Shown: positions 1 to 34,483 of the stretch, in pieces
Layout: each line of letters begins with the position of its first letter
Position numbering within the stretch: position 1 is the first letter of the stretch
IMG/VR virus record: IMGVR_UViG_3300048692_000011
Coordinates: 1 to 34,483 of that record
From: a virus
Strand: one strand, 5' to 3'
Length of the DNA stretch: 34,483 bases
Notes under the pieces: generated by a model
Database searches by the model: none
Told to the model about the DNA's origin: nothing
What the model saw: only the letters and a program-made list of their open reading frames with translations
Translations under genes and position numbers: made by a program

Positions 1-127
1 TTTTAATCTCCGCTGCAATCTCTGAACCCACATAGTTTATGAATTTCTGCGCGTCCTTTGCTTCATGGATGAACGAACGGGTGTATTGTTTACCATTAAT
101 GTAATTCGAGTCACCGTCAACAAACAC
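1..127. repeat. Terminal direct repeat, left copy (circular-assembly overlap)
   Basis: The first 127 bases are identical to the last 127 (34357-34483). The copy lies inside the portal coding sequence, and the portal reading frame continues across the join when one copy is removed. A length of exactly 127 is a common assembler k-mer size, so this is most simply an artefact of a circular assembly graph rather than a biological terminal repeat. A headful-packaged, terminally redundant P22-type genome would give such a circular map. Confidence 0.95.
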
Positions 128-1132
128 AATAGGCAAGTACTTTGATGGCCAATCGGTGAAGTCGATAATTTGATTTTGGGTTAATACGTACTGACGAATC
201 ACATAGTCTTTTGAATTTCTCTCACCAACAATGGTTGGGATTTCACGCAATATAATGTCGCCAACAACCTGTGAGGACTTGGCTATTTCCTCTTTCATTT
301 TGTATTCTTTCTGTCTTTCGTCCCATTCATCTTGAGTGATTGACTCACCATTGGACAAAAGCAGTAGCTTAATAGGGAACCATTCTTTACGCGTGTACTT
401 ACAAACCACTATTGTATCGCGGGTTTCCCATTGGAAATCTAGCAATGACCTTGGGTCTGAGTAGCTAACAGGGTTCATTACATGCGGGAAGGTAGCATAA
501 AATTCTTCTTTGGTGTACAGGAATTGGCGCGAACAAAAGTTACCGTCCCCTTTATGTGGCATCATAGCCGTGGGGTCAAAAGATGTTCTGCTGGCATCAG
601 GAATTAATTCATAGCGTATGGTTTGGTTAAATGACAGTGGGTTTTCGTAGTCTAAACATATTTCAAACGCCCCATAGCCCATCATCAACGCAGACTTAAA
701 CGCTGTCTGATAGACCAAATCATTCTGACTTTTGTACGATATGGTTCTAACTAAGTCAGCACGTAAGTCGATTTGCTTCTGGTTTGCTTTCCCATTGAGT
801 GAACGCACCATCAAGTCGGGCTTGTTCTTGCGTTGTTCCCCTGTAATTTTCTTAGTGACATCATAAAGTTTGTTGAATGTCATCGCAGGTTTAAATAGGC
901 GTGAGAACTCAGACCTTTCTACTGCTGACCATTGGTCACGCAATAAGAAGTTCATGTCATCACGTCCACGCACTACGTTTTCGTCAAAGTACCCATCCCA
1001 AAGAACCAGGTCTTCGCGTGCTCTTTTTAATACTTCTGCCTCATCGATTCCAGCGTCTTCTAGTCGTGACTGTAAGCGCTCGTTGATTTCCTCAACATCT
1101 TCAATGGGCATTTGTTCAGCAATAATTTCCAT
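1..1132 (-). CDS. P22-like portal protein, N-terminal part (gene crosses the join)
   Basis: The portal is the dodecameric ring at the head vertex through which DNA is packaged and ejected. This part holds the first 377 codons; the rest is at 33293-34356. Joined length is 731 residues, close to P22 gp1 (725). It starts MEIIAEQMPIED; residues such as NFLLRDQWS, FNKLYDVTKKITGEQRKNKP and YELIPDAS fit the P22 portal family. ATG at 1132 has a GGGGA ribosome site 7 bases upstream, and an in-frame TAA at 1154-1156 blocks extension. It follows the large terminase in the minus-strand late operon, separated by three small genes. The family call rests on remembered family patterns and on gene order; the continuous frame across the join is seen directly. 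Confidence 0.93.
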   Translation of the reverse strand, partial: MEIIAEQMPIEDVEEINERLQSRLEDAGIDEAEVLKRAREDLVLWDGYFDENVVRGRDDMNFLLRDQWSAVERSEFSRLFKPAMTFNKLYDVTKKITGEQRKNKPDLMVRSLNGKANQKQIDLRADLVRTISYKSQNDLVYQTAFKSALMMGYGAFEICLDYENPLSFNQTIRYELIPDASRTSFDPTAMMPHKGDGNFCSRQFLYTKEEFYATFPHVMNPVSYSDPRSLLDFQWETRDTIVVCKYTRKEWFPIKLLLLSNGESITQDEWDERQKEYKMKEEIAKSSQVVGDIILREIPTIVGERNSKDYVIRQYVLTQNQIIDFTDWPSKYLPIVFVDGDSNYINGKQYTRSFIHEAKDAQKFINYVGSEIAAEIK

Positions 1133-1232
1133 GCCAATTCCCCGTCCGTTGGGTTAAATACCTTGTCCATAAGAAGCGACTTTAACAATTCCATGTCAAA
1201 GTCGCCTTTTAACGCCCTAAACTAAGGGTGTT

Positions 1233-1478
1233 TTAAGCAGCTTCTGCACATTCGGCTTCAACTACTTCTTTTGGCATCTCAAACTCTTGCCAGTCATCAG
1301 CCAACAAGTCTTCAAGCGAAAATATGTAATTTCCAGCATTAGTTGATGGTCTAATAACCACTTTCCAAACGTGAGTCATGCCAGGCATTAAAGAAAGGTA
1401 ACCATCTTCAATTGTCCAAGCTGCACGGTGCCATTGTTTACCTGCTTGTAATCCTGCTAAAGCGTTATTCAATAACAT
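1233..1478 (-). CDS. Tad2/DUF2829-like protein (candidate anti-Thoeris)
   Basis: 81 residues. The pattern of an N-terminal helix with GLQAGKQWHRAAW, a short strand region (YLSLMPGM) and a closing SLEDLLADDWQEFE matches the DUF2829 layout (A--L--Gk-v-R--W ... dlLA-DWe). Members such as SPO1 Tad2 bind the cyclic ADP-ribose signal made by Thoeris ThsB and so block that defence. Known members are roughly 70-100 residues, so length fits. ATG at 1478 has AAGGAG 9 bases upstream. The extra acidic tail VVEAECAEAA is unusual. It sits between an 86-residue gene and the portal in the late operon, so it would be expressed late unless it has its own promoter. Fold membership is likely; anti-Thoeris activity is inference. 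Confidence 0.65.
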   Translation of the reverse strand: MLLNNALAGLQAGKQWHRAAWTIEDGYLSLMPGMTHVWKVVIRPSTNAGNYIFSLEDLLADDWQEFEMPKEVVEAECAEAA

Positions 1479-1499
1479 CTGTAAATCTCCTTTTTGTTG

Positions 1500-1760
1500 T
1501 TATGGTAAAACGGTTAAAGTGCAAACGCTGTTTGCAAATACGGGCTTGTAAATCTGATGGCCATCTGATGCCACGGTAAATACAAAGTCTGTTGCTAATA
1601 AAGCAATATTTTGGGTCTTCAAGTAGTTGTCCAAGTAACCTGCTGCACTTACTTCGGCAAGCGTGTTATTTGGGCAATACAGGCGACATAATCTAGGTGT
1701 TACATCGTTATTTTCCCCTGCAAAACTGCATATTAGGGTTATTTGTGATTGTGCTGACAT
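1500..1760 (-). CDS. Uncharacterised protein, possibly virion-associated
   Basis: 86 residues, not recognised with confidence. The second half (NTLAEVSAAGYLDNYL, then LLATDFVFTVASDG and a C-terminal CTLTVLP) resembles short beta-rich domains in phage decoration or spike-type proteins with the pattern LAEv-aaGYl---l--gD-v-v--sdG. The ATG at 1760 lies inside the end of the 48-residue zinc-protein gene (22-base overlap), so the two are probably translationally coupled. The position between large terminase and portal would suit a minor structural or assembly role. Confidence 0.7.
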   Translation of the reverse strand: MSAQSQITLICSFAGENNDVTPRLCRLYCPNNTLAEVSAAGYLDNYLKTQNIALLATDFVFTVASDGHQIYKPVFANSVCTLTVLP

Positions 1761-1885
1761 GTTGCGCTCCTTTGCTTAGTAAGTTTGTCCAAAATTATTC
1801 TATACTCTTTCTCACACTCTTTGCACTTGCTTTGAACGTGGTCTTTGTTTGTATATTTACCGCAATACATACATCTTGTTGTCAT
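1739..1885 (-). CDS. 48-residue CxxC...CxxC zinc-ribbon-like protein
   Basis: Very short gene read directly from the minus strand. It starts MTTRCMYCGKYTNKDHVQSK and has two pairs of cysteines, C5/C8 and C21/C24, followed by a basic, helical-looking tail and His/Cys near the end. This is the layout of a small zinc ribbon. Its ATG overlaps the large-terminase stop as TAATG, and its end overlaps the next gene by 22 bases, which argues that it is a real, coupled gene. Function unknown; nucleic-acid binding or a structural zinc knuckle are both possible. Confidence 0.7.
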   Translation of the reverse strand: MTTRCMYCGKYTNKDHVQSKCKECEKEYRIILDKLTKQRSATCQHNHK

Positions 1886-3444
1886 TAAAAAATCCTCATG
1901 ACAGGGTTATACATGTTCTCGTACTTGTTGCTTTCTACCTTGTCATTCGTGATTCTATCACTTGCTAATTCCAAACAACCATAACCCAAGCCGTCCATAG
2001 CATGTGAGTACACATTTTTATTGGGCTTGTCTTTGTAACGCTCTTCACCGCCTACGGCAACGCGAGCATATACATAGCCTTTAACAAATCCCTTGAACAA
2101 AGTAGGGCATTGTTTCTTATCGAGTACAAAACCTGGCTTACCATCTACCATTCTGTTTAAGAAGTAACGGACGGAACCCAATCGTGGGTCAATATCATTC
2201 GTTCTTGCTGAGTGCGTGGGAATGCCCAGGGCGTTTAGTTCACCGATACAGGACATTTCCTCAACTATTTCATTTCTTGCATTACCCGCTGGGTCTGCGA
2301 TAGACATGCCTATTTTACAGTATGGAAAGTCTTTTGCTATTTGAGGAATAACAATGGCTTCGGCAAAACTTCTGATGCCCATACCATCAGCTATGTATTC
2401 TTTAAGCACAAGCAATTGACCTCTTGCTGATAACTGCATGACCACGCAAGCAGGAGTCAATCCAAAGTCCCAGCCTAGAATAAGCTGCTCTCCTTGAATA
2501 GCTGCAAGAGAATCAACAGCATGAAAATCGGGATTAAATTCTGGATAAACTCGCTTACCAAAACCAACAGCACCGTACTCACCAAGACAAAACACCTTAA
2601 TAAACTCTTGAGACTGTCCTTGGGCGAGTTTCTCATAGTAATCATAAGGCAAATGGTCAAAGTTATCACACGCTGGATTTCGTACCCACTTGTCATCTTC
2701 ATCCTTAATTAAACCAGGTGGTTGTTTAAATAACCGATGGCCTTCGTAAGTATTTTCTTCAAAGTCTTTAAATATCCAATGGTCATCTTCGGGCGGGTTG
2801 GTGTCTGCAATAATGCCAGACCAATACGGCTCATGACAAAACGCCTTTGATGGGTAACGGTTAACCCGTCCTTTCATGTGGGCAAGCGCTGCCTTTGGGA
2901 CTTCGGATAACTCGTTAATGTAGCAACCTGTTAACTCAAGCGATTTAATCTTGCGCACATCTTCGGGTCTATCCAAAGCAATGAATAATAGCTCAAGCTC
3001 TACTATGCCAAACCCATCATTAAAGCTGTGTTCGTAGGTCATTATAGGCTTTTGACGCTTTCGTACATCGCCCAAATCTTCGAACCAACTAAGCCATGTC
3101 GCTAGGGTTGTAGTTGCAAGCTCGCCAGAAGTATTTCGCACAATTCCCCACCTGCTTCGTCTTCGACCGTTATGCCAACGTGGAACTGCGCAAGCTCGTC
3201 TAACAATTTCTGCTGCTGCCCATGTACTCTTTCCGCTACCATAAGGCCCCATAATGACACGCACAAAGCTATCATCGAGATGAGCAATATCACCAGTTGC
3301 AGTTGGAACATAGATTTTATCCTGGTCTTTAGCATGTATCGTCATCCTTGTATTGTTAATAGTAATCTGCTTCTCTATGCCCTTTCTGCGAGATTCTTCG
3401 ATTGCTGCAATCCGTTTGGCTATGCCTGATGCGCTCAATGTCAT
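1885..3444 (-). CDS. Terminase large subunit (packaging ATPase/nuclease)
   Basis: 519 residues, close to P22 gp2 (499). It pumps DNA through the portal and cuts it. The Walker A motif GPYGSGKST is at 66-74. Walker B with catalytic glutamate is at about 171-178 (LTGCYINE). The RNase H-like nuclease domain shows the acidic residues expected: D326 in GWDFG, D384 in ADPAG and D484 in HAMDGLGYG. The ATG at 3444 overlaps the preceding gene's stop as ATGA, and the TAA stop overlaps the next start as TAATG, so the three genes are coupled. The P22-like order (small subunit upstream, portal downstream) supports headful packaging. Both enzymatic centres look intact. Confidence 0.96.
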   Translation of the reverse strand: MTLSASGIAKRIAAIEESRRKGIEKQITINNTRMTIHAKDQDKIYVPTATGDIAHLDDSFVRVIMGPYGSGKSTWAAAEIVRRACAVPRWHNGRRRSRWGIVRNTSGELATTTLATWLSWFEDLGDVRKRQKPIMTYEHSFNDGFGIVELELLFIALDRPEDVRKIKSLELTGCYINELSEVPKAALAHMKGRVNRYPSKAFCHEPYWSGIIADTNPPEDDHWIFKDFEENTYEGHRLFKQPPGLIKDEDDKWVRNPACDNFDHLPYDYYEKLAQGQSQEFIKVFCLGEYGAVGFGKRVYPEFNPDFHAVDSLAAIQGEQLILGWDFGLTPACVVMQLSARGQLLVLKEYIADGMGIRSFAEAIVIPQIAKDFPYCKIGMSIADPAGNARNEIVEEMSCIGELNALGIPTHSARTNDIDPRLGSVRYFLNRMVDGKPGFVLDKKQCPTLFKGFVKGYVYARVAVGGEERYKDKPNKNVYSHAMDGLGYGCLELASDRITNDKVESNKYENMYNPVMRIF

Positions 3445-3635
3445 TTTTCTAAAATCCTTTTAGGCGGAATGGTTTTGTATGGTGAGCGGGTGTATGTTTC
3501 GCGCAAATGCTCTTGAGTCGTGAAACGAGAACCGCACTTAACGCACTCTCGTCTACGAAATACTTGGTTTGTTCTATCGTCCTTTGTCGTCTCAACAACG
3601 CGCGATTCAGGATAGTTACAATTTCGACATTGCAC
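3441..3635 (-). CDS. NrdR-like zinc-ribbon protein without ATP-cone
   Basis: 64 residues starting at GTG (3635), overlapping the previous stop as TAGTG. C3/C6 (CRNC) and C31/C34 (CVKC) with the flanking FRRRECVKCGSRFTTQE closely match the N-terminal zinc ribbon of NrdR, the bacterial repressor of ribonucleotide reductase genes (consensus RRRR-C--CG-RFTT-E). NrdR is about 150 residues and needs a C-terminal ATP-cone to sense dATP/ATP; that domain is absent. A stand-alone ribbon could bind NrdR boxes without nucleotide control, or could simply be a terminase-linked DNA-binding protein. The resemblance is visible; the role is inference. It is directly coupled to the large terminase gene. Confidence 0.75.
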   Translation of the reverse strand: MQCRNCNYPESRVVETTKDDRTNQVFRRRECVKCGSRFTTQEHLRETYTRSPYKTIPPKRILEK

Positions 3636-3820
3636 TATTTTCTTACCCCTCGTAAAGTCCTACTCATCGTAGCCTTTAGTGATGGAGTATGACGTTCCTT
3701 TGGTTTGCGTGTTTGATGTTCAAAGTCATTCTTTTGTACATAGGACTCATAAGCCGGAGCCGTTTCTGCTGCCTTCTTCTTTTTGACCTTCTCTACCCAA
3801 CTGTTTCTGATTACGGCCAT
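3635..3820 (-). CDS. Small basic protein, unknown function
   Basis: 61 residues, very rich in Lys/Arg (VEKVKKKKAAE, RKPKERH, SRTLRGVRK) with no hydrophobic segment. ATG at 3820 follows AAGGACATAGGAA. Not recognised. It belongs to the run of basic mini-proteins between the two terminase subunits; a DNA-associated or virion role is possible but unproven. Confidence 0.6.
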   Translation of the reverse strand: MAVIRNSWVEKVKKKKAAETAPAYESYVQKNDFEHQTRKPKERHTPSLKATMSRTLRGVRK

Positions 3821-3835
3821 TTCCTATGTCCTTAT

Positions 3836-4015
3836 TCATTTCTTCATTTTACCCAATGTTTCGGCTAACCTTGCTCGCTGTCCTAGCTTGCCTGGTGCTT
3901 TAGCTGCTTTATCTAAAGTCTTCTTGGGTATCTTCTTGCCTTTGGGTACGCCTAACTCTTTATGCAGTGCACCAGGCTTCTTGATAGCCTTGGCAATCCA
4001 TTTCTTGTCAGCCAT
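3836..4015 (-). CDS. Small basic phage protein (GALHKELGVPKGKKIP type)
   Basis: 59 residues read from the minus strand, starting MADKKWIAKAIKKPGALHKE and ending RARLAETLGKMKK. ATG at 4015 follows AAGGATTAATC. I recognise the KPGALHK-LGVPKGKKIP and KLGQRARLAETL segments as recurring in small proteins of environmental podoviruses, where function is unknown. Strongly basic, no cysteines, no membrane segment. Located between other lysine-rich genes upstream of the large terminase. Confidence 0.75.
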   Translation of the reverse strand: MADKKWIAKAIKKPGALHKELGVPKGKKIPKKTLDKAAKAPGKLGQRARLAETLGKMKK

Positions 4016-4027
4016 GATTAATCCTTT

Positions 4028-4291
4028 TTATTTATTGCAATCCCATTTCTTAAGAGCAAGAGCCTTACGAGTAGGCTTTCCATTCTCATCCTTCATGGCT
4101 CCTGTATTTCCAGACATTCTTGCGCAAAAACTTTTTCTGCGCGCAGCAGCCTTCGGCGACTTTTTGGATTCAGCCGCACTAACTGGGGGCTTTAAATTCA
4201 TGCCCTGAGCCTTTGCTGAAGCCCTACCTTTTGCATTTAAACCGCCTTCAGGATTTTTTCCCTCTTTACGCTGCCATGCTGGAGTTTTCAT
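4028..4291 (-). CDS. DUF6321-like small phage protein
   Basis: 87 residues. MKTPAWQRKEGKNPEGGLNA, then PKAAARRKSFCARMSG, MKDENGKPTRKALALKKWDC are the segments typical of a conserved phage family I know as DUF6321, of unknown function. ATG at 4291 overlaps the previous stop as TAATG, so it is preferred over an upstream TTG at 4303. The pattern KSFCARM...KKWDC with two cysteines is conserved-looking. Function not known; recurrent position next to terminase genes suggests packaging or virion involvement. Confidence 0.8.
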   Translation of the reverse strand: MKTPAWQRKEGKNPEGGLNAKGRASAKAQGMNLKPPVSAAESKKSPKAAARRKSFCARMSGNTGAMKDENGKPTRKALALKKWDCNK

Positions 4292-4524
4292 TATTTCACG
4301 CAACCTTTCTTAACTGTTTTTTTAATGAGCGCCTTATCTTGCTTCTCGTCCATATGTTTTTTCATGGCTTTGGACTCATCCTTGCGGGCTTTCTTCTCCA
4401 TGCCTACCTCGCCATAAGCTGCACCTTCGGCACGCTTTTTGCCGTAATCTGCTTTCTCCATTGTCTTGACATTATGTTTCATGCCCGCTTTGGTAGCTGC
4501 TTTCTTTCCTTTCTCAAGCTTCAT
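4291..4524 (-). CDS. Lysine-rich small protein
   Basis: 77 residues with about one third Lys, starting MKLEKGKKAATKAG and ending KKTVKKGCVK. ATG at 4524 has GGAG 9 bases upstream; a TTG at 4539 overlaps that ribosome site and is rejected. The start overlaps the preceding gene's stop by 11 bases and the stop overlaps the next start as TAATG. No known domain; histone-tail-like composition would fit nucleic-acid binding. Confidence 0.65.
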   Translation of the reverse strand: MKLEKGKKAATKAGMKHNVKTMEKADYGKKRAEGAAYGEVGMEKKARKDESKAMKKHMDEKQDKALIKKTVKKGCVK

Positions 4525-4705
4525 CTTTAGACTCTCCAATTACACCATCGTTATTTAAATCAACACGTAGCTTTTCCTCTGCCCACTCTAAGGCTTCATT
4601 GGATAGCTTCTTCAACAAGTTTAATAGAAATGATGCGATTTCAGGCTCAAGGGATTTAAGCTCACGTTCAAGTACTGGCTGTAACATAGATGAAAATAGG
4701 CTCAT
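4514..4705 (-). CDS. Small helical protein with EF-hand-like DxNxDG loop
   Basis: 63 residues from ATG 4705 (AAGGA 7 bases upstream). The body is amphipathic helix (LERELKSLEPEIASFLLNLL, then LSNEALEWAEEKLRVD). The C-terminus carries DLNNDGVIGE, a good match to an EF-hand calcium loop start (D-x-N-x-D-G-x-I-x-E). Function unknown. A similar acidic DG loop occurs in the holin at 6093-6311, which may be coincidence or may point to a related membrane-edge role. Confidence 0.65.
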   Translation of the reverse strand: MSLFSSMLQPVLERELKSLEPEIASFLLNLLKKLSNEALEWAEEKLRVDLNNDGVIGESKDEA

Positions 4706-4715
4706 GGTTATATCC

Positions 4716-4886
4716 TTATAACGATTCAATCATGTGGTCGATTTCAATAATTGCGCCCTTCATGTTCGCAATTTCCTTTTTGATGACCTTTACCCGCTCT
4801 TGAAGCAATTCAAGCTCAGACATGCTTTTAATTTGCGTCTCGGTTAAAGAATCCCTTCTACTTTGCAATACTTCCAATGTAATCAT
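4716..4886 (-). CDS. 56-residue coiled-coil protein
   Basis: Read directly from the minus strand; starts MITLEVLQSRRDSLTETQIK and ends IIEIDHMIESL. Heptad-like spacing of Leu/Ile/Met over residues 20-56 predicts one coiled-coil helix. ATG at 4886 follows AAGGAATGTTAC. The stop is 11 bases before the next start, inside an apparently continuous operon. No family recognised. Confidence 0.65.
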   Translation of the reverse strand: MITLEVLQSRRDSLTETQIKSMSELELLQERVKVIKKEIANMKGAIIEIDHMIESL

Positions 4887-4913
4887 GTAACATTCCTTGT
4901 GATTAAATGGCCA

Positions 4914-5099
4914 TCATGGCCACTGTTTTAATTGTTTGAAGTCCAACAGCTCAGCCATTAAATCTCTAACCTTGCGTATCAAATGCAGCTCTTGTATTAG
5001 CTTTGCTTCGTAATCAACAGGCGCATTTCGTACTCTGGACTCTGCGTCCTCAACAAACGCAGCCCAAAGGTCAATGTCTTTGTCCAATATAGTGGTCAT
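4914..5099 (-). CDS. Small helical protein, unknown
   Basis: 61 residues, mainly acidic helix (LWAAFVEDAESRVRN, LIQELHLIRKVRDLMAELLD). ATG at 5099 overlaps the preceding stop as ATGA, so translation is coupled. The heptad pattern in the second half suggests oligomerisation. Not recognised. Confidence 0.6.
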   Translation of the reverse strand: MTTILDKDIDLWAAFVEDAESRVRNAPVDYEAKLIQELHLIRKVRDLMAELLDFKQLKQWP

Positions 5100-5269
5100 A
5101 CTTCATGCCTCACAACAGCGTGAGGGACTATCCCTTTAACCTTGACACCAAAGTCTAGTGCTTCATGCTGAGTCTCAAACCCTGCGCCATTCCACACATC
5201 ATAGCCAGTTTCCCAGTCTATTAGCCCAAGCTCAGTTACCGTGCAGCTCTTAATCTTCGGGTAGTACAT
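5096..5269 (-). CDS. 57-residue protein, unknown
   Basis: Starts MYYPKIKSCTVTELGLIDWE and ends VKGIVPHAVVRHEV. ATG at 5269 is preceded by GAGG with 6 bases between, and the stop overlaps the next start as ATGA. Mixed composition with several Tyr/Trp, probably a small beta-rich fold. It is the first gene after a good sigma-70-type promoter (5308-5336). Confidence 0.65.
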   Translation of the reverse strand: MYYPKIKSCTVTELGLIDWETGYDVWNGAGFETQHEALDFGVKVKGIVPHAVVRHEV

Positions 5270-5307
5270 TTAACACCTCACATCTACACATTTAACAACA
5301 TGAGGGC

Positions 5308-5336
5308 ATTATGTCAGATACTTAGATATTTGTTAA
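5308..5336 (-). promoter_or_regulatory. Putative minus-strand promoter
   Basis: On the minus strand, TTAACA (5336-5331) and CATAAT (5313-5308) are separated by 17 bases. The expected start point near 5300 is about 30 bases before the ATG at 5269. This 77-base gap is the only clear break in the run of overlapping genes between the small and large terminase. Confidence 0.5.
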
Positions 5337-5346
5337 CATTAATATC

Positions 5347-5523
5347 TTAATATGCAATACCTTTCTTCTTACCGTAGTTAGCTTTGCTTTGAGGTGATAG
5401 ATTGCGAGACGCTCCGGCCTCTTTGAATGTGCGAACCTCTTGCTTTTGTTCACGGTCAAGGTACACGTTGTTGCGAGTAGATAGGTAACCATCTGGCTTG
5501 TCAGATACGTATTTAGCACCCAT
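5347..5523 (-). CDS. 58-residue basic protein, unknown
   Basis: Starts MGAKYVSDKPDGYLSTRNNV and ends NYGKKKGIAY. The ATG overlaps the previous TAA as TAATG and has AAAGGGG just upstream, so this frame is preferred to a longer open frame at 5322-5519 in another phase. Polar, basic, no cysteines or membrane segment. No family recognised. Confidence 0.65.
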   Translation of the reverse strand: MGAKYVSDKPDGYLSTRNNVYLDREQKQEVRTFKEAGASRNLSPQSKANYGKKKGIAY

Positions 5524-5639
5524 TATTTTTCCCCTTTAGGTTTTGGAACGTTCAATTTCTTTTTGACTGGCTCGTGCAAATGCTTCTCATGCTTGCCGTA
5601 GATGTCTCTTTCAGGCGTCTTGCTTGGCTTCTTAGTCAT
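5523..5639 (-). CDS. 38-residue basic peptide, unknown
   Basis: Starts MTKKPSKTPERDIYGKHEK and ends VPKPKGEK; rich in Lys, Pro and His. Its ATG lies 8 bases inside the end of the small-terminase gene and its stop forms TAATG with the next gene, so it is embedded in a coupled string. Function unknown. Confidence 0.55.
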   Translation of the reverse strand: MTKKPSKTPERDIYGKHEKHLHEPVKKKLNVPKPKGEK

Positions 5640-6048
5640 TCTTACCTTCTCCAACCTCAAGCCTAGCTAGGCGCTCGTTAAGCTCGTTTACTTGGGCATT
5701 AGCTCCGAAGTGCTTAGGCCATCTGCGTTCTAATAGCCACGCATCAGCTTGCCAACGCTCAGGTTTAGCAGCAATCATATCGGTGTGTTCCATGACCTTT
5801 TGCATTTCTGCCCTCTTTATAGACTGCAAAAAGGTAGCGTGTTCGGAGTCAATATTGTTGTCTAAGTCGCGTATTCCTTCCTCTAACCAATAGAACAAAG
5901 TACGCTCTGATATGCCGTTAGCTTCGGCTGCTAATTGATAGGGTGCACGCCTAGATATGGCTGCGATAATGTCTGCACACCGTTCAGGTGTGAATTTGCT
6001 AGGACGTCCAATTGTCTCTGGTTCTGGCTTAATGGAATTTTTTCCCAT
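5632..6048 (-). CDS. Probable terminase small subunit
   Basis: 138 residues. Small subunits recognise the packaging site and recruit the large subunit. After GRPSKFTPERCADIIAAI comes a helix-turn-helix at about 36-57 (PYQLAAEANGISERTLFYWL), a central helical part (FLQSIKRAEMQKVMEHTD) and a Trp-rich segment (ERWQADAWLLERRWP) seen in many phage small subunits of this type. ATG at 6048 has AGGA 9 bases upstream; a GTG at 6054 is too close to it. It is the first gene of the packaging block and precedes the large subunit by about 2.2 kb, farther than usual because of the small-gene cluster. Confidence 0.8.
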   Translation of the reverse strand: MGKNSIKPEPETIGRPSKFTPERCADIIAAISRRAPYQLAAEANGISERTLFYWLEEGIRDLDNNIDSEHATFLQSIKRAEMQKVMEHTDMIAAKPERWQADAWLLERRWPKHFGANAQVNELNERLARLEVGEGKND

Positions 6049-6092
6049 AGTCACTAATCCTTTAGTGTGTTTGGTGTAGATACCAAAATATC

Positions 6093-6311
6093 TTACTTCT
6101 TTTTATCCTTCAATACGAGCATGACAATAAACAATACTACGGTTTCAAAGCCATCAGCGCTTGCTAACAATGTATGAAGCTCAACACTGTCAATGACACC
6201 ATCGCCTAAAGCTTTAACAAGGTTTGTTATGAACGTAATAAAACACAAAACAGTTGGCACGGAAAGTGCCATATGAGGTTTTCTTTTAAAATAACTCTTC
6301 ACCTTGCGCAT
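6093..6311 (-). CDS. Putative holin
   Basis: 72 residues, next to the endolysin. A basic N-terminus (MRKVKSYFKRKPH) is followed by membrane segment 1 (about 15-35, LSVPTVLCFITFITNLVKAL), an acidic linker DGVIDSVELHTLLASADG, and membrane segment 2 (about 53-68, FETVVLFIVMLVL) with a KDKKK tail. Two membrane segments and charged ends fit a class II holin. ATG at 6311 has GGGG 5 bases upstream; GTG at 6317 overlaps it. The linker resembles an EF-hand loop, which recurs in related phage holins I have seen. The stop lies 44 bases before the small terminase. Confidence 0.75.
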   Translation of the reverse strand: MRKVKSYFKRKPHMALSVPTVLCFITFITNLVKALGDGVIDSVELHTLLASADGFETVVLFIVMLVLKDKKK

Positions 6312-6323
6312 AAACACCCCGAA

Positions 6324-6734
6324 CTAAGGCACTAATTCAAAATGTACCGTGTCATTAAACATCTGGTCGTTAATGTCTTTGTCACCGTCCCAATCTCCAC
6401 CATAGCGCACATCATGAGTCATTTTACCCTCATTCTTTAGCATTTGAGCCACACCTAGCACATATCCACCAAGCCAGTACATGCGCTTAGTGTTATTCCA
6501 GTCAATAGGATAGGGAGCCACATCAACAGCCATTGAAGGGCTTTTGTTATGCTTACCATTAGGCCATTTAAGTTTTGAATTGCCAGCAGCAAACGCTTTG
6601 TTTTGGTCAGCTTCATTTCTAAATCCTTCTATTACAGTGCAATCAAAATACTTGATGACCTCACGAAACAAAGTTTGCAAGTCTGGGTGACAGGTAAATA
6701 GTTTTTTTTGTGAAGCCGTGCTGAATTTTGGCAT
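6324..6734 (-). CDS. Endolysin, M15 (VanY-type) peptidase
   Basis: 136 residues, a single-domain cytoplasmic endolysin with no signal peptide. The M15 zinc residues are visible: H62 in GKHNKSPSMAVD, D71 in the same motif and H131 in DTVHFEL. VAPYPIDW after the first motif is typical of phage members. These enzymes cut the L-Ala-D-Glu or D-Ala-m-DAP peptide bonds of peptidoglycan. The gene is followed after 12 bases by the holin. No spanin pair is evident nearby. ATG at 6734. Confidence 0.92.
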   Translation of the reverse strand: MPKFSTASQKKLFTCHPDLQTLFREVIKYFDCTVIEGFRNEADQNKAFAAGNSKLKWPNGKHNKSPSMAVDVAPYPIDWNNTKRMYWLGGYVLGVAQMLKNEGKMTHDVRYGGDWDGDKDINDQMFNDTVHFELVP

Positions 6735-6869
6735 GTCGTAATCCTTTACGAATCTTTTATTCTAAATATAGCACAGAATTAAAAACTAGCTCGAAGATTT
6801 TGCAATGTCCGAGCCAGTCCACCAACAAGGAAGCAATCATGAATAAACGTAAGTTAATAATAAATGAAA
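6735..6869. other. Intergenic region before the lysis genes
   Basis: AT-rich spacer between the VRR-NUC gene and the endolysin, both on the minus strand. It contains GCTCG at 6789-6793 and CGAGC at 6810-6814 as short inverted arms, and on the minus strand AT-rich hexamers (TATATT, TAGAAT) that could serve as a late -10 element. No convincing -35 partner was found, so a late promoter here is only a suspicion. Confidence 0.3.
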
Positions 6870-7262
6870 TCAGGAGAGGAGATAACGCTCGATGATTTCC
6901 TTACCATCAATCCAACCATAGCAGAATTGGCCATCAAATCCAACGGTTTTCATCCGCTCAATCCAGATTATTTGGTTTGCCCATGACTCCGCCTTTTGTG
7001 CTGATGGCGGGTATTTCATGGCACGCTTCACCTCTAACCAAAGACCTGCATATTTACCGCTTTTGCTAGGGTAGGGAATGAACAAGTCACTCACCCCTGG
7101 GCGTAATCCTTGCAGCTTCAAGTTCCACGTTTGCGCCTCTGTTCGTTTCCCCTCATTGTTATTCTTACAAAAGAAATCCTTAAGTTGTGGATGAAGACTC
7201 AACCACTTTACCAACCACCTTTGCTCTTGGTTCTCGGTTGGTATTGATACACGCTTGGTCAT
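6870..7262 (-). CDS. VRR-NUC domain nuclease
   Basis: 130 residues. VRR-NUC proteins are PD-(D/E)XK-type nucleases, several acting on Holliday junctions or branched DNA. Visible motif residues: E10/E13 in TENQEQRW, G56-V-S-D59 in RPGVSDLFIPYP, and E77-V-K79 in LWLEVKR, followed by Q89 and Q97. This is essentially the whole family domain. ATG at 7262 has GAGG 6 bases upstream, better than the ATG at 7274. Last gene of the replication block, so a role in resolving replication or recombination intermediates before packaging is likely. Confidence 0.88.
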   Translation of the reverse strand: MTKRVSIPTENQEQRWLVKWLSLHPQLKDFFCKNNNEGKRTEAQTWNLKLQGLRPGVSDLFIPYPSKSGKYAGLWLEVKRAMKYPPSAQKAESWANQIIWIERMKTVGFDGQFCYGWIDGKEIIERYLLS

Positions 7263-7359
7263 CCTTAACCTCATCGTTACCGTAAAGTATCTTCATTAGC
7301 GCCATGACTTCCTGTCTGTCGCGTAGATTAATTGTTTTTGGCTTGTTCTTTTTTTTCAT
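7180..7359 (-). CDS. Possible 59-residue overlapping protein
   Basis: Open frame starting MKKKNKPKTINLRDRQEVMA and continuing LMKILYGNDEVKDDQ. It begins inside the preceding 52-residue gene and overlaps the nuclease gene by 83 bases, which is a lot. The first 35 residues look protein-like; the C-terminal part, which overlaps the nuclease, looks less so. Either a real short gene or a chance frame. Confidence 0.35.
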   Translation of the reverse strand: MKKKNKPKTINLRDRQEVMALMKILYGNDEVKDDQACINTNREPRAKVVGKVVESSSTT

Positions 7360-7486
7360 CGGCTCGTCTTCTCATATAGATTTCTTGGGCTTCGGACAAA
7401 GGCATACTTTTGGGCAAGAACCCTTTAATCATCGTAAGCCATGCCACAAATTTTTCTGCTTCCGTTCCCTTCAATACCTGGGTCAT
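7328..7486 (-). CDS. 52-residue helical protein, unknown
   Basis: Starts MTQVLKGTEAEKFVAWLTMI and ends RRADEKKEQAKNN. ATG at 7486 overlaps the preceding stop as ATGA, and AGAGG lies 8 bases upstream. Mostly helical with a charged tail. Not recognised; lies in the replication operon between a 71-residue protein and the VRR-NUC gene. Confidence 0.6.
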   Translation of the reverse strand: MTQVLKGTEAEKFVAWLTMIKGFLPKSMPLSEAQEIYMRRRADEKKEQAKNN

Positions 7487-7698
7487 TTCCTTTGCCTCTC
7501 TGGATAGTATTTAAGTTGCTCGACCATCTCTTCATAACACTTGATGGCCTCTTCTATTTTCTCCTCTGGATGGGCTTCTAACACTTCCTTGCAATGAAGG
7601 CGCAAAAACTCAATGTCATCGCCACCGTGTCCATCGGAAACCTTTTTAATCAGACCACACAAATAATTCTTGCGAGCAATCCATAGTCCGCGATTCAT
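7483..7698 (-). CDS. 71-residue protein, unknown
   Basis: MNRGLWIARKNYLCGLIKKV followed by acidic helices (EEKIEEAIKCYEEMVEQLKYY). ATG at 7698 overlaps the upstream stop as TGATG, so it is coupled to the helicase-loader-like gene. No family recognised; it probably belongs to the replication block. Confidence 0.65.
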   Translation of the reverse strand: MNRGLWIARKNYLCGLIKKVSDGHGGDDIEFLRLHCKEVLEAHPEEKIEEAIKCYEEMVEQLKYYPERQRK

Positions 7699-8603
7699 CA
7701 GTCATGCGCCCAATTTTTATATACTTTTACAGGTCGTCCCGCATTACTCCTTTGCGATTCCTCTTTCTTTTCACGCTGGTTTTCAGGCACGTAACCCTCT
7801 TTAAGTAACCAGGCTTTTTGGTCTCTCATATTCAAGAACTTATTGCGTGCCATAAGGTACACAGGCGGTAATATCATTGTTTCTGCTTCAGGTATGCTTA
7901 TCAAGTACGCCTTGTACTCATCAAACACGGCCTGGTCAAAATCCTTATGCCCTTGCTTAATCTTGTTCTCGTCAAAATGTTTATAGGTCTGTCCGCCACC
8001 TGCAATCTTCTTGTCTCTCAAGATTTCCTGGCACTTAGCCATACATTCCTTAAAAGACTTTGACTCAGACGTGGTGGGGATTTTATCCGGTGGTGGCAAC
8101 GATTTTGGTTTTGCGTTAAAGGACTCTAATTGCGCCCATGACTTATCAGGTTCGACATAAAAATTAGAACGCGCCTCGCTGTAATGTTCTTTTACCTTGC
8201 GCTCAATCTCTTCACTTTTGCCGTTGGTTAGCGTCCACGAACCTATTTTGTCATACACCATTTTTACCAGTGGATGGCTAAAGTCTCTGGCTACCATTAG
8301 GCGAATGACTTCTTGCGGGCTTGGTACACCGGACTCTTTCATACACAGGTCTACGAGTTGGCCTAGTGTTGGCGGGAACTCTTTAAACTCTGTGAGTGTT
8401 TTGTTTACGGCTGCTCTTACCTGTTCAATGGAGAATTTGGATAACTGCTCAAGCCAATCAACCATGATGTATTCCCAATCTTCATCACAGATTGCCCGAC
8501 TCGTCCACAAATTACCGTACCTACCCCTAAAGCGTGCAAACAATCTCGCTATTAGCGATTCATCCACGCAATGGGTCAATTGTGTTACCTGTGCTGTGGT
8601 CAT
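7698..8603 (-). CDS. Replication protein, probable helicase loader (lambda P-like)
   Basis: 301 residues. The N-terminal region (LFARFRGRYGNLWTSR, WLEQLSKFSIEQVRAAVNK, EFPPTLGQLVDLCM) has the layout of lambda-P-type replication proteins, which load the host DnaB helicase. The linker with PKSLPPPDKIPTT is low complexity and the C-terminus is charged. ATG at 8603 has AAAGG 8 bases upstream; the ATG at 8609 is only 2 bases from it. It overlaps the end of the upstream replication gene by 44 bases in another frame. Functional call is by similarity of pattern and by pairing with an initiator-like gene. Confidence 0.65.
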   Translation of the reverse strand: MTTAQVTQLTHCVDESLIARLFARFRGRYGNLWTSRAICDEDWEYIMVDWLEQLSKFSIEQVRAAVNKTLTEFKEFPPTLGQLVDLCMKESGVPSPQEVIRLMVARDFSHPLVKMVYDKIGSWTLTNGKSEEIERKVKEHYSEARSNFYVEPDKSWAQLESFNAKPKSLPPPDKIPTTSESKSFKECMAKCQEILRDKKIAGGGQTYKHFDENKIKQGHKDFDQAVFDEYKAYLISIPEAETMILPPVYLMARNKFLNMRDQKAWLLKEGYVPENQREKKEESQRSNAGRPVKVYKNWAHD

Positions 8604-9381
8604 ATACATTGCCTTTGTTTAAATGCTTGCTTAGTACTCGTGATAACGCATCACCGCCCTTGTTTTTGCTGCTTGTGTATTTGGGTTGAGTGGTTACTGT
8701 GTCGTTCCAGCGTTCGTTTTGTAGGTAAGTAGATGGGTGGGGTATGTATTGTTCATCAGCCCAAGCGCTGTCATTGACTTGGCGATTGCTTACGTCATTG
8801 CAGATAAGGACGGCTATTTTGTTTAGCTTCTTCTTGTCCCATATCTTCTTGGCTCGTATCTTGTTTTTCTTAACGGGGTATATATCCCAAAAAGTATTAA
8901 AAGCACATGGTTCGCTTTCGCGTGTGACGTCAGTCGCACTATTATTAAGAGATGTTTCTTTTATAGATTCTTTCTTTTCTACACTCTTTCTTTTATAGGT
9001 GCTGTTTTCCGTAGCACGGTTTTCCGTGTCACGGTTTTCATTCAACGGTGCACAATTTTCCGTAGACTCCTTATAAACAAAGGCCGTCCCGTCATTTACC
9101 TGTAAGTCAAAGTGTGCAAATCTGCCTTTTGAGTCCCTTATCTGCACAATCTTAATTAGTGCATATTCTTCTAGGATTTTTAATAGATTATTAAGTTTAT
9201 TTATTCCGAGTTTCGTATGTTTTCGTAGATGGTTTTTGTGGAATTCCCAGCCACCAGGAAGGCTGTGCAGGAAGCAATATAATCCTAGCGCTTCCATGTT
9301 GTGTAAATTTTGAAGTACCTTGTTCGGGAACGTTGTAAAGTTACCTTCGTTTTTACTAACTCTATACTTTTGTACGCTCAT
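8560..9381 (-). CDS. Replication initiator-like protein (helix-turn-helix, lambda O/DnaD type)
   Basis: 273 residues. The N-terminal half is winged-helix-like (NMEALGLYCFLHSLPGGWEF, LGINKLNNLLKILEEYALIK). A low-complexity linker with repeated NENRDTENRATEN separates it from a C-terminal part containing FWDIYPVKKNKIRAKKIWDK and IPHPSTYLQNERWND, a combination common in phage replication initiators and primosome-type proteins. ATG at 9381 follows AAAGGG with 8 bases between. Directly upstream of the loader-like gene, forming an O/P-like pair. An origin, if lambda-like, could lie inside this gene; I saw no clear iteron array beyond the repeated linker. Confidence 0.7.
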   Translation of the reverse strand: MSVQKYRVSKNEGNFTTFPNKVLQNLHNMEALGLYCFLHSLPGGWEFHKNHLRKHTKLGINKLNNLLKILEEYALIKIVQIRDSKGRFAHFDLQVNDGTAFVYKESTENCAPLNENRDTENRATENSTYKRKSVEKKESIKETSLNNSATDVTRESEPCAFNTFWDIYPVKKNKIRAKKIWDKKKLNKIAVLICNDVSNRQVNDSAWADEQYIPHPSTYLQNERWNDTVTTQPKYTSSKNKGGDALSRVLSKHLNKGNVYDHSTGNTIDPLRG

Positions 9382-9383
9382 GT

Positions 9384-9641
9384 CTAATTCCCTTTAGTTA
9401 AGAAGCCAATCTTATGGAAATATTCCATAGTCGCCTTTACCTCGTCAGCCGAAATACCCATAGGCTTACAAAAACCAGCAAAATCAATTTCAGAAAAAGG
9501 TATTTCTCGGTAAGCAGTCCTTGCTAAGAATGAGTATAAGGCTATTTGCTTAGGAGTGCGTAGTTGTTCAAAGTATTTGTCTTCGAGAATGAAGCACGGG
9601 GCATATTCTCTTGAATAGTTGTTGTCTTTAGAGCGGCTCAT
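9384..9641 (-). CDS. Small winged-helix-like replication-region protein
   Basis: 85 residues from ATG 9641 (MSRSKDNNYSREYAP). The segment LRTPKQIALYSFLARTAYRE, then GFCKPMGISADEVKATMEYF and HKIGFLTK has the spacing of a winged helix-turn-helix. It resembles the N-terminal domain of the following initiator-like gene, so it may be a regulator or an accessory replication protein. GAGG lies 11 bases upstream. A longer frame to 9695 adds residues without a better ribosome site. First gene of the minus arm. Confidence 0.6.
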   Translation of the reverse strand: MSRSKDNNYSREYAPCFILEDKYFEQLRTPKQIALYSFLARTAYREIPFSEIDFAGFCKPMGISADEVKATMEYFHKIGFLTKGN

Positions 9642-9964
9642 GACTATAATTGCCTCATGTGTATGGACGCACGTAGCCGTTTTTATGCCAAACAATGGCG
9701 TCCGGTTTTAATATATGCACGATTGACTATCTTGGCGGACGGCAATCATGCGCGATTTCAAAAGTTCCAGCAGCTTGGAACATGAAGTAACTAGCTGCTA
9801 ACCCTCTTTCAAACTTCATTTGCACAATCCTAATCTAAATCACACAAACATAAAAGTCTTTTCTGATATCCTGATATTATTTTTTGTTTTTCTATTGCAA
9901 TCGGTTTGTCGTTCGTGATACATTTGTGCCCATGATATCGAGATACATTAATACAGAGGCTAAC
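9642..9964. promoter_or_regulatory. Divergent control region between the two transcription arms
   Basis: No convincing gene in 323 bases; a 30-codon minus frame at 9727-9819 is the best candidate. Inverted arms AGCAGCT (9769-9775) and AGCTGCT (9793-9799), and TTCCA (9765-9769) with TGGAA (9776-9780), look like operator dyads. TTGCAA at 9895-9900 is its own reverse complement and could be a shared -35: plus-strand TACATT lies 18 bases downstream (9919-9924), and minus-strand TAATAT lies 15 bases away (9879-9874). GATACATT is repeated at 9917-9924 and 9942-9949, 25 bases apart, next to the ribbon-helix-helix gene, which may bind here. Confidence 0.55.
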
Positions 9965-10165
9965 ATGACTACAAAAAGAAAAAAACAGGACGATGACAGA
10001 GCCTTTCACATGAGAATGCCTAGAGATACATGGCTTCTTCTTAAGAAAGCGGCAATTATTTCAGAAATAACAATGGGTGAGTACGTTACAAATTTAGTGG
10101 AAAAACAAAGAGTAAAACTAGCAAAAAAGATGGATATTTTAGGTGATTTCGCAGATGTAGAATAG
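9965..10165 (+). CDS. Arc-like ribbon-helix-helix regulator
   Basis: 66 residues. A basic start (MTTKRKKQDDDR) leads into RAFHMRMPRDTWLLLKKAAI (beta strand plus helix 1) and ISEITMGEYVTNLVEKQ (helix 2), the pattern of a ribbon-helix-helix DNA-binding dimer such as Arc or Mnt. ATG at 9965 has AGAGG 5 bases upstream; a longer frame from 9884 has no better site. First gene of the plus arm, facing the control region with the repeated GATACATT, so autoregulation and control of the early switch is the natural reading. Confidence 0.78.
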   Translation: MTTKRKKQDDDRAFHMRMPRDTWLLLKKAAIISEITMGEYVTNLVEKQRVKLAKKMDILGDFADVE

Positions 10166-10184
10166 TAGTAAAAAAAGTAAGTCT

Positions 10185-10212
10185 GAGGCCATAGGCTGGA
10201 ACCTATAACCTC
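10185..10212 (+). promoter_or_regulatory. Hairpin before the 173-residue gene
   Basis: GAGG (10185-10188) and ATAGG (10191-10195) pair with CCTAT (10202-10206) and CCTC (10209-10212), leaving a 2x2 internal loop and a 6-base loop. There is no T run after it, so it looks like a leader or processing structure rather than a terminator. Confidence 0.35.
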
Positions 10213-10246
10213 GGTTGTTCAAACAAAACTTTGAAAGGTGAATTAT

Positions 10247-10768
10247 ATGAACGCATTAAGTTTAGCGTATTCGAACGCGCAAAAGCAAGAATCATGGAGT
10301 GATGACCCGTTTGACATTAAGGGTTTTGTTACAGGAGTAACGAAAATTTCAGACCACCAACGTAATCTTAGAGATTACCTTCAAGAGCTAGTTTATAGCT
10401 ACGGAAAACACGTAGGAGATAACTACGAGCTTGACCTTAATAAACTTTCATCTCCCTGTCAGCTTGAGCTTGCCAGACTATACATTGAGTCAATTGACCG
10501 TGAAATAGAATGGGCTTGCTATGGCGAAGACCAGACTTTAAACAGCGATTTCCTTTGTGCATTGCTTGCCATGTTCAAAGATTCCAACCCTAAAACACGT
10601 GCCAAATTCGCACAAGTTACGACTGTAAACGTCCTTAAATACTACCACCAAACCTTACAAGACCTGATTGACACTGCTTGCCAAGATTACTTTTGTAATG
10701 AAATGAGCGAAGCAGGTTATCGAGCCGAGCAAGACATGGAACATGGTGATGTCGTATGGAGACGTTAG
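10247..10768 (+). CDS. 173-residue early protein, unknown
   Basis: MNALSLAYSNAQKQESW start, ATG at 10247 with AAAGG 8 bases upstream. Mostly helical, with an acidic pI and four cysteines spread through the chain. Segments such as ELDLNKLSSPCQLELARLYI and TVNVLKYYHQTLQDLIDTAC are seen but I cannot assign a family. It is followed by an overlapping gene (13 bases), suggesting coupled translation. Confidence 0.7.
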   Translation: MNALSLAYSNAQKQESWSDDPFDIKGFVTGVTKISDHQRNLRDYLQELVYSYGKHVGDNYELDLNKLSSPCQLELARLYIESIDREIEWACYGEDQTLNSDFLCALLAMFKDSNPKTRAKFAQVTTVNVLKYYHQTLQDLIDTACQDYFCNEMSEAGYRAEQDMEHGDVVWRR

Positions 10769-10998
10769 TACGGGAAGACCGATACAGTCATTACGACTAT
10801 GAGATTTGGGCTTATCCCGATGACGATTACCCAGACACTTTGTATTACTACTACAAGATTTTGGACAAGGGCGAAGACCATCATTATTGGATGGGAACGC
10901 CTGTAATCAGGGAAGCAGACGAGTACTTTGATTCCGCAGGGGAAGCAGCCCTTGCAGCAATCGGACACATCGACTTACTAGAAAGCGGAGAGGGTTAA
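10756..10998 (+). CDS. Tyr/Asp-rich small protein, unknown
   Basis: 80 residues, strongly acidic and aromatic (YDYEIWAYPDDDYPDTLYYY then YKILDKGEDHHYW). Acidic proteins of this size are common among DNA-mimic or host-takeover proteins, but nothing in the sequence proves that. ATG overlaps the previous gene by 13 bases; its stop is directly followed by the next ATG. Confidence 0.6.
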   Translation: METLVREDRYSHYDYEIWAYPDDDYPDTLYYYYKILDKGEDHHYWMGTPVIREADEYFDSAGEAALAAIGHIDLLESGEG

Positions 10999-11247
10999 AT
11001 GATTAAAGACTATGTGACAGCAAAAGAGCGATTGAATTTTAATAGGGGCAAGACGTGGAAAGAACTACTTTGGAGAAGGTCAGGGTTTGGGTGCAACATC
11101 GAATTGACTACTGAGAAAATGTTGTTGAACAACACCCCAATGACTTCGAGACGTTTACAGACATTGGTGAAACATTGCGAACAGGTCTTGAAAGAGGTGA
11201 AGACAAGGGAATGCCGGACGCCTTCTACATGGTCATGGAGTGTATAA
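10999..11247 (+). CDS. Small early gene with reading-frame conflict
   Basis: The 82-residue frame starts MIKDYVTAKERLNFNRGKTW, directly after the previous stop. Its C-terminal half (TRECRTPSTWSWSV) looks like an off-frame translation. In the frame one base back, 11115-11264 encodes a more natural sequence (DFETFTDIGETLRTGLERGE then MPDAFYMVMECINGQRR) but it has no start codon and is preceded in frame by TGA at 11112-11114. A frameshift (programmed, natural or an assembly error) near 11050-11120 would join a good N-terminus to a good C-terminus. I see no classical slippery heptamer. Confidence 0.45.
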   Translation: MIKDYVTAKERLNFNRGKTWKELLWRRSGFGCNIELTTEKMLLNNTPMTSRRLQTLVKHCEQVLKEVKTRECRTPSTWSWSV

Positions 11248-11257
11248 ACGGTCAGCG

Positions 11258-11337
11258 TAGATAAACACTTTATGTTCCTGTTTCGCGATTCGCGAATTGC
11301 GAATTAGATATCAGCGGGAACATAGGGGGTTTATCTA
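11258..11337 (+). repeat. 80-bp dyad upstream of the Sak4-like gene
   Basis: TAGATAAAC (11258-11266) pairs with GTTTATCTA (11329-11337), and TATGTTCC (11271-11278) with GGAACATA (11317-11324). The four bases between on each side (ACTT and GGGG) could partly pair as RNA. The 38-base loop contains palindromic TTCGCGA and GAATTGCGAA-type steps. CACTTTATGTT recurs at 11352-11362, just before the Sak4 ribosome site. It could be an attenuator or leader RNA, a replication-related site, or an operator. Confidence 0.6.
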
Positions 11338-11384
11338 AGCTCTTAAGTGAGCACTTTATGTTAACTATGTTAGGAGAAGTAAAA

Positions 11385-12230
11385 ATGGCGTTAAAAGCAA
11401 AAAAACCTTTGGTGTCTGAGTGCAGAATGAAAGCATTGTTTTATGGTTCTGCTGGTGTCGGCAAAACGTATGCTGCGATTCAGTTCCCGAAACCCTATAT
11501 CATTGACACAGAGGGTTCCACCAACAAGCCACAATATGTACGCTTGATTGAGAAGTCAGACGGGGCAGTTCTTATGACCGTAGACTTTGATGAAATGATT
11601 AATGAGGTTCGTGAGTTGCTCACCACAAAGCATGACTATAAAACGTTAATTATTGACTCGTTAACCCTGTCGTATAATGACCTGCTCGAAAAGGCAGAGC
11701 GCAAAGTGGGTACTGATTTTGGTCGCCATTACGGTGAGGCTAACAAGCGCATGAAGCAGCTATTAAACTTGCTGTTCCGATTGGACATGAACGTTATTAT
11801 TACTTCTCATAGCAAGAATGAGTACGGACAAAATTTGGCAGTTTTAGGGCAAACGTTCGACTGTTACAAGAAATTAGATTACCTTTTCGATTTAGTGTTT
11901 GAGATTCAAAAGCGTGGAACCCATCGCGTGGGCTTAGTTAAGAAGTCACGCTTTGAGACATTCCAAGATACAGACACTTTTCCGTTCTCTTATGAAGAGA
12001 TTGCAGACCGTTACGGACGTGCGGTAATTGAACGTGAAGCAGTAGCGCAAGAACTGGCTACACCTGACCAAATTAAAGAGATTAAGCGACTTGTAGAGTT
12101 ACTCAAGGTAAGCGAAGAGACTACGCAAAAATGGCTGGACAAGGCCAATTCTGACACGTGGTCGGACATGCAAAAAGATTCGATTCAAAAGTGTATCGAT
12201 TTCATGAAGTCTAAAATACAAGGAGAATAA
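11385..12230 (+). CDS. Sak4-like RecA-family recombination ATPase
   Basis: 281 residues. Sak4 proteins are small RecA/Rad51-like phage ATPases that promote single-strand annealing or homologous recombination, usually with an SSB. Walker A GSAGVGKT is at 21-28, Walker B LIIDS at about 88-92, and a sensor-like IITSHSK at 138-144. The C-terminal part (ATPDQIKEIKRLVELLKVSE onward) looks like a separate helical module. ATG at 11385 has AGGAG 7-9 bases upstream, better than the ATG at 11358. The SSB-like gene begins 3 bases after its stop, the usual Sak4-SSB pairing. Confidence 0.85.
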   Translation: MALKAKKPLVSECRMKALFYGSAGVGKTYAAIQFPKPYIIDTEGSTNKPQYVRLIEKSDGAVLMTVDFDEMINEVRELLTTKHDYKTLIIDSLTLSYNDLLEKAERKVGTDFGRHYGEANKRMKQLLNLLFRLDMNVIITSHSKNEYGQNLAVLGQTFDCYKKLDYLFDLVFEIQKRGTHRVGLVKKSRFETFQDTDTFPFSYEEIADRYGRAVIEREAVAQELATPDQIKEIKRLVELLKVSEETTQKWLDKANSDTWSDMQKDSIQKCIDFMKSKIQGE

Positions 12231-12233
12231 GTA

Positions 12234-12731
12234 ATGTTTCAATATGACGTAATGAGCGAGCAGGAAGCAATGGCGGAACGTTTCCAGTTAATGAAAGAAG
12301 GAGTCTATGAAGGGGTTATTACCTCTTCACAAGACACCAAGTCATCTACTGGCAATCCCATGATGGACATGACCGTAACCGTTTATGACGAGAACGGCAA
12401 GCCACATGATGTCCGTGACTTCTTGGTATTTACCAAAACAATGATGTGGAAGGTCATACACTTTTGTGACTCAGCAGGTTTATTAAAAGAGTACGAAGAG
12501 GGCAAGCTATGCTCACAAGTAGCAATTGATAAGCGTGTCATGGTTAAAGTAGCTGTTGAAGAGGGTAGCGAAATACCCCAAGATAAGTTAAAAGGTAAAC
12601 CGCTTGGTAGTAAGTACCCAGACAAAAATAAAATTGGCGAGTACATCAAACGGTCTGAACAAGGCGCTGCACCTTCAGCTGGTGACAATCCGCCACCGTT
12701 TACCGATGATGATATTCCGCCCTTTCTGTGA
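12234..12731 (+). CDS. SSB-like single-stranded DNA-binding protein (DUF669 type)
   Basis: 165 residues. An OB-fold-like core (GVYEGVITSSQDTKSSTGNP, MTVTVYDENGKPHDVRDFLV) is followed by a low-complexity linker (EQGAAPSAGDNPPPF) and the acidic tip DDDIPPFL, which mirrors the DDDIPF tail of bacterial SSBs used to recruit partners. Start ATG at 12234 has AAGGAG 8 bases upstream. Placed directly after the Sak4-like gene, so it probably covers the single strands on which that enzyme acts. Confidence 0.82.
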   Translation: MFQYDVMSEQEAMAERFQLMKEGVYEGVITSSQDTKSSTGNPMMDMTVTVYDENGKPHDVRDFLVFTKTMMWKVIHFCDSAGLLKEYEEGKLCSQVAIDKRVMVKVAVEEGSEIPQDKLKGKPLGSKYPDKNKIGEYIKRSEQGAAPSAGDNPPPFTDDDIPPFL

Positions 12732-12738
12732 GGATTAG

Positions 12739-12858
12739 ATGGGATATTTAAAAGGTTTTGGAGTAAGCGCACTTATAATGGTTTTTCAACATCACTTCCC
12801 ACTGTCATGGTGGGAATGTGCGCTTTTAAGTTTCGGGATTACTGCAATAATTATCTAG
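12739..12858 (+). CDS. 39-residue membrane peptide
   Basis: Starts MGYLKGFGVSALIMVFQHHF and ends ALLSFGITAIII. Two hydrophobic stretches (about 5-17 and 27-39) separated by QHHFPLSWWE suggest a small hairpin membrane protein. GAGG lies 5 bases upstream of ATG 12739, 7 bases after the SSB stop. The coding region overlaps a strong nested hairpin (12765-12825), so the DNA may serve as RNA structure as well as, or instead of, coding. Confidence 0.5.
   Translation: MGYLKGFGVSALIMVFQHHFPLSWWECALLSFGITAIII
12765..12825 (+). promoter_or_regulatory. Nested hairpin after the Sak4-SSB pair
   Basis: Outer arms AAGCGCAC (12765-12772) and GTGCGCTT (12818-12825) are perfectly complementary. Inside them, TTCCCAC (12796-12802) and GTGGGAA (12810-12816) form a second 7-bp stem with a 7-base loop. 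The sequence after the outer stem is TTAAG, a poor T run, so a weak terminator, attenuator or mRNA stabiliser fits better than a strong terminator. Confidence 0.5.
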
Positions 12859-12870
12859 GGAGTCAAACTA

Positions 12871-13245
12871 ATGAATTTTTGCGAAGCAATGGATTTGCTT
12901 AAGAATGGTGCGAAAGTTACCAGGAGCGTATGGAAAGGAAGCCTTTATTTCATGATGCAGGGCGACGTGGTTATGTCATATCAGCCTAGATACTTAGACT
13001 ATACCTACGATGAATCAATTATGGTTTCAGATGGTTGGTTAATCGAAGGTGATACCCAAGAGTATACTTTTTGCAAAATTATACCTTTCCTGAATGACGG
13101 CAAAAAAGCGCACATGGCCGACTGGAAAGATTCATTTATCTTTTTAGATAAGCCAACAGGAAAGCTGGTTTTGCATATGATGGACAGCTTCCCCTTCGTT
13201 CCTGAGTTTGAATCGTTTACGGCAACCGATTGGATTGAAGAATGA
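12871..13245 (+). CDS. Second Tad2/DUF2829-like protein
   Basis: 124 residues. The start MNFCEAMDLLKNGAKVTRSVW followed by GSLYFMMQ, and the end SFTATDWIEE, match the two ends of the DUF2829/Tad2 pattern (mnf-eA--lLk-Gkkv-R--W ... DWe). The middle is longer than in typical Tad2, with an additional segment ADWKDSFIFLDKPTGKLVLH that itself has Tad2-like spacing. Tad2 proteins bind cyclic ADP-ribose signals of Thoeris defence. ATG at 12871 follows AGGGAG. Early-arm position suits an anti-defence role better than the late copy at 1233-1478. Fold assignment moderately sure; ligand unknown. Confidence 0.6.
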   Translation: MNFCEAMDLLKNGAKVTRSVWKGSLYFMMQGDVVMSYQPRYLDYTYDESIMVSDGWLIEGDTQEYTFCKIIPFLNDGKKAHMADWKDSFIFLDKPTGKLVLHMMDSFPFVPEFESFTATDWIEE

Positions 13246-13418
13246 TACCATTTGAAGATAAGACGTTTTGCGCCTCACCAAAATGTAAAAATGAGTGCGG
13301 GCGCAAGATGACCAAAAGAGAAGAAGAGCAGTTGGAGAAAATGAACGAAACCCATTTGGTGGGTGTTATGCAAGGATATTTTTGTGGCGAACCAGAAGGG
13401 GACGAACTAAATGATTGA
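13242..13418 (+). CDS. 58-residue Cys-rich zinc-binding-like protein
   Basis: Starts MIPFEDKTFCASPKCKNECG and ends FCGEPEGDELND. Cysteines at 10, 15, 19 and 48 could bind one zinc. ATG overlaps the Tad2-like gene's stop as ATGA and the stop overlaps the next gene by 8 bases. The middle is charged helix (TKREEEQLEKMNETH). I recognise the F-C-xxxx-C-xxx-C start as common in tiny phage proteins without assigned function. Confidence 0.68.
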   Translation: MIPFEDKTFCASPKCKNECGRKMTKREEEQLEKMNETHLVGVMQGYFCGEPEGDELND

Positions 13419-13707
13419 CTGTAAGGAATGCTCAGAGTACGTAAACGGACTTTTTAATCGCGGTGAAATAACTAAGGACGAGATAGAGAAAGTTACGCTG
13501 GATAGGCATATACTAAAGGGCTGTGCTAAAAAAGTCGATCCCTTTGCAGATTGGTTAGAATTTGCCATAGTGAATCAAAAAGAACTACAATTAGAAAATA
13601 CAGAGCCATATCAGTTCCCAGAATGGAACAAAGGTTATCTTGAAGCGCTGTTGGACGCAAAAGAGCGATACACGGCTGCTACCCTCACGAATGAGGGAAC
13701 CAAGTAA
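13411..13707 (+). CDS. 98-residue early protein, unknown
   Basis: MIDCKECSEYVNGLFNRGEI start with C4/C7, a further C38, and helical segments up to KGYLEALLDAKERYTAATL. AGAAGGGGACG lies just before ATG 13411, which overlaps the preceding gene by 8 bases. It is the last gene before a hairpin terminator candidate. No family recognised. Confidence 0.65.
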   Translation: MIDCKECSEYVNGLFNRGEITKDEIEKVTLDRHILKGCAKKVDPFADWLEFAIVNQKELQLENTEPYQFPEWNKGYLEALLDAKERYTAATLTNEGTK

Positions 13708-13713
13708 ACGTTA

Positions 13714-13786
13714 AAGCCCTCAAAGCCTCTTAACCACTAACGCTGCTCAGCTCTATTAGGTATGCTCAAGATGAGGGCTTCTTTTT
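13714..13786. terminator. Shared convergent terminator candidate
   Basis: AAGCCCTCA (13714-13722) pairs with TGAGGGCTT (13772-13780), followed on the plus strand by CTTTTT (13781-13786). The loop is long (49 bases), which is atypical. It lies between the stop of the plus-strand operon and the stop of the minus-strand secreted-protein gene, so it could end both transcripts. Confidence 0.55.
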
Positions 13787-14121
13787 CACTTTAACCCAAT
13801 AAATACGGGATTAAAACTGTTTGACGTAAATATGCAATACCCATTGCTATGAGGCACGCAGTTGCTTATTTTATAACCTGTAGTGTTTAACCTTATTCCT
13901 GCGTTCGGGAAATTGGTTGTGTTCGTTGTTCGGGTCTTAATGTATAAATCCAGACCAGTAGCCGTATAGTTTTGGCACGACATTTGAGCAACACCATTCA
14001 AACATAGAGTAATCGGCAAAGATAATCCCTTGTTTTCGGACTGCACATCGAATAGCAAGCCACCGCAATACGCGGCACCAGAACCCAAAGCCAAAATTGC
14101 TGCCAGTAGTTTTATTTTTAT
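13786..14121 (-). CDS. Exported Cys-containing protein, moron candidate, apparent ATA start
   Basis: From an ATA codon at 14121 the frame reads IKIKLLAAILALGSGAAYCG, a convincing Sec signal peptide (basic start, hydrophobic core, small residues before cleavage). The mature part has CQNYTATGLDLYIKTRTTN, FPNAGIRLNTTGY and NGYCIFTSNS, with cysteine pairs likely to form disulfides; this style recalls exported Legionellales proteins, from memory. AAGGA lies 10 bases before the ATA. The first standard start downstream (TTG 14094) would remove the signal peptide. An in-frame TAG at 14122-14124 bars extension. Its orientation, its own hairpin and its export signal fit a moron acting on the host envelope or outside it. 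The start may be a mutated ATG, in which case the gene is weakened. Confidence 0.6.
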   Translation of the reverse strand: MKIKLLAAILALGSGAAYCGGLLFDVQSENKGLSLPITLCLNGVAQMSCQNYTATGLDLYIKTRTTNTTNFPNAGIRLNTTGYKISNCVPHSNGYCIFTSNSFNPVFIGLK

Positions 14122-14177
14122 CTATGATTTATCCTTAGTTTTTAAATACCTTAACACTTTAATATAAGGATATATTG

Positions 14178-14471
14178 ATGTCACCCATGAATGTCATTTA
14201 CAAGTACTTCTTGCCCCTTCAAGACGGATTAATCACCGTAAACCTTCCCAAGAATTCACACATTTGCGACATCAACAACCAGGGCGATGAGATTTGTTTT
14301 TGGGTAGCACTCCAAGACGGGGCAGAGCTTGAAGAGCGTTACTTTAGGATTTATGGCACGGGTCACAAAATAGATAACATGGATAAACTACGCTTTTATA
14401 AAACCATTTACATGCCAAACGGGCTTGTCTGGCACATCTTTGAATTACCCACGAGTTCAAGTCATGAGTGA
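14178..14471 (+). CDS. Conserved phage protein, DUF7352-like
   Basis: 97 residues. NVIYKYFLPLQDGLITVNLP, then ICFWVALQDGAELEERYFRI and YGTGHKI followed by a final GLVWHIFE match a small family recurring in phage early regions (pattern W--v-p--ElEeR-f-i-GTGh-i), function unknown. ATG 14178 has AAGGA 7 bases upstream; TTG at 14175 is not needed. First gene of the second plus-strand operon. Confidence 0.75.
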   Translation: MSPMNVIYKYFLPLQDGLITVNLPKNSHICDINNQGDEICFWVALQDGAELEERYFRIYGTGHKIDNMDKLRFYKTIYMPNGLVWHIFELPTSSSHE

Positions 14472-14790
14472 AGCCTGGGAATGTTCCAGGTGTGGACGCA
14501 TGAATGCACCTTTTAACCCATCGTGTTTTTGTAAACCAGAAGAATATCATGACAACTCAACAGAAAAATCACCTACCGAGTTATCACCCCATGTCATGGA
14601 CGCAGCCCGCTACTTAGACCCAGGTCAACTATATAAAATTATGGAAGGTGAAAAACGCAAGACTGAAATAGCCATAGGAATAATGCCAAAATTATATCAA
14701 AGATGCAGTATTTGCAACGGCAATCACAATTTCGGCCAATCATGTATGACCCTTCAAAATAATTTAGAACCAAACGGAAAATTTATTTAA
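14464..14790 (+). CDS. Zinc-ribbon protein, phage family of unknown function
   Basis: 108 residues from ATG 14464, overlapping the previous stop by 8 bases. The N-terminus WECSRCGRMNAPFNPSCFC has the C-xx-C ... C-x-C layout common in tiny phage zinc proteins, usually found near the DUF7352-like gene. A second cluster, CSICNGNHNFGQSC, near residues 83-96 may bind another zinc. Function unknown. A longer start at 14425 adds residues that overlap the previous gene and lacks a ribosome site. Confidence 0.72.
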   Translation: MSEAWECSRCGRMNAPFNPSCFCKPEEYHDNSTEKSPTELSPHVMDAARYLDPGQLYKIMEGEKRKTEIAIGIMPKLYQRCSICNGNHNFGQSCMTLQNNLEPNGKFI

Positions 14791-14818
14791 ACCATTTTGT
14801 TGAGGCAAACCAAATGGT
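14791..14818 (+). promoter_or_regulatory. Intergenic hairpin
   Basis: ACCATTT (14791-14797) pairs with AAATGGT (14812-14818) around a 14-base loop; AAACGGATTTTATTT follows. It sits in the 58-base gap before a 298-residue gene. Weak terminator or leader structure. Confidence 0.35.
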
Positions 14819-14848
14819 AAACGGATTTTATTTAACAAGGAGAAGTAA

Positions 14849-15745
14849 ATGCAGGATGAATCAAATTATTCACCCTATTGGGAAACTGAGGAATTTGAAG
14901 ATTTAGTCGCACGTGGTTTAATTGCAATGTATGAATCCAAGATAAAAATAAATAAGCGCTCATTACCAGCAACCAGGCTATCAGAAGATTTATTACGAAG
15001 GGTTAGGCAAATAGGTTGCTACTTTCCTTCTAATGATAGGGTTATTTATTCACCACAAACAGATGATGGCCGTGCGTCAAGAGTTCAGGAAATTGACCCA
15101 ATTAGCGATGGAAGACCTAATGTTTGCCTATGGTCAAATAATGCAGACAATTTATGGGAAAAGAATTATTTACAAACTTTTTATATGGAAGCAATAAGGG
15201 AATTACCAAAACCTTTCAAATCCGATTACCCAGGTAAAATATACCGAGTAGCAGCATTAAGTTTTAATGAGCAAGTAACGGGCGTATGCGATTATGTAAC
15301 CATTAACAGCAAAGGACAGGTTAGAAGCGTATACCGACCCGTTCAATATCATGACCCTGTTACTGGCAGACATATGAACATCAAAGACCTTCCACAAAGT
15401 GATACAGACCACGCAGAAGATTGCATCACCATTTGGGCTGCTGCGACATTACAAATTTATCAAGATAGAAGGTATTTATGGAATGTATGCGCCAAAGAAG
15501 GCGTAGCCAAAGCCACCTTTGCTGTCCACCCTGAGCAGATTAAAAGTTTATTCTATGCCAGAGATTTACCAATGACAGAAACGGGACGAAAGAGACCCAT
15601 ACTTCATTGGGTAAGCTCTCATCAAAGACGAATGAAATCAGGAACAGATGTTGATATTGAAAAGTATTTGCGTGGAACCCATGAGTTTGTTTATAACAAT
15701 ACTAAATTTGAAATAACCAACCCAACAAAAGAGGTTAAAAGATGA
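14849..15745 (+). CDS. Conserved phage protein with ILHWVxxHxRR motif, unknown
   Basis: 298 residues. Four blocks are visible: an N-terminal helical part, a middle part with VCLWSNNADNLWEKNY and YRVAALSFNEQVTGVCDYV, an acidic step SDTDHAEDCITIWAAATLQI, and a C-terminus RPILHWVSSHQRRMKSGTDV with YLRGTHEFVYNNTKFEIT. The last block is a recognisable conserved ending (R-ilHWV--H-RR ... yLRG--ef--n-t-F-It) of a widespread phage protein family whose function I do not know. AAGGAG precedes ATG 14849 by 8 bases. Confidence 0.75.
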   Translation: MQDESNYSPYWETEEFEDLVARGLIAMYESKIKINKRSLPATRLSEDLLRRVRQIGCYFPSNDRVIYSPQTDDGRASRVQEIDPISDGRPNVCLWSNNADNLWEKNYLQTFYMEAIRELPKPFKSDYPGKIYRVAALSFNEQVTGVCDYVTINSKGQVRSVYRPVQYHDPVTGRHMNIKDLPQSDTDHAEDCITIWAAATLQIYQDRRYLWNVCAKEGVAKATFAVHPEQIKSLFYARDLPMTETGRKRPILHWVSSHQRRMKSGTDVDIEKYLRGTHEFVYNNTKFEITNPTKEVKR

Positions 15746-15879
15746 TTAAACGACTCATGTGTTTTTTATTGGGTCATAAGTTTGGCGGGTATGAACCGCC
15801 AAACGAACAAAGAATGCCGGACAAGTTCTTTTGTACTCGGTGTCAAAAACTAAATCCTACTTATGAAGGGTGGCTATGA
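15742..15879 (+). CDS. 45-residue DUF1660-like zinc protein
   Basis: Starts MIKRLMCFLLGHKFGGYEPP and ends FFCTRCQKLNPTYEGWL. C7, H12, C31 and C34 give the C-x4-H ... C-xx-C layout of DUF1660-type small prophage proteins. ATG overlaps the previous stop as ATGA, and its own stop overlaps the next ATG. Function unknown. Confidence 0.75.
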   Translation: MIKRLMCFLLGHKFGGYEPPNEQRMPDKFFCTRCQKLNPTYEGWL

Positions 15880-16061
15880 ATAGACGCGCCAAGATTGTAA
15901 GTTCATTTATGATTGTCATGGTGGCACTCATTATTAATTTCGATACGTTTTGCAGCAAAGACCTAACTAGCATTGTATCGCACTTGGTTCACTGCATTAC
16001 GGAAGGGGTTATTATTTTAATGTTTTCGCGCGAAATGCGCGGTGAGAGGTGGATGTCATAA
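15876..16061 (+). CDS. Two-helix membrane protein
   Basis: 61 residues. Segments VSSFMIVMVALIINF (about 8-24) and LVHCITEGVIILMF (about 36-51) are hydrophobic, with RRAK at the start and REMRGERW at the end. ATG 15876 overlaps the preceding stop (ATGA); GAAGGG lies 5-10 bases upstream. It could be an alternative holin/antiholin or a superinfection-exclusion protein, but nothing in the sequence decides. Confidence 0.6.
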   Translation: MNRRAKIVSSFMIVMVALIINFDTFCSKDLTSIVSHLVHCITEGVIILMFSREMRGERWMS

Positions 16062-16276
16062 AATGGTACAGTGTTAAAAAATTCAAGCCAGCTTTAAATT
16101 CCAAGGTTTTTGCAATTACTCAAAATGGCGATATTTGGACAGCAACCTATTGCTATGATGATAAATTTACAGACGGAGATGGTGAAGAAGTAGTTTTTGT
16201 GTCAGACACTGATTGCATTACTCTTAATGCAGTAACTCATTTTTGCATTCCAGACCCAATTGAGCTTGAAGAATAA
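16049..16276 (+). CDS. DUF551-like small protein
   Basis: 75 residues from GTG 16049. The start IKWYSVKKFKPALNSKVFAI then NGDIWTATYCYD resembles DUF551-type phage proteins (W-sv---P-----vl----dg--------). No ATG is available in this frame; GGTGAGAG lies directly upstream. Overlaps the membrane-protein gene by 13 bases. Function unknown. Confidence 0.6.
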   Translation: MDVIKWYSVKKFKPALNSKVFAITQNGDIWTATYCYDDKFTDGDGEEVVFVSDTDCITLNAVTHFCIPDPIELEE

Positions 16277-16279
16277 TTT

Positions 16280-16326
16280 GGTATGCCTTGGTATACCACG
16301 CTGGTATACCTGTTTTTATGGTACAC
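16280..16326. repeat. Array of GGTATACC palindromes
   Basis: Four related 8-bp sites: GGTATGCC (16280-16287), GGTATACC (16290-16297), GGTATACC (16303-16310) and a half-like GGTACAC (16320-16326). The two perfect copies also form a hairpin with a 5-base loop, and TGTTTTT follows on the plus strand, so it may be an operator array, a terminator of the upstream operon, or a recombinase site. Confidence 0.6.
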
Positions 16327-16380
16327 TCAACGACAATTCATCAAAACATATCTGAATAACCCTGTAATAAAATATATATG

Positions 16381-16417
16381 GCACCTTATTTTACATTGCA
16401 AAAAAAGGTGCTATAAT
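16381..16417 (+). promoter_or_regulatory. Promoter with overlapping operator-like inverted repeat
   Basis: TTTACA (16390-16395), a 16-base spacer and TATAAT (16412-16417) form a strong sigma-70-type promoter for the gene at 16440. GCACCTT (16381-16387) and AAGGTGC (16405-16411) are inverted arms that cover the -35 and spacer; counting the T/A tract they match at 11 of 12 positions. A bound regulator would block the promoter. Confidence 0.65.
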
Positions 16418-16439
16418 TCTCTTTAACAAGGGGAATAAA

Positions 16440-16628
16440 ATGACAGTGCTTACAAAAGAAACAGAACATTATATAGAACATGAGGTAAAACTAAGGCTGA
16501 ACGAACACAAGTTTGATGCCTTTGAAAAACGCATGGACAAAATGGATCACAAACTCAACTTCATAATTGGCATCATGATTGGTTCAATATTCTTGCCCGT
16601 AGCCATGAAATATCTTCATTTACTATGA
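16440..16628 (+). CDS. Coiled-coil membrane-anchor protein (XhlA-like layout)
   Basis: 62 residues. A charged amphipathic helix (HYIEHEVKLRLNEHKFDAFE, then KRMDKMDHKL) is followed by one C-terminal membrane helix (NFIIGIMIGSIFLPVAM). This is the XhlA-like design of small phage or prophage membrane proteins. ATG 16440 follows AAGGGGAATAAA and the strong promoter at 16390-16417. It overlaps the recombinase ATG by 4 bases, so the two are coupled. Confidence 0.6.
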   Translation: MTVLTKETEHYIEHEVKLRLNEHKFDAFEKRMDKMDHKLNFIIGIMIGSIFLPVAMKYLHLL

Positions 16629-17203
16629 CCCATCAAATTGTAGGTTACATTAGAGTTTCATCAGCAGGTCAAAATATTGCACGTCAATTAGTTGATGTGA
16701 AATTAGACAAGGAATTTGTCGATACCATAACAGGAAGTACCATGGACAGAAAAAATCTTATTGCATGTATGGAATATGTGCGCGAAGGAGACACGCTTGT
16801 TGTTGATAGCATTGATAGGTTGGCTAGAAACTTATTAGACCTTCAAGAAATAATAAACTTTTTAATCAATAAAGGGGTGTCGGTTAAATTTATTAAAGAA
16901 AATCTTACATTTAATTCTTCTAAAGACCCAATGGCTAATCTTACTTTGCAAATTATGGGCGCTTTTGCCGAATTTGAACGAAATATGATTCGTTCACGGC
17001 AGCGTGAGGGAATTGATGCTGCAAAGAAGGCGGGTAAACATTTGGGGCGCCCTCATAAAATTGACAATAAATTTAGAAAAGTTGTCAAAGAGAAGCTAGA
17101 AAGTTGTCAATCCATACGAAGTATTGCAAAAGATATGAACGTTTCCAGAGCTACCATATATAAAGTTAAGGAGCAAATTAATGACAATGGAATGCAAGCA
17201 TGA
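16625..17203 (+). CDS. Small serine recombinase (resolvase/invertase family)
   Basis: 192 residues, the usual size of Tn3/Hin-type enzymes. GYIRVSSAGQNIARQ carries the catalytic serine (S12, with R10), then DSIDRLARNL with R65 and R68, QIMGAFAEFERNMIRSRQRE with the E helix, and GRPHKI leading to a C-terminal helix-turn-helix (SIRSIAKDMNVSRATIYKVK, about 163-182). All key residues are present. These enzymes resolve dimers, invert segments or cut and rejoin at short palindromic crossover sites. No paired inverted segment was found nearby; the palindrome array at 16280-16326 is a candidate site. Coupled to the upstream membrane protein by ATGA. Confidence 0.92.
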   Translation: MTHQIVGYIRVSSAGQNIARQLVDVKLDKEFVDTITGSTMDRKNLIACMEYVREGDTLVVDSIDRLARNLLDLQEIINFLINKGVSVKFIKENLTFNSSKDPMANLTLQIMGAFAEFERNMIRSRQREGIDAAKKAGKHLGRPHKIDNKFRKVVKEKLESCQSIRSIAKDMNVSRATIYKVKEQINDNGMQA

Positions 17204-17369
17204 ATGGCACAAAATTAATCCATTTCAGAGTATATGCTGTAACTGCAATGCAGTTGTAAATGTGGCTCAGCTTAAAACAATGTCTCAGAAAGAGTTTGCA
17301 GAGCAGTACACCCAAAATCCTGAATGTGGGCCAATTATATTTGATGATTTGCCATACCTTAGCAGATGA
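17181..17369 (+). CDS. 62-residue zinc-binding-like protein
   Basis: MTMECKHEWHKINPF then SICCNCNAVVNV gives C5, H7, H10, C19/C20 and C22, a probable single zinc site; the rest is polar with C49. AAGGAG lies 8 bases upstream of ATG 17181 inside the recombinase end. The stop overlaps the next start as ATGA. The CKHEW...C-xC layout is common in small phage proteins of unknown role. Confidence 0.65.
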   Translation: MTMECKHEWHKINPFQSICCNCNAVVNVAQLKTMSQKEFAEQYTQNPECGPIIFDDLPYLSR

Positions 17370-17596
17370 AGGACATCAATAAAATGAGGCTGGGCGTTCT
17401 TAGAGAATTAAAGAACGTCCACAAGTTCCTGGACAATATGGAACGCAGCGTTAAAACCCGTAATCCCGAAGCAATCCAAAGAGCTTATATGTTTTTGGTT
17501 CACCTTGTTCGTGAAATGAATAAGGGCTGTTTAACCCCTGATAATGTAGCCCTAGATGTTCAGCTAGCACAAATATTGCAAGAAGTATCGGAGTAG
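17366..17596 (+). CDS. Small helical protein ending in a possibly leaky TAG
   Basis: 76 residues (MKDINKMRLGVLRELKNVHK ... LAQILQEVSE), mostly helical. ATG overlaps the upstream stop as ATGA. After the TAG at 17594-17596 the same frame stays open for another 73 codons to TAA at 17816-17818, and that extension looks protein-like (see next entry). Either the gene ends here and the next frame uses a rare start, or a nonsense mutation or readthrough divides one 150-codon gene. Confidence 0.6.
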   Translation: MKDINKMRLGVLRELKNVHKFLDNMERSVKTRNPEAIQRAYMFLVHLVREMNKGCLTPDNVALDVQLAQILQEVSE

Positions 17597-17818
17597 GAAC
17601 TCAGAGTTTTCACTCCTATACTTGCGCGCAAGATCCATTTTTCGTATGATGCAAATTTTTTAAGCGAGAATACATTGCGTTTTTACGTTGATGGTCATGA
17701 GCTGGATGTTCAAGACCCAACTTTCTTTATGGACGAAGAGGAATATACAGAAATCAAACAAACTTTAGATGAGATGTTGAATACCTATGCTGACTTACCA
17801 ATGGATAAACCGCGCTAA
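17597..17818 (+). pseudogene. Open frame in phase with the previous gene, no ordinary start
   Basis: 73 codons after the TAG: begins ELRVFTPILARKIHFSYDAN and continues TLRFYVDGHELDVQDPTFFM, DEEEYTEIKQTLDEMLNTYA. There is no ATG or GTG until codon 45; TTG at 17675 is possible but has only a weak ribosome site. The amino-acid make-up looks coding, so it is either the C-terminal part of the preceding gene reached by readthrough, or a remnant. Confidence 0.45.
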
Positions 17819-18014
17819 AGACCGATTCTATCAAATAACAGTCAAACAAAATGGATTTACTAATATTGTCCTCGATTACCATTGGGGTAGCTGCAATTCA
17901 AATCGCGGTGGTCAAAAGAGCATTTCACTGTGTTCCGAAGAAGAAGCGAAAAAAACGATTGAAGGAATGATGAAGAGGCGCAAAAGCCGTGGGTACGAAC
18001 TTATTGCGCCCTAG
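17787..18014 (+). CDS. WGR-domain-like small protein
   Basis: 75 residues. KDRFYQITVKQNGFTNIVLD, then YHWGSCNSNRGGQKSISLCS and EEEAKKTIEGMMKRRKSRGY match the WGR layout (f-Y-i-v--n-----l---WG--g--Gq-----s-eeA---------K---GY). WGR domains bind nucleic acid ends in PARPs and occur alone in phages and bacteria. ATG 17787 overlaps the preceding frame by 32 bases and has no strong ribosome site. Last gene of the plus arm; its stop is 3 bases from the end of the convergent minus-strand gene. Confidence 0.62.
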   Translation: MLTYQWINRAKDRFYQITVKQNGFTNIVLDYHWGSCNSNRGGQKSISLCSEEEAKKTIEGMMKRRKSRGYELIAP

Positions 18015-18017
18015 AAG

Positions 18018-18239
18018 TTAGGCTGCTTCTTGTTCCGGTACAGGCTCACTTGCGACTTCTTCGCTTGCTTCTGTTTATGCTTCTACTTCTGCATCAAACT
18101 GATTTAACCAGTGTTGCGTTTCGGCTAAATGGCCGCGCAATATCTTTAAGTTATCGGCTTGTGATTCTAATTGCTGCGCTTGTATCTGTACGTTTTGTTG
18201 CAACAATACAACACGCGCTTGAAGTGTTTCACGATTCAT
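18018..18239 (-). pseudogene. Coiled-coil protein with an in-frame TAA near the C-terminus
   Basis: ATG 18239 (AAGGAG 9 bases upstream) opens MNRETLQARVVLLQQNVQIQ, a Gln-rich coiled coil, and reaches TAA at 18075-18077 after 54 codons (ending FDAEVEA). The same frame then continues TEASEEVASEPVPEQEAA to TAA at 18018. The extension continues the same acidic Glu/Ala style, so the internal TAA looks like a nonsense change (one base from CAA or GAA) or a readthrough site. The 54-residue product alone may still be functional. It is the last gene of the tail-fibre block. Confidence 0.6.
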
Positions 18240-18263
18240 CTTTTAAACTCCTTATTGTTAAAA

Positions 18264-18728
18264 TTAATTAGGCCAAACCATCGCTGGTAATTCAGTTTTA
18301 AATTCTTCAAATGTAGGAACGGAACGTTGCCCTGATTTCATTAACTGAACCTGAGAAATTGTATAGGTAAAAACTGAATCTCTCCATGAGACAAAAGCAT
18401 CTGCCTCGGCCTTCCATTCAGGTATTGTTGAGCTTACATAACTCGCACAGGATATAGCAGAATTATATTTCCTTTCTTGTGCCACAATATCCAGTAACGG
18501 CATTAATTGAGGCTGCCCAACATTCACAAAGAACAATAAATCAAACTGAGATTGTAAGTCTGGAATCATTGCCTCAAGCTCTTGAGCTGTTGGTTCTTGA
18601 ATATTTGGTACAGTCCATTTGGTAATAAAAATTGGGCTATCACTATCTTGGCCAAAAGCTATATTTTTTAATTCATATTGACCTGGATATACCATGGAAC
18701 AAACATCTACAATTGTCATTTTTGTCAT
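18264..18728 (-). CDS. Tail-fibre assembly/chaperone-like protein
   Basis: 154 residues. The C-terminal half (AQERKYNSAISCASYVSSTI, PEWKAEADAFVSWRDSVFTY, GQRSVPTFEEFKTELPAMVW) matches the ending common to phage tail-fibre-associated proteins and fibre chaperones (R---s-isy--s----f--Ea-a---WRd-v------------g---p---ef---LP). ATG 18728; no strong ribosome site. Two genes downstream of the large fibre gene, as usual for fibre chaperones. Confidence 0.68.
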   Translation of the reverse strand: MTKMTIVDVCSMVYPGQYELKNIAFGQDSDSPIFITKWTVPNIQEPTAQELEAMIPDLQSQFDLLFFVNVGQPQLMPLLDIVAQERKYNSAISCASYVSSTIPEWKAEADAFVSWRDSVFTYTISQVQLMKSGQRSVPTFEEFKTELPAMVWPN

Positions 18729-18744
18729 TTAATTTACACTCAGT

Positions 18745-18906
18745 CTAATAGTCATAAAGATAAGCACATTTATCTTTTTCTTGTGATAAATGAGTCTCAT
18801 AAAGTTTTAATATCAATAGAGCTTCAATCAATCTATACCCACTTTCTTCACCATCAATAGCTATAGATTTCAGTTCTTCAATTCTTTTTTTTAAAATATC
18901 AAGCAT
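18745..18906 (-). CDS. 53-residue helical protein, unknown
   Basis: Starts MLDILKKRIEELKSIAIDGE and ends SQEKDKCAYLYDY. AAGGA lies 6 bases upstream of ATG 18906. Two amphipathic helices around ESGYRLIEALLI. It fills the gap between the large fibre gene and the fibre-chaperone-like gene. Not recognised. Confidence 0.65.
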   Translation of the reverse strand: MLDILKKRIEELKSIAIDGEESGYRLIEALLILKLYETHLSQEKDKCAYLYDY

Positions 18907-18927
18907 AATAAATCCTTATTGTTAATT

Positions 18928-20742
18928 TTATCTTCTTCTTCTTGCAAGTATGTTACCACATGCCGCATTTACGCTTGTTGTAAATCCGGCCTGGCAAGAT
19001 AAATATACTGTTGTCGTGCCGCTTAAAGATAACCTTATGACCGGAGCATCATAACCAGCATATGTTGCTGCGGCTGTTAGCCCTGCACCGTAAGTATCGC
19101 CCGAATAATTTGAATTATCAGGAAGCGTGGCACTGGTTACAGATGTCCATACAGTATTATAAAGAAGCACTGTGCCAACGGCTGGGGTAAATACCACATT
19201 TCCGTAAACATCCCAATCACCAGCTGTCAAACTGATTGATGTTATATTGGCTGCAACACCATTAGCCAAACTTACGCGCGATGCAAATGCCACGCTACTT
19301 GATACAACCTCTCCAACATAGCCCGTACCTGCGCTATCATTTGTTGGCGTTCCAACAATACCTTTTGTATTTGGACTGAATGCAACGCTCCCAAAAGTCA
19401 CATCACTGGTTGTTGCAATGCTCTGAGGCAAGCTTAGCGTAACAGCTCCAGTGCTGGCTGATGCAATGACCTGATTAGCAGTTCCAGTTATCGATAATAC
19501 CGCGGCTCCATTATCAAACACATAGCTTGCATTCCATGATGCGGCAGTCGTGCCACTTGCAAGAACGCAGGTTACAAAAGCCACGGTATTCGCGGCCATC
19601 ACCAGAATGGCATTACCACCGGATGAATTAAGGGTAACTGCACCACTTGAGTTATTGATTATTTTAAATGGATGACCAGCAACCAAAGTGCTTGTAACTG
19701 GCATCTGTACGGTCTGGGTTGTGGCTCCGGTTATCTCTTGGTTGTAAGCACTGGCTACTGTGAGCGTGGTTGTTCCGGCTGCTGAAACGGTTGTCGCAAA
19801 GCCGCCAAGGAAGTTATTAGCAGACATGTTTAAGCTTGCATCCCATCCAGCAAAGGCAATGGCTGTTGGGGCTGTGGTGACGGATGAAACGCCAGTACCA
19901 CCATAAGCAATGCCAACGTCTGTTCCTTCCCATATACCCGTTGTAATAGTCCCAAGCGTTGTTATGGAAGTTTGCCCAATATAGGTCGCATCAATGTCAA
20001 TTACAGGAGTTGTTCCACCTGTTGATGTAATTCTGTTAAGCGTTCCCGTTATAGATTGAACACCAATTGTGTTTGAAGTGTATTGAACGTCCCAAGACGC
20101 AGCAGCCGTGCCAGCGACCCCATTATAAGTAAGGAGTGCTTGAGTTAATGGCTGCATGGTGACAATCGCATTTGAGCCAGACGAAACCACAAACAACGCA
20201 TTGCTTGAATCATTAATTAATCGGTAGGATTGACCTGTTGCAAGAGTTGCAACGACTGGCATTTGCACAGTTTGGAAAGTTCCCCCGCTAAATATTTGTT
20301 GACCCGCGCTTGCCACGGTCAATATGGTTGTACCCCCGCTATTGGTAACTAAAGCAGTTCCGGCCAGGAAGTTGTTAGCTGAAAGATTGCTGTTAGCGTC
20401 CCAACCCGCAAAAGCGGTCGCGGTGGGTACGATTGTTACAGAACCAACACCTGTACCCCCTCTGGCGATGGCAAGGAGTCCAGTCCAGCCAAGAGTCATA
20501 GTGACGGATTGAAGTAACGCTGTTGCGGGCGTGCCTGTTAGTGTCACTGTAACGTTGGCATCATCCACTTTGGTCAATGGGGAAGGCGTGTAAGAGGCAC
20601 CAAATTGGGTTGCAAAGTCTGAAAACTGCATTGCAGTGTCATCGCCAAGCCCATAAGGTGCGCGACCAAAATACATCAAATCCGTTGATTGATTCGTTAC
20701 AATAGGGTTGTCTTGATAGACCTGCAATATATTTTTAGACAT
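18928..20742 (-). CDS. Large tail-fibre protein with internal repeats
   Basis: 604 residues. The N-terminus (NILQVYQDNPIVTNQSTDLM then FATQFGAS) is a probable attachment domain. Then two long repeats of about 130 residues start with IARGGTGVGSV (about 92) and IAYGGTGVSSV (about 278), each running through TAFAGWDA-type, LSANNFL, QTVQMPV, INxSSxA and AASWxxxY segments. The linker SITGT also recurs (229 and 417), giving a period near 187. The C-terminal part (VSLANGVAANITSISLTAGD, DVYGNVVFTPAVGT) is beta-rich, a probable receptor-binding tip, ending RRRR. GGTG repeats are typical of phage fibres. ATG 20742 follows AAGGG. Confidence 0.82.
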   Translation of the reverse strand: MSKNILQVYQDNPIVTNQSTDLMYFGRAPYGLGDDTAMQFSDFATQFGASYTPSPLTKVDDANVTVTLTGTPATALLQSVTMTLGWTGLLAIARGGTGVGSVTIVPTATAFAGWDANSNLSANNFLAGTALVTNSGGTTILTVASAGQQIFSGGTFQTVQMPVVATLATGQSYRLINDSSNALFVVSSGSNAIVTMQPLTQALLTYNGVAGTAAASWDVQYTSNTIGVQSITGTLNRITSTGGTTPVIDIDATYIGQTSITTLGTITTGIWEGTDVGIAYGGTGVSSVTTAPTAIAFAGWDASLNMSANNFLGGFATTVSAAGTTTLTVASAYNQEITGATTQTVQMPVTSTLVAGHPFKIINNSSGAVTLNSSGGNAILVMAANTVAFVTCVLASGTTAASWNASYVFDNGAAVLSITGTANQVIASASTGAVTLSLPQSIATTSDVTFGSVAFSPNTKGIVGTPTNDSAGTGYVGEVVSSSVAFASRVSLANGVAANITSISLTAGDWDVYGNVVFTPAVGTVLLYNTVWTSVTSATLPDNSNYSGDTYGAGLTAAATYAGYDAPVIRLSLSGTTTVYLSCQAGFTTSVNAACGNILARRRR

Positions 20743-20754
20743 GCTTGTAATCCC

Positions 20755-20889
20755 TTACAATAATGTTAATCGCTCGCCACTTAATAGTGTGAACGGTGTG
20801 GTATCAAGCCATAGAAAATAGTCTTCTAAAATTCCCTGGCCCATCCCATAAGCAATGACAATGATTAATCCACCATATGCACCTTGCAT
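20755..20889 (-). CDS. 44-residue hydrophobic protein in the fibre cluster
   Basis: Starts MQGAYGGLIIVIAYGMGQGI and ends LLSGERLTLL. One hydrophobic stretch (residues 6-20). ATG 20889 has AAGGA 6 bases upstream; upstream extension to 20937 would run through the G-rich hairpin. It could be a membrane peptide or a small structural piece; unknown. Confidence 0.55.
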   Translation of the reverse strand: MQGAYGGLIIVIAYGMGQGILEDYFLWLDTTPFTLLSGERLTLL

Positions 20890-20909
20890 AATAATTCCTT
20901 TTAATAAGA

Positions 20910-20930
20910 GGGGAGCCGAAGCCCCCCCCC
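20910..20930 (-). terminator. G-rich UUCG hairpin, possible attenuator
   Basis: On the minus strand a run of nine G (20930-20922), C, then TTCG loop, G, C, T, CCCC makes a stem of about 7 bp closed by a C(UUCG)G tetraloop, followed by TCTTATT. It lies after the stop of the 358-residue fibre gene and may reduce transcription into the next genes. The homopolymer run is also a spot where length could vary or be misread. Confidence 0.45.
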
Positions 20931-20937
20931 AACTCAA

Positions 20938-22014
20938 TTACTTCATGATGATGTAGTTGAATGTACCAACACCAGCATCACCCGAGCTTGTTACTACGAA
21001 AGAACCGTTTCCGGGAACAATTTTTAAAACAGACACAGCGTTTGCTTGAGTGTTCCAGTTACCGACAACGTTACTTCCAGAAGTACAGAAAGCATCAGTG
21101 AATGACTGAGCGGCAGCACCGCCCGCAGCAGCAGCACCAGCTACCGATTTCATACGAACCGCAGCAGTAGAAACTACAACTCCACCAGTAGCCGCACCGA
21201 TATCAGGCACTGTGTAAACAGTAGACTGACCGATAGTGCCACTTGTGATAGTGGTATTAAACGCACCGCCAGCATTACCAGCCGCGATAATCATTGTGCC
21301 GTTAGCAGCAGTGGCAGGGAACGCAATAAACGTACCAGCGTCACCACTTGAACCGGAGGTAATGTTTCCAGCAGTAGAAGTAATTGCGCCAGAAGCAGTA
21401 ATTGTTCCCGCAGAAACATCTAAGTTACCTGTAGATACAGTTGCTCCACCAGCTACACCCAATGCGCCTGTAATGTTTAACGCTTGGCCCAATGTGGTTG
21501 TTGTAGATGCCTCTTTAAGGTTTCCTGCCGTATCAGAAAAGACAGCCAAAGCGTTCGCAGTAGACGCGCCTCCAGAAAATGTAACACCTCCGGCAGATGG
21601 GTCTGCGTTCCATACAATGGCACTGATACCAATGAATTGTGGTAATGGTTCGACAAGCGTGTAGAAGTTACCAGCATGAACGGAACCCGCACCAACAGCT
21701 ACATATTGACCAGCTTTCATTTGTTCAATGACTTGTTGGTCATCTGAACGTTCAAGGATTACGTTTGAAGCGATTGCACGAACCACGTACACACCTTGTT
21801 CGTAGGTGTTTGTTTGAGTTTGAAGCAATACACGGTCGCCAACGGCAACTGCAACGCTATCAATAGTCAAAGAAGAAGCCGCGATTGTTAAAGTCGCGCC
21901 AACACCGTTATTGCTAGGGCCGTTGCTATATGTTCCTGCAATGTTAGACGTAGATGCCAAGCGCACAGGTGTTAACCAAGGCGAAAAAACAGTTTGTGAA
22001 AAGTGTGTAGTCAT
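20938..22014 (-). CDS. Tail fibre/spike-type protein
   Basis: 358 residues. The N-terminal domain (VRLASTSNIAGTYSNGPSNN, ATLTIAASSLTIDSVAVAVG, DRVLLQTQTNTYEQGVYVV) is a domain seen at the start of many phage fibre and spike proteins (v-l-vGDrVLl--qt---eNGiYvv). The rest is Ala/Gly/Thr-rich beta repeats (GGATVSTGNLDVSAGTITAS) and a C-terminal domain. Follows the 100-residue spike-base-like gene. ATG 22014 has AAGGA 7 bases upstream. Confidence 0.78.
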   Translation of the reverse strand: MTTHFSQTVFSPWLTPVRLASTSNIAGTYSNGPSNNGVGATLTIAASSLTIDSVAVAVGDRVLLQTQTNTYEQGVYVVRAIASNVILERSDDQQVIEQMKAGQYVAVGAGSVHAGNFYTLVEPLPQFIGISAIVWNADPSAGGVTFSGGASTANALAVFSDTAGNLKEASTTTTLGQALNITGALGVAGGATVSTGNLDVSAGTITASGAITSTAGNITSGSSGDAGTFIAFPATAANGTMIIAAGNAGGAFNTTITSGTIGQSTVYTVPDIGAATGGVVVSTAAVRMKSVAGAAAAGGAAAQSFTDAFCTSGSNVVGNWNTQANAVSVLKIVPGNGSFVVTSSGDAGVGTFNYIIMK

Positions 22015-22049
22015 TTTAAATTCCTTTTTGATTAGTAATATTACCCTTT

Positions 22050-22065
22050 GAAGTTAGCTAACTTC
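22050..22065. repeat. Perfect 16-bp palindrome at the end of the 100-residue gene
   Basis: GAAGTTAGCTAACTTC is its own reverse complement and contains the TAG stop of the spike-base-like gene (22058-22060). It may act as a hairpin in mRNA or a protein-binding site. No T run follows. Confidence 0.45.
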
Positions 22066-22360
22066 CCCATACCAAATCGGTAGCTGTTGTACCTGCGCTG
22101 TTTATTCTAATAGAGAAAACAGGGTGCCATACGCCAGCAGCCAATCCGACAAGAGTCTGTTCCGTGCCGTCCCACTTCGTATAGGAAACGTCACCTTGCA
22201 CACCGACATAAAGCCAGCGAGCGAATTCGACTGAACCATTAGGGCCATAATATGAATCGGGTGTCGCACTTCCTGTGCGAGCCACGCCAGACATAACACG
22301 GGTTGGTCCCGTGTAAGCATTTGGGTCTAATGGTTGTATAAGACATAGTTGTACGGCCAT
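22058..22360 (-). CDS. Spike-base-like protein
   Basis: 100 residues, nearly all beta. The second half (YVGVQGDVSYTKWDGTEQTL, GLAAGVWHPVFSIRINSAGT, TATDLVWG) matches the spike-base fold seen in phage proteins (GdV-y-t-dG---tl----G---pv---ri-atGTTAt-iv-). Such proteins sit at the baseplate or tail-fibre junction or decorate the virion. AAGGAG precedes ATG 22360. Placed between two fibre genes. Confidence 0.75.
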   Translation of the reverse strand: MAVQLCLIQPLDPNAYTGPTRVMSGVARTGSATPDSYYGPNGSVEFARWLYVGVQGDVSYTKWDGTEQTLVGLAAGVWHPVFSIRINSAGTTATDLVWGS

Positions 22361-22375
22361 TTGTTTTTCTCCTTG

Positions 22376-23995
22376 TTAAAGTTTTATATAAAAATTCATG
22401 TATGTGGATGGCTGCATCGCAGAGGTAGCGAAAGCAGTTGAAGTTCCAGGGCCAGCACCTGTATTGCCCGCTGCGGTAGTTAAGTTAGTTCCTTGGGCAA
22501 ATCCAAACCCAAATCCTGCGCCTACAGTAGTAAAGGTATAGGTATGGACGTGAGGCGGAAGGTTGGCTGCAACAAGAGTTGTATTGTAATCCTCGGCACC
22601 ACTCCATTGTCCAAGCGCTGTTGCCGTTAATCCTGCACCTGCTCCAGATTCGGCCAGTACTCGACCTAATGCCCTGGGTAAAGTTAGGGTCTTTCCGGCT
22701 ATAAAGTCATTGGTCGCACTACCAGTTCGTCCGCCTGAAACGGGCGCCCAAGTGTCGATTACTGCGTCATAGACTGTTTTATAAAGCTGGAATGTGTCTT
22801 GGTTTGCGCGAGTTGTGGCACCCGAACCCACATTACCAATTGAGCCGTCATTCATAGGAACCCAGCCACCAGGTGCGGTAATTAAATACCCTGGTCTAAC
22901 ATCACCAGTTCGTGGGGTCGTATTAATAGAATCAATTTGGTCATAGGAATCAAACTCAAGCTCTGGGTCAATATCACCCAAGAACAATGCGGGCTTAATG
23001 AAATAAACGTCACAAGGAATGCCTAATGGCATTTCAATTTGAATGTAAAGCGCATCATCGTTAGTGGTTTGCCCTGGCGTGCCTAGTGATTTACCCGCAA
23101 CAGACGGGATGGCAAAGTTAAACGGGAACCAAGTCCATGTGGTGGTAAGACTTGCCGTACCAATTAATGTCCTTACTTCCGCACTGGCTGCGGTTCCTGA
23201 GCCAAAATACTGCCGTACATAAATGTTTATATCAGCGGGCGTTGCTGCGACTGCTGCCCAAAATCCAAAGGTCATCGATTGGTTAGATAGATTCTTAACC
23301 TTTTGTGTTATAGGAAACTGAAATGATTTGTATGTTTCACCTGCTGGGCTATTCGTACACTGGTAGCGCACATAATCCACGGGCGTCACGTCACCTGTTA
23401 GCGGATAACTTGCTAAAGGGAACAAGGGGAAAAAGATATTATCAGCAGCATTGTTATTGCTTTTGACAAAGCGAATATCAGGGCCAAGTGTTCCATTAGT
23501 TCCAACCACTGGCAAGCTTGTTGCTGGCGTGAACCCTTTATGGTTTGATGGAGCAATAACAAGGTTCGTTGCCAATGAGAGATTAGGCAAAATACTACCC
23601 GCTATATCATCTATATGGTTGATGAACTGGTTATTTGTAATGTAGTTTACAATGGGAATATAGCTTGTAACGATTCCCCCGCCACCACTGCCAGGTGGGT
23701 AGAAGTCGTCTACAGTCCAAAGCAAATTATTTTGGGAATCATACGCTTCTAAATAATAAGTATCGGCCAGGTCATCACTATCAACCGCCCAATAAAATGG
23801 GCCTTGCGTGCCGTTTAGGTCAAAAAGAATAGGGTTAGTCCAAGGAATTGTCCCTGCTGGGTCTTGGTAAACAGTTTTCTTTTCTGTCTTATTTAAAGAC
23901 CGATAGGTGTATAGCTTAGCTCCGCCAGCAACACCACCGCTATTATCTATAATCACCCACTTTGGAGTAGGTGCCAGCAAGTAACTTATTGTCAT
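22376..23995 (-). CDS. Tail fibre with collar-type C-terminal domain
   Basis: 539 residues. The N-terminal region (SYLLAPTPKWVIIDNSGGVA, KLYTYRSLNKTEKKTVYQDP, NPILFDLNGTQGPFYW) is a virion-attachment-like domain found on several podovirus fibres. A central carbohydrate-binding-like beta region (LSNQSMTFGFWAAVAATPAD) is followed by a tail-collar-like C-terminus (GYLITAPGGWVPMNDGSIGN, FIAGKTLTLPRALGRVLAES, ANLPPHVHTYTF, MQPSTYMNFYIKL). The last motif is the typical microbial collar/short-fibre ending. ATG 23995 has AAGGA 8 bases upstream; GTG 24001 overlaps it. Likely primary host-recognition fibre. Confidence 0.85.
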   Translation of the reverse strand: MTISYLLAPTPKWVIIDNSGGVAGGAKLYTYRSLNKTEKKTVYQDPAGTIPWTNPILFDLNGTQGPFYWAVDSDDLADTYYLEAYDSQNNLLWTVDDFYPPGSGGGGIVTSYIPIVNYITNNQFINHIDDIAGSILPNLSLATNLVIAPSNHKGFTPATSLPVVGTNGTLGPDIRFVKSNNNAADNIFFPLFPLASYPLTGDVTPVDYVRYQCTNSPAGETYKSFQFPITQKVKNLSNQSMTFGFWAAVAATPADINIYVRQYFGSGTAASAEVRTLIGTASLTTTWTWFPFNFAIPSVAGKSLGTPGQTTNDDALYIQIEMPLGIPCDVYFIKPALFLGDIDPELEFDSYDQIDSINTTPRTGDVRPGYLITAPGGWVPMNDGSIGNVGSGATTRANQDTFQLYKTVYDAVIDTWAPVSGGRTGSATNDFIAGKTLTLPRALGRVLAESGAGAGLTATALGQWSGAEDYNTTLVAANLPPHVHTYTFTTVGAGFGFGFAQGTNLTTAAGNTGAGPGTSTAFATSAMQPSTYMNFYIKL

Positions 23996-24056
23996 ATTCA
24001 CATTCCTTGTGAAATTATTACTTATTCTAAAGCATTTTCATTAATATAAATAATGC

Positions 24057-24086
24057 TTGTTTTTTATCCACTATAAATACTATAAT
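24057..24086 (+). promoter_or_regulatory. Possible plus-strand promoter in the fibre/ejection gap
   Basis: TTGTTT (24057-24062) and TATAAT (24081-24086) are separated by 18 bases. It would transcribe towards the tiny hydrophobic frame at 24114 and, beyond it, antisense to the ejection genes. The region is very AT-rich, so a chance match is possible. Confidence 0.4.
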
Positions 24087-24113
24087 GTATTTTTGTTAAC
24101 CAATCGGACTTCT

Positions 24114-24191
24114 ATGATTAGTTTATTGCTGTTTGGATTCCTAGCCTATAACGTCATTCAAATGTTCATCACAAAAGACATCGACTTTTAG
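24114..24191 (+). CDS. Possible 25-residue hydrophobic peptide
   Basis: Reads MISLLLFGFLAYNVIQMFIT then KDIDF, one membrane helix with an acidic end. It lies 28 bases after the TATAAT of the possible promoter and its stop overlaps the convergent ejection gene end. No clear ribosome site (only GGAC 5 bases upstream). Either a tiny membrane peptide or chance. Confidence 0.35.
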   Translation: MISLLLFGFLAYNVIQMFITKDIDF

Positions 24192-25084
24192 TCTTTGCTC
24201 ATGGTCGCCATCTTCTTAACTAGGTCAATCAATACGTTTCTAGGTAACGAGTACGCAGCACCAGCAGCCATTAACGCATTTCTGTAGGGCTTAAATTTCA
24301 TATATCTTCGATATTCATCTTGGCCTTTTGTCAGTAAGTCTGCAATATCGCCATGACCTTGTTGTCTCATTGAGTTTTTCATCTCATTAAGAATGTTTCC
24401 CCTAACCTCAAGACCCGCTCGCCCATGCGCACGATTTGCTTTAGAGAACCAGTCTTTTGACATTCCGCCAGCATGTTTACCAAGGTCTGATTGTAGGGAA
24501 AATAATTTGTTATAGTCCCCATAACCTGCATCATCAATCAAGTTACGGTAAGGAGTCGTATTAGGCAAGAACTGTCTTGTGTCTTCAATCAGGCCTGGGT
24601 TAACTTTCAATGGCCCCATATTCCTGGTTTTGCCCAATTCACGGGCTTTAACAATGTTCTTGCTTGCGCCCTTGCGTGTAAGGTGTGGCAGTAACTTCAA
24701 ACTACGCAACGCATTAACGCCACCAATCACATCAGGGGCGATTTCAATGCCTTTTTGCAGCACATTATCCAATGTGGTTCCCGCACCTTTTTGACCCCAA
24801 ACATCAGCATAATTTGCCGTGTCATTGGGAAGGTATGAAGACAATGGGTGTTCAAATTGCTTTCCTCTTAACTTCTCTATAGGCCATTCGCCCAAAGCTG
24901 CTAAGTCATGCGGTAGGTTATGAAGATTTCTACCTGCATGAGTTAGACCAATTAGAACGTCTCTTGGTATTCTTTTCCAAGCGCTTTCCTGGCTGTCTTC
25001 TTGAGGTACCTCACTCCAATCAGACTGCATGGCTGCGCCTTGGCTTTGTGGTGGTGCCTCTGTTACGACTTCCCAATCAGACAT
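24188..25084 (-). CDS. Ejection (pilot) protein
   Basis: 298 residues from ATG 25084 (MSDWEVVTEAPPQSQG). The N-terminus repeats an S-D-W-x-x-V unit (SDWEVV and SDWSEV), a feature of several phage DNA-transfer proteins. The body is helical with a basic pI and a C-terminal hydrophobic helix (YRNALMAAGAAYSLPRNVLI). In P22, gp7, gp20 and gp16 are carried in the head and released to build a conduit for DNA; this is the third protein of that set by position. Overlaps the previous gene by 8 bases. Shorter than P22 gp16 (609). Confidence 0.7.
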   Translation of the reverse strand: MSDWEVVTEAPPQSQGAAMQSDWSEVPQEDSQESAWKRIPRDVLIGLTHAGRNLHNLPHDLAALGEWPIEKLRGKQFEHPLSSYLPNDTANYADVWGQKGAGTTLDNVLQKGIEIAPDVIGGVNALRSLKLLPHLTRKGASKNIVKARELGKTRNMGPLKVNPGLIEDTRQFLPNTTPYRNLIDDAGYGDYNKLFSLQSDLGKHAGGMSKDWFSKANRAHGRAGLEVRGNILNEMKNSMRQQGHGDIADLLTKGQDEYRRYMKFKPYRNALMAAGAAYSLPRNVLIDLVKKMATMSKD

Positions 25085-26405
25085 TTGGAACCCCCATTTT
25101 TCGAGCCTCTTCAAGAGTTACCATCTTGGTTACGCCAGTTTTGCTATTTCTAACCTGGATTTTCCTTTGCAAGCGCTCTTTGGTAGCCTTTTCAATTGCA
25201 CCAACATCAACCATTTTGTTTGCTTGCTTTACCGCATCAGCTTCGTTATAGCCTTTTTGCAATAATTCAGAGACGATTTGGTTCTTTTGTTCTGCAATGT
25301 CATGAAGTGCCGTAGCAGATTGAAGTTTTCCAATGGCCGATTCAACCGTATCGTGAGGCGTAATCTTTTGGCGTTGTGCCAAATCAAATTCACGCACTAA
25401 TGGTTTACCGCTAAAGCCTTGTACAGTAGAAGCAATAAAGCTCTCACCAGTAGACAGAAAGTCACCGATAAGCTCTTTCTCTTCGGGTGTACCCATAACT
25501 TTGAGGTAATCAAGTTGCTTGTTTTGGAAGCCAGGTATTTTATTACGCATGTTCGCAAAAACAGGGTTTTTAATAATCCCTGTCATCCTATCCAAAACCG
25601 CACCGGAATTGCTCAAGCCAAGCTGACTTTCACCAATTTGTTTTAATGCAGCAGCACGGTACTCGCCTTCTTTTTCAAGTTGCTTAACGGTTCCTTTGTA
25701 CTCACCTGTGTTTTGCGCATAGGTTTTGGGTGGAATGCCCTTTGTCAGTTCAAGTTTCATTGAACCATCAGGGGTATTCACATCTTCTTCGTAAACAGGT
25801 TCGCCTTTCGCGTTGTACCATTGTTCGCCTTCAAGGGTTACACCATCTTTAGGACGGTTACCCATTGGTGGTGCCATTGGTGCCGATTGCTGCACAGCAT
25901 CATTTGGCATCTGCATTGGTTGCTGTTGTGGTGCTTGTTGTGGTTGTCCTTGTCCTGGCATTTGTCCCATTCCAGGTTGACCTTGTCCACCACCGAACAC
26001 ACCTTTAAGTTTGTCAGCGAAGAAATTAGACAATGAGTTACCAAGTTTCTGCCCTGGGCCTTGGTTTTGTTGCTGCATTTGCGCAAAGATATTATTGGCA
26101 TTTCCGCCACCCATGCCCGCATTAACTGCCTGTTGTAAGGCTTTTTTTGCTTGGTCGCTGCCCATATTGGCAATAGCTGAGTCATTACCTAGGAGTTTGG
26201 CAAGAAATTGTGGCCCCATTAGGTTAGCGTAGGCTAGCTTGCTAGCAGCTTCCGCTTGCGTTGTCAAAGGTGCGTATTGCTTCTTAATATCGTTAATTTT
26301 ACGCAAAATCATTTCATTGCTGAGTTTATTTATTCCGCCCATAGCAGTAACAAGACCGCCACCTGGGCCAACGTCAGGGATTACTCTTGGTAATGGTAGT
26401 GCCAT
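25077..26405 (-). CDS. Ejection (DNA transfer) protein, gp20-like by position
   Basis: 442 residues. The N-terminal part is helical with Ala/Met/Asn runs. The middle (about 125-190) is low complexity, Gly/Gln/Pro/Met-rich (GGGQGQPGMGQMPGQGQPQQ), and the C-terminal part has helical segments (EREYRAAALKQIGESQ-like, LQSATALHDIAEQKNQIVSE) ending in TGVTKMVTLEEARKMGVPNV. Such composition is typical of podovirus inner-virion proteins. P22 gp20 has 471 residues. ATG 26405 follows AAGGATATAAGAC. Middle gene of the ejection trio. Confidence 0.75.
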   Translation of the reverse strand: MALPLPRVIPDVGPGGGLVTAMGGINKLSNEMILRKINDIKKQYAPLTTQAEAASKLAYANLMGPQFLAKLLGNDSAIANMGSDQAKKALQQAVNAGMGGGNANNIFAQMQQQNQGPGQKLGNSLSNFFADKLKGVFGGGQGQPGMGQMPGQGQPQQAPQQQPMQMPNDAVQQSAPMAPPMGNRPKDGVTLEGEQWYNAKGEPVYEEDVNTPDGSMKLELTKGIPPKTYAQNTGEYKGTVKQLEKEGEYRAAALKQIGESQLGLSNSGAVLDRMTGIIKNPVFANMRNKIPGFQNKQLDYLKVMGTPEEKELIGDFLSTGESFIASTVQGFSGKPLVREFDLAQRQKITPHDTVESAIGKLQSATALHDIAEQKNQIVSELLQKGYNEADAVKQANKMVDVGAIEKATKERLQRKIQVRNSKTGVTKMVTLEEARKMGVPNV

Positions 26406-26416
26406 GTCTTATATCC

Positions 26417-27022
26417 TTATAAAAAGCTGCCAATAATGCCGCCAACTCCGCCAAGCATATTCCACCAGTCATTTTGCTTTCCGGCTTCTTTGCCATAAGC
26501 TGCATCGCCCATCTTGTTACCCATATTAGAGTACATATTCATTAATGAGTTTGCAGCCCCTTGGCCACCTTGCATTAAATTCTGTTGGCCTTGTCCATAT
26601 TGGCTATTAATCCCAAGCGCATTTTGCAGCCAGGAGTCCATACCTTGCTGAGAAATATTGCCCGCATTTTGCTGCATTTGCTGCATTAATGCCGAGCTTC
26701 CCATTGTTCCATTGGCAGAACCCGCATTGATACCCGCATTTTGTGCTTGACCCTGTAAATAAGAATTATACGGGCTTTGCTGGTATTGACCCATTAGATT
26801 ATTAATAAATCCGCCTGGGTCTTTCTGGCCTTTTAGCCATTCCTGATAATTTCCAAGACCTTCTTTACCTGCGTCAAAGTAGGGTTGTTGTACGCCCTGT
26901 ACCATTTGCATGTATTTTTGGTACTCTTCCATGGCTTTGTCGTAAGGCTTGCCGGAATTGCCAAACATGCCACCCAATAGGCCGCCAAGGCCACTTCCAA
27001 ACATGCTAGAGTCAAAAGCCAT
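26417..27022 (-). CDS. Ejection (DNA transfer) protein, gp7-like
   Basis: 201 residues (P22 gp7: 229). MAFDSSMFGSGLGGLLGGMF start, then KPYDKAMEEYQKYMQMVQGV and a long Gln/Asn/Met/Gly-rich middle, and a C-terminal hydrophobic GGVGGIIGSFL. This gp7-type layout (Gly-rich membrane-active ends, Gln-rich middle) is common in P22-like phages. ATG 27022 has AAGGA 9 bases upstream; ATG 27028 is too close. First of three ejection genes. Confidence 0.78.
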   Translation of the reverse strand: MAFDSSMFGSGLGGLLGGMFGNSGKPYDKAMEEYQKYMQMVQGVQQPYFDAGKEGLGNYQEWLKGQKDPGGFINNLMGQYQQSPYNSYLQGQAQNAGINAGSANGTMGSSALMQQMQQNAGNISQQGMDSWLQNALGINSQYGQGQQNLMQGGQGAANSLMNMYSNMGNKMGDAAYGKEAGKQNDWWNMLGGVGGIIGSFL

Positions 27023-27038
27023 AGTCATTTATCCTTGT

Positions 27039-27302
27039 CTATACGAAGTTAACCCAAGCGCCATTTTCGTAGCCCTGGAACTTGTTTAAAGTCGTGTTAT
27101 AAATTGCAAATCCATTTTGCACGTTCTGTAATGCATTACGTTCTGCCGTAGTAATTCTTGGGAATTGAATCCCATTTTGCGTCAAATAACCCTGCAACGT
27201 TTCAACAAACGTTGCCATGAAATCTGACCAAACACCACTTAAATAATCACCATCTTTTGTTAATGGGTCATAGGTTGGGAAATTATCAAAATTACGCGCC
27301 AT
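27039..27302 (-). CDS. Small virion-type protein with fibre-like C-terminus
   Basis: 87 residues. MARNFDNFPTYDPLTKDGDY then a helix (VWSDFMATFVETLQGYL) and the ending TTAERNALQNVQNGFAIYNT then NKFQGYENGAWVNF, a motif common at the end of tail-fibre or needle-type proteins (R--l---~Gm-iyNT---k-q-y-ng-W--). It takes the place where P22 has the gp26 needle and gp14, so a tail-plug role is possible. GGAG precedes ATG 27302. No gp26-sized needle gene was found. Confidence 0.65.
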   Translation of the reverse strand: MARNFDNFPTYDPLTKDGDYLSGVWSDFMATFVETLQGYLTQNGIQFPRITTAERNALQNVQNGFAIYNTTLNKFQGYENGAWVNFV

Positions 27303-27305
27303 GTA

Positions 27306-29357
27306 TTACTCCGGTAATTGCTCAAATACCCATGCTGCACCCAATACCACAAAAGGAGTTTTATTAAAGAACTCAATTTTTGGGGTATACCCTTGTCCTC
27401 TAGGGGTTGTACCTAGTTTTCTCCATACACTTCTAAAAGTTCGTTCGCCTATTGCGCCCATTGGTGCTTTGGTCAAATTTCCATAGGTTTGTCCACCATC
27501 TTTTGATATAGATAAAAAGATTACTGGTGATTCTTCATTAATGACTGCAGGCACAAGTCGGATGGTGTTTACACCACTTCCTGCCGTTGTTATATCAATG
27601 GATATACCATCCAGGGCATCTTGCTGAGTTAGTGCAAGCCGGATAGTTGCGGGAATTCCTGCATTTAATCGGATGATGAAATAAGTTGTATTTTTTGCAA
27701 GAGGCGCGGGTAATGCTCCATTACTGTCAAGTCGAACTGCTTCACCTGTTTGCCAAAACTCTTGTAATTCTGCAATGGTAATAATGTCGGTAGTGGCATT
27801 CGCTGTAAACGATGAGGTAATATCCAAAAGTTGTTCAGCGCCTTGCAGTACATCAAGCTGGAATCGGTCAATTCTTAGGCGAGTATATCCCTCAGGTGTC
27901 ATTTGACGCCCAATTCTCATGCGTCTAATTGCCTCACCTGCATTGGCAGATATTCGGTCATCTACCCTATAAAATATTGGTGAATTGTAAGAGCCGTAAT
28001 AATTAACACCATCATAATAAGCGTGAGTTTGGGCGGGGTGTCTATCGCCATTTAACACCTCTTCTTCATGCCATTTAGGCGACTCTTGTGTACTCATGGA
28101 TACATTTAATACAAATGTATGGTTTGAGGTTGTAAAGTTGAGTCGATAAAATATAAGGCCGTTCTCTTTAATTAAAATGCCTCGCGCATCATCAACGCCC
28201 GTGGTTGCTGCATATTGAGCAAGTTGATAGTCCAAAGCTCTGTTGCTCACGGGTATAGATTCAGTTCCCCGTACTTCCATCACCCCTGCAAGGCCATCCT
28301 TGTCTTGGGCTAAAAAGAACATACGGTCAAACCCTACGGCAACACTGCCAATGGCGGGTGTTCCCACTTCCATAAGGAGTGAGTTGTTGCGTCTAAAAGG
28401 TAAATTTGTGCCAACACCTGCGTTTTCCCACACTTCCGTATAGTTTTGAGAAAAGAAAAATATACGTCTGTGAAGGGTTCTACAGGCAACAATTGTTCCT
28501 GGATGAGAGGTAATTTGCCCTAATTGCACTTGACCAAAAACACTAATTGTATTGGTTGGCGCACCATTAGTGGTTAAATCAATTGCGGTTCCCGCAATGG
28601 CATTGGCATAGCTTGTGGCAAGCTTAATTGTCCCTGGGTTTTGCCCAGCCAATCCAATTCTTATCACATAATAGGTTTGGGGCGGTCCAACTGCCAACGG
28701 TGCTGGCAAGGTTCCTGTTGTTGTAAAAGTAACGGGAACGCCTGTTGCAAAGTTGGCATTGCTAATGCTTAATGTGAGTATGTCAGTTGTAGAATCTGCT
28801 GTGAATGTAGCTTGTGCGCCACTCCAAACCATCCCTTGGTTGTATGAACTTAGTTGAAACTCATTTGTTCCACCATGAGCGACAACAAAAAATCCATCTA
28901 AATAGCATACATCAATAGGGGCTGCCGGAAATCCGGTATCGGTAATTGGTTCAAAGGTACTTGCATTAGTGTCCCAAATATACCCCGCTTGACCATCAAC
29001 AAAAATTACCTGAAAAGTGTTTGCGTCAATCCCTACATATCCAGCACTTGTTCCAATAGTTCCGATAAGAGTATTAACAAGATTGCCTGTGGTGCCTGTA
29101 GTTCGATATACAGAAGTTCCATATACTTGGTAAATGGCACCGTCAAATACAAAAGTTTGTCTTGCACCGCCAGTTTCAGCGCCAAAAGGGAGCATTGTGT
29201 CCACAAGACCTGCTGTTGGAAGCATTGACTTAGGTCTTTTACCTTGCGGGTCAAGATATTCAAACATGTTAACAGTGCGTTCCGCATTGATTGTACTCAC
29301 ACGTTGGTTATCGTAACTGCCTACTATGTCATAATCTTTTGCATCATTATTAGCCAT
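27306..29357 (-). CDS. gp10-like packaged-DNA stabilisation / tail hub protein with two inserted repeats
   Basis: 683 residues. YDNQRVSTINAERTVNMFEY, GGARQTFVFDGAIYQVYGTS, YLDGFFVVAHGGTNEFQLSS and FFLAQDKDGLAGVMEV follow the P22 gp10 family, the hexameric hub closing the portal. gp10 has 472 residues; the excess here is explained by two related inserts of about 85-90 residues, at about 184-273 and 517-601, sharing FTAxxTTDIxT, LPAPLA, TYYxIR-type, TIKLA/TIRLA and GTAID/GISID segments. Each looks like a beta-sandwich module of a kind also seen in phage fibres. Starts at ATG 29357 just after the previous stop. Confidence 0.86.
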   Translation of the reverse strand: MANNDAKDYDIVGSYDNQRVSTINAERTVNMFEYLDPQGKRPKSMLPTAGLVDTMLPFGAETGGARQTFVFDGAIYQVYGTSVYRTTGTTGNLVNTLIGTIGTSAGYVGIDANTFQVIFVDGQAGYIWDTNASTFEPITDTGFPAAPIDVCYLDGFFVVAHGGTNEFQLSSYNQGMVWSGAQATFTADSTTDILTLSISNANFATGVPVTFTTTGTLPAPLAVGPPQTYYVIRIGLAGQNPGTIKLATSYANAIAGTAIDLTTNGAPTNTISVFGQVQLGQITSHPGTIVACRTLHRRIFFFSQNYTEVWENAGVGTNLPFRRNNSLLMEVGTPAIGSVAVGFDRMFFLAQDKDGLAGVMEVRGTESIPVSNRALDYQLAQYAATTGVDDARGILIKENGLIFYRLNFTTSNHTFVLNVSMSTQESPKWHEEEVLNGDRHPAQTHAYYDGVNYYGSYNSPIFYRVDDRISANAGEAIRRMRIGRQMTPEGYTRLRIDRFQLDVLQGAEQLLDITSSFTANATTDIITIAELQEFWQTGEAVRLDSNGALPAPLAKNTTYFIIRLNAGIPATIRLALTQQDALDGISIDITTAGSGVNTIRLVPAVINEESPVIFLSISKDGGQTYGNLTKAPMGAIGERTFRSVWRKLGTTPRGQGYTPKIEFFNKTPFVVLGAAWVFEQLPE

Positions 29358-29359
29358 AA

Positions 29360-30094
29360 TTAGTACGCCAATATATTTTGCCAGTAGAACGGCTCAGGTC
29401 TGCTTAATATTGCAGATGGCCTGATGGTTAAATCCGTTTCGTTGGCATTTTTAATGATGTTCATGTATTCCTGATAAGTGTCCTCATTTTGTTGGGGCCA
29501 GTTACCCGATGGGTAATACGCAAGGAATCTTCGGCTTAAAGTGAATTTTAATAATCCGTAGTAAAAAGGCGGCATCTGCCCTAAGTTACCGTTTGCAGTC
29601 ACACTATTTATCATGCTTTTAACTTGTAGTTCGCATGGGTAGGGTTGGTCTGGTGATGGATAGAGCGTAATAAAACTTTCGTCTGCTTGCTTATCTAAAA
29701 AGATAAATCCTGGACGGGTATTAAGCGGGGTTAAACGGGTAACTCCGTAGTATTGTGCTTTGTTTATAATTTGCAGAGGGTAAATAATGCCCTGACCAGC
29801 GCTTGGCACGGTATAATTGGCCATGCTTAGGTCTACAACTCGGTTGGTAACAACGTCTGCTGGAACCATATCTGAGAGCGAATAGGTACGCTGCGCTACG
29901 ACCATGTTGAAGGTAACGGTAGTTAAATAGGGTATATAAATACTGTCTGCATCATACATAGCCAGAATTTCATTGATTAATTCAAGGCCAGTAGAAAGCA
30001 TAAACGAATCAGGAGTTTCATTCGTTCCCAATTCACCAAGCAGGTAAAGAGAGTTCGTAATTAACTCGTTGACCGTCTTTACGACTTGGGACAT
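29360..30094 (-). CDS. gp4-like head-to-tail adaptor
   Basis: 244 residues. MSQVVKTVNELITNSLYLLG, ELINEILAMYDADSIYIPYL, RTYSLSDMVPADVVTNRVVD and LYPSPDQPYPCELQVKSMIN, then GLLKFTLSRRFLAYY fit the tail-accessory-factor family (P22 gp4, 166 residues; this protein is longer). gp4 forms a ring below the portal and helps retain DNA. A strong AGGAGG precedes ATG 30094. Position after the coat block and before gp10 is that of P22. Confidence 0.8.
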   Translation of the reverse strand: MSQVVKTVNELITNSLYLLGELGTNETPDSFMLSTGLELINEILAMYDADSIYIPYLTTVTFNMVVAQRTYSLSDMVPADVVTNRVVDLSMANYTVPSAGQGIIYPLQIINKAQYYGVTRLTPLNTRPGFIFLDKQADESFITLYPSPDQPYPCELQVKSMINSVTANGNLGQMPPFYYGLLKFTLSRRFLAYYPSGNWPQQNEDTYQEYMNIIKNANETDLTIRPSAILSRPEPFYWQNILAY

Positions 30095-30163
30095 GGCGAC
30101 CTCCTTATGATGAAAAAAGCGAGTAAAATCGACACATCACTAGGACATGTCGATTGAATCAAC

Positions 30164-30367
30164 TTATTTCAAAGGAAACGCATCATCTAAACCCGCGCAC
30201 AATTTACGGCCAGCAGCTTGCGCTTTCTCACCGTCATTGCTCATAAAGGCATTAAATTCCAACATTTCTTTAGGTGCGCCTGGACGATTACCCATACGAG
30301 TTTTCATTTTGGCTTGCTCTTTTCTAACGAATGCATTGTTAGATTGAACCATTTTGTTGTCTTTCAT
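30164..30367 (-). CDS. 67-residue basic protein after the coat gene
   Basis: MKDNKMVQSNNAFVRKEQAK, then KMKTRMGNRPGAPKEMLEFN and GRKLCAGLDDAFPLK. ATG 30367 overlaps the preceding stop as ATGA. Basic first half, no known domain. Small genes in this position are often minor head or assembly proteins. Confidence 0.6.
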   Translation of the reverse strand: MKDNKMVQSNNAFVRKEQAKMKTRMGNRPGAPKEMLEFNAFMSNDGEKAQAAGRKLCAGLDDAFPLK

Positions 30368-30573
30368 TTGGATTTCTCCTTTTGTTTGTCCTTGGCAGCT
30401 TCGGCTTTCGCTTTGTCGGCCTTTTCCTTTTTAATGTCAGTCTCAACTTTGATGCGATATGCTTTCGCTTCGGCTGGACTGTCAAACCAAACACCCGTTG
30501 CTCTCAGGCGTTCCGCTTCATCTTCTTCGACCACTCGCATGGCATCGATTGGGTGAAAGACACAAGTTAGCAT
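30364..30573 (-). CDS. 69-residue protein, capsid-region, unknown
   Basis: MLTCVFHPIDAMRVVEEDEA, then ERLRATGVWFDSPAEAKAYR and a C-terminal Lys/Ala/Glu-rich charged helix. ATG 30573 has AAAGGAG 7 bases upstream, 14 bases after the coat stop; a longer frame would overlap the coat gene. The GVWFDSPAEAKAYR-type start recurs in small phage proteins next to coat genes. Confidence 0.65.
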   Translation of the reverse strand: MLTCVFHPIDAMRVVEEDEAERLRATGVWFDSPAEAKAYRIKVETDIKKEKADKAKAEAAKDKQKEKSK

Positions 30574-30586
30574 CGGGTGTTCTCCT

Positions 30587-31798
30587 TTAAGACAGTACTT
30601 TAACTGCGTACTGCGCGTGCCATTTGAAGCCACAAAGTAAGTCAATACGCATATAGTTTTGGTAGCCTAAAATGTCACCAGTTTGCGTTACCGCAAGTGA
30701 TAAGCCAGTTTCAGGGTCAACCGCTACAGACGCATAAGGAACTTGCAGTTTGTAAAGGGGCGGACAAACGATATCCAAACCACGACTTGGGTAAGCTACG
30801 TTACAGTTGTAAGAACCAACCAAAGTAACAGGAGCGTTATTTGGGATAGGATTGCTTACGTTTCTGTTTGGGTTTTGAGTATCAGAGATAATGATAGGAG
30901 CAACTTGTACAGATAAGTTACCAGCACCATCAGAGCTTGCATTAGCCGTAACTACGAACTGCATATCTTGGCCAGTAGCAGCACGACCTACAGGGTTAAC
31001 AGACTGAACACCTTCAATAGAGAATACGTCCCCTACAACGAAGTAATCAGCAATAGATATTGTCGCACCATCCATAAGGATTGTGTTGCCAGAAGCCACG
31101 GCACCGTTAACCAACAGCGCATCAGAAGAATACAGGCGTGGGCCGGCTCCCGCGATGTGATATTTGATATTCTGAGATTGGAAAATGTCGAAATAGGACA
31201 AGTGACCAATTGCAGAAGAACGAACGATGTCTTCGTTAAATACTGGAGTGAAGTTATTTAACAGCGCACCTTTCAAGCTAGAACCATCTCGTACAGTCAT
31301 TGCCATGTAAGCATCAGACGCGATATTTACGCCCTGCTCAAGCAATTTAGCACCAGCAGTATCTACAGTGGTGAACGAGTTAATAGCAACACCAGCAGTA
31401 CCAGTAAAGAAGTTAAGCTCTTGTTCAGCAGCTTGCGCAATGTCTTTTTCCATCTGGGTAATTACTTCCTGGATTGCAGGAGCAATAAACAGACGTGAAA
31501 AGTCCTCAATACGCAAAGACAAATCTTGGATTGTATAAGCAATCAACGCATGGTATTGATGCGCAATAACAATTGTCTCAACAGTTTCTATGATTGACTG
31601 TGGAGTTGCGACACTACCATCACCAACGATGAAATGGTTTTGTCTACGAACTTGTAATGTATCGCCAATCTTATAACCAGAAGACACGAAGTCATCTTGG
31701 TAAATACGAGAAGCCGTCATTACAAACGGTGCATTGTTGGCAAACATTGCCAACGCAGTGTTACTGACTAGGTCAGTAGTAATAAATTGGTTAGCCAT
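30587..31798 (-). CDS. Major coat protein, P22 gp5-like
   Basis: 403 residues (P22 gp5: 430). The start NQFITTDLVSNTALAMFANN, then SGYKIGDTLQVRRQNHFIVG, TVETIVIAHQYHALIAYTIQ, and DLSLRIEDFSRLFIAPAIQE matches the P22 coat family (HK97 fold with an inserted domain). The middle and end are beta-rich (LVGSYNCNVAYPSRGLDIVC, PPLYKLQVPYASVAVDPETG). GGAG lies 10 bases before ATG 31798. Upstream lies a small hairpin and a six-residue upstream ORF that overlap this site (31791-31827). Confidence 0.92.
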   Translation of the reverse strand: MANQFITTDLVSNTALAMFANNAPFVMTASRIYQDDFVSSGYKIGDTLQVRRQNHFIVGDGSVATPQSIIETVETIVIAHQYHALIAYTIQDLSLRIEDFSRLFIAPAIQEVITQMEKDIAQAAEQELNFFTGTAGVAINSFTTVDTAGAKLLEQGVNIASDAYMAMTVRDGSSLKGALLNNFTPVFNEDIVRSSAIGHLSYFDIFQSQNIKYHIAGAGPRLYSSDALLVNGAVASGNTILMDGATISIADYFVVGDVFSIEGVQSVNPVGRAATGQDMQFVVTANASSDGAGNLSVQVAPIIISDTQNPNRNVSNPIPNNAPVTLVGSYNCNVAYPSRGLDIVCPPLYKLQVPYASVAVDPETGLSLAVTQTGDILGYQNYMRIDLLCGFKWHAQYAVKVLS

Positions 31799-31811
31799 CC
31801 TGGGTCTCCAT
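31791..31811 (-). CDS. Six-residue upstream ORF overlapping the coat start
   Basis: ATG (31811) opens M-E-T-Q-D-G then TAA at 31791-31793, so its stop lies just past the coat ATG (31798). AAGGA is 6 bases upstream of this small start. Ribosomes ending here would be placed on the coat start, which could set coat output. Too short to judge by sequence alone. Confidence 0.4.
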   Translation of the reverse strand: METQDG

Positions 31812-31827
31812 TTAATCCTTTAAATGG
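31808..31827 (-). promoter_or_regulatory. Hairpin before the coat gene ribosome site
   Basis: On the minus strand CCATTTAA (31827-31820), AGGA loop, TTAAATGG (31815-31808): a perfect 8-bp stem with a 4-base loop. The last two G of the stem are part of the coat GGAG site, and the small upstream ORF start lies in the stem. A structure that can hide or expose the coat ribosome site is likely. Confidence 0.55.
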
Positions 31828-31878
31828 GCACACAGACTGACAAGGGTCTCATTGAATTTTAATCCTTAAAACCCTACA

Positions 31879-32676
31879 TCACTTCCATGTACCAGCCTTC
31901 ATCCGCGCCCTGATAACAGAGGGCGGAGTCTTATCCGAAACGGCTTGAGAAGCGATTGGGTTTGCTCTGACGGTTCCTAATGGAGCAGAACGGCTTCCCG
32001 ATTGCTTTGTCCCATTGTTTCCCATTAAAGAAAACGACAATTTGTTCACTTCCCTCGCCTGGTCTAGGGGATGGAGTTTAGAGATTCTTTGCAACTCAGA
32101 ACGATTTTTACCTAAGCGGTAAGCAACTTCGGCTGGGTTTTCAACGAGTAATAGCGCGTCCCGCACTGCGTCTGTAAAAGGAGCGTCGCCCTCTCTTACA
32201 ACATCGTCAAAATCCTCGTACTTGTCAGAGGCACGGTCAAACTCATCATTCAAACGCTGATATTGCTTTTGAACATGGGCATGACTTTGTGCCTCTTTAG
32301 CTTGGCGCTCTTCGTGTTCCCTCATTCCAAGAGCCATGCGTACTGCTTTCTGTATGCGTTCCTCTTCGTTAACACCTGGAGAGCTAGGCTGCCCTGGTGA
32401 TTCGTAAGCGGTTTGTTGATGATGAGGATTGGCGCTGTCCGCCATCACCGATTGCATGTGCGTTAAACGCTCATGTAACTGGCGCATTTCCCTGGCGTGT
32501 TTCTTGGCCTGCATTCCCAAACGCTTCTTTACGCTTATGGGGTCGTCCTCTTGTGCTAGTCCCTGGTCGTCCTGAACACCCTGTTCTTCGGCATCACCTG
32601 ACCCAACACCGCCATTCTCAACATCTTCATTATCGCCACTCAACGCTTCGGCTTGTTCGTTTTGGTCTTCGTCCAT
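31879..32676 (-). CDS. Scaffolding protein
   Basis: 265 residues (P22 gp8: 303). The chain is acidic at first (MDEDQNEQAEALSGDNEDVE) and then highly helical and charged (KKHAREMRQLHERLTHMQSV, QKAVRMALGMREHEERQAKE), with a basic C-terminus (TPPSVIRARMKAGTWK). In P22 the basic C-terminal helix-turn-helix binds coat; the basic end here fits. Position between portal and coat is that of gp8. ATG 32676. Confidence 0.82.
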   Translation of the reverse strand: MDEDQNEQAEALSGDNEDVENGGVGSGDAEEQGVQDDQGLAQEDDPISVKKRLGMQAKKHAREMRQLHERLTHMQSVMADSANPHHQQTAYESPGQPSSPGVNEEERIQKAVRMALGMREHEERQAKEAQSHAHVQKQYQRLNDEFDRASDKYEDFDDVVREGDAPFTDAVRDALLLVENPAEVAYRLGKNRSELQRISKLHPLDQAREVNKLSFSLMGNNGTKQSGSRSAPLGTVRANPIASQAVSDKTPPSVIRARMKAGTWK

Positions 32677-32815
32677 GACTTCTCTATCTCCATATCGACA
32701 TTTACATGCCCTAGACCATTCGGTTGGCCTGAGACCCAGAGGAAATCCTTTCCTCGATAGTTAATAGTATAGGCTTCATAGAAAAGCGTTGTACCCCATA
32801 TGTACGACCTAATGT

Positions 32816-32828
32816 GGTACAATGTACC
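32816..32828. promoter_or_regulatory. GGTAC...GTACC inverted repeat in the divergent gap
   Basis: GGTAC (32816-32820), AAT, GTACC (32824-32828). TACAAT inside it (32818-32823) could be a plus-strand -10 for the HNH gene. The site resembles the GGTATACC array at 16280-16326, so the same regulator may bind both. The 167-base gap 32677-32843 between scaffold and HNH genes also holds further GTAC steps at 32791-32807. Confidence 0.4.
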
Positions 32829-32843
32829 TTTTTAGGAAAAATT

Positions 32844-33215
32844 ATGATTGTTAAGACATGTAAAGTTCATGGTGAATTAACTGAAAAAGATGCATGGTTT
32901 GTAAAAAGCCAAAACACATATCGATGCAGGCAATGCAGGAGGGACTTTAAAAGGCGCGATAGATATCGCATAACGGATGAATATTTTAGGGAATTACTTA
33001 AGCAGCAAAAAGGCGTTTGCGCCATATGCAAAAACAAAGAATCTTATTTTTTACCAAAAACAAAATCAAATAGAGAGCTTTGCGTAGACCATTGTCACGA
33101 AACTAAAAAAATAAGGGGACTGCTTTGCACGCAATGCAATATCGCATTAGGTAAGTTCAAAGATTCCATAGAAATCCTAAATTCAGCCATAGAATACTTA
33201 AAACTATACGAATAA
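32844..33215 (+). CDS. Endonuclease VII-like HNH nuclease
   Basis: 123 residues. An N-terminal cysteine pair (C28/C31 in YRCRQCRRDF) precedes GVCAIC (C59/C62), the catalytic LCVDHCHET (D82, H83, H85) and RGLLCTQCNIALGKF (C95/C98, N99). This is the full recombination endonuclease VII pattern. Members resolve branched DNA or, as stand-alone genes, behave as homing-type nucleases. ATG 32844 has AGGA 6 bases upstream. It lies on the plus strand inside the minus-strand late operon between scaffold and portal, which suggests insertion as a selfish or accessory gene. Confidence 0.88.
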   Translation: MIVKTCKVHGELTEKDAWFVKSQNTYRCRQCRRDFKRRDRYRITDEYFRELLKQQKGVCAICKNKESYFLPKTKSNRELCVDHCHETKKIRGLLCTQCNIALGKFKDSIEILNSAIEYLKLYE

Positions 33216-33258
33216 GTGGATTATCAGGATTTACCAGGGGTTATCAGAGATAATTCAA

Positions 33259-33281
33259 TAGCGGGCTAATTTGACCCGCTA
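33259..33281. terminator. Hairpin between HNH and portal gene ends
   Basis: TAGCGGG (33259-33265) pairs with CCCGCTA (33275-33281) around a 9-base loop. On the plus strand it is followed after 9 bases by GGTTTTT, and on the minus strand by no T run. It lies where the HNH gene and the portal gene converge, so it could end the HNH transcript. Confidence 0.45.
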
Positions 33282-33292
33282 CATAAAGGTTT

Positions 33293-34483
33293 TTATCTTT
33301 CTTTAGGCGATGCTTTGTGAATGCTCGACAAAACTTGAGCCAATTTAGCGCTAAAGTCTTGGTCTGCTTTGTTATAGTCCAGTTCAACCTTGCGATTCTC
33401 AAGCCCTAGTTTTTGGCGTTCAAGGTGTCGTTTGTCGGCCATCTCTTGGGACTTCGTTATCATTTCAGCCTGTTCAAGCAAATGTTTTTCTTTTCGAATC
33501 TTCAACTCTTCGGCACGCTCCATGAGTTGCTGTTCTTCAAGATGCATTTTTTGCTCGTTCATCATCATTTGTTGCTGCTGCTGTTTCATTTGCTGCTGCA
33601 TCATCTGTTCTTGAGGGCTTGGCGGTTGAGGTGGTAATTGCTTGCCTTCCTCTTCGGCAATAATCTGAGGTGGAACCAGAGATTTAAAGCGGGAAGCAAT
33701 CTGTGGCATAAACTGTACGTCAAGATTCTTAGCCCATAAATCCGCAATGAGTGGGAAGGTTTGAGGATTAGCCTGTATTGTCTGCTGGAAAAACTCAAGT
33801 GCAATGTCTTTTTGAACCGCAAAGCTCGGCCCTGTATCTATTTCAACATCATAATCACCTGTATCAAGTACGTTATCTCGTATTGGTTCACCATCTTCGG
33901 TTTGTCCTGTCACCTTGTTTAATGTAATAGGCTCTGACCTGCCATCAGCTTTAGAAACAATCATATGTCGCTCATGCTCTCCGGCAATGATGGGTAACAG
34001 GTCATTTACTACTCGTCCGCCTTGTTCCACTGCCTGGTTTAAGTTATCAAACCAAACATAAGCGGACATTGACCCCTCCATTTTGCGCTCACGTCTTGCT
34101 TTTCCTGACATGTCATGACCTTGGAGCGCCTCATTTTCAGAGAAACCCAATATTTCGCGCATGTCTTGCGAACCACGTTGGAATTGTTGCAAAAGGGTAG
34201 GGGATAGTTCCCATGCTGGCATTTTTTGCGGCAAAGCCCCTGTTTTTGGGTCGGGTTTCGCTGTAAGAATACCCGCCTGTAGCTCAGGGTTACGCCACAC
34301 TTGCTCATTACCTACGATATTGTCAGGTGTGCCTAACCATTGTTCACGTCTACGGTTTTTAATCTCCGCTGCAATCTCTGAACCCACATAGTTTATGAAT
34401 TTCTGCGCGTCCTTTGCTTCATGGATGAACGAACGGGTGTATTGTTTACCATTAATGTAATTCGAGTCACCGTCAACAAACAC
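33293..34483 (-). CDS. P22-like portal protein, C-terminal part (gene crosses the join)
   Basis: Continuation of the gene starting at 1132; bases 34357-34483 duplicate 1-127. The fragment carries the portal core (for example DKQ-free stretch YVWFDNLNQAVEQGGRVVND and DYDVEIDTGPSF) and then a long Gln/Met/Glu-rich, probably coiled-coil C-terminal region with PPQPPSPQEQ followed by several Q and M runs. In P22 the C-terminal region forms the helical barrel reaching into the capsid, and this tail is a reasonable equivalent. The stop TAA is at 33293-33295. Downstream on the same strand come a hairpin at 33259-33281, an opposite-strand HNH gene and then the scaffold gene. Confidence 0.93.
   Translation of the reverse strand: MFVDGDSNYINGKQYTRSFIHEAKDAQKFINYVGSEIAAEIKNRRREQWLGTPDNIVGNEQVWRNPELQAGILTAKPDPKTGALPQKMPAWELSPTLLQQFQRGSQDMREILGFSENEALQGHDMSGKARRERKMEGSMSAYVWFDNLNQAVEQGGRVVNDLLPIIAGEHERHMIVSKADGRSEPITLNKVTGQTEDGEPIRDNVLDTGDYDVEIDTGPSFAVQKDIALEFFQQTIQANPQTFPLIADLWAKNLDVQFMPQIASRFKSLVPPQIIAEEEGKQLPPQPPSPQEQMMQQQMKQQQQQMMMNEQKMHLEEQQLMERAEELKIRKEKHLLEQAEMITKSQEMADKRHLERQKLGLENRKVELDYNKADQDFSAKLAQVLSSIHKASPKER
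34357..34483. repeat. Terminal direct repeat, right copy (circular-assembly overlap)
   Basis: Exact copy of bases 1-127. Removing one copy gives a circle of 34,356 bp and restores one uninterrupted portal gene. Confidence 0.95.

Follow-up and report, generated by a model that had tools for sequence, protein, structure and literature searches.

The stretch of viral DNA analyzed here (the window; 34,483 nucleotides, positions 1 to 34,483 of IMG/VR record IMGVR_UViG_3300048692_000011) carries on its plus strand, at 12871..13245, a tandem Tad2-like gene, P0001, which is recognized by its open reading frame, its match to Pfam family PF11195, and the purifying selection described below. The frame starts with ATG and has 124 codons for 124 amino acids, exactly as a first-pass annotation had given it, and the sequence AGGGAG at 12857..12862 (plus strand) is read as its likely ribosome-binding site. 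The gene order on this strand is Sak4-like, SSB, 39-aa ORF, P0001, 58-aa gene. The Sak4-like single-stranded DNA-annealing protein (11358..12230; phrog_124 at 8e-29, and PF13479) is the anchor of the locus and is followed by a single-strand DNA-binding protein (SSB, 12234..12731; phrog_378 at 4e-8). The gap between SSB and P0001 holds a small membrane-like ORF of 39 residues (12739..12858) with the hydrophobic translation MGYLKGFGVSALIMVFQHHFPLSWWECALLSFGITAIII, which is kept in the close relatives L001 and L004-L007, is interrupted by a stop in L002, and was not found in more distant relatives. A structured RNA upstream of P0001 was also considered, but the conserved stem-loop is better explained by this coding ORF. 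The next gene, encoding 58 residues (13242..13418; from the ORF list and the gene order of relatives), overlaps P0001 by 4 bases, from which translational coupling of the two genes is likely. The Sak4-SSB-tandem gene order is unchanged in the relatives compared, and downstream of P0001 there is a variable bank of small genes, most of them without known function. Three other genes were observed in the window. A minus-strand ORF of about 102-111 residues (13786-14094) lies inside the plus-strand early arm and shares 93-97% identity with its counterparts in L001 and L006 and 46% with that in L011; a serine-recombinase-like (resolvase/invertase) gene identified by eye (16625-17203, plus strand) sits at the distal end of the variable early region and is kept in the relatives compared; and a VRR-NUC domain nuclease (6870-7274, minus strand; PF08774 at 24.1 bits, barely above its cut-off) adjoins replication genes.

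When the whole of P0001 was compared with Pfam, a single family was matched, PF11195 (Tad2-like, the former DUF2829), at 45.7 bits over two stretches, the gathering cut-off being 25 bits; by its profile score the protein belongs to this domain family, as had been proposed. A scan of the whole window with PF11195 matched three places, 12871-12966 (27.4 bits, profile positions 1-32), 13066-13236 (18.2 bits, profile positions 2-71 of 73), and 1284-1469 on the minus strand (27.3 bits), which corresponds to a second gene, P0002. Taken alone, module 1 of P0001 (residues 1-62; 12871..13056, plus strand) scores 29.3 bits and module 2 (residues 63-124; 13057..13242, plus strand) scores 21.1 bits, which is under the cut-off, and AlphaFold predicts the same order of secondary-structure elements in each of these compact Tad2-like domains. 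A self-alignment, which had been suggested as a check, gave an in-register repeat when these two halves were compared (FCEAMDLLKNGAKVTRSVWKGSLYF versus FCKIIPFLNDGKKAHMADWKDSFIF, closing at W56 and W121), with a BLOSUM62 local score of 54 that was equaled in none of 20,000 residue shuffles, the best of which scored 49. The repeat is also present in all 16 other members tested, where no more than 3 of 3,000 shuffles did equally well, and a comparison of the module 1 profile with the module 2 profile gave an E value of 1.4e-7, so that chance resemblance of the halves is ruled out. The unit boundaries suggested at first, residues 1-60 and 80-124, have to be moved: the second unit begins at about residue 64, where YTFCKII pairs with MNFCEAM, and W85 of ADWKDSFIFL is the counterpart of W21. 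Judged by this pairing, the internal segment noticed at first, ADWKDSFIFLDK (residues 83-94; 13117..13152, plus strand), serves module 2 as its start motif.

The subthreshold score of module 2, together with a separate model of it that finds no Tad2 structure, could be taken to mean that P0001 is one Tad2 domain enlarged by inserted sequence and that its internal resemblance reflects chance or low complexity. This is extremely improbable in view of the significance of the repeat, the repeated secondary structure, and the invariant W56 and D120-W121 at matching module ends. Further, module 2 of a distant ortholog, L167, which retains GAKVSRKDW, passes the cut-off alone, with 29.5 bits across profile positions 1-72 of 73, and this rules out a domain expanded from inside. 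P0001 is almost certainly a two-module Tad2-like protein, and the sequences establish both units as complete, compact modules; the early suggestion of two fused units is retained, but not its variants in which the units are half-modules or a single unit was expanded internally. A tree of 81 domains places modules 1 and 2 apart and does not separate duplication from fusion of two genes. A cysteine after the first phenylalanine, which is common to both modules (C4 and C68) but not seen in the canonical domains sampled, gives a hint of origin by duplication.

AlphaFold was run on 14 sequences, and the model of whole P0001 (pLDDT 78, pTM 0.67) contains the order helix-strand-strand-strand-helix-strand twice, with elements H3-11, E16-18, E25-30, E33-39, H48-51, and E56-58 in module 1 and H67-75, E80-82, E89-93, E98-102, H113-116, and E121-123 in module 2. 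In a Foldseek search of the PDB with the whole model, 15 of the first 17 matches were Tad2 (8v3e, 8wje, 8smf, 8smg, 8sme, 9eib), and the best BFVD match was a Tad2-like protein. The monomer prediction had been put forward at the outset as another check; its secondary-structure order repeats, and its Tad2 matches are weak (E about 0.3, rmsd over 9 Å). Module 2 modeled alone gave a poorer model (pLDDT 74), with no Tad2 among its PDB matches. When a profile built from 17 orthologs was searched against the PDB, the top six matches were all Tad2 proteins or type II CRISPR inhibitors of the AcrIIA7 kind, with SptTad2 at 7.7e-5 and the AcrIIA7 chains weak at E 0.1-1. It should be noted that the three-dimensional arrangement of the two modules is a predicted one, unlike the division into modules, which comes from the sequence.

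Direct searches of IMG/VR contigs turned up orthologs that match P0001 in length and architecture; GTDB genomes yielded none, and INPHARED phages gave only partial, non-significant matches (E 0.005 or weaker). The phage group has genomes of roughly 30-40 kb, and its TerL is nearest to those of Pelagibacter, Cronobacter, and Burkholderia phages, at under 40% identity. Every near-complete close relative has the tandem gene, in a set of relatives that was found using the tandem gene itself. Another survey was anchored on the neighboring Sak4-like gene rather than on the tandem gene and took in loci that extend 3 kb or more downstream; the tandem gene was present downstream in 36 of 56 such loci and absent from 20. 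The gene is accessory yet often kept, and among close orthologs (dN 0.07-0.16, dS 0.7-1.4, dN/dS about 0.07-0.12) it is under strong purifying selection. Across 38 sequences, the invariant residues are L10, R18, W56, F67, D120, and W121; W21 is present in 97% and W85 in 89%.

The invariant residues are distributed asymmetrically between the modules. Arg18, which with W21 forms the R18-x-x-W21 start motif of module 1 (12922..12933, plus strand), is invariant in module 1 only, and its counterpart in module 2 is mostly Met, Leu, or Arg (M82 in P0001, Arg in L167 and L272). Asp120-Trp121, the closing motif of module 2 (13228..13233, plus strand), is invariant in module 2 only; the corresponding position in module 1 usually has Gly-Trp, of which the Trp is the invariant closing W56 (13036..13038, plus strand). 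The end pattern of module 2, P-x(6)-A-x-D-W, resembles W-x-P-S-x-x-D-x-L-A-x-D-W, a segment of Tad2 located ahead of its last strand, of which module 2 retains the P, A, and DW, plus the D in one clade, and module 1 the final W alone. Within this pattern, the W-x-P-S-x-x-D loop is reduced to F-x-P in module 2 (one clade has F-x-P-T-x-x-D) and has disappeared from module 1. SPO1 Tad2, ModTad2, and SptTad2 have WNGK in the loop that follows their first conserved Trp, a sequence absent from both modules of P0001, which have WKGS (module 1) and WKDS (module 2). Motif scoring against a consensus of 119 canonical Tad2 proteins recognized the start motif in module 1; because that sample was chosen by WNGK, scoring of the end motif is uninformative and the frequency of WNGK across the wider family is not inferable from it.

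In the Tad2 tetramer, the ligand pockets lie between protomers, one of which contributes the β1-β2 loop, the β3-β4 loop, and the β4 strand and the other the β1-β2 loop, the β4-α3 loop, and the α3 helix (PMC12043709); from the strand order, the loop at the WNGK position presumably corresponds to the β1-β2 loop of that description. SPO1 Tad2 binds gcADPR and ModTad2 binds His-ADPR (PMC13299392), so the Tad2 family does change its ligand. P0001 could accordingly be pictured as a classical anti-Thoeris Tad2 that sequesters 1''-2' or 1''-3' gcADPR, or His-ADPR, in the manner of these two proteins, and it shares their Pfam family and has Tad2 proteins as its nearest solved structures. Such a role is nevertheless quite improbable, since the loop residues common to SPO1 Tad2, ModTad2, and SptTad2 are not kept and P0001 differs from them in length and domain number. 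A classical gcADPR pocket in P0001 is not supported by these loop sequences, and membership among the Tad2 anti-Thoeris sponges is not shown, because P0001 has neither the WNGK loop nor the single-domain build; a Tad2-like Pfam match by itself does not establish an anti-Thoeris factor. With WNGK missing from both window proteins, and most of W-x-P-S-x-x-D also gone from P0001, no ligand can be inferred for P0001 or P0002.

The Tad2 fold is used by phages to soak up bacterial alarm molecules, and known Tad2 sponges are one-domain proteins whose pockets are made by tetramer formation. By analogy with the Tad2 homotetramer of dimers, with its pockets between protomers, one P0001 chain would most likely be a built-in dimer (pseudo-dimer) of two asymmetrically diverged Tad2-like domains, and two such chains would form a Tad2-like tetramer that sequesters a nucleotide-derived host immune signal early in infection, without enzymatic turnover. 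We infer the oligomer, the pocket, and the ligand alike from this analogy. On balance we favor, with modest confidence, a single-chain pseudo-dimer sponge acting as two chains per tetramer, and a sponge for some nucleotide signal is similarly somewhat probable, but it is rather unlikely that the signal is gcADPR or another Thoeris signal. The sponge model draws on the PF11195 score, the separate detection of the modules, the repeat and its repeated secondary structure, the presence of Tad2 among the first Foldseek, BFVD, and profile-search PDB matches, the placement of the gene behind Sak4 and SSB in the variable early region, the occurrence in 36 of the 56 loci, and purifying selection. Against it are the changed WNGK and W-x-P-S-x-x-D loops, the weak module 2 model without a Tad2 match, the Foldseek E value of about 0.3, and the lack of known anti-defense neighbors of P0001 among the genes scanned; PADLOC and NCBIfam searches also gave no matches. 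Presence in every near-complete close relative would, in addition, fit a housekeeping role in the phage, although those relatives were gathered with the gene itself.

The fact that P0001 directly follows Sak4 and SSB in the relatives examined, together with the loss of WNGK and most of W-x-P-S-x-x-D from both modules, is also compatible with reuse of the Tad2-like fold for binding a host or phage protein or nucleic acid within the Sak4/SSB module, with no nucleotide signal involved. An inhibitor role would be one example, as AcrIIA7, which carries DUF2829, was reported to act against type II CRISPR-Cas (PMC6739104), and AcrIIA7 chains appear in the PDB profile search. Nonetheless, about one-third of Sak4-bearing relatives are without the tandem gene, so the Sak4/SSB recombination module can do without it, and nothing directly indicates that P0001 binds nucleic acid or protein; reuse of this kind seems less likely, although it deserves consideration. 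If P0001 is instead a nucleotide-signal sponge, a composite pocket built from both modules is possible from the distribution of invariant residues. A more specific version is unlikely: in it the diverged modules would each supply part of the pocket, the Arg18 side from module 1 and the Asp120-Trp121 side from module 2, to give one composite site or two unlike sites for signals beyond the reach of classical Tad2, with P0002 either capturing a different signal or entering the same oligomer. The split invariant residues and missing loop letters may point to signals not yet known.

The second, divergent Tad2-like protein that the first-pass annotation had noted in the same phage is P0002 (1233..1478, minus strand; PF11195 28.1 bits), and P0001 is, as it had stated, the longer of the two (124 versus 81 residues). 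Both are compact PF11195 proteins without the WNGK loop, but P0002 has a single domain, lies next to the terminase on the minus strand, and occupies a separate branch of the domain tree. It is located away from the early arm, and most relatives with the tandem gene have kept it too. Among 26 near-complete Sak4-bearing contigs, sorted by frame length and place, 9 have both genes, 2 the tandem gene only, 3 the single gene only, and 12 neither; this co-occurrence has a Fisher p of 0.004 without tree correction, and a test on the Sak4 tree had just 2-4 supported independent contrasts and did not confirm the link.

Among characterized proteins, P0001 can be compared most directly with Tad2 (SPO1 gp34.65, ModTad2, and SptTad2; PF11195; PDB 8smf/8smg, 9eib, and 8wjd), with which it shares the Pfam domain, the order of the helix-strand core, the R-x-x-W start, the D-W end motif, and carriage by phages. 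Tad2 proteins have 88-101 residues, one domain, and the WNGK loop, whereas P0001 has 124 residues in two domains of about 60 residues and lacks WNGK and most of W-x-P-S-x-x-D. AcrIIA7 has the Pfam domain in common with P0001, but the sequence match is weak (E 0.1-1). Although P0001 had been put forward as the best candidate in the window for an undescribed arrangement, tandem Tad2 architecture is already present elsewhere, by sequence, in phrog_1048, and is hence not unique to the P0001 family. In about 17 of the 119 canonical Tad2 ORFs sampled from IMG/VR, the canonical domain is preceded by an additional, degenerate Tad2-like unit, and in L076, a triple, by two. The proteins with front units are those of phrog_1048, which occurs in Blautia, Faecalimonas, and other gut Firmicutes; degenerate N-terminal unit(s) with a canonical C-terminal Tad2 are seen in L076, L060, L069, and others and in genome loci L169-L183. 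No description of tandem Tad2 proteins was found in the literature searched, in which the role of the gut Firmicutes proteins also seems to be undescribed. These proteins from gut Firmicutes and phages (phrog_1048 and phrog_872) resemble P0001 in having two, sometimes three, PF11195 units per chain; PHROG matches of P0001 are weak, the best being 7.7e-8. They differ in having frames of 155-258 residues, in which a compact degenerate N-terminal unit precedes a canonical Tad2 that carries WNGK and, in most cases, WLASQ, whereas neither unit of P0001 is canonical, both being without WNGK and WLASQ, and it is the N-terminal unit that matches better. What sets the P0001 family apart is a compact protein with no canonical unit, carried by a group of roughly 30-40 kb phages. 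Such a widespread family of two joined, differentiated copies gives a natural setting for testing how the specificity of sponges evolves.
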